From NCBI RefSeq assembly GCF_000384115.1, contig NZ_KB913029.1:4501057-4565056 (forward strand): DNA of 64,000 nucleotides. Direction: 5' to 3'. Source of the DNA: Sporichthya polymorpha DSM 43042 (GTDB taxonomy: Bacteria; Actinomycetota; Actinomycetes; Sporichthyales; Sporichthyaceae). Both the position numbers and the translations under genes were made by a program. Under the pieces are notes generated by a model. That model saw nothing but the letters and a program-made list of their open reading frames with translations, was not told the origin of the DNA and ran no database searches. This document shows, piece after piece, positions 1-64,000 of this stretch. Position 1 is the first letter of the stretch. Every line of letters starts with the position of its first letter.

Positions 1-482
1 ACCAGGACGGCGTCGATGCCGCCCGCGAGCATGCCCTCGGTCTGCTGCTGGTAGGCGTCGCGGAGGAGCGCGTAGGGCGCGTGGCCCAGCGTCGGCAGCT
101 TCGTCCCGGGACCCATCGAGCCCAGCACCCAGCGCTGTTGCCCGGTCTCGGCGGTCCAGTGGTCGGCGGACTCCCGCGCGATGCGCGCACCGGCCTCCGC
201 GAGCTCGAAGATCCGCTCCGGGATCTCGTACTCACCGAGGTTGGCGTAGTTGGCGCCGAACGTGTTGGTCTCGACCGCGTCGCAGCCGACCTCGAAGTAC
301 GCGTCGTGGACGGCGCGGACGACCTCGGGCCGGGTGACGTTGAGGATCTCGTTGCAGCCCTCGTAACCCTGGAAGTCCTCCAGCGAGAGGTCATGGGCCT
401 GGAGCATCGTCCCCATGGCGCCGTCGGCAACGACGACGCGCTCGGCGAGGGCGCGACGCAACTCCTGTGGGGACGGGCTCAT
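1..482 (-). CDS. metH: Methionine synthase MetH, N-terminal part (cut by window edge)
   Basis: This is the N-terminal ~160 residues of cobalamin-dependent 5-methyltetrahydrofolate-homocysteine methyltransferase; the rest lies beyond base 1. The reading from ATG at 482 gives MSPSPQELRRALAERVVVAD, then GAMGTMLQ, EGCNEILN, EVGCDAVETNTFGANYANL and GSMGPGTKLPTLG. These are hallmark segments of the homocysteine-binding S-methyltransferase barrel. The family makes methionine in the cytoplasm using methylcobalamin, so it is a likely consumer of the B12 made by the cob genes at 35-52 kb. It is divergent from the PAC2 gene across an 88-bp gap that should hold both promoters. I see no convincing B12 or SAM riboswitch in that gap. 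The zinc-ligand Cys residues, folate, B12 and activation domains are outside the window. Confidence 0.93.
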   Translation of the reverse strand, partial: MSPSPQELRRALAERVVVADGAMGTMLQAHDLSLEDFQGYEGCNEILNVTRPEVVRAVHDAYFEVGCDAVETNTFGANYANLGEYEIPERIFELAEAGARIARESADHWTAETGQQRWVLGSMGPGTKLPTLGHAPYALLRDAYQQQTEGMLAGGIDAVL

Positions 483-570
483 GGAGGCCACATGGTAGTC
501 CTCGCCGTCCGATAGGTTCGACGGATATGTCCGCAGGGCACCAGCGGACCGATTCGGGAAGGACGGCACC

Positions 571-1437
571 GTGATCACGTTCGAGGGCGCGGACGCGCTC
601 GTGGACCCGGTGCTGCTCGCGTCGTTCGAGGGTTGGAACGACGCTGCGGAGTCGGCGTCCGGGGCGCTCGCGCACCTGACCAGCGTGTGGAACGCCCGCC
701 TCATCGGCGAACTGGACCCGGACGAGTACTACGACTTCCAGGTGAATCGCCCGTCGATCTCCGTCGACGTGGAGCCCGGTGTGTCCCGCGTCACCTGGCC
801 GACGACGCGGTTCTACGCCGCCCGCCTCGACAACGGCCGCGATGTGGTTCTCATGCGCGGCGTCGAGCCGAACATGCGCTGGCGCGGGTTCTGTGAGGAG
901 ATCCTCGACGCCTGCCGGACGCTCGGCGTCGAGACGGTGATCACCCTCGCGGCCCTGCTCGGCGACGCTCCGCACACCCGGCCGGTGCCGGTGCGCGGCA
1001 CGTCGATCGACCCGCTGCTGCGCGCGAAGCTCGGCCTGGAGCCGTCGAGCTACTCCGGCCCGACCGGGATCGTCGGCGTCTTCCAGGACGCCTGCACCCA
1101 GGCCGGTCTGCCGGCCGCGTCCTACTGGGCCGCGGTTCCCTACTACGTCGCCCAGCCGCCGTGTCCGAAGGCGACGCTCGCGCTACTCGGCAAGATCGAG
1201 GACGTCCTCGACGTGACCATCCCCCTCGGCGACCTGCCCGACGAGGCCCGCGCCTGGCAGGACGGCGTCGACGAACTCGCCGCCGAGGACCAGGAGGTCG
1301 CCGACTACGTGCGGTCCCTGGAGGAGGCGAAGGACACCACCGAGCTCCCCGAGGCCTCCGGCGAGGCGATCGCGAAGGAGTTCGAGCGTTACCTCCGCCG
1401 CCGCGACGAGGGCCGCGGCCCCCTCGGCCCCAGCTGA
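571..1437 (+). CDS. PAC2 family protein
   Basis: A 288-residue soluble protein of the PAC2 family (proteasome assembly chaperone 2-like fold), a usual neighbour of mshC in actinobacteria. Family-typical segments are the opening ALVDPVLLASFEGWNDAAES, RFYAARLDNGRDVVLMRGVEPNMRW, the LAALLGDAPHTRPVPVRGTS stretch and the PTGIVGVFQDACTQAG segment. The start is GTG at 571, chosen because a GGAAGGA ribosome site lies about 8 nt upstream. There is no signal peptide or membrane segment. The C-terminal ~60 residues are acidic and helical. The biochemical role of the actinobacterial family is not established, so no function is assigned. It is convergent with the sortase-like gene, with a perfect hairpin between them. 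Confidence 0.9.
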   Translation: MITFEGADALVDPVLLASFEGWNDAAESASGALAHLTSVWNARLIGELDPDEYYDFQVNRPSISVDVEPGVSRVTWPTTRFYAARLDNGRDVVLMRGVEPNMRWRGFCEEILDACRTLGVETVITLAALLGDAPHTRPVPVRGTSIDPLLRAKLGLEPSSYSGPTGIVGVFQDACTQAGLPAASYWAAVPYYVAQPPCPKATLALLGKIEDVLDVTIPLGDLPDEARAWQDGVDELAAEDQEVADYVRSLEEAKDTTELPEASGEAIAKEFERYLRRRDEGRGPLGPS

Positions 1438-1450
1438 CGCCGCGTCACCT

Positions 1451-1479
1451 GTCAAGAAAGGGTGTCACCCTTTCTTGAC
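1451..1479. terminator. Bidirectional hairpin terminator between convergent genes
   Basis: A perfect inverted repeat with 14-base arms (GTCAAGAAAGGGTG and its complement) around a single central T. It lies between the stop of the PAC2 gene (1437) and the stop of the sortase-like gene (1488). The core AAAGGGTGTCACCCTTT recurs almost unchanged at 29965-29981, again between convergent genes. Confidence 0.75.
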
Positions 1480-1487
1480 CGGGCGGG

Positions 1488-2219
1488 CTACTTGGCGAGG
1501 TCGGCGAAGACGACGACGTTGCGGGGGAACCCGCCCTTGGCCTGGTCGTAGGCGCCGGTCGAGGTGATCAGACGCAGCTGAACCGACTTGCCGCTGCCGT
1601 AGATCCGCTTCTCGGGCACCTGGCCGGCTTTGAACTGCTCGACCGAGCGGACGACGAACGTCAGCTCCTGGCCCGCCTGGGTCGTGACGGTGAAGCGGTC
1701 GCCGGCCTGAGCGTCGACGAGCTTGGCGAAGACGTCCGCACCGGCCTGGCTGCGGCGGCCGAGGACGACGGCGCGACCCGGCTGGCCCGGCTCCGGGCCG
1801 CTCTCGATCCAGCCGGCGCGCCCGAGGTCGGGCACCTGGAGCACCTGAGTGATCGGGTCCGTCGCCAGGGCGTCGAGCTCGGTGCTGATGCCGAGGCGCG
1901 CGAAGGTCAGGGTCGCCGGGTAGTGCTCCTGGCCCGCGACGACGGTGTTCTGGGCGACCGCGGGCTGCTCGGAGTCCCAGGGCCAGCCGCCGAGGCCACC
2001 GATGAACAGGACCGGGGTCGCGGACAGGGCCGCGAGCGCGAGGTGGAGCTTGGACATGCGGGTCCACGAGCGACCGCGTCCGGGCTCCTCCTCGGCGACG
2101 GCCGCCGCGGCCGCGGCGAACTCCTCACCGGTGTGCTCGGCGAACAGGTCGTGCTCGTCGGTCTCGTCGACGTCGGCGCGCTTCACGAGCACCCCGCCGC
2201 GTTCGGCGCGCTTGATCAC
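1488..2219 (-). CDS. Sortase-fold membrane protein lacking catalytic Cys and His (pseudo-sortase)
   Basis: A 243-residue protein with a cytoplasmic N-terminus, one membrane segment (about residues 57-78) and an extracytoplasmic domain that follows the class E/F sortase pattern. Matching segments are ATLTFARLGIST, the GWIESGPEPGQPGRAVVLG stretch, GDRFTVTT, IYG, QLRLIT and RNVVVFA. In active sortases the His sits in an LxGHxDS-like motif and the Cys in an LITC motif. Here the equivalents read LGRRS (Arg155) and LITS (Ser220, codon TCG), while the Arg of the third motif (Arg233) is kept. The fold is probably present but transpeptidation should be lost. It overlaps the upstream secreted-protein gene by 4 bp (ATGA), which suggests a partner or chaperone-like role. 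The fold is a confident call; loss of activity is inferred from the missing residues. Confidence 0.8.
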   Translation of the reverse strand: MIKRAERGGVLVKRADVDETDEHDLFAEHTGEEFAAAAAAVAEEEPGRGRSWTRMSKLHLALAALSATPVLFIGGLGGWPWDSEQPAVAQNTVVAGQEHYPATLTFARLGISTELDALATDPITQVLQVPDLGRAGWIESGPEPGQPGRAVVLGRRSQAGADVFAKLVDAQAGDRFTVTTQAGQELTFVVRSVEQFKAGQVPEKRIYGSGKSVQLRLITSTGAYDQAKGGFPRNVVVFADLAK

Positions 2220-2986
2220 AGCGAACCTCCGACCGAGCCGTTGATCAGGCCGCGGCGACCCGCGGTGCTCGCCGCACCGGCGGCGCCGGTGACGGCGATA
2301 CCCCCCAACACGATCAGGGCGATGGTGGCGGCCCCGGCGCCGGCCGCGGCGGCCTCGGCCGCGTTGGACGGGAAGATGCCGCGGATGTCGTTGACCAGGC
2401 CGGGCAGACCGCCGGGCTCGGGCTTCTTCTCCGGCTCGCGGACGACGGGGGCCGGGGCGACGGGCGTCTGCTCCATCGGCGCGGTCCAGGTCGAGCCCGG
2501 GTCCGCGATCGAGTCGACGCGGTCGGTCTCGGTCGGCTTCTTGACCGGCTTCTTCGGCGGCAGGACCGTCTGCGGGGCCGGCTGGGGCTTGGAGCCGGTC
2601 TTGGCCGGCTCCGACAGGCCGAGGCCGTCGGTCAGACCGCCCACGGCGCCGCCGAGCAGCGGCAGCTCCTTGGTGGTCTTGGTCAGGTTGTCGACGGTCT
2701 TCCCAAGCAGCGGCTTGTCCGCGTTCGCGGCGACCTCCTCCGGCGTCCGGATGCCGAGCGAGTCGCCCAGCAGCCCGTCGACGGTGCCGAGCAGGTTGTG
2801 GAGCAGGACGCCCACCTGCGGCAGCGACAGCGGCGGGACCGTGGACTGCGTCGTGCTGCTCGGCGAGTTGGTCGTCGGCGCCGGGTTCGTCGCGGCGGAG
2901 GCGGCGCCGGTGCCCACAGCCGAGACGGCAGCCGTCGCCACGATCACGGTCGCCAGTCGGCGAGCGGTGGTGGAACGGACTGCCAT
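2216..2986 (-). CDS. Secreted, membrane-anchored cell-surface protein of unknown function
   Basis: A 256-residue protein with an N-terminal signal peptide (residues 1 to about 32, ending GAASAA). A Ser/Thr/Pro-rich stretch follows, then a short helical region with leucine-rich patches (VGVLLHNLLG, LLGGAVGGL), then a Pro/Lys-rich wall-spanning segment (about 130-200). It ends in a hydrophobic segment (about 215-240) with Arg-Arg after it. There is no LPXTG motif. The ATG start at 2986 has a GGAGG site. The 193-bp upstream gap has an AT-rich patch near 3105-3120 (TTGATT on the minus strand, a plausible -35) and a GTACAC/GTGTAC dyad at 3010-3028 that could be an operator. It is coupled to the catalytically empty sortase-like gene, so the two may form one surface complex. 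I do not recognise the family. Confidence 0.75.
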   Translation of the reverse strand: MAVRSTTARRLATVIVATAAVSAVGTGAASAATNPAPTTNSPSSTTQSTVPPLSLPQVGVLLHNLLGTVDGLLGDSLGIRTPEEVAANADKPLLGKTVDNLTKTTKELPLLGGAVGGLTDGLGLSEPAKTGSKPQPAPQTVLPPKKPVKKPTETDRVDSIADPGSTWTAPMEQTPVAPAPVVREPEKKPEPGGLPGLVNDIRGIFPSNAAEAAAAGAGAATIALIVLGGIAVTGAAGAASTAGRRGLINGSVGGSL

Positions 2987-3179
2987 GGCGGTGCCTCCAT
3001 CAGAACGACGTACACGATCCGTGTGTACCTGAGTTGACGTGCCGGGCCCGCGGAAGGACTCAGGTCCCGCGCTAAATGGCCCTTAAGGATGAGAGGCGAA
3101 TCGGACAAATCAACAAAACGCCCCGGCCAGGGCCACCTCGACGATCTTGAGCCGGGTCAGCGGGCGGCAGCCCGGAGGG

Positions 3180-4406
3180 TCAGAGCGCGACGCCCAGCAG
3201 GGCGTCCGAGAGGCGCGAGACGACCCCCGGCGCCCCGAGATCCGACCCGCCCTCGGCCTCCTGGCGGGCCGCCCAGGCGTCGATGGCCGCCAGCGCGGTG
3301 GGAGCGTCCAGGTCGTGCGCGACCGCCGTCCGGACGGCGGCCAGCGTCTCGGTGGCGTCCGGACCGTCCGGCCGGGAGACGGCGGCGCGCCAGCGCGCGA
3401 GCCGCTCCTGAGCCTGCGTCAGCACGTCGTCGGTGTACTCCCAGTCGGTGGCGTAGTGCCGGCTGAGCAGCGCGAGCCGGATCGCCGCGGGCTCCACGCC
3501 GGCGGCACGCAGCTTCGAGACGAACACGAGGTTGCCGCGCGACTTCGACATCTTCTCGCCCTCGTAGCCGACCAGCCCGGCGTGCACGAAGGAGCGGACG
3601 AATCGGGGCTCTCCGGTCAGGACGTGGGCGTGGGAGGTGCCCATCTCGTGGTGCGGGAACGCGAGGTCGCGGCCGCCGCCCATCACGTCGACGACGTTCC
3701 CGAGCAGGTTCCGGGCGATCGCGGTGCACTCGATGTGCCAGCCGGGGCGGCCGGGGCCGGCCGGGGACTCCCACGCGGGCTCCCCCGGGCGTTCGCCGCG
3801 CCAGACCAGGGCGTCCAGCGGGTCCTTCTTGCCGGCCCGGTCGGGGTCGCCCCCGCGCTCGGCGAAGAACTCCAGCATCTCGGCCGGCGAGAGGTTCGCG
3901 ACCGACCCGAAGGCCGGGTCGGCGTGCACCGAGAAGTAGGTGTCCGGCTCGACCTCGTAGAGCGCGCCGCGCTCGCGGAGCCCGACGAGGAAGTCGTTGA
4001 TCACCGGGATCGCCTCGACGGCCCCGACGTAGTGCTCCGGCGCGAGGACGCGCAGCGCGATCATGTCCTCGCGGAAGAGCTCGGTCTCCCGGGCGGCCAG
4101 TTCGCGCCAGTCGTCACCGGTGGCGTTCGCGCGCTCGAGCAGCGGGTCGTCGACGTCGGTGACGTTCTGGACGTAGTGCACCGGCACGCCGCTGTCGCGC
4201 ACAGCGCGGTTCAGCAGGTCGAACGTGACGTAGGTGTTCGCGTGGCCCAGGTGTGTCGCGTCGTACGGGGTGATGCCGCACACGTACATCCGGAAGTCCG
4301 CCCCGGTCACGGCGGGGACCAGGGCGCCCGAGGACGTGTCCCGGACCTGCACCGGCAGTCCCTGGCCGGGCAGCCGGGGGATCTCCGGGGAGGGCCAGGC
4401 GTGCAT
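3180..4406 (-). CDS. mshC: Mycothiol ligase MshC (cysteine:GlcN-Ins ligase)
   Basis: A 408-residue enzyme that joins cysteine to GlcN-inositol in an ATP-dependent, tRNA-synthetase-like reaction, the penultimate step of mycothiol synthesis in the cytoplasm. Seen: [16 protein letters not shown] with zinc ligand Cys43 and the HxGH nucleotide motif at 52-55; WHIECTAIA (Cys227) and the FPHHE segment (His252/253) completing the zinc/cysteine site; KMSKS at 285-289. The length matches MshC rather than the longer cysteinyl-tRNA synthetase. The ATG at 4406 is preferred over an upstream open frame because it starts [10 protein letters not shown] just after the preceding gene's stop (17-bp gap). The conserved order with the SCO1664-like, DUF3090 and phosphatase genes supports the call. 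Confidence 0.96.
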
Positions 4407-4423
4407 GAGTGTCACCCTAATTT

Positions 4424-5182
4424 CTAGAACGGGGGCCAGGGGACGGCGGGCCAGCCGTCCTCGCGCGGCTCGGGGTGGACCCCCGTGCGCAACAACCGGG
4501 TCAACCGCCGGCGGGTGGCGGTCGATTCCCGGGGGGTGAGCAGGTCGGCGATCCGCGGGCCCAGCGCCTGGTCCCAGTCGGCGTCCAGCGCCTCCAGCAC
4601 CTCGACGGCCTCGTCCGGCAGCGGCAGGCCCGCCCAGCCCCAGAGCAGGGTGCGGAGCTTGTTCTCCACCGCGAAGCACACGCCGTGGTCGATGCCGTAG
4701 ACGTCACCGGCGACCGTGGGCAGCAGGTGCCCACCCTTGCGGTCGGCGTTGTTGATCACGGCGTCGAGAACGGCGATACGGCGCAGCCGGTCGTCGTCGG
4801 AGCGCACGAGCTGCCCGAGGTCGACGGTGTCGTCGACCTCGATCCACAGCTGCGCCATCCCCGGCCCCCACGGCCCGTCGCGCAACACCGTCGGCGGGAC
4901 GATGTTCCAGCCGGTGGCGGCCGAGACCTCGTAGGCACTGACCTCACGCGCGGCCAGGGTGCCGTCCGGGAAGTCCCAGAGCGGCCGCTCCCCCGCGATC
5001 GGCTTGTGCACGCACGCCGTCGTCACCCCGTCGAGGGTCACCGCGCAGTACAGCGTCGCGTTCGAGGCGTCGACGAGCCGGCCGATCACCTCGAGCTCAC
5101 CGCGGGTCAGCAGGTCGAGCAGACCGGCTTCGTCCAGGTCCGGCGGATCGAAGGTCGGGATCTCGTCGGCGCGCTCACTCAA
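4424..5182 (-). CDS. SCO1664-like family protein (kinase-like fold)
   Basis: A 252-residue protein conserved beside mshC and DUF3090 in actinobacteria. Recognisable segments are [62 protein letters not shown] and [20 protein letters not shown]. The NNADRKGGH and GIDHG motifs resemble the catalytic loop and metal-binding motif of phosphatidylinositol 3/4-kinase-like folds (D..N and D), so phosphotransfer is plausible but unproven. The chosen start is TTG at 5182, overlapping the DUF3090 stop as TTGA. No ATG or GTG with a ribosome site lies closer, and an upstream ATG would run deep into DUF3090. It is translationally coupled on both sides. Confidence 0.85.
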
Positions 5183-5748
5183 CGTCGGTAACCGTTGGCC
5201 CGCGGACAGATGTGGCCGGCCGGGTCGAGCGGCAGGCCGCAGAACGGGCACGACGGCCGGCCGGCCGAGACCACGGACTGGGCGCGGCGGGCGAACGCCC
5301 GGGCCATCTCGCCGGTGAGCCGGACGCGCAGGACGTCGGGGCCCTCCGGGTTGTCCTCCTCGTCGTCCAGCGCAGGCCCGGTGCCCTCGGGGTCGTCCTC
5401 GCCGGGGGCCTGGGCCACGATCACGAGCCGCTCGGCGCTGGGGTCCCAGCCCAGCGCCAGGGTGCCGACGCGGAAGTCCTCCTCGATCGGCCCCTCGAGC
5501 GGGTCGAGGTCGTCGACGGCGTCGACCGGCGGCGGCACGGGGACGTCCCCACCGGTGACGCGGAGCACCTCGTCGAGCAGCTTGTCGATCTGCTCCGCGA
5601 GCAGCGCCACCTGCTGCTTCTCCAGGGCGACGCTGGTGATGCGGCCGGCGCCGCGGGCCTGGAGGAAGAAGGTGCGCGAGCCCGGCTCGCCGACCGTCCC
5701 GGCGACGAACCGCTCGGGCGGGTCGTAGAAGAAGACCTGGCGTGGCAC
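5179..5748 (-). CDS. DUF3090 family protein with C-terminal zinc-ribbon-like motif
   Basis: A 189-residue protein of the DUF3090 family. It opens PRQVFFYDPPERFVAGTVGE, followed by RTFFLQARGAGRITSVALEK and LGWDPSAERLVIVAQA. It ends in CPFCGLPLDPAGHICPR, a CxxC...HxC cluster likely to bind zinc. The start is GTG at 5748; the open frame extends upstream but those residues are not family-like. The gene sits between the phosphatase and the SCO1664-like gene and is probably co-transcribed with both. In other actinobacteria the same trio accompanies mshC. Its molecular role is unknown. Confidence 0.88.
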   Translation of the reverse strand: MPRQVFFYDPPERFVAGTVGEPGSRTFFLQARGAGRITSVALEKQQVALLAEQIDKLLDEVLRVTGGDVPVPPPVDAVDDLDPLEGPIEEDFRVGTLALGWDPSAERLVIVAQAPGEDDPEGTGPALDDEEDNPEGPDVLRVRLTGEMARAFARRAQSVVSAGRPSCPFCGLPLDPAGHICPRANGYRR

Positions 5749-5800
5749 GGTTCTGACCTTACGTCTCGGGCGAATCTCGCAGCTGGTGAGCCTGCGCTGC

Positions 5801-6502
5801 TCAGGCGCCCGCGCCGCCACCGACGACGGCGTCGGAGCTGCGGCGCCGGCGGCGCTTGACCTTCGGTGGTTGGTACGCGGACACGTCCCCGCCGACGTCG
5901 TTGACGCGGAGCACGAAGGGCCGGGTCTCGGTGTAGCTGATCGCCGTGACCGACCCGGGGTCGACGACGATGCGCTGGAAGTTGTCCAGGTGCATGGCCA
6001 GGGCGTCGGCGACGATCGCCTTGATCACGTCGCCGTGCGAGCAGGCCACCCAGACCGAGTTCGGGCCGTGCTCGGCCGCGATCCTGGCGTCCCAGTGCCG
6101 GATCGCCGCGACGCCGCGGGCCGCCATCGCGGCCATCGACTCCCCGTCGGCCCCGGGGAAGACCGCCGCGCTGGGGTGGGCCTGCACGACCCGCCACAGG
6201 GGCTCCTTGACCAGCTCGGAGAGCTTGCGCCCGGTCCAGTCGCCGTAGCGGCACTCGCCGAAGCGTTTCTCGGTGACGCGCTTGCGCCCGGTCTTGGCGA
6301 CCAACGGCGCGACCGTCTCCTGGCAGCGCTGCAGCGGGCTGGACACGATCGCGGCCAGGGGCAGCTCGCCGAGCCGCAGCGCGAGGGCCTCGGCCTGCTC
6401 GCGGCCACGGTCGTCCAGGCCGACGCCGGGCGTCCACCCGGCGAGGACGCCGGAGGTGTTCGCGGTCGAGCGGCCGTGGCGGACGAGGAGAACGGTGGGC
6501 AC
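5801..6502 (-). CDS. Histidine phosphatase family protein (MSMEG_4193-type)
   Basis: A 233-residue protein of the phosphoglycerate-mutase-like histidine phosphatase superfamily. The phospho-acceptor motif VRHGRSTAN (RHG at 8-10) is followed by SSPLQRCQETV and GDWTGRKL, and the second catalytic His lies in CSHGDVIKAI. The C-terminus ends in a basic stretch (KVKRRRRRSS) and a Gly/Ala tail, which is unusual for the core fold and may contact nucleic acid or membrane. It lies 52 bp upstream of the DUF3090 start in the same operon. The substrate is unknown; members of this subfamily have mutase or phosphatase chemistry on small phosphorylated metabolites. Confidence 0.9.
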   Translation of the reverse strand: MPTVLLVRHGRSTANTSGVLAGWTPGVGLDDRGREQAEALALRLGELPLAAIVSSPLQRCQETVAPLVAKTGRKRVTEKRFGECRYGDWTGRKLSELVKEPLWRVVQAHPSAAVFPGADGESMAAMAARGVAAIRHWDARIAAEHGPNSVWVACSHGDVIKAIVADALAMHLDNFQRIVVDPGSVTAISYTETRPFVLRVNDVGGDVSAYQPPKVKRRRRRSSDAVVGGGAGA

Positions 6503-6549
6503 CCACTCAACCTAGTTGCTCGGAGGGGATGACACGGAATGACGCGGCG

Positions 6550-7599
6550 TCAGCTGGCGGTCCCCGACTTCTCCAGCGCCTCGACGGCCGCGCGCAGCAG
6601 ACCGGCGCCGCCCTGGGGCCCCTGGTGGTAGAGCGCCAGGTTGATCGTGGTGACGCCGGCGTCGGCGTACTCCCGGATGCGGTCGGCGATGCGGTCGACC
6701 GGGCCGAGCAGCGCGATGCGCTCGAGGAACTCCAGCGGGAGCGCGGCCTCGGCCTCGGCGTAGCGCTTCTCCAGGTACAGCTCCTGGCAACGCGTGGCCT
6801 CGGCCTCGTAGCCCATCCGGCAGGCGAGGTCGTTGTAGAAGTTCTTCTCCCGCACGCCCATGCCGCCGACGTAGAGGGCGGTCTGGCGGCGCGTCACGTC
6901 GGCACAGGCGGCGACGTCGTCGCCCACCACGAACGGGATCGAGGGCGAGACGTCGAAGCCCTCCATCGTCTTCCCGGCCTTGGCGCGGCCCTCGGCGATC
7001 TGGCCGAGGATGCCCGGCAGCGTCCCGGTGTCGCAGAACAGGCCGAGCCAGCCGTCGGCGATCTCACCGGTGAGACGCAGGTTCTGCGGGCCCAGCGAGC
7101 CGAGGTAGATCGGGATCCGGTCGCGGACCGGGTGGATGATCAGGTTCAACTGCTTGCCGAGGCCGTCCGGCAGCGGCAGCGTCCAGTGCTTGCCGGAGTA
7201 CACGACCTCCTCGCGGCGCAGCGCCTTGTTCACGATCTCGATGTACTCACGCGTCCGGCCGATCGGCGCGGTGAACGGGACGCCGTACCAGCCCTCGGAG
7301 ACCTGGGGCCCGGAGACACCGAGACCGAGGCGCATCCGCCCGCCCGACAGCGAATCCAGCGTCGCCGCCGTCATCGCGGTCATCGTGGGCTGGCGGGCCG
7401 GGATCTGGAACACCGCGGAGCCGAGGTCGATGTTCTTCGTCAGGGCGGCGATGTAGCCCAGCACGGTCGCGGCGTCCGAGCCGTAGGCCTCCGCGGCCCA
7501 GACGACGGAGAACCCGAGCTCGTCGGCCTCCTTCGCCAGCGCGATGTTGGAGGCGTCGTTGCCCATCCCCCAGTAGCCGAGATTCAGCCCGAGCCGCAC
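6550..7599 (-). CDS. LLM-class F420-dependent oxidoreductase
   Basis: A 349-residue luciferase-like monooxygenase family protein (TIM barrel) of the actinobacterial F420-using type. It opens VRLGLNLGYWGMGNDASN. Further family segments are AKEADELGFSVVWAAEAYGSDA, LTKNIDLGSAVFQIPARQPTMTAMTAATLDSLSGGR (a core LLM signature), RLGLGVSGPQVSEGWYGVPF and YLGSLGPQNLRLTGEIADGW. The start is GTG at 7599, preceded by a GGGGACG site; the upstream ATG at 7629 lacks one. F420 is made by this organism (fbiC at 55.7-58.3 kb). It is divergent from the aldo/keto reductase. The substrate is not predictable; hydride transfer to or from F420 is the family reaction. Confidence 0.9.
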   Translation of the reverse strand: MRLGLNLGYWGMGNDASNIALAKEADELGFSVVWAAEAYGSDAATVLGYIAALTKNIDLGSAVFQIPARQPTMTAMTAATLDSLSGGRMRLGLGVSGPQVSEGWYGVPFTAPIGRTREYIEIVNKALRREEVVYSGKHWTLPLPDGLGKQLNLIIHPVRDRIPIYLGSLGPQNLRLTGEIADGWLGLFCDTGTLPGILGQIAEGRAKAGKTMEGFDVSPSIPFVVGDDVAACADVTRRQTALYVGGMGVREKNFYNDLACRMGYEAEATRCQELYLEKRYAEAEAALPLEFLERIALLGPVDRIADRIREYADAGVTTINLALYHQGPQGGAGLLRAAVEALEKSGTAS

Positions 7600-7711
7600 G
7601 ATCGTCCCCGTCCTGACCGGCGCTGGCACCGGTCGCCTCGCCGCACACTATCCGCGCGCCGTTCGGGGCTGAACGCCTGTGGCGGTTAGCCTTCCGGGCA
7701 TGGGACCGGGC

Positions 7712-8689
7712 ATGGAATACCGCCACCTGGGGCGCAGCGGACTCGCCGTCTCCCGGCTGGGTCTCGGAACCATGACGTGGGGTGTCGACACCGACACCGA
7801 CGAAGCCGCCCAGATCCTCGCCGCGTTCTGTGACGCCGGTGGCACCCTGGTCGACACCGCGGCGGTCTACGGCGACGGCAAGGCCGAGGCGATCCTGGGC
7901 GAACTGCTCGGCGGCACCGTGCCGCGCGAGGACGTGGTGCTGGCCACCAAAGCCGGCATTTCGCACCGGAACGGGCACAACCTGCTCGACACGTCCCGCC
8001 GTGCGCTGCTCGACAGCCTCGACGCCTCGCTCGCCCGGCTCGGCACGGACCACGTGGACCTCTGGCAGGTGCACGTCTACTCCAGCGCCACCCCCGCCGC
8101 CGAGGTGATGTCCGCCCTCGAGCAGGCCGTCGCCTCCGGGCGCGCCCGCTACGTCGGGGTCTCGAACTACGGCGGCTGGCAGCTCGCCCAGGCCGCGACC
8201 CTGCAGCAGAACTCCGCGATCGGCGCACAGATCGTCGGCGACCAGGTCGAGTACTCGTTGCTGAACCGGAACGTCGAGTCCGAGGTCCTTCCGGCCGCCC
8301 ACGCCCTCGGCGTCGGCGTCCTGGCGTGGTCGCCGCTCGGGCGGGGCGTCCTCACCGGCAAGTACCGGACCGGCACGCCGGTCGACTCCCGCGCCGCCTC
8401 CTCGCGTTTCGGCGGGTTCGTCGAGGGCTACCTGAACCCGACCGCCCGCGCGGTCGTCGACGCCGTCGCCACCGCGGCAGGCGGGCTCGGGTGCAGCCCG
8501 CTGGAGGTCGCGCTGTCCTGGGTGCGCGACCACGCCGGCGTCACCGCCGCGATCGTCGGGGCCCGGACCCGCAACCAGCTCCAGGCCTCCCTGAACGCCG
8601 AGGGCGTGACGCTCCCGGCCGAGATCCGGGCCGCCCTCGACGACGTCTCCGACCCCCGCCGGGCGGCGGGGACGGCGGCGGACCAGTAG
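7712..8689 (+). CDS. Aldo/keto reductase
   Basis: A 325-residue NADPH-dependent aldo/keto reductase (TIM barrel, cytoplasm). The family motifs read in order: MEYRHLGRSGLAVSRLGLGT, GGTLVDTAAVYGDGKAE (catalytic Asp/Tyr), VLATKA (catalytic Lys), DHVDLWQVH (catalytic His), GRARYVGVSNYGGW, the GDQVEYSLLNRNVE stretch and a C-terminal AIVGARTRNQL cofactor-binding motif. The start was chosen at ATG 7712, the usual family start; an in-frame ATG at 7700 and GTG at 7679 are possible, and the first has a TTAGCC-like -10 close upstream (leaderless). The physiological substrate is unknown. Confidence 0.93.
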   Translation: MEYRHLGRSGLAVSRLGLGTMTWGVDTDTDEAAQILAAFCDAGGTLVDTAAVYGDGKAEAILGELLGGTVPREDVVLATKAGISHRNGHNLLDTSRRALLDSLDASLARLGTDHVDLWQVHVYSSATPAAEVMSALEQAVASGRARYVGVSNYGGWQLAQAATLQQNSAIGAQIVGDQVEYSLLNRNVESEVLPAAHALGVGVLAWSPLGRGVLTGKYRTGTPVDSRAASSRFGGFVEGYLNPTARAVVDAVATAAGGLGCSPLEVALSWVRDHAGVTAAIVGARTRNQLQASLNAEGVTLPAEIRAALDDVSDPRRAAGTAADQ

Positions 8690-8709
8690 GCCGAGGAGCT
8701 GGCCCAGAG

Positions 8710-9327
8710 CTAGCCCTCGTCGTCGGGCTCGACCGGGGACTCCAGGCGGCACAGCGCCCGTTCCGGGAGCGCGCCGGCGAACGGGTCGGCCATCCAGGCG
8801 GGGTCGTCCTCGCCCGGGTCGGCGTCGTCGGTCGCGAGCACCCAGGTGGCGAACCCGTGCGGCTGCAGGCCCATCCGGACCACGGTCTCGGGGGTGCCGA
8901 TCTGCGTGTGCCCGAGGGCCGCGACCAGCGCCGCCAGGCCGACGGCCACGTCGGGGACCGACTCCCCGACCGCCTGCTCCGCCACCGACGTCAGCGTCGC
9001 CGGGTCGACGACGCTGAAGTCCCAGCGCGCGACCAGGCTGAGTCGCTCGAGGCTGATCACCTCGGCGCCGTGGTCGTCGCCGCCGTCCAGGTCGGGGAGG
9101 TCGAACGGCGTCACCTCGTCGTGCTCGGTGTAGAGGGCGACGTCGTACTCCGCCGCGGCCGCGCGCAGTTCCTTGTACGCCTGCTGGACAGCCGGGTCGT
9201 GCTCGGACTCCCGAGCCTCGACGGCGGCGAGATGGGCGTCCAGGGCGGCGTGGAGTCGCTCGGCGGCGGCGCGGGCACCGGTCGCGGAGTCGTGGCCGGC
9301 CGCGTGCGGGGTGTCGGTTTGTGCCAT
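8710..9327 (-). CDS. Conserved actinobacterial hypothetical protein
   Basis: A 205-residue acidic cytoplasmic protein without a signal peptide or membrane segment. The N-terminal 70 residues form a likely coiled helix (AAAERLHAALDAHLAAVEARE, then VQQAYKELRAAAAEYDVALYT). The remainder is mixed (DVAVGLAALVAALGHTQIG, PHGFATWVLATDDAD), ending in an acidic tail. I do not recognise the family. It is convergent with the aldo/keto reductase (20-bp gap) and divergent from the small DUF5703 gene. Nothing in the sequence indicates an enzymatic role. Confidence 0.7.
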   Translation of the reverse strand: MAQTDTPHAAGHDSATGARAAAERLHAALDAHLAAVEARESEHDPAVQQAYKELRAAAAEYDVALYTEHDEVTPFDLPDLDGGDDHGAEVISLERLSLVARWDFSVVDPATLTSVAEQAVGESVPDVAVGLAALVAALGHTQIGTPETVVRMGLQPHGFATWVLATDDADPGEDDPAWMADPFAGALPERALCRLESPVEPDDEG

Positions 9328-9382
9328 GTGCGCAACCTAGCCGGGTCCCCTCGGCCACAATGGGCCACCAGTGAGGAGGCGT

Positions 9383-9568
9383 ATGACGACGTACGAGTTC
9401 CGCACCCTGTACCTGCCGCGCGGCATCTCCCGCTCCGCCGCGCAGCGCATACTCACCGACGAGGCCGAGTACGGCCACTGGGAGCTGGACCGGCTCCGCC
9501 TCTTCGCCGACGGCAGCCGGCGCGTCCGCCTCCGCCGCCGCGTCATCCGCGCCGTCCGCACCGCCTGA
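9383..9568 (+). CDS. DUF5703 family small protein
   Basis: A 61-residue basic protein: MTTYEFRTLYLPRGISRSAA, then a HWELDRLRLFADGSRRVRLRR core and a short tail. This matches the small actinobacterial DUF5703 family, where the E/Y-rich start and the WELDR...DG.RRV.LRR.I segment are typical. The ATG at 9383 is preferred over the GTG at 9371 because a GTGAGGAGG site sits 5-12 nt before it. No function is known. It commonly lies next to the M20 dipeptidase gene, as here. Confidence 0.82.
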   Translation: MTTYEFRTLYLPRGISRSAAQRILTDEAEYGHWELDRLRLFADGSRRVRLRRRVIRAVRTA

Positions 9569-9578
9569 CCCCGTTGCG

Positions 9579-9616
9579 TCCGAACATGTGGCCGCTATGG
9601 CAGCCACATCTTCGGA
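9579..9616. terminator. Bidirectional hairpin terminator
   Basis: 14-base arms TCCGAACATGTGGC and GCCACATCTTCGGA pair with one mismatch around a 10-nt loop. It sits between the convergent DUF5703 and M20 peptidase genes, where a shared terminator is expected. There is no T tract, as usual for high-GC actinobacteria. Confidence 0.6.
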
Positions 9617-9625
9617 CGTCCTGGC

Positions 9626-10954
9626 TCAGCAGGTGCGCAGGAACCGGTCGAGGACGCGGACGCCGAACTGGAGCCCGTCGATCGGGACCCGCTCGTCGAC
9701 GCCGTGGAACATGCCGGAGAAGTCGAGGTCGGCCGGGAGCCGGAGCGGGGCGAAGCCGAAGCACCGCATCCCGAGGTCGGAGAAGGACTTCGCGTCGGTG
9801 CCGCCGGAGAGCGTGTACGGGATCGCGCGAGCCTCGGGGTCCTCGGCGAGCAGGGCGGCGACCATCGCGTCGACGAGGGCGCCGTCGAACGTCGTCTCGA
9901 GCGCCTTGTCGTGGTGGAGCATCTCGATCGCGATGTTCTCCCCCACGACCTCCTGGACCTGCTCCAGGAACTCCTCCTCGTACCCGGGCAGGAAGCGCCC
10001 GTCGACGACCGCGTGGGCCTCGCCGGGAATGACGTTGGTCTTGTAGCCGGCCATCAGCATCGTCGGGTTCGCGGTGTTGCGCAGGGTCGCGCCGATCATG
10101 CGGGCCATCGAGCCGAGCTGGGCGATCGTGGCGTCCATGTCGTCGGGGTCGAGGGTGATCCCGAACACGTCCGCTATCTCGTCGAGGAAGGCCTGCATGG
10201 TCTTCGTCATGCGGATCGGGAACTGGTGCGCCCCGAGCCGGGCGACGGCCTCGCACAGGGCCGTGACGGCGTTGTCCTCGGCGATCATCGAGCCGTGGCC
10301 GGCGCGGCCGTGCGCGGTCAGGCGCATCCAGGCCATGCCCTTCTGCGCGGTCTCGATCGCGTAGAGGCGCTTGCCCGCCACCGTCAGGGAGAAGCCCCCG
10401 ACCTCGCTAATCGCCTCGGTGCAGCCCTCGAACTTCTCGGCGTGGTTGTCGACCAGGTACCGCGCGCCGTAGGTGCCGCCGGCCTCCTCGTCGGCGACGA
10501 ACGCGAGGACGATGTCGCGCGGCGGTACGGTGCCCTCGCGCATCCACTGCCGGATCACCGCGAGCACCATCGCGTCGGTGTCCTTCATGTCCACCGCACC
10601 GCGGCCCCAGATGCAGCCGTCCTGAATCTCGCCGGCGAACGGCGGCAGCGTCCACTGGTCGGGGAACGCGGGGACGACGTCGATGTGGCCGTGGATCAGC
10701 AGTGCCCCGCGGGACCGGTCCGCCCCGGCGATCCGGGTGACGACACTCGCCCGACCCGGCTCGGACTCGAGGATCTCGGTGTCGAGCCCGACCTCGGAGA
10801 GCTTCTCCGCGACGTACTCCGCCGCGGCGCGCTCCCCCGGCCCCGAGCCGTCGCCGAAGTTCACCGATTCGATGCGGATGAGGTCCTGGCAGAGGCCGAC
10901 GACCTCCGCCTGCGCCGCGGTCGTGTCGGCGCCCGGGTCCGGGGTTGCGTTCAT
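9626..10954 (-). CDS. M20/M25/M40 family metallo-hydrolase (dipeptidase-like)
   Basis: A 442-residue zinc-dependent M20-type peptidase/deacylase. Seen: metal ligand and catalytic Asp in LLIHGHIDVVP, WGRGAVDMKD (bridging Asp), VADEEAGGTYGARYL (catalytic Glu), HGRAGHGS (dimerisation-domain His), and the late metal His in SGMFHGVDERVPI. The start is ATG at 10954 (MNATPDPGAD); the open frame continues upstream into the tRNA region but with no family residues. It is cytoplasmic, with no signal peptide. The genomic pairing with a DUF5703 gene is common in actinobacteria. The substrate, probably a small peptide or N-acyl amino acid, is not determined. Confidence 0.92.
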   Translation of the reverse strand: MNATPDPGADTTAAQAEVVGLCQDLIRIESVNFGDGSGPGERAAAEYVAEKLSEVGLDTEILESEPGRASVVTRIAGADRSRGALLIHGHIDVVPAFPDQWTLPPFAGEIQDGCIWGRGAVDMKDTDAMVLAVIRQWMREGTVPPRDIVLAFVADEEAGGTYGARYLVDNHAEKFEGCTEAISEVGGFSLTVAGKRLYAIETAQKGMAWMRLTAHGRAGHGSMIAEDNAVTALCEAVARLGAHQFPIRMTKTMQAFLDEIADVFGITLDPDDMDATIAQLGSMARMIGATLRNTANPTMLMAGYKTNVIPGEAHAVVDGRFLPGYEEEFLEQVQEVVGENIAIEMLHHDKALETTFDGALVDAMVAALLAEDPEARAIPYTLSGGTDAKSFSDLGMRCFGFAPLRLPADLDFSGMFHGVDERVPIDGLQFGVRVLDRFLRTC

Positions 10955-11060
10955 GACCACATCCTGCCCCCGAAGGGGGGAGGACGCACTCAGCACCTCT
11001 CCCGGCGGTGCTAAGGTTGGCGCGCTTCCGGGGCCGCGATCCGGTCCCCGGAGCGCATGC

Positions 11061-11144
11061 GCGCGGGTGGCGGAATTGGCAGACGCGCTAGCTTGAGGTG
11101 CTAGTGCCCGCAAGGGCATGGGGGTTCAAGTCCCCCCTCGCGCA
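11061..11144 (+). tRNA. tRNA-Leu (anticodon GAG)
   Basis: An 84-nt class II tRNA. The acceptor arm GCGCGGG (11061-11067) pairs with CTCGCGC (11137-11143), with discriminator A at 11144; CCA is not encoded. The anticodon stem is CTAGC/GCTAG around loop TTGAGGT, with anticodon GAG at 11095-11097. The long variable arm is TGCCC-GCAA-GGGCA, and the T arm GGGGG-TTCAAGT-CCCCC is intact. The long variable arm and GAG anticodon give leucine (CUC/CUU codons). Confidence 0.97.
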
Positions 11145-11146
11145 CA

Positions 11147-11187
11147 GACGAAAGGCCCCTGACCGGGAATGGTCGGGGGCCTTCGTC
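11147..11187 (+). terminator. Terminator after tRNA-Leu
   Basis: GACGAAAGGCCCCTGACC pairs with GGTCGGGGGCCTTCGTC around GGGAAT, forming a stem of about 16 bp with a small bulge. It starts 3 nt after the tRNA, as expected for a tRNA terminator. Confidence 0.82.
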
Positions 11188-11193
11188 CGTCCG

Positions 11194-11213
11194 GACGCTT
11201 CCGCGGAAGCGTT
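11194..11213. repeat. Copy 1 of a 20-nt repeated palindrome
   Basis: The sequence GACGCTTCCGCGGAAGCGTT contains an 18-bp perfect palindrome. The identical 20 bases occur at 47921-47940 inside the cobalamin riboswitch region, so this is a dispersed palindrome and not part of the tRNA terminator. Confidence 0.7.
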
Positions 11214-11233
11214 GTGCGCAGCGGTCCCCCAGC

Positions 11234-11356
11234 TCAGTAGTGATGGCGAGCCTGGATGACGACGAGGTACTTGTCGTCGACGACGGTGTGGACCAACCGA
11301 TGCTCGTCGGTGATCCGCCGCGCCGAACTGCCGACCCTCGCCCGGACAGGAGACAT
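11234..11356 (-). pseudogene. Truncated YoeB/Txe-family toxin remnant
   Basis: The minus strand reads 40 codons from ATG 11356 to TGA 11234. The last 32 residues (SSARRITDEHRLVHTVVDD then KYLVVIQARHHY) match the C-terminal half of YoeB/Txe mRNA interferases, whose family ending is xxSRRIxxEHRLVYxVxDD...RYHY. The N-terminal ~50 residues of a normal 85-90-residue toxin are missing, and the residues before SSARR do not look like YoeB. No YefM-like antitoxin is visible. It lies between the tRNA-Leu terminator and the AlkB-like gene, so it is probably the scar of a lost toxin-antitoxin module next to a tRNA. Confidence 0.8.
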
Positions 11357-11385
11357 CGAACTTCTGTTCGAGTAGGCTCGGCTCC

Positions 11386-12006
11386 ATGTTGCAGGGATCG
11401 CTGCTCGACCTCGCGGAGGAGGTGACGGTCGGGCCGCTCGGGGACACGGTCGAACGGGTCCCGCTGTCCGACGGGGCGTGGATCGACGTCCGCCGCGGGT
11501 GGATCGCCGGCGCGGACCTGCTGTTCGAGCGCCTGCGGGACGGCGTCGAGTGGCGCGCCGAACGCCGTCCGATGTACGAGCGGGTCGTCGACGTGCCGCG
11601 GCTGCTCTGCTTCCTCGGCGAGGGCGCGCCGGCGCCGGACCCCGCCGTCGCCGAGGCGCACGCGGCGCTCAACGCGCACTACGGGCCCGAGCTCGGCGAA
11701 CCGTTCGCGACGATCGGGATGTGCCTGTACCGGGACGGCCGGGACTCGGTCGCCTGGCACGGCGACACGATCGGGCGCAGCCGGACCGAGGACACGATGG
11801 TCGCCATCCTGTCCGTCGGCGCCGCGCGGACGCTCTCGTTACGGCCCAAGACCGGCGGCCGGACGCTGCGCTACGAGCTCGGGCACGGCGACCTGCTCGT
11901 GATGGGCGGGTCCTGCCAGCGGACCTGGGATCACGCCGTGTTCAAGACCGCGAAGCCCTGCGGGCCGCGCATCAGCATCCAGTTCCGACCGCGCGGGGTC
12001 TCCTGA
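11386..12006 (+). CDS. AlkB-like 2-oxoglutarate/Fe(II) dioxygenase
   Basis: A 206-residue AlkB-family dioxygenase, predicted to reverse N-alkyl lesions in DNA or RNA by oxidative demethylation. The iron triad is present: His125 and Asp127 in WHGDT, and His183 in WDHAV. The 2-oxoglutarate-binding Arg195 and lesion-pocket Arg201 occur in the PRISIQFR segment, a family signature. TIGMCLYRDGRDSVAWH matches the usual NxYxDGxDxxxxH pattern, although the usual Asn is Met-Cys here. The ATG at 11386 has only a weak site. It is convergent with a membrane-protein gene, with a shared hairpin at 12000-12025. Confidence 0.9.
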   Translation: MLQGSLLDLAEEVTVGPLGDTVERVPLSDGAWIDVRRGWIAGADLLFERLRDGVEWRAERRPMYERVVDVPRLLCFLGEGAPAPDPAVAEAHAALNAHYGPELGEPFATIGMCLYRDGRDSVAWHGDTIGRSRTEDTMVAILSVGAARTLSLRPKTGGRTLRYELGHGDLLVMGGSCQRTWDHAVFKTAKPCGPRISIQFRPRGVS

Positions 12007-12025
12007 CCCACAGCGGGGTCAGGAG
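12000..12025. terminator. Bidirectional hairpin at convergent gene ends
   Basis: Perfect 10-base arms CTCCTGACCC and GGGTCAGGAG enclose a 6-nt loop. The stop codons of the AlkB-like gene (12006) and the facing gene (12019) both fall inside the hairpin. Confidence 0.7.
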
Positions 12026-12606
12026 ACGGGCTGCTCCGGCTTCGGCTGGGGCTGCTCGGGCTGCGGCTGCTCGCCGCCGGGCTCGGGGGCCGTGGTGGCG
12101 CCGGGGTCCGGCTTCGGCGTCGCCTTCGGCGTCTGGCCGGGGCGGCACAGGATGAGGACGGTGCAGTCGTCCCCGCGGCCACCGCCACCACCACCGCCGC
12201 CACCGCCGGGCAGCGGACTGACGACCGGGTCGTTGGGGTCCGGCGTGGGCGTCGGCTTCGGCGTCCGGGCCGGCTTCGGCGTCTTCAGCGGCTTCGGCGT
12301 CGCGACCGGGGGCAGGCCCACCGGGATCGGCGTCGCGACCGGCTGCTGCACGACGCGAGGCTCGACCGGGCCGGGCTCGACGCCGCCCTTGCCGACCGTG
12401 GTGATGCGGACCTTCTGGTCGCCGATGACGGTCTCCGCCTCGCGGTTCGACGGCAGCGCCCACTGGACGAACACCGAACCGAGCGCGATCACGGCGACCA
12501 GCGCGAGCACCAGGGCCGTCTCGGCCGTCAACGGGCCGACGCGCCGCACCGGTTCGTCATCGACGACCGGTGGCGGGGCGGCTCGGCGCCGTCCGTGCTG
12601 CGACAT
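12019..12606 (-). CDS. Single-pass membrane protein with Pro-rich extracytoplasmic tail
   Basis: A 195-residue protein with a basic N-terminus (MSQHGRRRAAPPPVV), one membrane helix (about residues 26-50, TAETALVLALVAVIALG) and an extracytoplasmic region. That region has a short folded-looking segment (ETVIGDQKVRITTVGKGG), a TP/KP-rich repeat stretch (TPKPLKTPKPARTPKPTPTP), a run of 10 glycines and a Cys pair (DDCTVLILC) before another Pro-rich tail. The composition suggests a wall-spanning protein with a small disulfide loop. No family is recognised. Confidence 0.7.
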   Translation of the reverse strand: MSQHGRRRAAPPPVVDDEPVRRVGPLTAETALVLALVAVIALGSVFVQWALPSNREAETVIGDQKVRITTVGKGGVEPGPVEPRVVQQPVATPIPVGLPPVATPKPLKTPKPARTPKPTPTPDPNDPVVSPLPGGGGGGGGGGRGDDCTVLILCRPGQTPKATPKPDPGATTAPEPGGEQPQPEQPQPKPEQPVS

Positions 12607-12770
12607 GCGATCAGAATCCCATCCGGGACGAGCTTCGACTCCCCCCGTTCGGAGTTTTTGACCTCCCGCCCACCCGGGTCAAGCAGGAGCAACCGGGTGA
12701 TCCCCCCGTGATCTGAACTGTGACCTGGGCCGTGATCTTCGTCGCGGCGCTCCCCGCCTACGATGACGGC

Positions 12771-13385
12771 GTGCGCATCGACGTCGATCCCGAGGCGGCG
12801 CACCCCACCTTCTACCGATTTATGACGGCCGTGGTCGTGCCGCGACCGATCGCCTGGGTCTCCACCCGATCGGCGGACGGCGTCGACAACCTGGCCCCGC
12901 ACTCCTTCTTCACGGTCTCCTGCGTGCGTCCCCCGATCCTCCAGTTCACCTCCGTGGGGCGGAAGGACTCGCTGCGCAACGTCGAGGCCACGGGCGAGTT
13001 CGTCATCAACCTCGCACCCGAGCCGTTGTTCGAGCAGATCAACGCCACCGGCACCGATTTCCCTTCTGAGGTAAGCGAATTCGACGCCGTCGGCCTCACC
13101 CGCGAACCGGCGACGAAGGTCGCGCCGCCCCGGGTCGCGGAGTCCCCGGTCGCGATCGAGTGCCGGCTCCACTCCACCGTCGGACTGGGCGACTCGACCC
13201 TTGTCCTCGGTCGCGTGGTGCACGCCGTCGTGAACGAGGACGTTCTCGTCGACGGGCACCCGGCACTCGACCTGCTCGCACCGCTCAGCCGCCTCGGCCG
13301 CAACGAGTGGGGCGACCCCCCGGCCGTCCGCCGGATCGACCGGATCCGGTACGCCGACTGGCCGGATCACTACCGGGCACCCTGA
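12771..13385 (+). CDS. Flavin reductase family protein (FMN-binding split barrel)
   Basis: A 204-residue protein of the flavin reductase-like/FMN-binding split-barrel family. Diagnostic segments are HPTFYRFMTAVVVPRPIAWVSTRSADGVDNLAPHSFFTVSCVRPP (FMN-binding loops), RKDSLRNVEATGEFVINL, and a C-terminal LSRLGRNEWGD stretch. The GTG start at 12771 follows a TACGAT -10 hexamer by 6 nt, so the transcript is probably leaderless; upstream in-frame residues are not conserved-looking. It is cytoplasmic. The substrate is unknown; the subfamily includes reductases feeding monooxygenases. Confidence 0.85.
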   Translation: MRIDVDPEAAHPTFYRFMTAVVVPRPIAWVSTRSADGVDNLAPHSFFTVSCVRPPILQFTSVGRKDSLRNVEATGEFVINLAPEPLFEQINATGTDFPSEVSEFDAVGLTREPATKVAPPRVAESPVAIECRLHSTVGLGDSTLVLGRVVHAVVNEDVLVDGHPALDLLAPLSRLGRNEWGDPPAVRRIDRIRYADWPDHYRAP

Positions 13386-13483
13386 CCGCGGACTGGCGCA
13401 CAGGCACCTCGCGCGGTGTCCGCGTGGTGGGCTCGTCTTACCTGTGGGAGCTCCCAGACTCGGGCACCCGCGGCGACCGGTGG

Positions 13484-13540
13484 TTGACACGTGAACCGCA
13501 ATCGGATTTAGTCCCACCGACTAAGGCGAGCCTAACCAAA
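13484..13540 (+). promoter_or_regulatory. Iron-controlled promoter (-35/-10) with IdeR/DtxR box
   Basis: TTGACA at 13484-13489, a 17-nt spacer and TTTAGT at 13507-13512 form a sigma-70-type promoter. TAAGGCGAGCCTAACCAAA at 13522-13540 matches 16 of 19 positions of the IdeR/DtxR consensus TWAGGTWAGSCTWACCTWA and covers the expected start site. It is 590 bp upstream of hmuT with no recognisable gene between. Confidence 0.7.
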
Positions 13541-13990
13541 CCTGGTTGCCGCAATCGCTGACTGCCAAACCCACCAAGACGGTGGACGCTCGCACTCGCG
13601 GGCGGCCACTACCGCTCCGACGGGCGTGTCGGAAGCGGCCGCCGTCGGCGGCGTCGTTCGCGGCGTCGCCGGCGGCGGGCAGGTGGGAAATGATCTTGGT
13701 AGTCCCATTGCCTACTGCATTCGGGGGATGACGCTGCGCCACGGGCGGCAGCGCTCCCCGCGCCACCAGCGCATCTCGCTGCCACCACGCCGGTCGTCAC
13801 GCTGTGTCGTGCGACGACCCGGAGAATTGCTCGGTACTGCGAGCGGGTGTGGTCTCAGTCACTCGCGATGCCTATGGACTGTGTGACCGGTCAACTACAT
13901 GCCGTCATACGCCCAGCATCCGGGCCGGGACGAAACCCGTGGGTGTGCCCCAACTGTCCGTGATCGAAACCTCCGCAGCGCAACGCGTAG
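13541..13990 (+). other. About 450-bp stretch without a recognisable gene
   Basis: Short open frames exist here but none resembles a known protein or has a good ribosome site. The stretch lies downstream of one iron-box promoter and upstream of a second, so it is either a long 5' leader for hmuTUV or the locus of a small iron-responsive RNA. I see no riboswitch signature. Confidence 0.4.
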
Positions 13991-14044
13991 TTGACACCGT
14001 TTTGGGGCTCGGCTTAGGTGTGCGCTCAGGTAAGGCTTTCCTTA
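13991..14044 (+). promoter_or_regulatory. hmuTUV promoter with IdeR/DtxR box
   Basis: Consensus -35 TTGACA (13991-13996), a 17-nt spacer and -10 TTAGGT (14014-14019) are followed by TCAGGTAAGGCTTTCCTTA (14026-14044), which matches 17 of 19 IdeR/DtxR consensus positions. The box overlaps the predicted transcription start, the standard arrangement for Fe(II)-dependent repression. It is 88 bp before the hmuT start. Confidence 0.85.
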
Positions 14045-14132
14045 CTTCGTCCGGGGACGCCCCCTCGGCACGGCTGTCGGAACGGCCCGCAGAAGCCCAT
14101 TTCTCCTGGCCGATGTCGTGTGAAGGGTTCGG

Positions 14133-15299
14133 ATGCTCCCCGCTTCACTGCGCCCTGCCACCGTGCAGGTCGGTGCTTCGGTTCGAGTCGCGTTGGCGGC
14201 CTCGGTGGCGTTCGCCTGCCTCGGCCTCGCCGCGTGCGGGTCGACCGAGCACCCCTCGACCGCGCTCACCGGCGCGCAGTCCGACCCGTCCTCCGGGCAG
14301 TCGACCGAGGACGCCGCGTTGCCGTCGAGCCCGCAGACGACGAGTGGGACGAGCGAGCGGGCCTGCGTCGGGCCGGCGACCGCGGTCGCGAACGGCACGG
14401 TCGCCCCGGTGGCGACCGGCAGCACGCCGAACCTGCCGGTCACGTACACCGACAGCCGCGGCAAGCAGATCACCGTCTCCTCGGCCGAGCGGGTGCTCGC
14501 CCTCGACGTGGCCGGGACCATCGCCTCGACGGTCTACGCCCTCGGGCTCGGCGACCGCCTGATCGGCCGCGACGTGTCCACGGGCATCCCGGAGCTCGCG
14601 GACCGTCCGGTCGTCACGCACAACGGGCACGAACTCAACGCCGAGGCGATTCTCGACCTCGCCCCCGACCTGGTCGTGACCGACTACAGCATCGGCCCCC
14701 TCGAGGTGCAGATGCAGATCGAGGAGTCGGGCATCCCCGTCGTCATCCTGTCGAGCCAGCGCAACCGGTCGACGATCGCGCCGCAGATCCGCGAGGTCGC
14801 GGGCGTCTTCGGTCTCCCCGAACTCGGTGAGCAGCTCGCCACCCGCGTCGAGGCGGACATCGCCGCCGCCGAGGCGCGCATCGAGGCGCTGGCTCCGGCC
14901 GATCCGGCCCAGCGGCTGCGCATGGCGTTCCTGTACATGCGCGGGACCGCCGGCGTGTACAGCTGGCTGGGCAAGGGCTCGGGTGCCGACGACCTGATCA
15001 CGTCGCTGCGCGGCATCGACGTCGCCGGCGAGCTCGGCATCGCGGACTCCCGGCCGATCAACGCCGAGGGGCTCGTGAAGTCCGACCCCGACCTGTTCCT
15101 GATGATGAGCCACGGCCTGGAGTCGGTCGGCGGAGTGACGGGGCTTCAGAAAGTTCCGGGCATCGCCGACACCGACGCGGGGCGCGCCGGCTGCGTGGTC
15201 GACATGGTCGACTACCAGATCCTGAGCTTCGGGCCGCAGTTCCCGGCCACGCTCGACGCCCTCGCCACCGCCGTGTACGAGCAGGCGGCGCCGCGATGA
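14133..15299 (+). CDS. hmuT: Haem ABC transporter substrate-binding lipoprotein HmuT
   Basis: A 388-residue lipoprotein that binds haem outside the membrane and delivers it to HmuUV. The signal peptide ends in lipobox LAAC with acylated Cys35. A Ser/Thr/Pro-rich linker (36-100) leads into the class III binding-protein fold. Axial ligand candidates match characterised HmuT proteins: His163/His166 in VTHNGHELNAEAIL and Tyr276 in GVYSWLGKGSGADDLI. ATG at 14133 has a GAAGG site. It overlaps hmuU by 4 bp (ATGA). Expression should rise on iron starvation via the IdeR boxes at 13522 and 14026. Confidence 0.94.
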   Translation: MLPASLRPATVQVGASVRVALAASVAFACLGLAACGSTEHPSTALTGAQSDPSSGQSTEDAALPSSPQTTSGTSERACVGPATAVANGTVAPVATGSTPNLPVTYTDSRGKQITVSSAERVLALDVAGTIASTVYALGLGDRLIGRDVSTGIPELADRPVVTHNGHELNAEAILDLAPDLVVTDYSIGPLEVQMQIEESGIPVVILSSQRNRSTIAPQIREVAGVFGLPELGEQLATRVEADIAAAEARIEALAPADPAQRLRMAFLYMRGTAGVYSWLGKGSGADDLITSLRGIDVAGELGIADSRPINAEGLVKSDPDLFLMMSHGLESVGGVTGLQKVPGIADTDAGRAGCVVDMVDYQILSFGPQFPATLDALATAVYEQAAPR

Positions 15300-16606
15300 C
15301 GACCCAGCACCACGTCGGCGCGCACCCCGAAACCGGCGCTCACCCCGTGGCCGGCGCTCACCCGGTGCCGCCGCCGATGGCCTGGCCGCCGCAGTCGCAG
15401 TCGAAGTCGGCAACCGTCGAGCCGCACGACTGCCCGGACTGCCGGGCCCGCACCGCGGTGGCCGCGCCGACCCCCGCGGTCGGCCCCCAGCCGGCGGTCG
15501 CGCCGCGCCCGAAGTCCATCGACCGCGGGCGCCCGACGAACCCGCCGAGGATTCCCGAGCTGCCGCCGGCGCACGGCCGTCGCGCCGTGGTCGTGCTCGC
15601 CGGTCTCGCCGTCGCGCTGTTCCTCGCCGGCCTGGTCTCGGCCGGGACCGGTCAACTGCACGTCGCGCCGGACGAGGTCTTCGGCTCGCTTCTGCACAAG
15701 ATGAACATCTCCCTGGGCCCCATGCCCTCGCACCCCAACGGCGACGCGGTGCTGTGGAACATCCGCTTCCCGCGCCTGGTGATGTGCCTGCTCGTCGGGG
15801 CGGCGCTGGGAGCGAGCGGCGCGGTCATGCAGGGCGTGTTCAGCAACCCGCTCGCCGAGCCCGCGGTCATCGGCGTCTCGTCGGGCGCGGCCGTCGGCGC
15901 CTGCGCGGTCATCGTGTTCGGCTGGACCTTCGCGGGCTCGCTGACGATCGCGGCGGCGGCCTTCCTCACCGCGCTGTTCACGACGCTGCTCGTCTACACG
16001 CTCTCGCGCCGCGAGGGCCGTACCGAGGCGGTCACGCTCGTCCTCATGGGCATCGCCGTGCAGGCCGTGTGCAGCGGCCTGATCGCCTACCTGGTCTTCC
16101 TCGGCGACACCGCGTCCCGCGAGCAGATCGTGTTCTGGCAGCTCGGCAGCTTCAACGGCAGCCGCTGGCAGCACGTCTACATCGCCGCTCCGTGCATCCT
16201 CGTCGGCATCCTCGGTGTGCTGTTCCTGTCGAGGCAGCTCGACCTGCTCGCCCTCGGCGAGCGGCCCGCGCGCCACCTCGGCGTCAACGTCGAGCGCCTG
16301 CGTCTGACCTCGATCGTGCTCGTCACGCTCTGCGTCGCGGCGGCCGTCGCCTTCTCCGGGATCATCGCGTTCATCGGCCTCGTCGTCCCGCACCTCGTGC
16401 GGATGGCGGTCGGGCCGGGCCACACCGTCCTCGTGCCGGCGTCGGCCCTCGGTGGCGCGCTGGTGCTGACGATCGCCGACCTGGTCGCGCGCACCGCGGT
16501 CGACTACGCCGATCTGCCGATCGGCATGCTCACCGCGCTCGTCGGCGGCCCGTTCTTCTTCTGGCTCCTCATGCGGGCCCGTGCGAAGGCGGGAGGCTGG
16601 GCGTGA
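15296..16606 (+). CDS. hmuU: Haem ABC transporter permease HmuU with unusual N-terminal extension
   Basis: A 436-residue FecCD-type permease with about nine to ten membrane segments from residue ~97 onward. Family signatures are LRFPRLV-like NIRFPRLVMCLLVGAALGAS, GVFSNPLAEPAVIGVSSGAA, ERPARHLGVNVER (ATPase-contact region) and GIIAFIGLVVPHLVRM. The first ~95 residues are an extra cytosolic tail not normal for the family. It has three GAHP repeats (residues 8-24), a His44-Asp-Cys46-Pro-Asp-Cys49 cluster and a Pro-rich stretch. The His and Cys-Pro groups could bind haem or metal. It is coupled to hmuT and hmuV by 4-bp overlaps. Confidence 0.93.
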   Translation: MTTQHHVGAHPETGAHPVAGAHPVPPPMAWPPQSQSKSATVEPHDCPDCRARTAVAAPTPAVGPQPAVAPRPKSIDRGRPTNPPRIPELPPAHGRRAVVVLAGLAVALFLAGLVSAGTGQLHVAPDEVFGSLLHKMNISLGPMPSHPNGDAVLWNIRFPRLVMCLLVGAALGASGAVMQGVFSNPLAEPAVIGVSSGAAVGACAVIVFGWTFAGSLTIAAAAFLTALFTTLLVYTLSRREGRTEAVTLVLMGIAVQAVCSGLIAYLVFLGDTASREQIVFWQLGSFNGSRWQHVYIAAPCILVGILGVLFLSRQLDLLALGERPARHLGVNVERLRLTSIVLVTLCVAAAVAFSGIIAFIGLVVPHLVRMAVGPGHTVLVPASALGGALVLTIADLVARTAVDYADLPIGMLTALVGGPFFFWLLMRARAKAGGWA

Positions 16607-17472
16607 AGACCACCACCCTCACCCAGCGCGAGCTCCGGCTCCCCACCCTGAAGGCGCCGGGTGACGTCGTCGCCGAGGCGCGCGACGTGTGCGTCACGCT
16701 CGGTGGCGCGGCGATCCTGCGCAACGTCGACCTGCAGATCCGCGCGGGCCGGGTCCTCGCCCTCGTCGGGCCCAACGGCGCCGGCAAGTCGACCTTGCTC
16801 GGTGCGATCTCCGGCGACCTCGAGCCGACGTCCGGCACCGTCAGCATCGACGGCGCCACCCCCTCGGCCTGGACGTGGCGCGAGCTGGCGATCCGCCGCG
16901 GGGTGCTCATGCAGCGCGTCGACGTCACGTTCCCGTTCGTCGTGACCGAGGTCGTGCGGATGGGCCGCTCCCCCTGGGCCGGCACTGCCGCCGAGGACTG
17001 GGACGACGAGATCGTCGCCGACGCGATGGTCGAGGCCGACGTCACCAGGTTCACCGACCGGGTCTTCAACTCGCTCTCCGGTGGTGAGCGCGCCCGCGCG
17101 GCCATGGCTCGGGTGCTCGCGCAGGAGGCCGGCCTGCTGCTGCTCGACGAGCCAACCGCGGCCATGGACATCAAGCACCAGGAGCTCGTGCTCCAGCTCG
17201 CCCGCGGCCGCGCCCAACGCGGCGACGCGGTCGTGGTCGTCATGCACGACCTCGCGCTCGCGGCCGCCTACGCCGACGACATCGCGGTCATGTCGCGCGG
17301 GCAGATCGCCGCCGTCGGCCACCCGGGCACGGTGCTCACCCCCGAGCTGCTGACCCGCGTCTACGAGCACCCGATCGAGGTCCTGCGCCACCCCCGTACC
17401 GGCGCGGTCGTCGTCCTGCCCCGACGGGACTTCTCGGTCGTCCCCACTGCCCCATCGCAAAGGAGTCACTGA
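16603..17472 (+). CDS. hmuV: Haem ABC transporter ATP-binding protein HmuV
   Basis: A 289-residue ABC ATPase that powers haem import. The GTG at 16603 overlaps the hmuU stop as GTGA. Motifs: Walker A GPNGAGKST, Q-loop in LMQRVDVTFPF, signature LSGGERARAAMARVL, Walker B LLLLDEPTAAMD, and H-loop VVVMHDLALAAAYAD. The HmuV-type spacing and the PFVVTEVVRMGRSPW segment agree with haem/siderophore importers. The gene ends one base into the next start (TGATG), so translation of the following surface protein is coupled. Confidence 0.94.
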   Translation: MKTTTLTQRELRLPTLKAPGDVVAEARDVCVTLGGAAILRNVDLQIRAGRVLALVGPNGAGKSTLLGAISGDLEPTSGTVSIDGATPSAWTWRELAIRRGVLMQRVDVTFPFVVTEVVRMGRSPWAGTAAEDWDDEIVADAMVEADVTRFTDRVFNSLSGGERARAAMARVLAQEAGLLLLDEPTAAMDIKHQELVLQLARGRAQRGDAVVVVMHDLALAAAYADDIAVMSRGQIAAVGHPGTVLTPELLTRVYEHPIEVLRHPRTGAVVVLPRRDFSVVPTAPSQRSH

Positions 17473-18455
17473 TGCGCCGTCAGATACGCCGCCGGATGCG
17501 CAGTCGGATTGCTGCCGCGCTGCTCGCCTGCGGTCTGGCCGGTGTGGCGCTTCCCGCCGCCGCCGTCCCGACCGGTCAGGGCACGGGCAACCCCACGCTC
17601 TCCGCGTCGCCCTCGACCGGGCTCGCCGCCTCCGGCAAGACGACGATCCAGGTCCGCGGCATCGACTACCTCGTGCCCCCGTCGGCCGAGAACGTGCCCG
17701 TCGACGGCGGCATCTACGTCTTCTTCGGCTGGGTCGACACCGCGAAGAAGTGGGGTCCGAGCGGGCGCAACATCAACAACACCGACGGCAACTTCGGGAC
17801 GACCTACCTGTACCCGGGTGCCGGCGGCAGCGCGGACAGCCGCGACAACGGCAACGGCACGGTCTTCATCTCGTTCAGCGCCTCGGGTGAGTCCGGCGAC
17901 GCCACCGGCTTCCACATGGACCGCAACGGCAACTGGTCGGTCCCGATCGAGGTACCGGGTGCCGTTTTCACCACCGAACTGCCGGGCGGCGCCGGGACCA
18001 AGACCACCGACTGCCGGCAGGTCACCTGCGGCGTCTTCACCTTCGGCGCGCACGGCAAGGCCAGCGCCACCAACGAGAAGTTCACCCCGCTGAGCTTCGC
18101 GGGCGGCTCCACCGGCGGCGCGTCCGGCGGCGCGACCGCCACGCCGAAGCCCAGCAGCACCCCGAACGTCACGACCACGGTGGCCCCGACGCCGGCGAGC
18201 GCGACGCCGAAGGCCACCACCTCCGGGTACGACGCGAACGGCGCCCCGACGCGGCTTCCCCAGACCGGAATCGCCGAGGACTTTCCCGTCACGGTCGCCC
18301 CCGCCCCGCTTGACGGCAGCACCGTTGCCGTCGGCGTGAGCGCCGCGAGCGACTCGGGCGGCGGAGGCCTCGCCATGTTCGGCGTGGCCGCCCTGGTCGC
18401 GCTGGTCGTCGCCCTCACGGCATCTCTGTTCTGGCGCTACGGCGTCCGGGATTGA
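17472..18455 (+). CDS. Secreted, membrane-anchored protein of the haem locus, with LPQTG-like motif
   Basis: A 327-residue protein with a signal peptide (about 1-32). A beta-rich domain (about 40-210) opens GNPTLSASPSTGLAASGKTT, as in neocarzinostatin-like actinobacterial surface proteins, and contains a likely disulfide Cys181-Cys186 (DCRQVTCGVFTFGAH). A Thr/Pro/Ala-rich linker (about 211-260) follows. LPQTG at 262-266 is followed by about 33 residues before the membrane segment (299-320) and the WRYGVRD tail. That spacing is long for a sortase signal. It starts one base into the hmuV stop, so it belongs to the transport operon and may help present haem to HmuT. Confidence 0.78.
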   Translation: MRRQIRRRMRSRIAAALLACGLAGVALPAAAVPTGQGTGNPTLSASPSTGLAASGKTTIQVRGIDYLVPPSAENVPVDGGIYVFFGWVDTAKKWGPSGRNINNTDGNFGTTYLYPGAGGSADSRDNGNGTVFISFSASGESGDATGFHMDRNGNWSVPIEVPGAVFTTELPGGAGTKTTDCRQVTCGVFTFGAHGKASATNEKFTPLSFAGGSTGGASGGATATPKPSSTPNVTTTVAPTPASATPKATTSGYDANGAPTRLPQTGIAEDFPVTVAPAPLDGSTVAVGVSAASDSGGGGLAMFGVAALVALVVALTASLFWRYGVRD

Positions 18456-18520
18456 TCCGTCGGTCGACGGCAGTACCACTCGTAACACGCAGCACCACAA
18501 CCAAAGGAGGAGCTGACCAC

Positions 18521-19807
18521 ATGACGGTCACTCAGCTGAAAGAACGCGGGCGACCACGCCTGCGCGCGCTGGCGGCCGCCGCCGCGGGGGCCCTGGCCCT
18601 CACGGGCGTCGGCGTCGTCAACGCATCGACCGCGAACGCCGAGGTGCTCAACGCCACCGGTGGGTCGCTGCAGTGGGGCCTCAAGTCGAGCCTGCTGAGC
18701 TACCACTTCGCCCTGCACTCCGGCACCACGCAGGGTGCCGTCGCGGGCGACGGGGCCACCGCGAGTACGCAGACGCGCGGGTCGGGCGCGGAGACGTACC
18801 CGGCCTTCTGGAACTTCCCGTTCGTCAGCGGCAGTTACGACTCGACGACCCAGAAGTACACCGCGCAGTACGCCGGGTCCGTGACGCTGACCGAGAGCAA
18901 CCCGGCGCCCAGCACCGGGCCGGGCAGCGCCAGTCCCTTCAAGAACTTCAAGGTGGCCAACCCGAAGGTCGTCATCGACCTGGCGAACAACACCAAGTCG
19001 CTGGTCCTCGACGTGGACCCGGGCTCGGACGGTGACCCGACCACCGAGGACGACCCGGCCGTGACCGGCGCCGACTTCGGCACGTTCCCGAACCTCACCA
19101 CCGCGCTGACCCCGACCGGCGGCGCGATCGAGTACTCGAATGTCGCGGCGGCGCTGACCGCAGCCGGTTCGGCGGCCTTCGGCGGGTTCTACGGCGAGGG
19201 CACCGAGATCGACCCGGTCTCGTTCTCCCTCACCGGCCTCACCGGCGGTGGCCCCGGCGAAACCCCGGAGCCGACCCCGACCCCGACCCCGGAGGCCCCG
19301 GGCGACGGCGAGCAGCGGATCACCTTCTCGGTCCCGGAGGCGGGCGAGGACTGCGCCGGCGAGATCGCGTGGGCCATCAAGGCGGCCGAGGACGGTCTGG
19401 TCACCATGTCCGAGGCGGCCCTCAACGGCGACCACCTGGTCTCAACGGGCGCAATCGACCCGATCACGGTCTCGGACAGCCGCACCGGCAGCGACGCGGA
19501 GTGCACACCCGCCTTCACGATCTCGGGACAGGTGACCGACTTCGCGGGCCCGAACGGAGCCTCGATCCCAGGAGCGAACCTGGGGTGGACGCCGAACAGC
19601 GCGGCCGGGTTCATCGCGGCGGGCGGCGCGGTGGCCTCCGGCTACAACGGCGCGGGCCCCGGCCTGTCCCAGCCGTCGACCCTGGCGACCGTCGAGGGCG
19701 GCGAGCCCGGCACCGGTGACGCGGGTGCCGACCTGGAGCTCAAGGCGCCGGTCGAGGCCGAGCCGGGCGAGTACGAGGCGACTCTGACTCTCACCGGCAT
19801 GTCCTGA
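18521..19807 (+). CDS. Secreted HtaA-domain haem-binding protein with WxL-like C-terminus (copy 1)
   Basis: A 428-residue exported protein. The signal peptide (1 to about 41, ending NASTANA) precedes an HtaA-type domain (about 46-235), recognised by GGSLQWGLKSSLLSYHF, AFWNFPFVSGSYDSTTQKYT and AQYAGSVTLTESNPAPS. HtaA domains bind haem in corynebacteria. A TPTPTP linker (about 248-265) leads to a ~155-residue domain (ITFSVPEAGEDCAGEIAWA..., VSDSRTGSDAECTPAFTISG, GANLGWTPN, ending YEATLTLTGMS) with the layout of WxL domains, although both W-x-L sites read FTI and LTL. There is no C-terminal membrane anchor, so it is secreted or held by other proteins. A strong AAAGGAGG site precedes ATG 18521. 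Confidence 0.88.
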   Translation: MTVTQLKERGRPRLRALAAAAAGALALTGVGVVNASTANAEVLNATGGSLQWGLKSSLLSYHFALHSGTTQGAVAGDGATASTQTRGSGAETYPAFWNFPFVSGSYDSTTQKYTAQYAGSVTLTESNPAPSTGPGSASPFKNFKVANPKVVIDLANNTKSLVLDVDPGSDGDPTTEDDPAVTGADFGTFPNLTTALTPTGGAIEYSNVAAALTAAGSAAFGGFYGEGTEIDPVSFSLTGLTGGGPGETPEPTPTPTPEAPGDGEQRITFSVPEAGEDCAGEIAWAIKAAEDGLVTMSEAALNGDHLVSTGAIDPITVSDSRTGSDAECTPAFTISGQVTDFAGPNGASIPGANLGWTPNSAAGFIAAGGAVASGYNGAGPGLSQPSTLATVEGGEPGTGDAGADLELKAPVEAEPGEYEATLTLTGMS

Positions 19808-19871
19808 TCGACCGACTCGGCCGGCTGATCTGACGGTTAGTCAGCTATTAGTCAGCTCCACCTCACATCGT

Positions 19872-19910
19872 GGGGCGGTGGGTCCGAATGGAGCGCGGAC
19901 CCACTGCCCC
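19872..19910 (+). terminator. Intercistronic hairpin between the two HtaA genes
   Basis: 15-base arms (GGGGCGGTGGGTCCG and its partner, one G-U pair) enclose a 9-nt loop. Just upstream a 10-base direct repeat TTAGTCAGCT occurs at 19837-19846 and 19848-19857. The hairpin closely resembles that at 21452-21484. It could be a partial terminator or an mRNA processing/stability element. Confidence 0.6.
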
Positions 19911-19968
19911 CCGATCCCCCACCGACCGACCGGGCCGGCCTCTTGCCGCCCAGAAGGCAGCGTCAGAC

Positions 19969-21381
19969 ATGAAAAACCATCAGAAGCGTGGGGCCAGACA
20001 CGGCCTGCGCCGGGTCACCGCGGTGACCGGTGCCGCCACTCTGGCCGCCGCCACCCTCGTCGGCGGAGCCGGCTCGGCCACCGCGGCGGAGCAGACGATC
20101 ACCGGCGCCTCGTTCACCTGGGGCCTGAACGACTACATCCAGTACACGGGCACCGGCGCCCCCGGCAGCTGCCACTACCTGGCCGCCGGCTCGCTCGACG
20201 GGACCAGCGCCGCCAACACCCAGGCCACGTACAAGGCCGTCGACGGCAACGTCACGATCAAGCTGGGTGACGGCGACCCGACCTGGGCCACGAAGTGCAG
20301 CGGCTTCGGGTCGTTCACCGGCGGCCAGACGACCACGGGCAATGCGGCCAACCAGCGCGTGGTCTGGAGCGGCGGCACCGGGACCCGGGACTCGTCCACG
20401 GGCGAGGCCACCATCACCTTCCCCGGCACGCTGTCGGTGAAGTTCAGCGGCGCGCCGTTCCGCATCGTCGACCCGGTCCTCACCGTCGACAGCGCGGGCA
20501 CCGGCACCCTGAAAGCGGCCATCAAGGCCGGGGCGGACCCGGCGGCGACGGTCGACACGCCGGACGTCACGGTCGCCGAGCTGACCGGGCTGAACACCGG
20601 GAGCACGGCGGAGTTCACCACGACGCCGACCTTCTTCGGTCGGACGATCACGGTCGGCGCCGCCACCCAGCCGACGCAGGCGGCCAAGGATGCCTACGAC
20701 CTGGTCGGTGCCAACCTCTGGGGCGCGTGGCCGGAGTCGTTCGTCAACGCGGCGAACACCGGCAGCGTCAACGCCGGCGGGCGCTTCTACAGCTCCAGCC
20801 CGACGACGACCGGCGACGGGTTCAAGGACCCCCTGCCGATCACCGTCAACTACGGCACCGTGACCGGCGGCGAGACGCCGGCGGACGGCCAGACCGTCAC
20901 GGTCACGGTCCCGGAGGCTCCGGAGGAGTGCGCGGGTGAGGTCGTCTGGGCCCTGAAGAACGGGACCGACGGTGACGTGGCGCTGACCCCGGGCACGGCG
21001 GGTGCGGACCACCTGCCGTTCACGGGCGCGCTCGACCCGATCACGTTCACCGACGGTCGGACCGGCGACGGGGCGGCGTGCTACCCGTCCTTCGGAGTCT
21101 CCGGCCAGGTGAGCGACTTCACCGGGCCCGAGGGCGCCACGATCTCCGGCGCGAACCTCGGTTGGACGCCGAACGTCACCGGCGCGGGCCTGACGGCCGG
21201 CGCTCCGGTCGCGTCCGGCCTGGGCGGCGGGTCCGGTCTCTCGGAGCCCGCGACGCTGGCGACCACGACGGCAGGCAGCACCGGTTCCGGTGACGCCGGG
21301 GCGGACCTGGAGCTTCAGGCTCCGCTCGACGCCGACGCCGGTGATTACGAGGGCACGTTGACCCTCACCGCTCTGACCTGA
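19969..21381 (+). CDS. Secreted HtaA-domain haem-binding protein with WxL-like C-terminus (copy 2)
   Basis: A 470-residue paralogue of the preceding gene. Signal peptide residues 1-40 (ending GSATAA), then an HtaA-type domain (about 45-300) starting GASFTWGLNDYIQYTGTGAP, with a Cys pair (GSCHYLAAGS, ATKCSGFGSF) absent from copy 1. The last ~150 residues (VTVTVPEAPEECAGEVVWAL, TDGRTGDGAACYPSFGVSG, GANLGWTPN, DAGDYEGTLTLTALT) repeat the WxL-like domain of copy 1 with the same conserved blocks. There is no membrane anchor. The two copies probably arose by duplication and diverged in the haem-binding half. ATG 19969 has a rather distant AGAAGG site. Confidence 0.87.
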   Translation: MKNHQKRGARHGLRRVTAVTGAATLAAATLVGGAGSATAAEQTITGASFTWGLNDYIQYTGTGAPGSCHYLAAGSLDGTSAANTQATYKAVDGNVTIKLGDGDPTWATKCSGFGSFTGGQTTTGNAANQRVVWSGGTGTRDSSTGEATITFPGTLSVKFSGAPFRIVDPVLTVDSAGTGTLKAAIKAGADPAATVDTPDVTVAELTGLNTGSTAEFTTTPTFFGRTITVGAATQPTQAAKDAYDLVGANLWGAWPESFVNAANTGSVNAGGRFYSSSPTTTGDGFKDPLPITVNYGTVTGGETPADGQTVTVTVPEAPEECAGEVVWALKNGTDGDVALTPGTAGADHLPFTGALDPITFTDGRTGDGAACYPSFGVSGQVSDFTGPEGATISGANLGWTPNVTGAGLTAGAPVASGLGGGSGLSEPATLATTTAGSTGSGDAGADLELQAPLDADAGDYEGTLTLTALT

Positions 21382-21451
21382 CGTCAGGCATTCCGGCGTC
21401 AGGCACCGCCAGTCGCTGCCGCCAATTCCGACAGGGCGGCAGATGCAAGGA

Positions 21452-21484
21452 GGGCGGGGTCCGGATGGAGCCCGGACCCCGCCC
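21452..21484 (+). terminator. Intercistronic hairpin before the DUF916-like gene
   Basis: Perfect 13-base arms GGGCGGGGTCCGG and CCGGACCCCGCCC enclose the loop ATGGAGC. The loop and stem resemble the hairpin at 19872-19910 (loop AATGGAGCG). A 9-base direct repeat CGTCAGGCA lies upstream at 21382-21390 and 21397-21405. Confidence 0.65.
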
Positions 21485-21596
21485 CAGAGCACCACCGAGA
21501 CCCCTTACGAGTTCCAGCAGCCCCACCAATGTAACCGGCCACCACGGCCAGATCCGGCCGTCTCGCAGTTGCGGCCGGTCGAGAGGAGCAACGTCG

Positions 21597-22755
21597 ATGA
21601 GTCGCCAGGCCACCGTCAGTACCGCGGGCACAGCCGCTCGCCCCACCGGCCGACGCCGCCCATCCGGGCTTCTCGCCGCCGCGGTCGTCGCCACACTCGG
21701 CGGCGCGCTGGCCCTCGGGCCGAGCGCCGTCGCCGCCGACAACCCCACGCCCGGCACGATCGGCGGGGCCCCGTCGGCCGAGTCCCAGGAGGAGAACACC
21801 CTCACCTGGTCGGTCCGCCCGACCCCGCGGGAGGAGGGCGACAACCGCCCGAACTACCTGCTGGACGTGAAGGCGGGCGACGTGGTGAAGGACGCCATCC
21901 GCGTCCGCAACTTCGGCAAGACCGAACTCCCGCTCACGATCTACGCCAGCGACGCCATCACCACGTCGACCGGCGCCATCGACCTGCTCCCGGCCGGCGA
22001 GACGCCGCGCGACGTCGGGGCCTGGATCGAGCTCGATCGAGCGCTCCGAGCTCCGCATCGCCCCCGGCGAGCACGTGGACGTGCCGTTCACGATGACCGT
22101 GCCGAGCAACGCCGAGTCCGGCGACCACACCGGCGGCATCGTCACCTCCTACATCGCACCCGGCCAGGACGACGACGGGCAGCCGGTCAAGCTCGACCGC
22201 CGGCTCGGCAGCCGCGTCCAGGTCCGCGTCGACGGCGAGCTCCGTCCCGGCCTGAGCATCACCGACTTCCAGACCTCCTACGACGGCACCGCGAACCCGG
22301 CGGGCAAGGGCGACATGACCGTCACGTACACGGTCACCAACACCGGCAACGTGCGCATGTCCGCGCTGCAGACGTTCAAGGTCGCCGGCCCGTTCGGCCT
22401 GTCCGGCAAGACCGCGGACCTCAACCTGATGCCCGAGCTGCTCCCGGGCAACTCGCTGACGATGTCCAGCACGCTCTCGGGCGTCTGGCCGATCCTGCGC
22501 AACAGCGCCGACCTCGAGGTCCGGCCGGTGCCGACCCGCCCCGGTGACAACTTCCCGGCCCTGAAGTCGGCCAAGGCCTCGTCGGGTCAGTGGACCATCC
22601 CGTGGACGCTCGTGTTCCTCCTGCTGCTCGGCGCCGCCGGCACCAGCGGCACGATCCTCGCCCGGCGTGAGCTTCAGCGCCGCGAGGCCGCCCGCGTCGA
22701 CGAGGCCGTCCAGGCCACCCTGGCCGCGCACGGTGTGACGGAGGGTCAGTCGTGA
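21597..22755 (+). pseudogene. DUF916-like WxL-interacting membrane protein, frameshifted by a 4-bp duplication
   Basis: ATG 21597 with a GAGAGGAG site starts a signal peptide (about 1-48) and a domain reading ENTLTWSVRPTPREEGDNRP, NYLLDVKAGDVVKDAIRVRN and LPLTIYASDAITTSTGAIDL, typical of DUF916 (the WxL-interacting protein family). At 22033-22040 the sequence is TCGATCGA where the alignable frame needs a single TCGA. After it the reading continues in another frame as ERSELRIAPGEHVDVPFTMT, VPSNAESGDHTGGIV, a second beta domain and a C-terminal membrane helix with basic tail, ending at 22755. Removing four bases would restore a 384-residue protein. This may be a true frameshift, a phase-variable site or an assembly error. 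Without correction the product is truncated before its membrane anchor. Confidence 0.8.
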
Positions 22756-24542
22756 CCCCGAGATCGAGGGTCGCGCTCGCTATCGCGGTCGCGACCGGGA
22801 CCCTGGGAAGCACCCTGATCACCGCGGGCGCGTTCGCGTACTCCACGACGCCCGCTCTCCCGGCCGCGGCCCAGTGCCCGGCGGGCACGGTGCTCTTCCG
22901 CGCCTCTCCCCCGGCCCCGGCGCCCACCCCCAGCCCGAGCCCCGCGCCGGTGCAGGTGCCGCAGTACCAGGCGCCGCAGTACCAGGCGCCGCAGTACCAG
23001 GCGCCGCAGTACCAGGCGCCGCAGTACCGGGGTCCGCAGTACCAGGCACCGCAGCCGCAGTACCACTCGGCCCCACAGCAGCAGGCTCCGCAGCAGCAGG
23101 CACCGCAGTCGTACGTCCCGCCGGCCAGCGCGACGGGGGCGAGCGCGGCGTACATCGCGCAGTCGACGCTCTCGAACGTCGAGGGCTCGACGATGGCGGA
23201 GACGCCGGTCGACCCGGCGACCGCGGCGGCGACGACCGACGTCACCGACCCGTACGCGAGTGCCTCGATCGACCCGGACGCGTTCATCTGCGTCGTCCCG
23301 GGCTACGGCTCGGCACCCGCACCGACGGCACCCGGCACGCCGGGCACCCCGACGGACCCGGCCACACCGGCGGACCCGGCGGTCGCGCCCACCGCGGAAC
23401 CGATCCCGGCCGCGGAGCCGACGCCCACCCCGACGCCGGCCGTGGTCGACCCGGGCATCACCGGGCCGGCGCCCGGCATGATCCCGACCAGCCCGGCCCA
23501 GCCCGAGACCCCGGTGGTCCCGGCCGACTCCGAGCCGGAGCCGCCGGCCGCAGAGGAGCCCGCCGAGGACAAGCCCTCGACGGGCCAGGGTCCGAACGAC
23601 GGCGGTGAGCGTCCGAGCACCCCGCAGCAGGGTGACAACGACACCGGCAAGGGCAAGCGGATCACGCGCGACGAGGTGATCGGACGGGCCGTCAGCTGGG
23701 TGCTGCAGCAGGTGCCGTACAGCCAGACCTCGTGGTGGACCGACTCCAACGGCACCTACCGCCAGGACTGCTCGGGCTACGTCTCGATGGCGTGGAACCT
23801 GAACCAGCGCATCAACTACTGGACCGGCAACCTCGCCTCGGTCTCGCACCGGATCGCGACGAAGTCGCTCAAGCCCGGGGACATCCTGCTGCTGCCGCGC
23901 TCGCACGTCGTGATCTTCGCGGGCTGGGCCAACTCGGCGAAGACGAAGTTCCACCTCTACGAGGAGTACTCCCGCGGCAAGCCCGCGCGCTACCTCACCA
24001 ACGCCGACCTCAGCTACTACCTGAAGCGCGGTTACGGCGCCTACCGCTACGACAAGATCGCCGACGTCCAGCGCGGTAAGCCCGGTCCGCACTCGACGGT
24101 CTACAACAACGCGATGCACACGACGGGGACCGTTGTGGACCCGGTCTTCGACGAGGCGCTCGACCCCACGCTCGACCCGACGGCCGACCTCAACGACGGC
24201 ATCGTCGACATCGCGGCCCAGGTGCCCGGCCAGGAGTGGACGCCCGCGGCGGCCGCTGAGGCCGAGTCCGAGGCGGAGCGCACCGCTCCCCCGGCGCACG
24301 ACGAACAGATCACACCGGACCCGGTGCCGAACCTCCCGGTGACGACGCTGATCGACGTGCAATTGGCGACCGACATGCGGGCGCTGGCGCCGGACGAGCT
24401 GCCCTCGGTGAAGAGCGCCTCGGGGATGGTGCTGCTCGCGGCGGGCGTAACGCTGTTCTTCCTCGGCTTCCCGCTCGCGGCGGCCGCGAGGGCCGGCGTC
24501 TTCCTGCCCGGGGTGCCGATGCGGCGGGAGGACCTGGCATGA
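22752..24542 (+). CDS. Secreted NlpC/P60-type hydrolase with Gln/Tyr/Pro repeats and C-terminal membrane anchor
   Basis: A 596-residue protein. The GTG start overlaps the preceding stop (GTGA). Signal peptide about 1-40; six QYxxP pentapeptides at 71-100; a Gln-rich and then Thr/Pro-rich wall-spanning region to about 300; and an NlpC/P60-like domain (about 303-460). The domain has catalytic Cys340 in the YRQDCSGYVSM motif and His385 in LPRSHVVIFAGW. A hydrophobic segment near 553-575 anchors the C-terminus. The family cleaves peptidoglycan stem-peptide bonds or related amides. Its place in the haem island suggests local wall remodelling or attachment of the HtaA/DUF916 complex. The third catalytic polar residue is not obvious to me. 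Confidence 0.85.
   Translation: MTPRSRVALAIAVATGTLGSTLITAGAFAYSTTPALPAAAQCPAGTVLFRASPPAPAPTPSPSPAPVQVPQYQAPQYQAPQYQAPQYQAPQYRGPQYQAPQPQYHSAPQQQAPQQQAPQSYVPPASATGASAAYIAQSTLSNVEGSTMAETPVDPATAAATTDVTDPYASASIDPDAFICVVPGYGSAPAPTAPGTPGTPTDPATPADPAVAPTAEPIPAAEPTPTPTPAVVDPGITGPAPGMIPTSPAQPETPVVPADSEPEPPAAEEPAEDKPSTGQGPNDGGERPSTPQQGDNDTGKGKRITRDEVIGRAVSWVLQQVPYSQTSWWTDSNGTYRQDCSGYVSMAWNLNQRINYWTGNLASVSHRIATKSLKPGDILLLPRSHVVIFAGWANSAKTKFHLYEEYSRGKPARYLTNADLSYYLKRGYGAYRYDKIADVQRGKPGPHSTVYNNAMHTTGTVVDPVFDEALDPTLDPTADLNDGIVDIAAQVPGQEWTPAAAAEAESEAERTAPPAHDEQITPDPVPNLPVTTLIDVQLATDMRALAPDELPSVKSASGMVLLAAGVTLFFLGFPLAAAARAGVFLPGVPMRREDLA
22962..23051 (+). repeat. Six tandem 15-bp units encoding QYxxP
   Basis: Units of the type CAGTACCAGGCGCCG repeat head to tail within the NlpC/P60 gene; unit 5 encodes QYRGP and the others QYQAP. 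Such near-identical units are prone to copy-number change. Confidence 0.9.
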
Positions 24543-25918
24543 GTGAGCAGCCGTTGCGCACCCGGCGGGCACGGCTCGGCCGGGTGACGGCCGGCATCAC
24601 GCTGGCGCTCTCGGTCGTCACCGCCGGCGTCGTCGGGTTCTCGGCCAACCGTGCCGACGCCGACCCGAACGGTGAGCTGAAGTACCCCGCCGGGGCGACC
24701 GCGACCCGGTTCACCGGGCAGGCCTTCGACACCTGCGCCGCACCGTCGGTGTCGACGATGCGGTCCTGGCTCGACTCGCCGTACCGCGCAATCGGCATCT
24801 ACATCAGCGGGAAGCTGCGCGCGTGCCGGCAGCCGAACCTGACGGCCTCCTGGGTCCGCGAGGTGTCGGCGATGGGGTGGAAGCTCATCCCGATCGACGT
24901 CGGCCGACAGGCGCCGTGCACGAAGTTCTCCCTGCGCATCAGCTCGAACAGCAGCGAGGCCCGGCAACAGGGCATCGCCGCCGGCCGCACCGCCGTCAGT
25001 GCCGCGCGGGCACTCGGGATCCTCCCCGGCAGCGCGCTGTACTCGGACATCGAGAACTACGACAGCCGCGACAAGATCTGCTCCGGCGACGTCCACGCCT
25101 ACCTCAACGGGTGGACCCGCGCGCTGCACTCGGCCGGGTACCTGTCCGGCGTCTACGGGAACCTGCAACCGCTGGTCGACGACCTCGTCGACGCCCAGCG
25201 GACGGCGAACTCCGGCAAGGGCCGCGAAGGCACGATCCGGCCGGACATGCTCTGGAACGCGGAGTGGGACCGCACGCCCAAGCTGACCGGCTGGAGCGGC
25301 GTCGAGTCCCACCTGTGGGCGGCGCAGCAGCGGATCAAGCAGTACCGCGGCGACCACCGCGCCACCTACGGCGGCGTTTCGCTGACGATCGACAGCAACG
25401 TCGTCGACGCCGCCGTGGCCACGGTGGCCTACTCGGTGGCGACGCCCACGGGCGTCGACCTGGTGAGCAAGGTGGCGCCGTCGGAGGCCGCGGCGGGTCG
25501 CAATCCCGGCGCGCGCCTCGACCTCGTCTGCGTCACGCACTTCGCGATCTCCAGCCTGGGGGCGTGGTACCAGACGGCCGACGCGACCTGGATCCCTCAG
25601 GCGGCGCTGGCCGGCAACTCGACGGTGGCGCGTATCGCGGACCGAATCCCGACCTGCGCGACGCCCTACCAGGTGGGTCCGGGCCTGAAGCCGCTGCGCA
25701 GCGCGCCGACGGAGACCGCCGACTCGCCGGGCACCCTGGCCGGCGGGACCGTCACGTGGATCGTCTGCGAGCAGCCGGGCACCGTCGGCGGTGCGCCCGG
25801 GTTCTGGCAGCGGCTGGAGACCGGGCAGTGGGTCAGCGGTGTCGACCTGCTCCGGTCCTCGGACCGGGCCGACTCCCCGGCGATCCCGGCGTGCCCGTTC
25901 CCGGCAGGCCTCACGTGA
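24539..25918 (+). CDS. DUF1906 (glycoside hydrolase-like, Rv2525c-type) secreted protein
   Basis: A 459-residue exported protein; ATG overlaps the upstream stop (ATGA). Basic N-terminus and hydrophobic segment (about 12-36) form a signal peptide. The DUF1906 domain (about 57-275) opens TGQAFDTCAAPSVSTMRSWL, then AIGIYISGKLRACRQPNLTA, GWKLIPIDVGRQAPC, DIENYD, GYLSGVYGNLQPLVDDL and LWNAEWDRTPKLTGWS. These follow the barrel of Rv2525c-like proteins, which act at the mycobacterial cell wall. The C-terminal third is Cys-containing (WIVCEQPG, IPTCATPY, IPACPFP) and probably disulfide-linked. The substrate is unknown; a wall glycan is a reasonable guess. It is co-translated with the NlpC/P60 gene and the small membrane protein after it. 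Confidence 0.85.
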   Translation: MSEQPLRTRRARLGRVTAGITLALSVVTAGVVGFSANRADADPNGELKYPAGATATRFTGQAFDTCAAPSVSTMRSWLDSPYRAIGIYISGKLRACRQPNLTASWVREVSAMGWKLIPIDVGRQAPCTKFSLRISSNSSEARQQGIAAGRTAVSAARALGILPGSALYSDIENYDSRDKICSGDVHAYLNGWTRALHSAGYLSGVYGNLQPLVDDLVDAQRTANSGKGREGTIRPDMLWNAEWDRTPKLTGWSGVESHLWAAQQRIKQYRGDHRATYGGVSLTIDSNVVDAAVATVAYSVATPTGVDLVSKVAPSEAAAGRNPGARLDLVCVTHFAISSLGAWYQTADATWIPQAALAGNSTVARIADRIPTCATPYQVGPGLKPLRSAPTETADSPGTLAGGTVTWIVCEQPGTVGGAPGFWQRLETGQWVSGVDLLRSSDRADSPAIPACPFPAGLT

Positions 25919-26595
25919 CGAACAGGTACCGGCAGCAGCCCGGCCGGACGGCCGCGCTGCTTCTGCTCGCGGTGACGTTCTGCGTCACCGCTCTGTTCGC
26001 GAGCGGGGCGTTCGACTCCGAGGCCGATCTCTCCGAGGGCAGCACGGCGATCCTCAGTCCGGAGGAGGCGGCCGCCCAGGCCGCCACCGACGACGACGGG
26101 GGCAGCACGGCGCTGCTGGCCTTGCTCGGGTTGCTCCTGCTCGTCGGCGGCGTTCTCCTGCTCCAGTTCGCGCTGCCGAGCCGGCGCGAACGGCGACGGC
26201 TCGCCCGTGAGGCCCGAACGGTCGCCCCCGAGCCCGTCAACGTGCGGCGGCAGATGCCGTACGTCGACCCCACCCCGACGCTCGTCCTCGCCCCGATCGC
26301 GCCGCCACCGGTGCCGCCACCGGCCCCGGAGCCGCACCTCTGCCGCTGCGGCGCGCCGATCCACGAGCCGCTGGTGCTGATCGACCCGGCGTGTCCCCCA
26401 TCCCCCGCGCCGGTACCCACCCCGACTCCGGAGCCGGTGGCAGTTCCCGTTGCAGTTCCGGTTTCAGAGAACCCGGTCCCCGTGCCGACAACCCCACCAA
26501 CACCGGCACCCGCCCAGCGGCGTGTCGGGGCGCGGATCGGGCACACGGCATCCGTCCGGATGAGTGCCGTTGCCCCAGTTTCGACCCCTCGTTAG
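25915..26595 (+). CDS. Two-helix membrane protein with CxC motif and Pro-rich tail
   Basis: A 226-residue protein starting at GTG 25915, overlapping the DUF1906 stop (GTGA). An N-terminal hydrophobic helix (about 10-30), a short acidic extracytoplasmic loop (SEADLSEGSTAILSPEEAAA) and a second helix (about 64-84) are followed by a basic cytoplasmic stretch (PSRRERRRLAREAR). A Pro-rich tail then carries a EPHLCRCGAPIHEP motif (HxCxCG...H), which could bind metal or haem. No family is recognised. It ends the run of overlapping genes of the haem island. Confidence 0.72.
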   Translation: MTNRYRQQPGRTAALLLLAVTFCVTALFASGAFDSEADLSEGSTAILSPEEAAAQAATDDDGGSTALLALLGLLLLVGGVLLLQFALPSRRERRRLAREARTVAPEPVNVRRQMPYVDPTPTLVLAPIAPPPVPPPAPEPHLCRCGAPIHEPLVLIDPACPPSPAPVPTPTPEPVAVPVAVPVSENPVPVPTTPPTPAPAQRRVGARIGHTASVRMSAVAPVSTPR

Positions 26596-26653
26596 CGTCA
26601 TTGCCCAGTGCACGAATCGGGCCGCACCCCGCGAGCCCAGGAAGGAACGTTCG

Positions 26654-27493
26654 ATGGCAGAGCGATTCGGCGGCCACCAGGTCCCCAAGGACGCCAAGGA
26701 CCAGACCGCAGCGACGCTGCGCGCCACCACCGGGATCCTCGGCATGCCGAGCGACGCGGAGCGTTCGCGGACGCTGATGATGATCGGCAGCGGGGGCTCG
26801 CTGGCCACGATGAGCACCGAGTGCCCCGGGTTCCCCTTCGGGTCGCTGGTCACGTACTCGGTCGACGACCGCGGCAACCCGATCATGTGCCTGTCCAGCC
26901 TGGCCGAGCACAGCCACAACCTCGCCCAGGACCCGCGCGCCTCGCTGATGGTCACCGCTCCCGAGGACGGCGTGAACGACCGTCTCGCGCTCTCGCGCGT
27001 CACGCTCGTCGGCGAGATGAAGGTCCTCGAGGGCGCGGACAAGGAGGCGATGATCGAGCTGTTCCTGGCCGGTCACCCCAACGCGTTCTACGTCCGCTTC
27101 GACGACTTCGCCACCTACCGCCTCGAGGTCTCCGCGATCCGTTACGTCGGCGGCTTCGGGCGGATGAGCTGGGTCAGCCCCGAGGAGTACGCGACGGCCG
27201 AGCCCGACCCGCTGCTGGGCGGCTCCGCGAAGCGGATCATCGAGCACATGAACGACGACCACGGCGACGCGCTGATCGCGTACTGCCAGGTGTTCGCGCG
27301 GTTCGACGGCGTCGAATCGGCGCGCATGGTCGGCGTCGACCGGTACGGCATGGACGTCCTGGCGACGATCGAGGGCGGCGAGCAGCGCGCCGCCCGTATC
27401 TCGTTCACCGCGCCGGTCACCACGACCGACGAGGTCCGGCAGCAGACGATCGAACTGCTCAAGGAAGCGCGCAGCCAGCTGTCCGCCTCCTGA
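26654..27493 (+). CDS. HugZ-like haem-degrading / PNPOx-fold protein with DUF2470 domain
   Basis: A 279-residue cytoplasmic protein. The N-terminal split-barrel (about 25-170) has GSLATMSTECPGFPFGSLVTYSVDDRGNPIMCLSSLAEHSHNLAQDPRASLMV, the pyridoxamine-oxidase-like pattern of the HugZ family. The C-terminal DUF2470 domain (about 190-275) has AKRIIEHMNDDHGDALIAYC and GVDRYGMDVLA. HugZ proteins open the haem ring with release of iron. Its position after a haem import operon makes haem degradation the best guess, though related proteins have other roles. The ATG at 26654 has a GAAGGA site. I find no IdeR box directly upstream. A strong terminator follows. Confidence 0.85.
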   Translation: MAERFGGHQVPKDAKDQTAATLRATTGILGMPSDAERSRTLMMIGSGGSLATMSTECPGFPFGSLVTYSVDDRGNPIMCLSSLAEHSHNLAQDPRASLMVTAPEDGVNDRLALSRVTLVGEMKVLEGADKEAMIELFLAGHPNAFYVRFDDFATYRLEVSAIRYVGGFGRMSWVSPEEYATAEPDPLLGGSAKRIIEHMNDDHGDALIAYCQVFARFDGVESARMVGVDRYGMDVLATIEGGEQRAARISFTAPVTTTDEVRQQTIELLKEARSQLSAS

Positions 27494-27506
27494 CCAACGG
27501 CCGCCG

Positions 27507-27542
27507 GGACCCCGTGCGGAGGGAAACCTCCGCCCGGGGTCC
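27507..27542 (+). terminator. Strong terminator after the HugZ-like gene
   Basis: Nested stem GGACCCCG-t-GCGGAGG, loop GAAA, CCTCCGC-c-CGGGGTCC: 15 base pairs with one internal mismatch and a stable tetraloop, 13 nt after the stop codon. Confidence 0.85.
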
Positions 27543-27548
27543 TTGCCG

Positions 27549-27900
27549 TTACGGCACGACCGCGGGCGCGTCAGAGCTGCTGCAGGCGGCGGCTGACGGC
27601 GGTGTGCCGGGCGTCAGTTGCCCGATCTCGCCGACCCGGCCCAGGCCGGCCGCACCGCCACGGGTGGCGATCTCCAGGACCTGACCTGACGGGCCGTCAT
27701 CCCCGTCGGGCCGGATCGCTGTCGGGCGAGCAGGAGCGCGGTGCGCGCCTCCAGCCAGAGCGAGGCGATGTCGTTCGACGCCCAGCCGTCGCAGCCCAGC
27801 CCCACCGCCGTGCCGGCCGCGCGGAGGTCGCGAACCCGACAGATCCCGCCGCCGCCGAGGGCCGTTCGAGGGGTGCATCGCTTCGATGCGTACGCGGATG
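27549..27900 (-). pseudogene. Fragment of an 8-oxoguanine deaminase/ATZ-TRZ-type amidohydrolase
   Basis: The minus strand reads GGGICRVRDLRAAGTAVGLG then CDGWASNDIASLWLEARTAL and LLARQRSGPTGMTARQ. After a frame change it continues VLEIATRGGAAGLGRVGEIG then QLTPG. This is the C-terminal third of a chlorohydrolase/8-oxoguanine-deaminase-like amidohydrolase, including the GCDGxxSND metal-site motif. The frame break coincides with a tandem 5-bp duplication (CCTGACCTGA at 27680-27689). The N-terminal ~300 residues and the end of the protein are missing. It is clearly non-functional. Confidence 0.82.
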
Positions 27901-27971
27901 GAGTGCGGCTCTTGATCACGTCGGCGCGGGATGCCTAGGTTTCGGCGACCGAAACGAAAGGGGGGCCGGCC

Positions 27972-29933
27972 ATGTCCGCACGCCCACTGGCGCTCGGCCT
28001 CACGAGCGCGCTGTGCGTCTCGCTGGCCATGACGCTCGCCACGCCGACCGCCCAGGCCGCGACTCCGGTGACGCTCCACGTCAGTGCGACCGGCAACGAC
28101 GCCGGGACCTGCACGACTGCACCGGGGTGCCGCACGATCCAGCGCGCGGTCAACGTCGCCGCGACCTTCCTCCCGACGCCGATCGACGCGACGATCCTCG
28201 TCGGGCCGGGCACGTTCGCCGAGAGCAGCGCCGACACCAGCGCCGGGCTGACGATCACCTCGTCCGCGTTCAGCGCGCTGACGATCGTCGGCGCCGGCGC
28301 CGACGTGACGACGATCAGCCCGGCACAGCCGCGGCGCGTAATCCGGATCGCCGGGGCGTACCCCGTGACGATCTCCGGGGTCACGATCACCGGCGGGAAG
28401 GCACCGGCGGCCACCGCGAAGGCGCCCGCGGGCGACGGTGGCGGCATCCTGCGCACCGGCGGTGGCGACCTCACCCTCGACGGCGTCGTGCTGACGAAGA
28501 ACGCGGCCGGGCCGGGTCTGGCCGGGACGGCCGGCGCCGACCGTGGCACCGGCTCGCCCGACGGCGCGGACGGCGGGTCCTCCGCCGCCGGCGGACCCGG
28601 CGGCAGCGGCGGCGGCGTCGCGATGGCGGGTGGCGTGCTCACCGTCGTCAACAGCACGATCGAGCGCAACGCCGCGGGTGCCGGCGGCGACGGCGCCGCG
28701 GGCAGCGCGGGTGGCGTCGGCGGTTCCGGAGGCGGGATCGCCTTTGCCGGCAGCGTTCTGACGATCGCGAACTCGACGATCGTGACCAACGCGTCCGGCC
28801 GCGGTGGCGCCGGTGGCGCGGGCGGTTCCGGCGGCGCGGGTTCCGGTTCGAACGCCGGCGGCAACGCGGCCCGCGGCGGGTCCGGCGGTGCCGGCGGCCA
28901 GGGCGGGGGCATCGCGCTGCTCTCCGGCGTCACGGGCGCGACGCTGACGCACGTCACCCTCGCGGCGAACGCCACCGACGCGGGTGGTCCGGCAGGCGCG
29001 AACGGCACCCCGGGCACCGGCAAGACCAACGGCACCCTGGTGGGCGCGTCCCCGACCAGCGGTGGTCAGTTCCTCTCCGGCGGCCTCGCCGCGGCGGCGG
29101 GCACGGTCACGCTCGAAGCGTCGCTCCTCGCCAACGCCCAGGCCAACTGCGTCCCGGGCGCGACGACAGCGACGGCGTCGGTGGCGAGTGACACCTCCTG
29201 CTTCGCCGACGGCTCCGGCCCGGCCGAGGCGCCGAACAAGGTCAGCGCCGCCGCGGGCGCGCTCTCGGCGCTCGCGGCCAACGGCGCCCGGACGCCGACG
29301 GCCGCCGTCGCCAGCACCAACCCGGCCTACGGCGCGGTCCCGGTGTCGTCCGGCCTGTGCGGCGGCACCACCAGCGGGAAGGATCAGCGCGGCCAGACCC
29401 GGCCCGGCCTGTCCGGCCCGACCACCTGCACCGCGGGTGCGTACGAGCCGCAGGTTCCGCCGGTGGCGCCGACGATCACCGGCAAGATCGCCAGCGCCGC
29501 CGGGAAGACGAAGTACGGCTGGTACCGCGACACCGTCACGGTCGCGTTCACGTGCACGGCGGGCAGCTCGTCGCTGACCGCCCCGTGCCCGAAGCCGATG
29601 GTGCTCTCGAGCTCGGGGGCCAACCGCGGCGGCACCGTCACGATCACCAACCAGCAGGGCCTGAGCGCCTCGATCAAGATCGCGCTGAACATCGACAAGA
29701 ACAAGCCGACGATCGCGATCAAGGGCGTGCAGAAGGGCAAGACCTACAACGCGCCCCGGCAGGTCCGCTGCGTCGCCGGCGACACCCTCTCCGGCCCGTA
29801 CATGTGCCAGGTCACCGCGACGGCGAAGCTGATCAAGGGCAACCGCGCGGTCCGCATCGACTACACCGCCACCGCCCTCGACCGCGCCGGCAACGTCCGG
29901 ACGAAGAAGGGCTACTACCTCTACAACCGTTAG
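27972..29933 (+). CDS. Secreted parallel beta-helix protein with Gly/Ala-rich repeats
   Basis: A 653-residue exported protein: signal peptide about 1-29 (ending PTAQAA), then TLHVSATGNDAGTCTTAPGC RTIQRAVN, the usual opening of choice-of-anchor/right-handed beta-helix proteins. Repeated beta-helix rungs (LTIVGAGADVTTIS, VTISGVTITGGKAP, LTIANSTIVTNASG) alternate with GGAGG-type loops resembling PE_PGRS composition (about 150-330). A C-terminal immunoglobulin-like domain (about 495-653) with two Cys pairs ends in KKGYYLYNR. There is no LPXTG or membrane anchor. GAAAGGGGGG precedes ATG 27972. Polysaccharide binding or adhesion is plausible; an enzymatic role is not shown. Confidence 0.82.
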   Translation: MSARPLALGLTSALCVSLAMTLATPTAQAATPVTLHVSATGNDAGTCTTAPGCRTIQRAVNVAATFLPTPIDATILVGPGTFAESSADTSAGLTITSSAFSALTIVGAGADVTTISPAQPRRVIRIAGAYPVTISGVTITGGKAPAATAKAPAGDGGGILRTGGGDLTLDGVVLTKNAAGPGLAGTAGADRGTGSPDGADGGSSAAGGPGGSGGGVAMAGGVLTVVNSTIERNAAGAGGDGAAGSAGGVGGSGGGIAFAGSVLTIANSTIVTNASGRGGAGGAGGSGGAGSGSNAGGNAARGGSGGAGGQGGGIALLSGVTGATLTHVTLAANATDAGGPAGANGTPGTGKTNGTLVGASPTSGGQFLSGGLAAAAGTVTLEASLLANAQANCVPGATTATASVASDTSCFADGSGPAEAPNKVSAAAGALSALAANGARTPTAAVASTNPAYGAVPVSSGLCGGTTSGKDQRGQTRPGLSGPTTCTAGAYEPQVPPVAPTITGKIASAAGKTKYGWYRDTVTVAFTCTAGSSSLTAPCPKPMVLSSSGANRGGTVTITNQQGLSASIKIALNIDKNKPTIAIKGVQKGKTYNAPRQVRCVAGDTLSGPYMCQVTATAKLIKGNRAVRIDYTATALDRAGNVRTKKGYYLYNR

Positions 29934-29939
29934 CCACCA

Positions 29940-29972
29940 GGGGTGACACCCCTTGTGCCGCCGGAAAGGGTG

Positions 29973-29979
<7 letters not shown>
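29940..29979. terminator. Paired palindromes forming a convergent-gene terminator
   Basis: AGGGGTGACACCCCT (29939-29953) and AAGGGTGTCACCCCTT (29966-29981) are each palindromic. They also pair with each other: GGGGTGACACCC (29940-29951) with GGGTGTCACCCC (29968-29979), loop 16 nt. The stop codon of the carboxylase gene (29973-29975) lies inside the second copy. The core is shared with the terminator at 1451-1479. Confidence 0.7.
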
Positions 29980-35516
<5,537 letters not shown>

Positions 35517-35670
35517 CGATGTCCTCTCGTCCGCCGCACCCTGCGCGGGGGTCTCCCGCTGCTCGGGGAAACCCTATGGCCAGGCCCGCCGACGGCTGAG
35601 GTGTCCTCCGCGACAACAATCGGCGGACGGTTTTGGACCCCCGCAGCAGGCTCCCGAGAAAAGGCTTCCC

Positions 35671-36492
35671 GTGCGTGACGACGGTGTGAACACGACAGTG
35701 AACCCGACTGTGAACCCGGCTGTGAACCCGACGGTGACCGTGTACGTGATCGGCATCGGCTCCGGTGACCCCGAGCAGCTCACGCTGCAGGCGGTCCGGG
35801 TCCTGTCGGGACTGGACGTGATCCTCGTCCTGGACAAGGGCGAGGCGAAGCGGGAGCTCGTCGACCTGCGGCACGAGATCTGCTCCCGGCACATCGCGAA
35901 GTCCTACCGCGTGCTCACCGTTCCGGACCCCGACCGCGACCGCGCCGCCGCCGACTATCCCGGCGCGGTCCGGGACTGGTACGACGCCCGCGCGGACCTG
36001 ATCGAGGCCGCGCTGCGCGACGAGGTCTCACCCGGCGAGAGCGTCGGGATCCTCGTCTGGGGCGACCCGGCGCTCTATGACAGCACGCTGCGCGTACTGG
36101 ACCGCGTCGAGCAGCGAAAGACCGTCGAACTCGCTTACGAGGTGATTCCGGGGATCACGTCGCTGCAGACGCTCGCCGCGCGGCACCGGGTGACGTTCAC
36201 CGGCGTCGGCGCGCCGGTGCACATCACGACCGGGCGCCGCCTCGCCGCCGGCGGCATGCCGCCCGAGCTGGACGACGTTCTCGTCATGCTCGACGGCTCG
36301 GAGTCGTTCGCCGGGCTCCCGGACGAGGACCTGGACATCTACTGGGGCGCCTACCTCGGCATGCCCGGCGAGGTGCTCGTCGCCGGGGACCTGCAGGAAC
36401 GCAAGGCGGAGATCGTCGCCCTCCGGGCGGAGCACCGGGAGCGGCACGGCTGGATCATGGACAGCTACCTGCTCCATCGACGCCGCGCCTAG
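35671..36492 (+). CDS. cobF: Precorrin-6A synthase (deacetylating) CobF
   Basis: A 273-residue SAM-dependent methyltransferase of the aerobic cobalamin pathway; it methylates C-1 of precorrin-5 with loss of acetate. Typical segments: YVIGIGSGDPEQLTLQAVRVL, ILVLDKGEAKRELVDLRHEI, GILVWGDPALYDSTLRVLDR, EVIPGITSLQTLAARHR, VHITTGRRL and the DIYWGAYLGMPGEVLVAGDL ending. GTG 35671 is chosen for an AAAGG site 6 nt upstream. The first 20 residues contain a VNPT/VNPA tandem repeat (12-bp units from 35698), an odd extra that may shift the start among several in-frame GTGs. It is divergent from the carboxylase gene and separated from the other cob genes by two unrelated genes. Confidence 0.93.
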   Translation: MRDDGVNTTVNPTVNPAVNPTVTVYVIGIGSGDPEQLTLQAVRVLSGLDVILVLDKGEAKRELVDLRHEICSRHIAKSYRVLTVPDPDRDRAAADYPGAVRDWYDARADLIEAALRDEVSPGESVGILVWGDPALYDSTLRVLDRVEQRKTVELAYEVIPGITSLQTLAARHRVTFTGVGAPVHITTGRRLAAGGMPPELDDVLVMLDGSESFAGLPDEDLDIYWGAYLGMPGEVLVAGDLQERKAEIVALRAEHRERHGWIMDSYLLHRRRA

Positions 36493-36515
36493 CGGGTCGG
36501 TCGGCCAGCTCGCTC

Positions 36516-36902
36516 TCATGCCGTCCGCGCGCTCTCGTTCGCGAGCCCGGTGACGAGGCGGTGGGCGTCGAGCGGGCCGAGGCCGCCGGCGAGGACGCCG
36601 CAGACACGGTGCAGTCCGAGCCCGCCGAGCTGGTTGCGGGCCTCGACCTCGGTGCCGGGGTCGCAGATCAGCGCGATCTCGGCGTTGCCGCAGAACGCGA
36701 GCGTGGCCTGCAGCGCGAAGGGCCCGTCCAGCGCGATGTTGACCGAGCCGGGCCAGTGCCCCGCCGCGAACCGCTCGGCGTCCCGGGTGTCGAGGACCAC
36801 CGCTCCCCGCGCCTGCGCCTCCAGCAGCGCCGACCGGCTCAGCGAGAGCACCGGGGCGTCGAGGTCGAAGCCGAGACAGGGGCTGACGGCGGTGACGGTC
36901 AT
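36516..36902 (-). CDS. Rhodanese-like domain protein
   Basis: A 128-residue single rhodanese domain: GAVVLDTRDAERFAAGHWPG, then SVNIALDGPFALQATLAFC and an active-site loop IALICDPGTEVEARNQL with the candidate sulfur-carrying Cys in ICDPG, and a LHRVCGVLAGGL ending. The loop is one residue off the classic CxxxxR, as in the domains fused to MBL-fold persulfide dioxygenases. ATG 36902 has an AGGAGG site. A dyad operator candidate sits 36 bp upstream. The likely role is sulfane-sulfur handling in the cytoplasm. It lies head-to-head with the F420/PPOX gene. Confidence 0.87.
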   Translation of the reverse strand: MTVTAVSPCLGFDLDAPVLSLSRSALLEAQARGAVVLDTRDAERFAAGHWPGSVNIALDGPFALQATLAFCGNAEIALICDPGTEVEARNQLGGLGLHRVCGVLAGGLGPLDAHRLVTGLANESARTA

Positions 36903-36937
36903 CGGGTCCTCCTGGATGCTGGTGCCAACCCAATTAG

Positions 36938-36957
36938 AGTAACTCGACTTAGTTACT
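36938..36957. promoter_or_regulatory. Dyad operator candidate between rhodanese and PPOX genes
   Basis: AGTAAC and GTTACT form a perfect 6-bp inverted repeat with 8-nt spacing, in an AT-rich pocket (36931-36960) of an otherwise GC-rich region. The spacing suits a dimeric ArsR/TetR-type repressor. The regulator itself is not in view. Confidence 0.45.
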
Positions 36958-37031
36958 TTGCAATGGTCCCGTCGGGGCGTGTCGTAGGTTTTCGATCCGT
37001 GGAGCGAGCTCGAGTACGGAAGGCCTCTCAC

Positions 37032-37424
37032 GTGCTGGCGATCGACGACCGCGACCTCGTCGCGTTCTGGCAGGAGCGGCACCTGTGCACGCTCACGACC
37101 CTGCGCGCCGACGGCCGACCCCACGTCGTGCCCGTGGGCGCGACGCTGGACCCCGAGGCCGGGCTCGCGCGGATCATCGCCGGCCGGACGTCCCTCAAGG
37201 TCCGCCACGTCGCCGCGGCCGGGCCCGCGGGCGCGCCGGTCGCCGTGTGCCAGGTCGACGGCCGCCGCTGGTCGACGATCGAGGGGACGGCCACGATCGG
37301 CGAGTCCCCCGAACAGGTCGAGGAGGCCTGCCGCCGGTACGCCGAGCGCTACCGCGAGCCCCGGCCCAACCCGGAGCGCATCGTGATGCTGATCCGCGTC
37401 GACCGGATCGTCGGGAACGTATGA
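37032..37424 (+). CDS. PPOX-class F420-dependent/pyridoxamine-oxidase-like protein
   Basis: A 130-residue split-barrel protein: LAIDDRDLVAFWQERHLCTL, then TTLRADGRPHVVPVGATLD, ARIIAGRTSLKVRHVAAAGP, VAVCQVDGRRWSTIEGTATI and an ERIVMLIRVDRIVGNV ending. These match the PPOX-class family that often binds F420. GTG 37032 with a GGAAGG site is chosen; frames upstream are not family-like. It overlaps cobL by 4 bp (ATGA), so it is co-expressed with the corrin genes. A link to corrin or flavin/deazaflavin redox chemistry is possible but not shown. Confidence 0.85.
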   Translation: MLAIDDRDLVAFWQERHLCTLTTLRADGRPHVVPVGATLDPEAGLARIIAGRTSLKVRHVAAAGPAGAPVAVCQVDGRRWSTIEGTATIGESPEQVEEACRRYAERYREPRPNPERIVMLIRVDRIVGNV

Positions 37425-38638
37425 GCACCGGGCCGGTCACGGTCGTCGGCATCGGCGCCGACGGGTGGGACGGCCTGGCCGCGACCTCGCAGGCGGCCGT
37501 TCGCGCCGCGGAGGTCGTCGTCGGCGGTCGGCGCCACCTGACCTACCTGCCGCCGGACGTGACCGCCGAGCGCGTGCCGCTGCCGACTCCCCTGGTCCCG
37601 GCGCTGCCGGGCCTGCTCGCTGCTCACGCCGGGCGGTCGCTGTGCCTGCTGGCCAGCGGCGACCCGATGTTCTTCGGGATCGGAGCGACGCTGGTCCGCG
37701 AGGCGCCCGAGGTCCGGTTGCGCGTGCTGCCGCACCCGTCGTCGGCGGCGCTGGCCTGCGCGAAGCTCGGCTGGCCGGCGGAGGACGTCGAGGTCGTGAG
37801 CGCCGTCGGACGCAACCTGGCCGCGGTGCGCGCCGTGCTGGCGCCCGGTCGGCGCCTGCTGGTGCTCTCGTCCGGCTCGCAGACGCCGGACGCGCTGGCG
37901 GCGCTGCTCGTGGACGCCGGTTACGGCGCGAGCCGTCTCGCGGTCCTGTCCCGCCTCGGTTCCCCGGACGGCACCGTCGTGACGGGCACCGCGGCGGGCT
38001 GGGACCCGCCGGCGGGCCGGATCGACGCCCTGAACCTGGTCGCGGTGGCCTGCGGGACGGACGAGGGCGCGACGCCGCTCGGCCGCGTGCCCGGCCTGCC
38101 GGACGAGGCGTACGAGCACGACGGCCAGCTGACCAAGCGCGAGATCCGCGCGGTGACGCTCGCCCGCCTGGTCCCGCTGGCCGGGCAGCTGCTCTGGGAC
38201 GTCGGCGGCGGCGCGGGGAGCATCGGCATCGAGTGGCTGCGCGCGGAGCGGACGGCGCGAGCGATCGCGATCGAGGAGCGCGCCGACCGTGCCGAACGGA
38301 TCGTCGCCAACGCGGCGGCCCTCGGCGTCCCGGACCTGCAGGTGGTCACCGGCGCGGCGCCGGACGCCCTCAAGGACCTGCCCGCCCCCGACGCGGTGTT
38401 CGTCGGCGGCGGCGCGACCGACCCCGGCGTGCTCGAGACGTGCTGGGATGCCCTGCGGCCCGGCGGCCGGCTGGTCGTCAACGCCGTCACGCTGCAGACC
38501 GAGGCGCTCGTCGTCGCGCGGCAGGCCGAGCTCGGTGGGGACCTCGTTCGGCTCGCGATCTCCCGCACCGCGCCGGTCGGCGGGTTCACCGTCTGGCGGC
38601 CGGCGGCTCCCGTCACGCAGTGGACGGTCGTCAAGTGA
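37421..38638 (+). CDS. cobL: Precorrin-6Y C5,15-methyltransferase (decarboxylating) CobL
   Basis: A 405-residue fusion of CbiE-like and CbiT-like halves; it methylates C-5 and C-15 and decarboxylates precorrin-6B. The CbiE half (about 1-215) has VTVVGIGADGWDGLAATSQA, LCLLASGDPMFFGIGATL and VEVVSAVGRN. The CbiT half (about 225-405) has HDGQLTKREIRAVTLARLVP, LLWDVGGGAGSIGIEWLRAE (SAM-binding glycine loop), DAVFVGGGATDPGVLE and RLVVNAVTLQTE. It is flanked by 4-bp overlaps with the PPOX gene and cobM. Confidence 0.95.
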   Translation: MSTGPVTVVGIGADGWDGLAATSQAAVRAAEVVVGGRRHLTYLPPDVTAERVPLPTPLVPALPGLLAAHAGRSLCLLASGDPMFFGIGATLVREAPEVRLRVLPHPSSAALACAKLGWPAEDVEVVSAVGRNLAAVRAVLAPGRRLLVLSSGSQTPDALAALLVDAGYGASRLAVLSRLGSPDGTVVTGTAAGWDPPAGRIDALNLVAVACGTDEGATPLGRVPGLPDEAYEHDGQLTKREIRAVTLARLVPLAGQLLWDVGGGAGSIGIEWLRAERTARAIAIEERADRAERIVANAAALGVPDLQVVTGAAPDALKDLPAPDAVFVGGGATDPGVLETCWDALRPGGRLVVNAVTLQTEALVVARQAELGGDLVRLAISRTAPVGGFTVWRPAAPVTQWTVVK

Positions 38639-39378
38639 CCGTGCACTTCATCGGCGCCGGCCCCGGCGCCGCGGACCTCATGACGTTGCGGGGCCGGGAC
38701 CTGATCGCCGCCTCCCCCGTGTGCCTGTACGCCGGGAGTCTGGTGCCGCCGGAGGTGCTCACCTGGTGCCCGCCCGGCGCGCGCCTCGTGGACACGGCGA
38801 ACCTCGACCTCGACGCGATCACCGCGGAGCTCGTGGCCGCACACGCCGCGGGTCAGGACGTGGCACGGCTGCACTCCGGGGACCCGTCGCTGTACTCGGC
38901 GATGGCCGAGCAGATGCGCCGCCTCGACGAGGCGGGCGTGCCCTACGACGTGACTCCCGGCGTCCCTGCCTACGCGGCGGCCGCCGCCGCGCTGGCGCGG
39001 GAGCTGACCGTGCCGGGCGTCGGCCAGTCGGTGCTGCTGAGCCGGATCTCGGCGGCGTCGACGCCGATGCCGCCGGGCGAGGACCTCGCCTCGCTGGCCC
39101 GGACGCGGACGACGCTCGTCCTGCACCTGGCCGTGCAGCGCATCGAGCAGGTCGTGGCCGCACTGACGCCCGAGTACGGCCCGGACGCTCCGGTCGCCGT
39201 CGTGGCCCGGGCCAGCCGGCCGGACGAACTGATCCTGCGCGGGACGCTCGCCGACATCGCGGAGACCGTCCGGGCCGCCGGGGTCGTGCGCACGGCGGTG
39301 ATCATCGTGGGCAACGTCCTGACGGCGAATCAGTTCAGCGACAGCCACCTGTACTCGACCACGCGCTGCCGCTCCTGA
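38635..39378 (+). CDS. cobM: Precorrin-4 C11-methyltransferase CobM
   Basis: A 247-residue uroporphyrin-III-C-methyltransferase-fold enzyme of cobalamin synthesis. Segments: VHFIGAGPGAADLMTLRGRD, LIAASPVCLYAGSLVPPEVL, DVARLHSGDPSLYSAMAEQM, YDVTPGVPAYAAAAAALARE, ELTVPGVGQSVLLSRISAAS, and TTLVLHLAVQRIEQVVAAL, ending HLYSTTRCRS. The GTG at 38635 overlaps the cobL stop (GTGA). It methylates C-11 of precorrin-4. The gene ends one base into cobK (TGATG). Confidence 0.95.
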   Translation: MTVHFIGAGPGAADLMTLRGRDLIAASPVCLYAGSLVPPEVLTWCPPGARLVDTANLDLDAITAELVAAHAAGQDVARLHSGDPSLYSAMAEQMRRLDEAGVPYDVTPGVPAYAAAAAALARELTVPGVGQSVLLSRISAASTPMPPGEDLASLARTRTTLVLHLAVQRIEQVVAALTPEYGPDAPVAVVARASRPDELILRGTLADIAETVRAAGVVRTAVIIVGNVLTANQFSDSHLYSTTRCRS

Positions 39379-40115
39379 TGCGGACCGTCCTGATCCTGGG
39401 CGGCACGTCCGAGGCGCGGGCGCTGGCGGCCGCCCTGGCCGACGACGGTCGCTGGCGGGTCGTCAGTTCGCTGGCGGGGCGGGTCAGTTCCCCCGCGCTG
39501 CCGGTCGGAGAGGTGCGCATCGGTGGGTTCGGTGGTCCGGAGAAGCTGGCGGAATGGCTCACCGAGCACGACGTCGCCGCGGTCGTCGACGCCACGCATC
39601 CGTTCGCCGCGCGGATCTCGGCGTCCGCGGCCCAGGCGGCCCCGGCCGCGAGGGTGCCGCTGCTGATGCTCCGGCGTCCGGGCTGGACCGCGGGTCCGGA
39701 GGACGCGTGGCACCGGGTGCCGGACATGCCCGCCGCGGCGGCCGCGGTCGCCGCTTCGCACGGGCCTGTCCTGCTGACGACCGGGCGAGGCGGTCTCGCC
39801 GTCTTCGCCGATCTGCCGCACCGGTTCGTGATCCGGGCCGTCGACCCGCCGGATCCCCCGCTGCCGGCCGACGCGGTCGTCCTGCTCGCCCGCGGGCCCT
39901 ACACGCTCGACGGCGAACGCGCGCTGCTGCGCGAGCACGGCGTCCGGACCCTCGTCACCAAGGACAGCGGCGGGGCGATGACCGCGGCGAAGCTCACCGC
40001 GGCGCGCGAGCTCGGCGTCCGGGTCGTGATGGTCGACCGGCCGCCGGCCCCCGCGGGGGTTCCGACGGTCGCCGACGCCGCCGACGTCCTCGCGTGGCTG
40101 AACGCGCTCAGCTAG
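39378..40115 (+). CDS. cobK: Precorrin-6A reductase CobK
   Basis: A 245-residue NADPH-dependent reductase producing precorrin-6B. Typical segments: RTVLILGGTSEARALAAALA, SSLAGRV, VRIGGFGGPEKLAEWLTEHD, AAVVDATHPFAARISASAAQ, LTTGRGGLAVFADLP and VRTLVTKDSGGAMTAAKLTA. The KDSGG motif is characteristic. The ATG at 39378 shares one base with the cobM stop. Its 3' end overlaps the convergent SDR-like gene by 8 bp, with no terminator visible between them. Confidence 0.94.
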   Translation: MRTVLILGGTSEARALAAALADDGRWRVVSSLAGRVSSPALPVGEVRIGGFGGPEKLAEWLTEHDVAAVVDATHPFAARISASAAQAAPAARVPLLMLRRPGWTAGPEDAWHRVPDMPAAAAAVAASHGPVLLTTGRGGLAVFADLPHRFVIRAVDPPDPPLPADAVVLLARGPYTLDGERALLREHGVRTLVTKDSGGAMTAAKLTAARELGVRVVMVDRPPAPAGVPTVADAADVLAWLNALS

Positions 40116-41067
40116 GGGTCTTGTCGCCCGACTCGCTGGCTTCGGCCGAGGCGTCGTCCGCGGTCTCGGCGTCCTGGCCCCGGCGCCGCTTCTCCTTCGG
40201 CGGCTTGGGCTCCTTGACCTTCTTCGCCTTCTCCTCCTTGGCCGCCGCCTTCGCGGCGGCCTTGTCCTCGGCCGGCTTGTCCTGAGCAGCCATCAGCTCG
40301 GTCAGGAACTCGGCGAAGGTCTGGTGGCCGACGAGCCGGTCCGGGGAGAGGTGCCAGCCCTCGCGGTAGCCGGCGTAGAGCTTGCCGCGCTTACGGACCG
40401 GGACCAGCTTCCGCTTCTTGCCGACCACGTTCAGCCAGTAGGCGGTGAGGTCCTCGGCGTCGATGATCTCCGGGCCACCGACGTCGGGCAGTTGGTGCGC
40501 CTGCATCGGGGTGCAGAGGTCGACGAGCCGGTTGGCGACGTCCTCGGCCGCAATCGGCTGGTAGCTGGTGTCGGCCGGGACGAACATCCACGGCTTGCGG
40601 CTCGCGCGGCGCAGCGCGGCGTCGAGGTGCTCGTGCAGGTGCCCGACGCGGACGACCGTCCACGGCAGCTCGCTGTCGGCGAGCAGGCGCTCGATCGCGC
40701 GGCGGTCGCGGTAGGCGGCGTCCTCGATACGGTCGGCGCCGATCATCGACGGGTACACGATGTGGGGCTTGTCCGCCCGGGTCGCGGCGATCAGGAGCTG
40801 CGCCGCGGCCTCGACGTCGTGGCCCGGGACGCTCGCGCAGTGGACGACGATGCCCACGCCCTCGAGCGCCTTCGCCAGGCCGTGGCCGGTACGCAGGTCA
40901 CCGACGAACCAGTCCGGCCAGTCGGGAAGCTTCGGGGTGCCGGGCTCGACACCGGGCCGGTCCTTGCGGCTGAGCACCCGGACGTCCCGGCCCGCGGCGA
41001 CCAGCTTCCGGACGAGCTTGCGTCCCACGGTCCCGGTCCCGCCGGTCACCAGGATCGCCGCGCTCAT
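40108..41067 (-). CDS. NAD(P)-binding SDR/epimerase-like protein with charged C-terminal tail
   Basis: A 319-residue atypical SDR of the NmrA/YbjT-like kind. The Rossmann motif AAILVTGGTGTVGRKLVRKL is followed by GRDVRVLSRK, FVGDLRTG, VVHCASVP and HIVYPSMIGADRI. There is no YxxxK. After about residue 265 comes a 50-residue Lys/Ala/Glu/Pro-rich tail (DKAAAKAAAKEEKAKKVKEP) and an acidic end, probably disordered and possibly for nucleic-acid or protein contact. An AAAGG site precedes ATG 41067. It lies in the middle of the cob region but has no obvious link to it. Confidence 0.85.
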   Translation of the reverse strand: MSAAILVTGGTGTVGRKLVRKLVAAGRDVRVLSRKDRPGVEPGTPKLPDWPDWFVGDLRTGHGLAKALEGVGIVVHCASVPGHDVEAAAQLLIAATRADKPHIVYPSMIGADRIEDAAYRDRRAIERLLADSELPWTVVRVGHLHEHLDAALRRASRKPWMFVPADTSYQPIAAEDVANRLVDLCTPMQAHQLPDVGGPEIIDAEDLTAYWLNVVGKKRKLVPVRKRGKLYAGYREGWHLSPDRLVGHQTFAEFLTELMAAQDKPAEDKAAAKAAAKEEKAKKVKEPKPPKEKRRRGQDAETADDASAEASESGDKTPS

Positions 41068-41131
41068 CGTCCGCCTTTCCGTGCATTTGCCCGGGCCGCT
41101 GCGCACCGGGTCCACTGCGTAGTCTGCCTCC

Positions 41132-41479
41132 ATGATCGTCGCTGGTGTCGCACGCCGCCCCTCGACCCTGGTCGCTGTCGGTCTCCTGGGAGGATTCGCA
41201 GCTGCCCAGCTGACCGGGATCCGCCCCCTGGGCGCGCTGATCTTCGCCGCCGCCGGCGCCGCCGCGGTGCCGGGCTTCCTCCGCTCCGTCGGGCGGGCCC
41301 GCACTGCCGCGCTGGGCGGCACCTACGTCGCCGCCCTCGTCGGGTCCCACCCCCTCGCTCACCTGATCGGCACCTGGCCCGCCGTCCTGACCGTCACCGC
41401 CGCCATGGCCGGGGTCTCCGAGGTGGCGCTCCGCTCCCAGCCCGATCGCCCTCGCCTCGCCGGGGGCATCACCAGGTGA
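41132..41479 (+). CDS. Small membrane protein, leaderless
   Basis: A 115-residue hydrophobic protein with three to four predicted membrane helices (about 10-28, 32-50, 60-75 and 80-98). The ATG at 41132 follows the -10 hexamer TAGTCT (41119-41124) by 7 nt, implying a leaderless mRNA. It is divergent from the SDR-like gene. The family is not recognised, and no charged or catalytic motif is seen. Confidence 0.65.
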   Translation: MIVAGVARRPSTLVAVGLLGGFAAAQLTGIRPLGALIFAAAGAAAVPGFLRSVGRARTAALGGTYVAALVGSHPLAHLIGTWPAVLTVTAAMAGVSEVALRSQPDRPRLAGGITR

Positions 41480-41564
41480 CGAGGGGCTCGCCCCGCGGGC
41501 TTCCGATCCCTAACGCACCGTCAGAAAGTAGTGACAGCAGAGACAAATGAGGTCTTGACAGCAC

Positions 41565-41593
41565 TAGAACATGTGTTCGAACCCGGGTAGAAT
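41565..41593 (+). promoter_or_regulatory. LexA SOS box and leaderless promoter of the DUF222 gene
   Basis: TAGAACATGTGTTCGA (41565-41580) matches the actinobacterial LexA consensus TCGAAC-N4-GTTCGA with one mismatch. The -10 TAGAAT (41588-41593) lies 6 nt before the ATG at 41600. LexA binding would cover the -35 region. Confidence 0.82.
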
Positions 41594-41599
41594 CGTGGC

Positions 41600-43000
41600 A
41601 TGTCCGCAGGGGTGGGGACGCATCCGGCACTGGCACTGGTCGCCAGTGTCGTTGAGGACGTCCGCAAGGTCGCGGCGATGCTCACCGCGGACGAGGTCTG
41701 GACGCTCACCGACGCGGATCTGGAGCTGATGATCCGCGCGCAGTCGCAGTTGGACTCCGCGGTCGCGGCGGTCGGGGTGCGGGCGGTGCGGGAGGCCGAT
41801 GTCCGCGGGCTCTCGCTGGCCGACGGGAAGATCTCGACCGCGGTCTGGCTGGGACAGAAGCTGAACCTGCACCCGGCCGAGGCACGGGCGCGGGTCAAGG
41901 ACGCCGACATCCTGTCCCGCAAAGGCACCGCGACGGTGCAAGCGCTCGCCGACGGCAAGCTCAACAAAGACCAGGCCCGGGCGGTCGCGCGGAGTCTGCG
42001 CAAGATCGAACCGGTCGGCTCCGCCTCGGAACTCGCGAAAGCGGAGACGTTCCTGCTGGCCAAGGCCCACGACGCCGACCCCTCCGGGATCCTGCGCCTG
42101 GGCAAGCACATCGAAGAGGTCATCGACGAGGACGGCAAACCCCCGGCACCCGATCCTGACGACCCGGACGGCAACGCCCCCGCGGAGTCCAAGCGGGCCG
42201 CCCGGGCCCAGCGCAAGCGCTCGCTCACGCTCACCGACCTCGGGAACGGGCTGCACCGCATCCGCGGTGAACTGACCGACGAGGTCGCCGCCCTGGTCAA
42301 GACCGCCCTCGACCCCCTCGCCGCACCCCGACCCGCCGTGAACGGCCAACGGGACGAACGCTCAGCACCCCAGCGCCGCCACGACGCCCTCGGGGACGTG
42401 TTCCGCCAATTCCTCCGCTTCGGGGACCTGCCCCCGTCCCACGGCGTCCGGCCACACCTGCACGTCACCGCGAGCGTGGAGACGATGGCCGGGGACACCG
42501 GGCACCCCTTCGCGAGGACCGCGACCGGTGAAGATCTGGACATCGCCACCGTGCAGCGGATCGCCTGCGATGCCGGGATCACCCCGATCGTGGCCAACAC
42601 CCTCGGGGTGCCGTTGGCGATGGGCCGCGAGGTCCGCACCGCCACCCCCGCCCAGTGGTCCGCCCTGGTCGCGCGCGACATCGGGTGCATCGGCGAGGGA
42701 TGTACCCGTCCCGCCGCGTGGTGCGAAGCGCACCATATTGAGTGGTGGGACCGGGACGAGGGCCCGACCGACGTGGACAAGATGGCCCTGGTCTGCTCCC
42801 ACGAACACTATCTGATCCACCATCAGGGCTGGGGCGTGCGGATGGCCGCCGACGGCCACCCAGAAATGATTCCCCCGAAGTGGGTGGACAAGGAGCAACG
42901 ACCCCGACGCAACGCGCACTGGCAACTCGTCCGCGACGGGCTCAAGGTTCCACCCGAGGACCCGGATCCACCCCCACCAAATTCGCCCCGGCGCGAGTAG
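41600..43000 (+). CDS. DUF222/13E12-type HNH endonuclease-domain protein
   Basis: A 466-residue protein: helical DUF222 domain (about 20-300; LELMIRAQSQLDSAVAAVGV, LHPAEARARVKDADILSRKG, LTLTDLGNGLHRIRGELTDE) and a C-terminal HNH domain (about 355-420; IGCIGEGCTRPAAWCEAHHI, then a CSHEHYLIHHQGW segment). The zinc-type Cys pairs and the HHI His pair are kept. The central Asn of HNH appears to be Lys (DVDKMALVC), so cleavage ability is uncertain. Families of this kind are multi-copy in mycobacteria and relatives. It is controlled by a LexA box and made from a leaderless mRNA, suggesting induction by DNA damage. Confidence 0.9.
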   Translation: MSAGVGTHPALALVASVVEDVRKVAAMLTADEVWTLTDADLELMIRAQSQLDSAVAAVGVRAVREADVRGLSLADGKISTAVWLGQKLNLHPAEARARVKDADILSRKGTATVQALADGKLNKDQARAVARSLRKIEPVGSASELAKAETFLLAKAHDADPSGILRLGKHIEEVIDEDGKPPAPDPDDPDGNAPAESKRAARAQRKRSLTLTDLGNGLHRIRGELTDEVAALVKTALDPLAAPRPAVNGQRDERSAPQRRHDALGDVFRQFLRFGDLPPSHGVRPHLHVTASVETMAGDTGHPFARTATGEDLDIATVQRIACDAGITPIVANTLGVPLAMGREVRTATPAQWSALVARDIGCIGEGCTRPAAWCEAHHIEWWDRDEGPTDVDKMALVCSHEHYLIHHQGWGVRMAADGHPEMIPPKWVDKEQRPRRNAHWQLVRDGLKVPPEDPDPPPPNSPRRE

Positions 43001-43062
43001 GCACGACCGCCCCGGAAGTCTCCACCGTTCAGCCCCTCAAGTGGCACCGAACGGACAGATCT

Positions 43063-43098
43063 ACGCCCGCGTGGCAACCACCCGTGGTTCGCGGGCGT
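43063..43098 (+). terminator. Terminator after the DUF222 gene
   Basis: ACGCCCGCG pairs with CGCGGGCGT, enclosing a second stem AACCAC/GTGGTT with a 4-nt bulge. It lies in the 134-bp gap before the next gene. Confidence 0.6.
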
Positions 43099-43134
43099 CC
43101 GACTCGAGCACCCGTCCGCCCGAATCGGAGACCG

Positions 43135-44598
43135 ATGGCCCGCCGCCGCACCGCCGTGCTCGTGAGCACTCTGCTCGCCGCGTCCACCCTGACGGTCGGA
43201 GGTGCCGATTCGGCCACAGCGTCGGCCAGGACGACCCCGTTCAAGCTGCTCATGAAACTCACAGTCGCGCCGGAGACCACAACCACGGCGCCGGCCTCGA
43301 TGTCGACGTGGACAAAGTCGAGCCTGAGGAAGTGCCGTGATGTCCGTGCCCACGTCCTTGCGGCCGATGCACTGGGCCGGACCCCTAAATCCTGTTCGAC
43401 CCGGAGCTTGACCTGGATCGACCCGTTCACCGGCGCGAAGGTGCGCAGGGCCTCGTCCATGACGGTCGAGCGGCTCGTGCCGATTGAGGAGGCGTGGGAT
43501 TCCGGAGCCTCCCGTTGGGACGCCCGAAGCCGCAACGCCTTCGCCAACGATCTGCTTTTCGATTCCACCCTCGTCGCAGTGACAGGCAAGAGCGCCGCCA
43601 AGCGGAAAGGTCGCGATCCTGCCGGTTGGCTACCCAGGTCCGCGGTCCGGTGTGATTACGTCACCCGGTGGATCAGCGTGAAGTACCGGTGGGGGCTCAG
43701 CGTCGACCGCGCCGAAGCCGACGCCTTGCTCGGTGCGCTAGGCCCCTACGACTGCACGAACCGCAAGATTCCCGCGGTCAAGCGCGCGGCCGTGACACTG
43801 ACCCCCGAGCCCGTGCCGGTGCCGGTGCCGGCCGATCCCCGCTACGACACGTGTCTTGAACTCGTGACCGCAGGGCTTGGTCCTTACCTCGAAGGACGCG
43901 ACGCCGAGTACGCCTGGTACCGCGATGACGATCACGACGGTGAGGCCTGTGCGAGCTACGAGAACGTGCAGTTCAGCCCGAGCAAGGACTGGCGGACCGA
44001 GCGGTACGTAACATCGACGACGCCGGCAATCACTGCTCCCGTCCGGCGACTTCTTCCGCCTCCGGGACAGGCCGGAGCGCCGCGCGGTTACCTCCACGCC
44101 CAGATCGTCGCGGGGTCGACACCGTTCTGGCACAGCGTTCACCCCACGCCGGTCACCGAGGGAGCCGGCACTGTTCGGACCGTTCAGGTGCCGCCCGGCC
44201 TCCTCACCGACGGCGCTTCATACACCCTGCGCACGTGGTCGGGCTACTCCGCCGAGCTCGCGACGACCGCGCCCCCCGACGCCATCGTGACCACCTTCAG
44301 GGTCGATACGTCACCGCCCGGAGCTGTCGAGGCAGCCGCAGTGAGTTTGGACGGTCAGCCCGTAATCACGGCCTCGTCCGCCGCGCCGGACCTCGTGGCC
44401 TTGCGGTTCACCACGAACGGCCGACCGACCGAGCGCGTCAAGACACCGCCCGGCAAGGACATTGCTCATCGCCCGTCCTTTCCGCCCGGCCTGCCGCGGT
44501 ACGTCTGGATCGTGGCCGAGGATCGCGCGGGTCAGTTGAGCGCCGTCACCCAGTTCCACTTCCAGGACCCGCCGCCTGCGGATACCAGCGCGGGGTGA
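43135..44598 (+). CDS. Secreted DUF1524-like (GmrSD C-terminal/HNH-type) protein with excalibur-like segment
   Basis: A 487-residue exported protein; signal peptide about 1-32. Residues ~65-225 follow the DUF1524 pattern of secreted HNH-like nucleases (VERLVPIEEAWDSGASRWDA, RSRNAFANDLLFDSTLVAVT, GRDPAGWLP, CDYVTRWISVKYRWGLSVDR). Where the family has the catalytic DHVVP, this reads ERLVP: the His is replaced by Leu/Arg, so nuclease activity is doubtful. An excalibur-like segment (about 238-285) has Ca-binding YRDDDHDGEACASYE. A C-terminal beta-sandwich domain (about 320-487) looks like an immunoglobulin or fibronectin type. The 3' end overlaps cobIJ by 53 bp. Confidence 0.75.
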   Translation: MARRRTAVLVSTLLAASTLTVGGADSATASARTTPFKLLMKLTVAPETTTTAPASMSTWTKSSLRKCRDVRAHVLAADALGRTPKSCSTRSLTWIDPFTGAKVRRASSMTVERLVPIEEAWDSGASRWDARSRNAFANDLLFDSTLVAVTGKSAAKRKGRDPAGWLPRSAVRCDYVTRWISVKYRWGLSVDRAEADALLGALGPYDCTNRKIPAVKRAAVTLTPEPVPVPVPADPRYDTCLELVTAGLGPYLEGRDAEYAWYRDDDHDGEACASYENVQFSPSKDWRTERYVTSTTPAITAPVRRLLPPPGQAGAPRGYLHAQIVAGSTPFWHSVHPTPVTEGAGTVRTVQVPPGLLTDGASYTLRTWSGYSAELATTAPPDAIVTTFRVDTSPPGAVEAAAVSLDGQPVITASSAAPDLVALRFTTNGRPTERVKTPPGKDIAHRPSFPPGLPRYVWIVAEDRAGQLSAVTQFHFQDPPPADTSAG

Positions 44599-46093
44599 AG
44601 ACGGCGGGGCGGCCGTCGCCCCGCTGGGTGACAGTCGTCGTGGAGCTGCCGACGATCAGCAGGCACCGCATGTCGACGGTCTCGGGGGCGAGCTCGCCGA
44701 GGGTGGTGACGACGACGTGCTCGGCGGCGCCGCCGACGTCCCGGCCGACGACGACGGGGGTTTCGGGGGCGCGATGCTCCAGCAGGATCTCCTTCGCCCG
44801 GCCGAGCTGGTGCGGGCGGGCCTTGGACCGCGGGTTGTAGACCGCGAGGACGAGATCGGCGGCCGCGATGGCGGCGAGCCGGGCCTCGATGATCTCCCAC
44901 GGCTTGAGCCGGTCCGAGAGCGAGAGCACACAGAAGTCGTGGCCGAGCGGGGCGCCCACCCGGCTCGCGACGGCCTGAGCCGCCGTCAGACCGGGCAGCA
45001 CGCGGACGGGGACGTCCTTGTAGCGGTCCTCCCCCGCCACCTCGAGCACGGCGGCGGCCATCGCGAAGACGCCGGGGTCGCCCGAGGAGACGACCGCGAC
45101 GCGGCGACCGCGACGGGCGAGGTCGAGGGCGAACTCGGCCCGCTCGGACTCGACCTGGTTGTCGCTGGCGTGGCGCGCCTGGCGCGGGTTCGCCGGGACG
45201 CGGTCGAGGTAGGGCCCGTAGCCGACGAGGTCCTCGGCCGCGGTCAGCGCCGCCTGGGCCTGCGGAGTCAGCCACTCCCGGCCCGCGGGCCCGAGCCCGA
45301 CCACGACGACCTCGCCACGGTTCTGCACCTGCTCCTGAGCCCGTTCGGAGGCCGCGAGCTCGGCGCGGGTCGCTTCGTGCACGCGGCTCGGCAGCAGCGC
45401 GACCGAGAAGTAGGGCACGGTCGCGGGGTCGACCTCGGCGAGCGGGGCGATCCGCTGCCGGTCGGTGGTGGCGCGCTCGACGTACCAGGCCTCCTCAAGG
45501 CGACCGGCGATCGCGAGCGCGTCCCGGACCCCGGCGAACGTACGGCCGAGCTTCATCACGACCGCGGAGTCCGCGGCGGCGAGCTTGCCGGCGAGGACGT
45601 CGGGCGAGAGCGTGCCCGGCAGGACCGTCAGCGTCTCCTCGCGCTCGACGAGCGGACGACCGAGCTCGGCCGCGGCGCCGGCGACGCTGGTGACGCCGGG
45701 GACCACGACCGCGGGGTACCGACCGGCCAGGCGCTTGTGCATGTGCATGTAGGAGCCGTAGAAGAACGGGTCGCCCTCGCAGAGGACGACGACGTCGCGG
45801 CCCGCGTCCAGGTGAGCGGCGAGGCGCTCGGCGGCGCCGTCGTAGAACTCCTCCAGCGCGCCGCGGTAGCCGCCGGGGTGGTCCGTCGTCTCCACCGTGA
45901 CCGGGTAGAGCAGCGGCTCCTCGATCTGATTGCCCGTCATGTAGTCGCGGGCGATGGAGAGAGCGACGCTGTTGCCGTGCCGCGCGGCGTGGTAGGCGAT
46001 GACGTCACCGGCGGCGATCAGGCGGGCGGCCTTGACCGTCACCAGTTCCGGGTCGCCCGGCCCGAGGCCGACGCCGTAGAGGGTTCCGGTCAT
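44546..46093 (-). CDS. cobIJ: Bifunctional precorrin-2 C20- / precorrin-3B C17-methyltransferase CobIJ
   Basis: A 515-residue fusion. The CobI half (about 1-250) has [40 protein letters not shown] and [18 protein letters not shown]. The CobJ half (about 265-500) has [71 protein letters not shown] and [20 protein letters not shown], ending [14 protein letters not shown]. The fusion is usual in actinobacteria. It transfers two SAM methyls to the corrin ring. The ATG at 46093 overlaps the cobH stop by 4 bp. Confidence 0.95.
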
Positions 46094-46719
46094 TCCTGCT
46101 CACTCGCGATCGCATTGACGGCGGCGACGGCCATCGCGGACCCGCCGCGCCGGCCGTGCACGACGAGGTACTCCAGGCCGAGCGTGTTCTCCGCGAGCGC
46201 GACCTTCGACTCGGCGGCACCGATGAATCCGACGGGCAGGCCGAGGACCGCGGCGGGGCGGGGCCCGCCGTCGGCGATCAGCTCCAGCAGGCGGAACAGC
46301 GCGGTCGGAGCGTTGCCGATCGCGACGACCGCGCCCTCGACGCGGTCCCAGAGGTCGAGCGCCGCGGCGGAGCGAGTGTTGCCGATCCGCTGCGCGAGCT
46401 CGGGGACGCCGGACGCGTTGAGCGTGCAGCGGATCTCGTTGTCCGCGGGCAGCCGCTTGCGGGTGATGCCGGAGGCGACCATCTCGGCGTCGCAGTAGAT
46501 CGGGGCACCGGCGAGCAGTGCCTCCCGGGCCGCCTGAACCGCGTTCGGGGAGAACGCGAGGTCCTCGACCAGGTCGGTCATCCCGCAGGAGTGGATCATC
46601 CGCACCGCGACGCGGGCGACGTCCGTCGGCAGGTGGTCCAGCCGCGCCTCGGCCCGGATCGTCGCGAACGAGCGCCGGTAGATCTCGGCCCCGTCGCGGA
46701 TGTAGTCGAGTTCGGTCAT
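46090..46719 (-). CDS. cobH: Precorrin-8X methylmutase CobH
   Basis: A 209-residue enzyme that moves the C-11 methyl to C-12, giving hydrogenobyrinate. Family features: [40 protein letters not shown] (catalytic His), [65 protein letters not shown]. The ATG at 46719 overlaps the cobG stop (ATGA). All catalytic elements appear intact. Confidence 0.95.
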
Positions 46720-47789
46720 GCCTGCCTCTCGGTGTGCAGCCCGAAGGCCGCGAGTGCGGCGGTCACGGTACCCACCGACTCCGGCTCCAGGTTCGGCAGC
46801 ACCACACCCCGCCAAGGCGTGACCCGCAGGCCGACCGACCCGCCTTTTGGCTGGGCCTGGTGCTGCTGGGCCTGGTGCTGCTGGGCCTGGTGCGGCTGGG
46901 TCTGGTGCTGCTGGGCCTGGTCGGCGAGGGCCCGGAACGCGGCGGCGGTCAGCCGGCCGTCCCCGGCGTCGAGGACGAGGGCCGTCCGCCCGTCGGTCTG
47001 GCGGTACTCCCCCGGCTCCAGCGGCCGCGCTCCGCTCATGCATGAGCAGGGTGTCGATTTTCGGGCGTCCGGTGTCCGAATTTCGACCACCCGCTCATGC
47101 ATGAGCGAATCGTCGAGGCGGGCGGCGACGCGGGCGGGCCCGTCGGCGAGCTCGGCGAGGCGCCACGCGGGTGAGTGCTGGGCGGCCCGCTCGGCGAGGA
47201 AGGCCCGGGCGGCGGCGAGGGCGAGCTCGGCCGGGGCCGTCGTCAGGCCCACCTTCGCGCCGCCGAGGCGCACGACGAACCCGTCGGGGACGGCGCTGGG
47301 AACGGAGTGGAGCGCGACGTCGGCGTCGAGCCCGGAGACGTCGAGGCTGCCGTCGTCGATCGCGAACAGGAACCGGCCCGGCAGGGCGGCCAGGTGCGGG
47401 TCGTCGCACAGCCCGTCGTCGAGGGCGGTGACGATCGGCCCGACGTCCGGCCGCTCGCGCAGGCCGGTCAGCGGCGACGCGACGATGTTGCGGACTCGGT
47501 CGTGGGTGTCGCTCGGGAGCAGCCCGGCGTTCCGCAACCGGGGCGCCAGGGCATGCTCACCGGACGGCTGCAGCCCTCTGATCTGCACGTTCGCGCGGGA
47601 GGTCAGCTCCAGAACGCCGCTGCCGAGCTCCTCCGCCGCGGCCGCGAGCACCCGCGCCTGCTCGACCGAGAGTCGCCCCCCGGGAACCCGGACCCGCGCC
47701 AGCCCCCCGTCCGCCGCCGACCACACCGACCGGACCCCGGGGCAGGCGTCGGGGCCCTCCCGGCGGACGGACGACTTCTCGGACGGCAC
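46716..47789 (-). CDS. cobG: Precorrin-3B synthase-like protein CobG, with repeat insertions
   Basis: A 357-residue nitrite/sulfite-reductase-like protein expected to make precorrin-3B. The core matches actinobacterial Cob[63 protein letters not shown] and [20 protein letters not shown] do not see the paired cysteines usual for the [4Fe-4S]-sirohaem fold. Two segments look inserted: residues ~229-252 (encoded by palindromes at 47034-47106) and a QHQAQ repeat near 290-313. GTG 47789 follows a TACGAT -10 closely, so the transcript may be leaderless. It diverges from cobN across the riboswitch region. Confidence 0.85.
46850..46921. repeat. 15-bp tandem repeat in cobG encoding Gln/His-rich segment
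   Basis: Units like CTGGGCCTGGTGCTG repeat about five times. On the minus strand they encode QAQQH units ([18 protein letters not shown]). One unit differs (QTQPH). Confidence 0.85.
47034..47106. repeat. Inverted-repeat element inserted in cobG
   Basis: The perfect 14-bp palindrome GCTCATGCATGAGC occurs at 47034-47047 and again at 47093-47106. Inside these, GTCGATTTTCGG and CCGAATTTCGAC pair as a larger imperfect hairpin. The stretch is markedly less GC-rich than its surroundings and keeps the cobG frame open ([19 protein letters not shown]). Confidence 0.8.
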
Positions 47790-47844
47790 CCGGCGATCGT
47801 ACGAGCGGGCCGCAGCGGCGGACGGACCGCCGGTGGCCGTGTGC

Positions 47845-47975
47845 GAGAGTGGACGGCAATCGCGACGACCAGCGGAGGAAGCCGGTGCAAGCCCGGCGCC
47901 GTCCCGCGACTGTGACCGGAGACGCTTCCGCGGAAGCGTTCCCGGGAGCCAGACACTCCCGTCGTCGCCGACGCC
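47845..47975 (+). promoter_or_regulatory. Cobalamin (B12) riboswitch upstream of cobN
   Basis: The conserved core is easily read: GGAAGCCGGTGCAAGCCCGG (47878 on), then CGCCGTCCCGCGACTGTGAC (the B12-box C-GCCACTG-like part) and, after a variable arm, GAGCCAGACACTCCC. This is the AdoCbl-riboswitch layout on the plus strand, ending about 40 nt before the cobN start. Bound cobalamin should lower cobN expression. The variable arm carries the 20-nt palindrome at 47921-47940. The exact 5' end is uncertain. Confidence 0.92.
47921..47940. repeat. Copy 2 of the 20-nt palindrome, inside the riboswitch
   Basis: GACGCTTCCGCGGAAGCGTT is identical to 11194-11213. Here it forms a hairpin in the riboswitch's variable arm, between the ACTGTGACCGG core and the GCCAGACAC segment. 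Confidence 0.75.
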
Positions 47976-48012
47976 GGCCCGGGGCGCGGACCCCGAGGGA
48001 GGAAGTACGACC

Positions 48013-51000
48013 GTGGCGACCCACCTGCTGCTGTCCACCTCGGACACCGACCTGCTCTCGGCTCGGTCCTCCGGGGCGGAGTACCGGCTCGCGAACCCCT
48101 CCCGGATCGAGGTCGCCGACCTGCCCGGGCTGCTCGACGGGATCGACCTGGTCGTCGTCCGGATCCTCGGCGGCTACCGCGACTGGCAGGACGGCATCGA
48201 CGCCCTGCGCGCCGACGGGCGGCCGCTGATCGTCCTCGGTGGCGAGTCGCTGCCCGACGCCGACCTGATGGCGCTCTCGACGGTCCCGGCCGGCGTCGCG
48301 GCCCAGGCGCACGCCTACCTCGCCCACGGCGGCCCGGCGAACCTCGCCGAGCTCCACGCGTTCCTCTCCGACACCGTCCTGCTCACCGGCGAGGGTTTCG
48401 CTCCCCCGGCGGAGCTCCCCGACTGGGGCCACCTGGACCGCCCCCGGTCCCCCGAAAGCGCACATCCGTACGCCGATTCCGCCGAAAGCGCGTACGGATC
48501 TGCGCTTTCGGAGGGAGCGGGGGGGCGGCCCGGGGGGCGACCGCGGATCGGGATCCTCTACTACCGGGCGCACCACGTCGCGGGGAACACCGCGTTCGTC
48601 GAGGCGCTCAGCCAGGCGGTCGAAGCCCACGGGGCGACGGCGATGCCCATGTACTGCTCCTCGCTGCGGGTGCCGGACCCCGGTCTGCTCGAGCAGCTTG
48701 CGACGGCGGACGCGCTCGTCGTCACGGTTCTCGCCGCGGGCGGGCGCCGCCCGGCCGACGCGAGCGCCGGTGGTGACGACGAGGCCTGGGACGTGCAGGC
48801 CCTCGCCGCGCTCGACATCCCGATCCTGCAGGGGCTGTGCCTGACGTCCTCCCGGAAGACCTGGGCGGCCTCGGACGACGGCCTGTCCCCACTCGACACC
48901 GCCACCCAGGTCGCGGTCCCGGAGTTCGACGGCCGCCTCATCACCGTGCCGTTCTCCTTCAAGGAGATCGATGCGGACGGGCTGCCCGTCTACGTCCCGG
49001 ACCCGGAGCGGTGCTCCCGCGTCGCCGGCATCGCCGTGCGGCACGCTCGGCTGCGGCACATCCCGGCCGCGGAGAAGAAGCTCGCGCTGATGCTCAGCGC
49101 CTATCCGACCAAGCACGCCCGCATCGGCAACGCCGTCGGCCTCGACACCCCGGCCAGCGTGCTCGAGCTGCTGCACGCCCTCCGCGACGCCGGTTACCAG
49201 GTCGGCGACCTCCCCGGCCTCGAGGCGCGTGACGGCGACGCCCTCATGCACGCCCTGATCGCGGCCGGCGGCCAGGACCCCGACTGGCTGACGGATGCTC
49301 AGCTCGCCGCGAACCCGGTCCGCATCCCCGGCGCGGTGTACGCGGAGTGGTTCGCCACCCTGCCGGCCGAGCTCCGCGATGCGGTGGAGGAGCACTGGGG
49401 CCCGGCGCCGGGCTCGTTGTTCGTCGACAACGGCGACATCGTGCTCGCGGCGATGGTCGCGGGCAACGTCGTGCTGATGGTCCAGCCCCCGCGCGGGTTC
49501 GGCGAGAACCCGGTCGCGATCTACCACGACCCGGACCTCCCGCCGAGCCACCACTACCTCGCGGCGTACCACTGGCTCGGCGGCCAGGATGACGCCTGCT
49601 TCGGCGCGGACGCGATGGTCCACGTCGGAAAGCACGGCAATCTCGAATGGCTGCCGGGCAAGACGGCGGCGATGTCAGCCGCCTGCGCCACCGACGCCGC
49701 GATCGGCGACCTACCCCTCATCTACCCGTTCCTCGTCAACGACCCGGGCGAGGGGACGCAGGCCAAGCGCCGGGCCCACGCGACGCTGGTCGACCACCTC
49801 GTCCCGCCGATGGCGCGCGCCGAGACCTACGGCGACATCACGCGCCTGGAGCAGCTGCTCGACGAGCACTCGAACATCGCGGCCATGGACCCGGCCAAGC
49901 TGCCCGCGATCCGCGCCCAGATCTGGACGCTGATCCAGGCCGCGAAACTCGACCACGACCTCGGGCTCTCCGACCGTCCCCACGACGCCGAGTTCGACGA
50001 CTTCCTGCTCCACGTGGACGGCTGGCTCTGCGAGATCAAGGACGTCCAGATCCGCGACGGCCTCCACGTCCTCGGGCAGGTGCCGAGCGGCGAGGCCCGC
50101 ATCGACCTGATCCTCGCCATGCTGAGGGCACGTCAGATGTGGGGTGGCCAGGTCGCCGCCCTTCCCGGCCTCCGGGAGGCACTCGGCCTCCCCGAGGACG
50201 GCTCCGCGACCCGCGAGCAGACCGACGCGATCGAGGCCACCGCCCGCGCCCTCGTCGCCGCGATGGACGCCGCCGGCTGGGACCCCGCCGCCGCCGCGAC
50301 CGTCACCGACGACAGCCGAGTGGCGGAGATCCTGCGGTTCGCGGCGACGGAGATCGTGCCGCGGCTGGAACGGACCACCGACGAGATCGGGCACGTCCTG
50401 CACGCGCTCGACGGCGGGTACGTGCCGGCCGGGCCGAGCGGGTCGCCACTGCGCGGGCTGATCAACGTCCTCCCGACCGGGCGCAACTTCTACTCGGTCG
50501 ACCCGAAGGCGGTGCCCTCCCGCCTCGCCTACGCGACCGGTGCCTCGATGGCCGACTCCCTGCTCGAGCGGTACCGCCGCGAGAACGGCGAGTGGCCGCG
50601 CTCGGTCGGGCTCTCGGTGTGGGGCACCTCGGCGATGCGGACCTCCGGGGACGACATCGGCGAGGTCCTCGCCCTGCTCGGCGTGCGCCCCGTCTGGGAC
50701 GAGGCCTCGCGCCGGGTCACCGGGCTGGAGGCGATCCCGCTCGACGAGCTGACGCTGAACGGCGAGCGGCGGCCCCGCGTCGACGTGACGGTCCGCATCT
50801 CGGGCTTCTTCCGCGATGCCTTCCCGCACGTGGTCGCGATGCTGGACGACGCCGTCGCCCTCGTCGCCGGGCTCGACGAGGGTCCCGAGGACAACTACGT
50901 CCGCGCCCACGTCGACGACGACCTCGCGACCCACGGCGACCGGCGCCGCGCCACGCTGCGCGTCTTCGGTTCCAAGCCCGGTGCGTACGGCGCGGGCCTG

Positions 51001-51678
51001 CTCCCCCTCATCGACTCCCGCAACTGGCGCGACGACGCCGACCTCGCGGAGGTCTACGCAGTCTGGGGCGGTTACGCCTACGGCCGCGACCTCGACGGCC
51101 TGCCCGCCCGCCCGGACATGGAGACGGCCTACAAGCGCATCGCGGTCGCGGCGAAGAACGTCGACACCCGCGAGCACGACATCGCCGACTCCGACGACTA
51201 CTTCCAGTACCACGGCGGCATGGTCGCGACCGTGCGCGCCCTGACGGGCAAGGCCCCAGCCGCGTACATCGGCGACTCCACCAACCCGGACGCGGTGCGC
51301 ACCCGCACCCTCTCCGAGGAGACGGCCCGCATCTTCCGCGCCCGCGTGGTCAACCCGCGCTGGATCGCCGCGATGCGCCGCCACGGCTACAAGGGCGCGT
51401 TCGAACTCGCCGCCACCGTCGACTACCTCTTCGGCTACGACGCCACCGCCGGCGTCGTCGAGGACTGGATGTACGAGAAACTGACGGAGAGTTACGTCCT
51501 CGACCCGGAGCAGCGGAAGTTCTTCGCCGAGTCGAACCCTTGGGCCCTCCACGGCATCACCGAGCGACTGCTCGAGGCGGCCGACCGCGGGCTCTGGGAG
51601 AACCCCGACCCGGAGACGATGGCGGGCCTGCGGCAGGCCTACCTGGAGACCGAGGGCGACCTCGAAGCGGGAACCTGA
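48013..51678 (+). CDS. cobN: Cobaltochelatase subunit CobN
   Basis: A 1221-residue large subunit of the ATP-dependent cobalt chelatase of the aerobic pathway. Family segments: HLLLSTSDTDLLSARSSGAE, IGILYYRAHHVAGNTAFVEA, LTSSRKTWAASDDGLSPLDT, ALMLSAYPTKHARIGNAVGL, VHVGKHGNLEWLPGKTAAMS, LINVLPTGRNFYSVDPKAVP, GLSVWGTSAMRTSGDDIGEV, and YFQYHGGMVATVRALTGKAP. GTG 48013 follows a GGGAGGAAG site. Residues ~146-176 contain an extra Ser/Glu/Gly-rich stretch encoded by a near-perfect inverted repeat. CobS/CobT or ChlI/ChlD partners are not in the window. It is under riboswitch control. Confidence 0.95.
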   Translation: MATHLLLSTSDTDLLSARSSGAEYRLANPSRIEVADLPGLLDGIDLVVVRILGGYRDWQDGIDALRADGRPLIVLGGESLPDADLMALSTVPAGVAAQAHAYLAHGGPANLAELHAFLSDTVLLTGEGFAPPAELPDWGHLDRPRSPESAHPYADSAESAYGSALSEGAGGRPGGRPRIGILYYRAHHVAGNTAFVEALSQAVEAHGATAMPMYCSSLRVPDPGLLEQLATADALVVTVLAAGGRRPADASAGGDDEAWDVQALAALDIPILQGLCLTSSRKTWAASDDGLSPLDTATQVAVPEFDGRLITVPFSFKEIDADGLPVYVPDPERCSRVAGIAVRHARLRHIPAAEKKLALMLSAYPTKHARIGNAVGLDTPASVLELLHALRDAGYQVGDLPGLEARDGDALMHALIAAGGQDPDWLTDAQLAANPVRIPGAVYAEWFATLPAELRDAVEEHWGPAPGSLFVDNGDIVLAAMVAGNVVLMVQPPRGFGENPVAIYHDPDLPPSHHYLAAYHWLGGQDDACFGADAMVHVGKHGNLEWLPGKTAAMSAACATDAAIGDLPLIYPFLVNDPGEGTQAKRRAHATLVDHLVPPMARAETYGDITRLEQLLDEHSNIAAMDPAKLPAIRAQIWTLIQAAKLDHDLGLSDRPHDAEFDDFLLHVDGWLCEIKDVQIRDGLHVLGQVPSGEARIDLILAMLRARQMWGGQVAALPGLREALGLPEDGSATREQTDAIEATARALVAAMDAAGWDPAAAATVTDDSRVAEILRFAATEIVPRLERTTDEIGHVLHALDGGYVPAGPSGSPLRGLINVLPTGRNFYSVDPKAVPSRLAYATGASMADSLLERYRRENGEWPRSVGLSVWGTSAMRTSGDDIGEVLALLGVRPVWDEASRRVTGLEAIPLDELTLNGERRPRVDVTVRISGFFRDAFPHVVAMLDDAVALVAGLDEGPEDNYVRAHVDDDLATHGDRRRATLRVFGSKPGAYGAGLLPLIDSRNWRDDADLAEVYAVWGGYAYGRDLDGLPARPDMETAYKRIAVAAKNVDTREHDIADSDDYFQYHGGMVATVRALTGKAPAAYIGDSTNPDAVRTRTLSEETARIFRARVVNPRWIAAMRRHGYKGAFELAATVDYLFGYDATAGVVEDWMYEKLTESYVLDPEQRKFFAESNPWALHGITERLLEAADRGLWENPDPETMAGLRQAYLETEGDLEAGT
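48452..48511. repeat. Inverted-repeat element inserted in cobN
   Basis: Two 22-base arms (48452-48473 and 48490-48511), starting CCGAAAGCGCA and ending TGCGCTTTCGG, pair with one mismatch around a 16-nt loop. The decamer CCGAAAGCGC appears at 48452 and 48482 and inverted at 48502. It is read through in frame (PESAHPYADSAESAYGSALS). Confidence 0.85.
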
Positions 51679-51731
51679 GCACCCGCTGAAAGTTTTCGTT
51701 CTCCCGGCCAAAGGCTGGCTACATTGAGTCG

Positions 51732-52517
51732 ATGGCTGTTCGCCCCACGGCGAGCGATCTCCCCACCCGCTCGCGACGGACTTTCGCGGGCCTGACGCAG
51801 TGTGCCTTGGTCGCCGCGTGCGCCGCCCCGTACTTCCTCACGCGGCACGTCACCGAGGGGTCGGAGGAACGGGCCACCGAGAACGCGTACGCGATCCTCA
51901 ACTTCGAGGACCGGCTCGACATCGCCTGGGAGAACAGCATCCACTCGGCGGTGGTGGCGCACCGGAGCATGACCACGTTCTTCAACTGGGTCTACATCTG
52001 GGGGCACTGGCCCGTCATTCTCACGACACTGGTGCTGCTGCACCGCTACGTCCGCGCGGCCTACACCCAACTCCGCAACGCGATGATCGTCTCCGGCGGC
52101 ATCGGCCTGCTGATCTTCGCCCGATACCCGGTCAGCCCGCCGCGTCTGCTGCCCGAGGCGGAGTTCGTCGACACCGTCACGGTCTGGTCGCACTCCTACC
52201 GCGTCCTGCAACCACCGGCGTTCGTCAACCAGTACGCCGCGATGCCGAGCTTGCACGTCGGCTGGAACCTGCTCGTCGGCATCGTCGTCTGGCGCGCCGC
52301 GCGGCACTGGGTGCTGCGCGCGCTGGCCGTGGCGTCGCCGGTGCTGATGGCGACGGCGGTCGTCGCGACCGCGAACCACTACGTCCTCGACGTCATCTGC
52401 GGGACGGCCGTCGCGCTGTCCGGCTACGGCGCCGTTCTCGCCTACGAGCGATTCCGCGGCCGCTCGCCCGGGTCGCCGGGTCTGACGCGCCCTCACTTCG
52501 CCCTCACCCAGCAGTGA
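51732..52517 (+). CDS. PAP2-superfamily inositol-phosphotransferase-like membrane protein
   Basis: A 261-residue integral membrane protein with about six helices. The PAP2-type phosphatase motifs are present: RYPVSPPRLLPE (replacing the KxxxxxxRP motif), NQYAAMPSLHVGWNL (SxxxH with catalytic His) and TANHYVLDVICG (second catalytic His with Asp). This pattern fits the Aur1/Ipt1-like branch of actinobacteria, which act on lipid-linked phosphates at the membrane. ATG 51732 follows TACATT (51719-51724) by 7 nt, implying a leaderless mRNA. The substrate is not known. Confidence 0.88.
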   Translation: MAVRPTASDLPTRSRRTFAGLTQCALVAACAAPYFLTRHVTEGSEERATENAYAILNFEDRLDIAWENSIHSAVVAHRSMTTFFNWVYIWGHWPVILTTLVLLHRYVRAAYTQLRNAMIVSGGIGLLIFARYPVSPPRLLPEAEFVDTVTVWSHSYRVLQPPAFVNQYAAMPSLHVGWNLLVGIVVWRAARHWVLRALAVASPVLMATAVVATANHYVLDVICGTAVALSGYGAVLAYERFRGRSPGSPGLTRPHFALTQQ

Positions 52518-52538
52518 CGCGGTCCCCGGCCGGCCGGG

Positions 52539-53579
52539 TCAGGCCGGGACGAGCGTCGCCGCCTGGAGGATCGCGGAGGGGTCGGCGCCGAGCGAGAGCG
52601 CGTCCGGCGCGGCGCCGCTGACGACGAGCATGTGACCGACCGACGCGATCATCGGGCCGTTGTCGGTGCAGTACTTCAGCGCCGGGATCCGCAGGCGCAC
52701 CCCGGCGGCCGCGGCGCGCTCGGCGGCGACCTCGCGCAGGCGACTGTTCGCCGCGACGCCACCGACGATGAGCAGGTCGCCGCACTGCCGCTCCACGCAG
52801 GCGGCGAGCGACTTGTCGACGAGCACGTCGACGACGGCGTCCTGGAACGAGGCCGCGACGTCGGCGACCGGGATCGGCTCGCCCGCCCGCTCGCGGGCCT
52901 CCACCCAGCGCGCGACCGCGGTCTTCAGGCCCGAGAACGAGAACTCGAACGGCGGGTCCTGCGGACGGGAGAGCCCGCGCGGGAACGCGATCGCGGTCGG
53001 GTCGCCCTCCTTCGCGATCCGGTCGATGGCCGGGCCGCCGGGGAACGGCAGACCGAGGACGCGACCGACCTTGTCGAACGCCTCGCCGGCGGCGTCGTCG
53101 AGAGTGTCGCCGAGGTGCTCGATGGGGTCGTCGACGAGGTCGCGGCAGTAGAGCAGCGAGGTGTGCCCACCGGAGACGATCAGCACGACGCAGGGGTTCG
53201 GCAGGGCACCGTGCGCCAGCGCGTCGGCGGCGACGTGCCCGGCGAGGTGGTGGACGCCGTAGAGCGGGACGCCCCAGGCGATCGAGTACGCCTTGGCGGC
53301 GGCGAGGCCGACCTGCAGCGCGGTCGCGAGGCCCGGGCCGGCGGTGACGGCGATCGCGTCGACGTCGGCGGAGGTGATGCCCGCGCGGTCCAGTGCCAGC
53401 TCCATGGCCGGGACCAGCGCCTCCAGGTGGGCGCGCGCCGCGACCTCGGGCACGACGCCACCGAAGCGGGCGTGCTCGTCCATGCTCGACGCCAGCGCCT
53501 CGCCGATCAGCTCACCGTCGCGGACGACGCCGACACCGGTCTCGTCGCACGAGGTCTCGATCCCCACCACCACAGGCAT
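52539..53579 (-). CDS. tsaD: tRNA N6-adenosine threonylcarbamoyltransferase TsaD
   Basis: A 346-residue essential enzyme that puts the threonylcarbamoyl group on A37 of ANN-decoding tRNAs, in a complex with TsaB/TsaE. Signatures: [28 protein letters not shown] (Fe/metal His pair), [66 protein letters not shown] and [12 protein letters not shown] 53579 is chosen as the family-like start (MPVVVGIET), 7 nt after CACAAT; ATG 53588 is an alternative. TsaB/RimI are usually adjacent in actinobacteria but are not seen here. Confidence 0.96.
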
Positions 53580-53594
53580 GGGGCCCATTGTGAC

Positions 53595-53957
53595 TCAGGG
53601 ATGCGCGCGGGCGAATTCGGCAAGGCGCTCGGCGGCGCGGGCACAGTCGAACGCGGCCTGGCGGTACGCGACGGCGGCGGCGAGCAGCTCGGACTTGCCG
53701 ACCTCCTCCGCGACCGGGTGCCGGTCCTGGGTCTGCAGATAGCTCCGCGCGGCGGCCTCGGTGTCGGCGTCCAGCTCGGACCACCCGGACGGGGCGGCCG
53801 CGGGATCGGCGAAGCGGGCCCGCAGCTCGCGCTGGGCGGAGTCCATGCGGGCGAAGGCCTCGGCCGCGGCCTCCTGTGCCGCCCGGGCCTCCCACGCGCG
53901 GCGCTTCTTCCCCCGCAACCGGCGCGGGGGTTCGGCCCCGAGCCCGGTCGTGCTCAC
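53595..53957 (-). CDS. Small helical hypothetical protein
   Basis: A 120-residue Ala/Arg/Glu-rich protein: a basic N-terminus (PPRRLRGKKRRAWEARAAQE) and long helices (AAEAFARMDSAQRELRARFA, AAARSYLQTQDRHPVAEEVG). GTG 53957 overlaps the stop of the DUF475 gene (GTGA), so the two are coupled. No family is recognised. It could be a small accessory or nucleic-acid-binding protein, but nothing decisive is seen. Confidence 0.6.
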   Translation of the reverse strand: MSTTGLGAEPPRRLRGKKRRAWEARAAQEAAAEAFARMDSAQRELRARFADPAAAPSGWSELDADTEAAARSYLQTQDRHPVAEEVGKSELLAAAVAYRQAAFDCARAAERLAEFARAHP

Positions 53958-55108
53958 GACGCGCTCACCCCGCGCCCTGCCTCGCTGCTCGACGGTGAGA
54001 TCTTCCGGCGCGAGGCCGGGCCGCCCATCCGCTTGTTGTGCGCGACCGAGCTGGCGATGCCGCCCAGGACGAAGAGCAGGCCGATGCCGCCGGTGATGAG
54101 TTCGTCGACGTGGATCGAGATCGTCAACAGCAGGATCACCGCGAGCGCCCCGATCGCCCACATCGCCCCGTGCTCCAGATAGATGTAGTCGCCGAGGGTT
54201 CCGCGCCGCACCAGGAAGACCGTGAACGAACGGATGTAGAGCGCGCCGATGCCGAGGCCGAGCGCGATGATGATCGGGTCCTGGGTGATGGCGAACGCGC
54301 CGAGCACACCGTCGAACGAGAACGACGCGTCGAGGACGTTGACGTAGAGGAAGAGAAAGAACCCGGCCTTGCCGGTGGCCTTCGCGGTCCCCGACGGGCC
54401 GCTGCGCGTCACCGGCACCGTCCGCAACGCCTCGTCGCTGTCCTCGCTCAGCACGTCCTCCGCGACACCTTGGCTCTCGAACAGCCGACCGAGGCCGTCG
54501 ACCAGCAGGTAGGTGATCAGGCCGAGGACGCCCGAGATGAGGACCTCGCCCGGGTCGTCGGCCAGGTACTCCGCGGCCAGCGCCAGCGAGGTGAGCGCCA
54601 GGATGATCGAGGCCGTCGGCAGGATGCCGGCCCGCGCGAGCGGGCGTTCGATGTAGGTCAGCCAGTGGTTCGGGCGTTCGGTGTCGAACAGGAAGTCCAG
54701 GAACAGCATCAGCAGGAACATCCCGCCGAAGGACGCGACCAGCGGGTGCGCCTCGTCGAGCAGGTAGGCGTAGGAGCCGGGCTCGTGAAGGTCGCCCTTC
54801 TCCAGGGCGAGATCGATGGCCTCGATCGGCCCGAGGTGGGCGGTGACACCGACGATGAGCAGCGGGAACACCAGGCGCATGCCGAAGACGGCGATGAGCA
54901 CGCCGACGGTCAGGAACATCCGCTGCCAGAAGTGGCTCATCCGCTCGAGGATCTTGGCGTTGACGACCGCGTTGTCGAACGACAGCGAGATCTCCAGGAT
55001 CGACAGGATCGCCACGAGCAGCAGGCCCTCGATCCCGCCGTAGAGCAGGCCGGCGGCCAGGCCGAGAGCAGTGATCCCGAAGGACCACCCGAAGGTCTTG
55101 AGGATCAA
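53954..55108 (-). CDS. DUF475/TerC-like integral membrane protein
   Basis: A 384-residue protein with about nine hydrophobic segments. Key family motifs carry acidic residues in helices: LEISLSFDNAVVNAKILERM, LVFPLLIVGVTAHLGPIEAI, LFLDFLFDTERPNHWLTYIE, and NVLDASFSFDGVLGAFAITQ, then IRSFTVFLVRRGTLGDYIYL. The paired SFDN/SFDG motifs are typical of the TerC/DUF475 group, implicated in metal (Mn/Ca) homeostasis or tellurite resistance in relatives. The C-terminus is basic then Ser-rich and cytoplasmic. ATG 55108; a 189-bp divergent gap separates it from the next plus-strand gene. Confidence 0.85.
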   Translation of the reverse strand: MILKTFGWSFGITALGLAAGLLYGGIEGLLLVAILSILEISLSFDNAVVNAKILERMSHFWQRMFLTVGVLIAVFGMRLVFPLLIVGVTAHLGPIEAIDLALEKGDLHEPGSYAYLLDEAHPLVASFGGMFLLMLFLDFLFDTERPNHWLTYIERPLARAGILPTASIILALTSLALAAEYLADDPGEVLISGVLGLITYLLVDGLGRLFESQGVAEDVLSEDSDEALRTVPVTRSGPSGTAKATGKAGFFLFLYVNVLDASFSFDGVLGAFAITQDPIIIALGLGIGALYIRSFTVFLVRRGTLGDYIYLEHGAMWAIGALAVILLLTISIHVDELITGGIGLLFVLGGIASSVAHNKRMGGPASRRKISPSSSEAGRGVSAS

Positions 55109-55297
55109 CGAACCGCCTTGCGTCGCGTCCGATCTCGGGACGCGGCGAGCCTAGTCCGACACCGAGCGCAACCTCGCGCGGGCGCACATCCCGACGAAGT
55201 GGACAAAGTCCCCGCCGATATCGAACGTGTTCTCACCCACAGTGATTGTTCGTGTACAAATCTGGTAACGACCTGGTCTCGCGCCTACCCTTCCAGA

Positions 55298-55714
55298 GTG
55301 CTGTTCACGTCTCGCCCCGCGATCGCCGGCGCTCTTGCGCTCGGTGCGGTCGCCGCGCTCGCGGTTCCCGCGGCCGCGGCGCCGACGGTCCGCGAGCCCG
55401 ACGACCGGACGCGCGTCCTGGTCTCGATCAGCGCCCCCGCGACCGTCGAACGCGGCGAGGACGCCCTGCTCGGCGTCACCGTCAAGGACGTCGACTCCGG
55501 GGAGCCGATGGCCGGAACGCTGGTCGTCGTCCTGCGCCGCGCCGCCGGTGAGGGCGGCTGGGCCGAGGCCGAGCGGACCGTCACCGACGACCGGGGCCGC
55601 GCGGTCGTGGCCGCGGCCGTCAAGCCGCCGTCGACGGACTTCAAGGCCAAGGTTCCCCGCAGCGACACCCACCGTTGGGGTCGCAGCGCCAAGGTGACCG
55701 TCACCGTCGACTGA
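55298..55714 (+). CDS. Small secreted immunoglobulin-like protein
   Basis: A 138-residue exported protein. The signal peptide (1 to about 28, ending PAAAAP) precedes one beta-sandwich-like domain: RVLVSISAPATVERGEDALL, GVTVKDVDSGEPMAGTLVVV and TDDRGRAVVAAAVKPP, a pattern of bacterial Ig-like domains. GTG 55298 follows TACCCT (55286-55291) by 6 nt, so it is probably leaderless. No anchor and no catalytic motif are seen. Confidence 0.72.
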   Translation: MLFTSRPAIAGALALGAVAALAVPAAAAPTVREPDDRTRVLVSISAPATVERGEDALLGVTVKDVDSGEPMAGTLVVVLRRAAGEGGWAEAERTVTDDRGRAVVAAAVKPPSTDFKAKVPRSDTHRWGRSAKVTVTVD

Positions 55715-55733
55715 CGGCGGTCGAGATCGGCGC

Positions 55734-58325
55734 TCAGACGGCCGTGATCGGCAGCTGCCGGCCGAGCCGGCGCGAAGCCGCGATCCGGTCCGGGTCGACG
55801 ACGCCGTAGGTGGTCGTGCGCTGCCGCGCGGGCCGGCCGATGCCGGTGGCAATGGTCTCGAGTTCGAGCGGGGTCTTGGCCGATCCGTGCTCGGAGCCGG
55901 CCATGCGGGAGATGGTCTCCTCCATCAGCGTCCCGCCGAGGTCGTTGACGCCGGCGCGGAGCATCGCGCGGGTGCCCTCGACGCCGAGCTTCACCCAGGA
56001 CGTCTGGATGTTGTCGATCCGCCCGTGCAGGAGCAGCCGCGCCAGGGCGTGGACGGCCAGGTTGTCCCGCTGCGTCGGACCGGGGCGGGCGACGCCGGCG
56101 AGGTAGAGCGGCGCGCTCTGGTGCACGAAGGGCAGCGGGACGAACTCGGTGAACCCGCCGGTCTCCTCCTGCAGCCGCGCGAGGAGCTTGAGGTGCGCGA
56201 CCCAGTGGGCGGGGGTGTCGACGTGGCCGTACATCATCGTCGAGCTCGACCGGATCCCGACCGTGTGCGCGGTCGTGACGACCTCGATCCACGCCGCGGT
56301 CGGCAGCTTGCCCTTGGTCAGGATCCAGCGGACCTCGTCGTCGAGGATCTCCGCCGCGGTCCCCGGGATGGTGTCGAGGCCGGCCTCGCGGGCGGCGGTC
56401 AGCCACTCGCGGATCGACAGGCCCGCGCGGGTCGCGCCGTTGACGACCTCCATCGGGCTGAACGCGTGCACGTGCATGCGGGGGACGCGGCGCTTGACCT
56501 CGCGGACGAGGTCGAAGTACGCCGTGCCGGGCAGGTCGGGGTCGATCCCGCCCTGCATGCAGACCTCGGTCGCGCCGACCTCCCACGCCTCGGCCGCACG
56601 GTCGCCGACCTGTTCGACCGAGAGGGAGTACGCGTCGGCGTCGGTGCGCCGCTGTGCGAACGCGCAGAACCGGCAGCCGGTGTAGCAGACGTTGGTGAAG
56701 TTGATGTTCCGGTTGACGACGTAGGTGACCTCGTCCCCCACGACGTCCCGGCGGACCGCGTCGGCGAGCTCCAGCAACGCCGCCAGCGCGGGCCCCTCGG
56801 CGGTCATCAACGTCAACGCCTGAGTATCCGTCAGATCTGCCGGGGACCGCTCCGCCGCCCGCAGCGCCGCGGCGACGTCGCCGTCGAGCCGCTCCGGCGC
56901 CGACGACGCGGGGGCCGAGAGCCGCGCGGCGTCCTCGCGGACCGCGTCCCAGTCCCCGTAGGCGGCGTCGATGTCCGAGCGGGTCTCGGTGCGCCGGCCC
57001 TCGGTGTCGATCGCGGTGTGCAGGTCCACCCGGCCCCGCCCCTGACCGTCGGCCCCGCCGGCACCCCACTCCGGGTCCGGTTCCTGCCACGGCAGCCCGG
57101 CCGGGATCACGCCCGGGCGGGCGAGCCCGGTCCCCGGGTCCGCGAGGGCCTCGACGTGCGGGCGCACCCGCGGGTCGATCCACGGCTCGGGATTGCGCAC
57201 GTACTCCGGGTGCACCGTCAGCCGCGGCATCAGCGTGAACCCGGCCGCCTCGGTCGCCGCGCCCAGCACGTCCAGCGCCGGCCACGGCCGCTCCGGATTC
57301 ACGTGATCCGGCGTCAGCGGCGACACCCCGCCCCAGTCGTCCACGCCCGCCGCGAGCAGGTCGGCCAGCTCCGCGGTGTCGGACAGGTTCGGCGGCGCCT
57401 GCACCCGCACCTTCGCCCCGAGCACCACCCGCGCGGTCGCGACCGCGGCCAGGTACTCCTCACGGCCGGCGTCCGGGACCGAACGCATCGCGGTGTCGGG
57501 CTTGGCGCGGAAGTTCTGGATGATCACTTCCTGGACGCCGCCGTAGGCCCGCGCCACCCGGCGCAACGCGAACAGCGACTCCGCCCGCTCCGCAACGGTC
57601 TCCCCGATGCCGATCAGCAGACCGGTCGTGAACGGCACGTTGAGCCGGCCCGCGTCCTCCAGCACCCGCAGCCGCACCGCGGGGTCCTTGTCCGGCGAGC
57701 CGTAGTGCGCGCCTCCGGGCTCGGAGAACAACCGCGTCGCCGTCGTCTCCAGCATCATCCCCATCGACGGCGCGACCGGCTTGCACCGCGCGATCTCCTG
57801 CCAGGACATCACGCCCGGGTTCAGGTGCGGCAGCAGGCCGGTCTCCTCCAGCACCCGCACCGCGAGCGAGCGGACGTAGTCCAGCGTCGAGTCGTACCCC
57901 TTCGAGTCCAGCCACTCGCGCGCGACCGGCCAGCGGTCCTCGGGCCGGTCCCCCAGCGTGAACAGCGCCTCCAGGCAACCGAGCTCGGCGCCCTCCTTGC
58001 ACAACGCCACGACCTCATCCGGCGACAGGTAGGGCTCGCGGCCCTCCCGTCGCAGCGCACCCGGCGTCGTCACGAACGTGCAGTAGTGGCACCGGTCCCG
58101 GCACAACCGGGTCACCGGGACGAACACCTTCGGCGAGAACGTCACGACTCCCGGCCGGCCCGCGGCCACCAGACCGGCGTCCCGCACCCGGCCGGCCGTG
58201 GCCACCAGATCGGCGAGATCGGCACCCCGACACGCCAGCAGCACGGCGACCTCGTCGAGGTTCAACGACGACCCGTCGCGCGCTCGGCGCAGGGCACGTC
58301 GCACTTCGGCCGGCGTGGGTGTCAC
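55734..58325 (-). CDS. fbiC: FO synthase FbiC (CofG-CofH fusion)
   Basis: An 863-residue bifunctional radical-SAM enzyme making the F420 chromophore precursor FO from a ribityl-aminouracil and tyrosine. The CofG half has cluster motif CRDRCHYC (Cys75, 79, 82) and [20 protein letters not shown]; the CofH half (from about residue 480) has [11 protein letters not shown] and [40 protein letters not shown] and [20 protein letters not shown]. Fusion of both halves is the actinobacterial form. GTG at 58325 is used; it reads [18 protein letters not shown]. The product supports the LLM and PPOX proteins in this window. Confidence 0.96.
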
Positions 58326-58375
58326 GCGACCATCCTCGGTACCCGCCCCGGGCGGCCGGAAACCGGGGGTGCGGG

Positions 58376-58531
58376 TCAGGCCGCGAAGCGCTCCACGAGA
58401 GTCGCGCAGAACGCCTTGAGGTGGTCGGGCTTGCGCGAGCTGATCAGGTCCGCGGAGACCTCGGAGACGAGGTCGTCGACGTCGAAGGTGTCGGCCTGGT
58501 CCAGGTGGTGAAAGGCCTGCCCGGTGCGCTC
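58376..58531 (-). pseudogene. Coding-like C-terminal fragment without a start codon
   Basis: The minus strand reads [20 protein letters not shown] then [20 protein letters not shown] and [11 protein letters not shown] before TGA at 58376, with strongly G/C third positions typical of real genes here. No start codon is found in frame before the upstream hydrolase stop (58599). I do not recognise the family. It is either the tail of a gene that lost its 5' part or a short intergenic relic. Confidence 0.45.
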
Positions 58532-58598
58532 GTCCGCCCCTCTCGGTCCGGGTCTCTCGGAAGCGGCTACCCGGGGCGAGGCGGGACAGGTCGGAGGC

Positions 58599-59495
58599 TC
58601 AGGCCCCCGCGAGCTTGGCCCGGAGGAACTTCGCGACGCCGTCGAGCGCGTCGAGCGCCTCGGGGATCTGCGCCATCGAGCGGGCGAAACCGTGCATCTG
58701 CCCGTCGAAACTGACGCGCTCGACGGACACGCCCGCCTTCTCGATCGCGTCGGCGAGCGCGAGGCCCTCGTCGCGCAGCGGGTCGAAGCCCGCCGTCAGG
58801 ACCTGCGTCGGCGGGAGCGTCGACAGGTCGAGCTCGAGCAGGTCGGCGGGCAGGGCGGTGCGCGGCTCCGGGTTCAGGTACTGCGCCCAGTACCAGCGCA
58901 TCGACTCCTTGGTCAGGCCGTAACCGCTGCCCAGGGTCTCCCAGGACGGGGTGTCGAGTTTCGGGGAGACGACGGGGTAGATCAGGCCGAGCCCGGAGAT
59001 CGGGATGCCCGCCCGGCCGGCGACACTCGCGACCAGCGTGACCAGGTGCGCGCCGGCGCTGTCCCCGCAGAGCGCGATCGGGTTGCCCTCGGTCATCGAC
59101 GCCTGGACGACCTTCATCACCTGTCCGGCCGCCACGGGGTGCTGGGCTTCGGGCGCCGGCGTGTAGCCGACGGAGACGACCGTGACCCCGGACCGGTTCG
59201 CCAGCGCCCGGCAGACGGTGTCGTAGGTGTCGAGCGTCCCGGCGACCCAGCCGCCGCCGTGGGCGTAGACGATCCCGGCCGGGGCGGCGCCCGCCGGCCG
59301 GTAGACCCGGACGAGGACCTCGTCGATCTGCCCGTCGACGACGGTCTCGACCGGCTCGCCGGGGCCGGACAGGAACTCGGCCCGCGCGACGTGCGCGGCC
59401 TGGGCCTCCTCCGGGGTCCCGGCCTCGACCGGGGTCCCCGGCAGAGCCTGGAGGGCTTCGAGCAGAGCGGCGGCAGAGGCGTCGAGCGTGGTCAT
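58599..59495 (-). CDS. Alpha/beta hydrolase (HSL/esterase family)
   Basis: A 298-residue esterase of the hormone-sensitive-lipase group. Oxyanion motif YAHGGGWVAGTLDTYD, nucleophile GDSAGAHLV (Ser), catalytic Asp in TAGFDPLRDEG and His in GQMHGFARSM, in the usual order and spacing. An N-terminal cap of ~45 helical residues (MTTLDASAAALLEALQALPG) is typical. It has no signal peptide, so is probably cytoplasmic. The substrate, a short-chain ester or lactone, is not determined. Confidence 0.92.
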   Translation of the reverse strand: MTTLDASAAALLEALQALPGTPVEAGTPEEAQAAHVARAEFLSGPGEPVETVVDGQIDEVLVRVYRPAGAAPAGIVYAHGGGWVAGTLDTYDTVCRALANRSGVTVVSVGYTPAPEAQHPVAAGQVMKVVQASMTEGNPIALCGDSAGAHLVTLVASVAGRAGIPISGLGLIYPVVSPKLDTPSWETLGSGYGLTKESMRWYWAQYLNPEPRTALPADLLELDLSTLPPTQVLTAGFDPLRDEGLALADAIEKAGVSVERVSFDGQMHGFARSMAQIPEALDALDGVAKFLRAKLAGA

Positions 59496-59550
59496 GGCCT
59501 CACGTTAGCCGGGTCACTCCGGAGCCCTGCTGCGGAGCCCTTTCCCGAGG

Positions 59551-59874
59551 TCACCGCGTCGGCACGTGCAGCCCTCGCGTGCCCACCGGCCCCACGAGGT
59601 GGAAGTGCTCCAGCGCGGGCTGGTCGGGGAACTCCAGCCGGCCCCGGGCCACGGCGACCGCGCAGACCGCGGCCATGACGATGCCGCAACCGCCGAGGAC
59701 GACGGCGGCGACGAGCACGACGGTCGTCACCAACCACCCCGGCACGTCGGCGACAGCGAGGACCGGGACGCAGAGGAGGAAAACCGCCGGCGTGTAGAAC
59801 GAGACCCAGGCGTCGACCTGCATGACGCGTCGGAGCATGCGGTCCTCGGGCCGGAACGTCGCGTTCGGAGTCAT
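59551..59874 (-). CDS. Small two-helix membrane protein
   Basis: A 107-residue protein with two membrane segments (about 24-42 and 47-72) joined by a short turn (VADVPGW). A polar N-terminus (TPNATFRPEDRMLRRVMQVD) and a His-containing cytoplasmic tail (ALEHFHLVGPVGTRGL) flank them. No family is recognised. It sits between the hydrolase and the methyltransferase on the same strand, 55 bp from each. Confidence 0.6.
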   Translation of the reverse strand: MTPNATFRPEDRMLRRVMQVDAWVSFYTPAVFLLCVPVLAVADVPGWLVTTVVLVAAVVLGGCGIVMAAVCAVAVARGRLEFPDQPALEHFHLVGPVGTRGLHVPTR

Positions 59875-59929
59875 GCTCCCAGCGTGGCCGCCGCCGTGCG
59901 GAGAGTCGATTACCTCTCAGGTAGTCCGG

Positions 59930-60526
59930 TCAGGTAGTCCGGCGGTGCACCGAGACGGCGTACCCGCCCGCCGCCGTCCAGGGGTCGCCGTCCCAGGTGC
60001 CGCGGCGGTCGACGGCGGTGAGGCCCGCGGCCGCGCACCAGGCGTCGTAGTCCTCGATCGGGACGGTCGCGGCCGGTGCGGGCAGGTGGGCGCGGTCCAG
60101 GCCGAACCCCGACACCAGCAGCCCGTCCGGGCGCAGGTGCGCGGCCAGGCGCTCCAGCACCCGCGCTCCCGTGCCCGGCGCGAGGAACGGGAACACGTTG
60201 CCGGCGGCCACCACGAGATCGAACGGGGCGGCGTCGGGGGTGTCGCTCAGGTCGAGCTCCGCGAGATCGGCCAGGTACCAGCGGACGCCGGGGATGCGCC
60301 GGGCGACCGCGAGCATCGACGCGTCGACGTCGGCGCCCGCGACGTCGAACCCGAGCTCGGCGAGCCGCGCGCCGACGCGCCCGGTCCCGCAGCCCGCGTC
60401 GAGGATGCGGGCGCCGGGCTCCACCAGCGCGGCGACGAAGTTCGCCTCGCCGTGCATGTCCTGGCCGGTGGCGGCGAGGGCCGCGATCCGGGCGGCGTAG
60501 GCCTCGCCGTCGAAGGGGGTGCTCAC
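59930..60526 (-). CDS. Class I SAM-dependent methyltransferase
   Basis: A 198-residue Rossmann-fold methyltransferase. The SAM-binding motif I is ARILDAGCGTGRVGARLAEL, motif II follows as DVAGADVDASMLAVAR, and the post-I acidic and DLVVAAGNVFPFLAPG segments fit the family. The GTG at 60526 overlaps the YciI stop (GTGA); the longer ATG at 60586 would run through the YciI frame. The substrate is unknown; the HGEANFV segment after the N-terminal helix is seen in a common actinobacterial subfamily. Confidence 0.87.
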   Translation of the reverse strand: MSTPFDGEAYAARIAALAATGQDMHGEANFVAALVEPGARILDAGCGTGRVGARLAELGFDVAGADVDASMLAVARRIPGVRWYLADLAELDLSDTPDAAPFDLVVAAGNVFPFLAPGTGARVLERLAAHLRPDGLLVSGFGLDRAHLPAPAATVPIEDYDAWCAAAGLTAVDRRGTWDGDPWTAAGGYAVSVHRRTT

Positions 60527-60825
60527 CGGCCGGCCGCCGGCGGCACCGCGGTGCCGACGACGGTGTTCCAGGTCCGGATCCGCCATTCGGTCACCAAACC
60601 GTTCGCCAGGTACGGATCGGCAGCGACGAAGGCCTGAACGGCGTCCTCGCTGCCCGCACTCCAGACGAGCAGTGCCCGGTCGAAGGGGTCGGCGAGGGCG
60701 CCGGCGAGCACGAGCTCCCCGCGTTCCACCGCGGCCTCGAGCAGGCCCAGATGCTCGGCGCGGAACTCGCCGCGGCGTTCCAGGTAGGTGTCGGCGAGGG
60801 AGTACTCCAGAACCACGTGCGTCAT
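60523..60825 (-). CDS. YciI family protein
   Basis: A 100-residue ferredoxin-like-fold protein. The pattern HVVLEYSLADTYLERRGEFR, AEHLGLLEAAVERGELVLAG, ALADPFDRALLVWSAGSEDA and FVAADPYLANGLVTEWRIR matches YciI, including the His24-type and Asp residues of the pocket. Role unknown; the family is related to muconolactone isomerase-like enzymes. It is coupled to the methyltransferase and divergent from the acyl-CoA synthetase. Confidence 0.88.
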   Translation of the reverse strand: MTHVVLEYSLADTYLERRGEFRAEHLGLLEAAVERGELVLAGALADPFDRALLVWSAGSEDAVQAFVAADPYLANGLVTEWRIRTWNTVVGTAVPPAAGR

Positions 60826-60859
60826 GGCGGCAACCTACTCACCCGCCAGACTGAAGCCC

Positions 60860-62323
60860 ATGTCTCCGGCTTCCTCCCCGGCCCGTCCGGCCCTGTCGCT
60901 GCGCCAACTCCTCCCCGGCCTGGTGCAGGGCGCGGGGCGCGGCGACGACCGGCCCGACGCGCTCGCGGTGGACGGCGTCACCTGCTCCCGGGCGGACCTC
61001 CTCGCCGCGGCGCTCTCCCTCGCCGGCCGGCTCACCGGCGCGCGCACGGTGGTCGTCGAGGCCACGCCGACGCTCGAGACCGTCATCGCCGTCGTGGGAG
61101 CGCTGGCCGCCGGGGTGGCGGTGGTCCCGCTCGCCCCGGACGCGGGCCCGCTCGAGCGCGGGCACGTACTGCGGGACTCCGGCGCCGACGTCGTCCTCGG
61201 CGACCCCGCGTGGGCCGGCGAGGCCGGGTCCCCGCTCGAGCGCGTCCCGGTCCCGGCGCCCGGCACCGACGAGGCCTGCCGCCTCGACGCGGACACCCGC
61301 GCCGGCTCGTTCGTGCTGTACACGTCCGGCACCACCGGCCCGCCGAAGGGTGTCGTGCTCTCCGCGGGCGCGGTGGCCGCCGACCTCGACGCCCTCGCCG
61401 CGGCGTGGGCGTGGACGGCCGACGACGTGCTCGTCCACGGTCTTCCGCTGTTCCACGTGCACGGTCTGGTGCTCGGCGTGCTCGGCTCGCTCCGGACCGG
61501 CAACGCGCTCGTGCACACCGGGCGGCCCCTGCCGGAGCGCTACGCCGCCGCGGGCGGGTCGCTCTACTTCGGCGTGCCGACGGTGTGGTCGCGCATGGTG
61601 GCCGAGCCCGCGACGGCGGCGGCCCTGCGGCCGGCCCGCCTGCTGGTGTCGGGCAGCGCCGGTCTGCCCGCGCCCGTGTTCGACGCGCTCTCCGGTCTGA
61701 CGGGCCATCAGCCCGTCGAGCGGTACGGCATGACGGAAACGCTGATCACGATCGGCGCCCGGGCGGACGGCGAGCGACGACCCGGCCAGGTCGGGCTGCC
61801 GTTGCCGGGAGTCCGCACGCGGATCCTCGGCGAGGACGGGGCCCCGGTCCCCCACGACGGCGAGACCGTCGGCGACCTGCAGGTGCAGGCGCCGACGATG
61901 TTCGACGGCTACCTGAACCGCCCCGAGGCCACCGCCGCCTGCTGGACCTCCGACGGCTGGTTCGTCACCGGCGACGTCGCGACGATCGGGCCGGACGGGT
62001 GGCACCGCATCGTCGGCCGCGCGTCCGTGGACCTGATCAAGAGTGGCGGGTACCGCATCGGAGCGGGCGAGGTGGAGGCCGCGCTGCTCGCCCACCCGGG
62101 CGTCCGCGAGGCCGCCGTCGTCGGTGAACCGGACCCCGATCTGGGCCAGCGCATCGTCGCTTTTGTCGTCGCCGACGAAGGAACGGACGCCGCGGTACTC
62201 ACGCAGTTCGTGGCCGACGGACTCTCCGTGCACAAGCGGCCACGACGCGTGGAACTCGTCGAGAACCTGCCGCGTAACGCTCTGGGCAAGGTGCAGAAGT
62301 CGCTGTTGATCCCGGGCACCTGA
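60860..62323 (+). CDS. Acyl-CoA synthetase (AMP-forming, FadD/malonyl-CoA synthetase-like)
   Basis: A 487-residue member of the ANL superfamily. Motifs: P-loop FVLYTSGTTGPPKGVVLSAG, GLPLFHVHGLVLGVLGSL, ERYGMTETLITIGARADGER, GWFVTGDVATIGPDGWHRIV, and RASVDLIKSGGYRIGAGEVE, with the catalytic Lys in LPRNALGKVQKSLL. The short length and HVHGL loop resemble the malonyl/dicarboxyl-CoA synthetase branch. ATG 60860. It ends in a small hairpin (CCCGGG repeats) just before the efeO iron box. The physiological acid is not known. Confidence 0.9.
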   Translation: MSPASSPARPALSLRQLLPGLVQGAGRGDDRPDALAVDGVTCSRADLLAAALSLAGRLTGARTVVVEATPTLETVIAVVGALAAGVAVVPLAPDAGPLERGHVLRDSGADVVLGDPAWAGEAGSPLERVPVPAPGTDEACRLDADTRAGSFVLYTSGTTGPPKGVVLSAGAVAADLDALAAAWAWTADDVLVHGLPLFHVHGLVLGVLGSLRTGNALVHTGRPLPERYAAAGGSLYFGVPTVWSRMVAEPATAAALRPARLLVSGSAGLPAPVFDALSGLTGHQPVERYGMTETLITIGARADGERRPGQVGLPLPGVRTRILGEDGAPVPHDGETVGDLQVQAPTMFDGYLNRPEATAACWTSDGWFVTGDVATIGPDGWHRIVGRASVDLIKSGGYRIGAGEVEAALLAHPGVREAAVVGEPDPDLGQRIVAFVVADEGTDAAVLTQFVADGLSVHKRPRRVELVENLPRNALGKVQKSLLIPGT

Positions 62324-62330
62324 CCCGGGC

Positions 62331-62349
62331 TAAGGTGAGGCAAACCTTA
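62331..62349 (+). promoter_or_regulatory. IdeR/DtxR box upstream of efeO
   Basis: TAAGGTGAGGCAAACCTTA matches 17 of 19 positions of the IdeR/DtxR consensus and lies 30 bp before the efeO start, where it would cover the promoter. It indicates iron-dependent repression of efeOB. Confidence 0.85.
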
Positions 62350-62378
62350 ACGTGATCGGCCCAGGAAAGAGTTCCCGC

Positions 62379-63398
62379 ATGCGCCTGTCCCGCGCTCCCC
62401 GCCGCCTCGCGGCCGCCACCGCCGTCGCCGCCCTCGTGCTCACCGCCGCGGCCTGCGGCGACGACGACGACGAGGCGACCTCGCGCAACATCACGCCGAC
62501 CTCCGGCACGATCGGATCCTCCGGATCCGGTTCCGGTTCGGGGTCCGGCTCCGGGTCCGGCTCGGCGTCGGGTGCCTTCCAGGACCAGGAGTCCGCCGGC
62601 CCGCTGACGCCCGAGGAGCAGGAGGCCGTCGACGACTACCGCGCCTACGTCACCGCGCAGGTCGCCGACAGCATCGCCAAGTCCGAGGACCTGCTCGAGG
62701 CGATTCAGGACGACGACGTCGCCGAGGCGAAGGAGATCTACCCCGAGTCGCGCGTCGGCTGGGAGAGCATCGAGCCCGTCGCCGCCGCCTTCGGTGACCT
62801 CGACCCGCGGCTGGACCTGCGCGAGGCCGACGTCGAGGCCGGCGACACCTGGACCGGCTGGCACGTCATCGAGAAGGCGCTCTGGGAGGACGAGACCACC
62901 GACGGGATGGAGGAGGTCGCCGAGACCCTGCTGAAGGACCTCGACGAACTCCGCCAGTCGGTGAAGACCGTCGTCATCACCCCGACGCTGATGGCCAACG
63001 GCGCGAAGGAACTCCTCGACGAGGTCGCCTCCGGGAAGATCACCGGCGAGGAGGAGGCGTTCAGCCACACCGACCTCTGGGACTTCCAGGCCAACGTCGA
63101 CGGCGCACGCAAGGTCTTCGACCTCCTCAAGCCGATCGCGGAGGAGAACGACCCCGACCTCGTGAAGGAGCTCGAGGAGGAGTTCGACGACGTCGACGGC
63201 GAGCTCAAGAAGTACCGGCGCGGCGACGGGTTCGTCTCGTACGACTCCGTGAAGGACGCACAGCGCAAGGAGCTGTCCGACGCCGTGAACGCCCTCGCTG
63301 AGCCGCTGTCCAAGCTCGCCGGCGCGATCCAGCCCACCGAGGGCAGCGCCAGCGGCGCCGGCAGTGGCAGTGCGAGCGGGAGCAGCAGCACCAGCTGA
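62379..63398 (+). CDS. efeO: Iron uptake lipoprotein EfeO (M75/imelysin-like)
   Basis: A 339-residue lipoprotein that binds iron outside the membrane for the EfeU permease. Lipobox LTAAAC with acylated Cys26; a DDDDE acidic patch and a Gly/Ser repeat (GSGSGSGSGSGSGS) form a long flexible tether (about 28-68). The M75 domain (about 78-310) contains the metal motif HVIEKALW (HxxE) in TWTGWHVIEKAL and an Asp/Glu-rich helix bundle. The tail is again Gly/Ser-rich. There is no N-terminal cupredoxin domain. ATG 62379 with an AGGAAAG site is preferred to an upstream GTG at 62352. Confidence 0.9.
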   Translation: MRLSRAPRRLAAATAVAALVLTAAACGDDDDEATSRNITPTSGTIGSSGSGSGSGSGSGSGSASGAFQDQESAGPLTPEEQEAVDDYRAYVTAQVADSIAKSEDLLEAIQDDDVAEAKEIYPESRVGWESIEPVAAAFGDLDPRLDLREADVEAGDTWTGWHVIEKALWEDETTDGMEEVAETLLKDLDELRQSVKTVVITPTLMANGAKELLDEVASGKITGEEEAFSHTDLWDFQANVDGARKVFDLLKPIAEENDPDLVKELEEEFDDVDGELKKYRRGDGFVSYDSVKDAQRKELSDAVNALAEPLSKLAGAIQPTEGSASGAGSGSASGSSSTS

Positions 63399-63430
63399 CG
63401 CTCCGTCACCACCGTGTGGAGGTGAGTCGA

Positions 63431-64000
63431 ATGAGTTCCGAGCCCACGAACGACCAGAGCACCGAGCCGACGCCGACCGCGGAGGTCAGTCGCCGGCGCG
63501 CGCTCGGGATCGCCGGGCTCGGGGCCGCCGCGATCGGCGGACTCACGTACATCGGCCGGGAGGCCGTCGCGAGCGCGGACTCGGAGAAGGCCTCCGCGCT
63601 CGCCGCCGGGGGGCTCGCCCCGCGCGGGCTCCCGATCGCGTTCCACGGCCCGCACCAGGCCGGCATCGCGACCCCGGTGCAGGACCGGCTCCACTTCACG
63701 ACCTTCGACGTGAAGACCGAGAACCGCGGCGAGCTCGTCTCGCTGCTGCAGGCGTGGACCCGCGCCGCGGAGCGGATGTGCAACGGGCTCGACGCCGTCG
63801 AGGGCGGCGCGTTCCCCCGCGTCCCCGAGTACCCGCCGGGCGACACCGGGGAGGCCGTCGGGCTGCCGGCGTCGCGGCTCACGTTGACGATCGGCTTCGG
63901 CCCCACCTTGTTCCGCAAGGGCGGCAAGGACCGCTTCGGTCTGACGGGGCGTAAGCCCGAGGCGCTCGCGGACCTGCCGAAGTTCCGCGGCGACACCCTC
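63431..64000 (+). CDS. efeB: Deferrochelatase/peroxidase EfeB, N-terminal part (cut by window edge)
   Basis: The first 190 residues of an EfeB-type DyP peroxidase. A twin-arginine signal (SRRRALGIAGLGAAAIGG) directs Tat export. Then come GLPIAFHGPHQAGIATPVQDRLHFTTFDVKTENR and TLTIGFGPTLF, typical of DyP/EfeB haem peroxidases, which oxidise Fe(II) or strip iron from haem. ATG 63431 follows a GGAGGTGAG site, 32 bp after efeO. The distal haem residues and the rest of the gene lie past the window. EfeU is not in view and may follow. Confidence 0.92.
   Translation, partial: MSSEPTNDQSTEPTPTAEVSRRRALGIAGLGAAAIGGLTYIGREAVASADSEKASALAAGGLAPRGLPIAFHGPHQAGIATPVQDRLHFTTFDVKTENRGELVSLLQAWTRAAERMCNGLDAVEGGAFPRVPEYPPGDTGEAVGLPASRLTLTIGFGPTLFRKGGKDRFGLTGRKPEALADLPKFRGDTL

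Follow-up and report, generated by a model that had tools for sequence, protein, structure and literature searches.

A dispersed family of palindromic elements in Sporichthya polymorpha, with one copy in frame in cobG

The best-known in-frame palindromic repeats are those of Rickettsia and the REPs of some other bacteria; the case described here is actinobacterial. The Rickettsia elements (RPEs) are short palindromic repeats dispersed in the genome, and some of them are fused in frame to unrelated genes. According to PMC10969869, RPEs are about 150 bp long, fall into ten families and have nearly half of their copies in ORFs. The same paper describes MITEs such as ERIC, NEMIS/Correia and RUP as non-autonomous elements of 50-500 bp with terminal inverted repeats, which form hairpins and are sometimes fused in frame to genes. 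REPs are paired palindromes that are mostly intergenic; some lie within genes, and there dimers or groups code for 20 to 30 residues. The CGTC REPs are without a dedicated transposase (PMC3733652). In REPINs a spacer separates two conserved palindromes of inverted orientation (PMC3116915).

The element described here lies at 47034..47106 of a 64-kb stretch of the Sporichthya polymorpha genome (the window, G000 C1:4501057-4565056; the genome, G000, is one contig of 5.50 Mb). It is one 73-bp unit of what we call family I and has no assigned strand. Two copies of the 14-bp palindrome P (GCTCATGCATGAGC, with the 12-mer core CTCATGCATGAG) stand at 47034..47047 (P1) and 47093..47106 (P2), spaced 59 bp apart. 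Between them is an inner inverted repeat with the left arm GTCGATTTTCGG (47053..47064) and the right arm CCGAATTTCGAC (47076..47087). A sequence-only reading of this stretch had described two identical 14-bp palindromes around an inner inverted repeat, and both palindromes are indeed exact. The two ends of this element are the only exact matches to P in the window; at up to three mismatches there are 7 matches, against 2.23 expected, a number reached in 0/100 shuffles. The element strand is predicted to fold into a single long hairpin, both as DNA (z = -9.29) and as RNA (z = -9.15), with 0/200 shuffles as good in either case.

The genome search that the same reading had proposed turned up further copies. 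The 5.5-Mb genome contains 29 occurrences of the P core and none of the reversed control, and all 29 fall at 15 sites; diverged units were recovered by BLASTN with an 81-bp query segment. Both P are recognisable in 16 units, spaced 59 bp in 13 and 60 bp in three; at some sites, two or three P follow one another in tandem. These are short elements with complementary terminal arms in multiple dispersed copies, as in MITEs. We aligned the 13 units of 59 bp together with the unit at 580490 (alignment A1, three 60-bp units left out) and built a profile model, R1, from these 14. Most of P and the GTCGA / TCGAC box, which lies in the left and right inner arms respectively, are invariant across the alignment, and P is nearly identical among these paralogues though their inner parts differ. 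Covariation of the bases flanking P between G000 and a second Sporichthya genome, G002, is weak (position 4, local arms, 0/500 shuffles; position 5, outer arms, 17/500), and no other flanking position stood out. Over all six frames, the inner part is stop-free in 16/16 units of G000 (5.5 expected from dinucleotide shuffles) and in 19/20 units of G002 (10.0 expected), the units being related in both cases. A substitution test on this property gave 2 observed against 6.7 expected, and in the third Sporichthya genome, G001, 1/3 units are stop-free.

A composition-based gene guess combined with Pfam, a heuristic, places 13 of the 15 G000 sites in apparently intergenic DNA; at L045, L050 and L054 the ORF picked by the guess overlaps the element, and its recognised domain starts farther on. 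By this guess the copies occupy convergent, tandem, divergent and coding positions, and the same kind of guess put none of the 14 sites of G001 or the 17 sites of G003, a sister-genus genome, in a containing ORF. Besides cobG, the element is in frame in a 277-aa ORF after flhA, which has a weak FlhF match (33.5 bits, cut-off 174.15). The G002 counterpart, 249 aa long, is also open across the element, and searches of G001, G003 and G004 gave no match to the ORF. Between G000 and G002, substitutions at codon positions 1/2/3 number 1/0/4 over the 26 element codons, 3/5/8 before the element and 27/23/44 after it, the counts outside the element indicating a loosely constrained sequence. After the element, 37 codons are nonsynonymous and 26 synonymous, and this ORF is a weak candidate for a real gene. 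In-frame placement in unrelated protein genes, as in RPEs, is thus seen in cobG and the flhF-like ORF in two species, with a weak gene call for the latter. Exactly one frame per strand is open in 11/16 G000 units, the cobG copy included; two others have two open frames on one strand, and the three 60-bp units have two on each. The 30 ORFs scanned in the neighbourhood of copies included no transposase domain. Some unannotated neighbours were considered as transposases and rejected: two ORFs of 323-324 aa beside copies are mutually dissimilar, one of them having only a sub-threshold AbiEi-like match, and a 608-aa ORF is DivIVA-like.

The host ORF in the window is a precorrin-3B synthase-like cobG (46716..48047, minus strand). 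Its true start is uncertain, and homology to other CobGs begins near 47756. The ORF has an NIR_SIR_ferr domain and scores 172.3 bits against TIGR02435, under the 234.8 cut-off. Its neighbours are a cobI-cobJ fusion, cobH and cobN, with an Rfam cobalamin riboswitch match between cobG and cobN. The minus-strand frame is open across the element as 26 residues, and CobG-like sequence resumes in frame beyond it. The CobG of G002, 93% identical to that of G000, carries the same element at the same position and in frame. The element is absent from the CobGs of G003 and G004. Among 98 genomes of the class, 22 CobG loci were found at E <= 1e-40: two carry the element (G000 and G002), 19 are without it, and that of G001 stops at a contig edge just before the site. 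The element is thus absent in 19/19 CobGs outside Sporichthya that cover the site, and conservation across genera was not seen.

The sequence-only reading had counted about 24 extra residues not expected in CobG. The segment is in frame and foreign to CobGs outside the genus, as claimed, but it lies in a hypervariable linker that is only 7 and 9 aa longer on balance than in the two nearest other genomes. Between the two CobG halves, this linker measures 51 aa in G000 and G002 and 42 and 44 aa in the G003 and G004 proteins, with a range of 25-60 aa across 21 sequences (alignment A2), so that the insert occupies a stretch that varies naturally. Residues 225-230 are encoded by P1 and residues 245-250 by P2. 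In the AlphaFold model of the G000 protein (mean pLDDT 86.2), residues 236-249 fall below 50; the blocks 231-240 and 241-250 have values of 56 and 43, against 91 before and 88 after. The model suggests that the element probably forms a floppy protein linker. Its 26 codons differ between G000 and G002 by 1/0/2 substitutions at positions 1/2/3.

Three other features of this cobG were observed. Over 46716-47780, substitutions between G000 and G002 show a relaxed codon-position pattern downstream of the element in the reading frame (8/5/7) and not before it (10/6/33). A 15-bp tandem repeat at 46850-46924 codes for QHQAQ-like residues and differs in length between the two species. The protein ends before the cysteine motif C.G..GC in 4/4 Sporichthyaceae sequences that reach the C-terminus, and 16/17 other class members aligned have the motif, which makes the catalytic state of the Sporichthyaceae CobG doubtful.

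G001 and G002 belong to the same genus as G000, and G003 and G004 to a sister genus within the Sporichthyaceae. The P core is present in 10/60 genomes, with 29 occurrences in G000, 17 and 36 in the same-genus pair, one in G003 and one in each of six others. At E <= 1e-4, R1 matched 4/197 genomes of the class (G000, G001, G002 and G003), all Sporichthyaceae; on G004 it gave nothing at E <= 0.1. The G003 matches are weak (best 36 bits). They fall at 17 places, in nine of which they span 127-128 bp, and they have GCTCATTCATGAGC / GCTCATGAATGAGC at their ends and additional nested arms. Since GCTCATTCATGAGC is close to P, we take these copies as a related form, judged by their ends and layout and not by score. 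A P-pattern scan of genome contigs returned 22 stretches, three of them from Sporichthya sp. MGR_bin378; R1 was run on all 22, and 10 of the 19 non-Sporichthya stretches were read individually. The three Sporichthya loci scored 51-71 bits, three Corallococcus loci 31-35, one Pseudoxanthomonas locus up to 36 and one Thermoanaerobaculia locus up to 23, the remaining stretches giving nothing at E <= 0.1. Outside the class R1 was scored only on loci chosen by the P pattern, and these are preselected for two P-like 12-mers, so that scores around 30 bits carry little weight. The stretches from Corallococcus and Pseudoxanthomonas appear to be direct or tandem repeats, and we take them as look-alikes, a distant kinship being conceivable. 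The three Corallococcus contigs (L163:4170-4255, L169:4149-4234, L172:4191-4275) have repeated ACTCATGCATGAGT palindromes in a direct-repeat layout. Nothing matched in phages and plasmids, searched with one 201-bp query, or in viral contigs, scanned with one pattern.

Family I is a dispersed family. It occupies the same in-frame cobG site in two Sporichthya species, and none of the CobGs examined from outside the genus has it. In our judgement the cobG segment is probably one copy of a palindromic repeat of the non-autonomous, MITE/REP-like kind, built as P-inner-P with a P spacing of 59 or 60 bp, so far found in Sporichthyaceae and tolerated here in frame. In the common ancestor of both species, a copy would have inserted into the linker that joins the two ferredoxin-like halves of CobG and tolerates changes in length, in the one frame per strand that the 59-bp cobG unit leaves open, and may since then have been translated as a flexible loop. 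A trans-acting enzyme with the terminal palindromes or the hairpin as its substrate would have spread the family. The number of units at a site, which is seen to change, may then have been altered by slippage between P repeats. There is one P at 1482840 in G000 against three in G002, and there are two units at 2453762 in G000 against one in G002.

The positions of the element are mostly fixed, and movement is therefore hardly seen: for 14 of the 15 G000 sites, the corresponding G002 locus contains the element as well. At site 4071798, G000 has the element and G002 lacks it, which could reflect loss in G002 rather than insertion in G000; the flanks have diverged and a target-site duplication is not readable there. 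No clean target-site duplication was found at any filled/missing site compared. Also against the mobile-repeat reading, neither a mobilising enzyme nor an autonomous partner turned up: Y1_Tnp had no match in 5/5 genomes, and the 30 ORFs scanned near copies showed no transposase domain. The reverse case is the G002 site C11:31744, which holds an element where G000 has none. The G000 counterpart of this site (L151:11556-12120) contains a two-gene toxin-antitoxin-like insert (PemK_toxin, 88.6 bits; RHH_1, ribbon-helix-helix, 22.6 bits).

The strongest rival to the mobile-repeat reading is that P is maintained by the host, as a candidate sequence-specific binding site or processed hairpin that purifying selection preserves at each locus, regardless of its mobile origin. 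Its main argument is the divergence of P between G000 and G002. In a count of aligned bases (13 of the 15 G000 sites submitted, 12 anchored, the element in a gap at one), P differs at 8/364 positions (2.2%), a figure from sites chosen by an intact P core in G000, which hides changes on the G000 lineage up to about twofold. The inner part differs at 75/616 (12.2%), the 30 bp on either side of the element at 177/626 (28.3%), which loose flank alignment may inflate, and the rest of the aligned windows at 1197/13467 (8.9%). A nearest-match count over 14 units, which favours similarity, gave 6/392 for P, 8/140 for the boxes, 28/353 for the other inner positions and 61/280 for the two 5-bp flanks of each P. 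Despite these biases, P looks constrained, or kept alike by another process. It diverges far less between species than expected of a decaying MITE, and this counts against the mobile-element reading. The near-identity of P among paralogues and its closeness to GCTCATTCATGAGC of the sister genus point the same way. Against host maintenance, the G001 comparison (three sites tried; P 7/56, inner part 51/114) is small and less clear, G004 has no match, and the scanned neighbour genes, in varied orientations at the sites, form no evident regulon. We regard host maintenance as possible, at somewhat less than even chances, and it fits with a mobile origin too. The stricter form is rather unlikely: purifying selection would preserve P at almost all loci, those in ORFs among them, and a function at the nucleic-acid level would thereby dictate part of the CobG and FlhF-like sequences. 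If P is such a site, a Sporichthyaceae protein that recognises it would be its putative partner. That P is conserved at fixed sites raises the question of whether the repeats are still parasites or now serve the host.

Family I could also be a set of terminators or mRNA-stabilising hairpins that reached cobG by accident. The RNA hairpin is very stable and several copies follow stop codons (e.g., L047, L048 and L051). However, others lie between divergent genes or inside ORFs, a T-run of at least 4 within 20 nt outside an end occurs in just 1/16 G000 units, and neither of the two Rfam matches over 14 loci is on a copy. We consider this explanation improbable. Still less probable, and largely refuted, is the reading of family I as a REPIN mobilised by a RAYT (REP-associated tyrosine transposase). 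Paired conserved palindromes around a short inner part in dispersed copies do match the REPIN anatomy as given in PMC3116915, but the Y1_Tnp profile had no match in 5/5 genomes, the same search being positive in 5/14 control genomes, and GTAG in either orientation occurs in 1/16 G000 units. An insertion specific to CobG, under selection at the protein level and merely repetitive-looking, would suit the long and variable CobG linkers but is refuted by the same unit or core at 14 other sites, 13 of them apparently intergenic, and by the translation of the two P of cobG in different frames; we give it next to no credence.

A second palindromic element, unrelated to the first, lies in frame in the neighbouring cobN (48013..51678, plus strand, read from GTG 48013; Pfam CobN-Mg_chel, 1322.8 bits). 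This family II element (48452..48511, no assigned strand) is a hairpin of the form CCGAAAGCGCACATCCGTACGC ... GCGTACGGATCTGCGCTTTCGG. Family II has copies at 8 places in G000 at E <= 0.0014, cobN included, and at E <= 0.01 has matches in G001, G002 and G003 and none in G004. The cobN of G002 is without the element and, over the same stretch, is 78 bp (26 codons) shorter than that of G000. Two unrelated palindromic families thus occupy neighbouring B12 genes, one common to sister species and the other in one only, which makes the tolerance of such inserts directly testable. If the P-site reading is true, more than one palindromic family, I in cobG and II in cobN, decorates the genes of G000.

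The type of element to which family I belongs is already known, and among the open-licence PMC papers listed by the searches none describes such an element from Sporichthya. The sequence-only reading had likened it to the coding-region elements of Rickettsia, and the likeness holds as far as a repeated palindromic element in frame in a protein gene; it does not extend to a chiefly coding-region habit, since only 2/15 sites are in ORFs open in two species. By analogy, family I may work like the Rickettsia elements, compared here by description, with a unit of 73 bp against about 150 bp. It shares the paired-palindrome layout of REPINs, with a RAYT found in 0/5 genomes. Family I resembles MITEs in being short and hairpin-forming, with terminal inverted repeats and copies in frame in genes, and differs in that no parent IS and no target-site duplication were found. 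Each end is also itself a palindrome, so that P is both a direct and an inverted repeat, unlike MITE ends. CGTC or its complement is found in 10/16 G000 units, at no constant place beside P, and is common by chance in GC-rich DNA. The GTAG tag of REPs is missing in 15/16 units. As in REPs, the palindromes are paired and lie mostly between genes, and family I adds an inner part with conserved boxes of its own.
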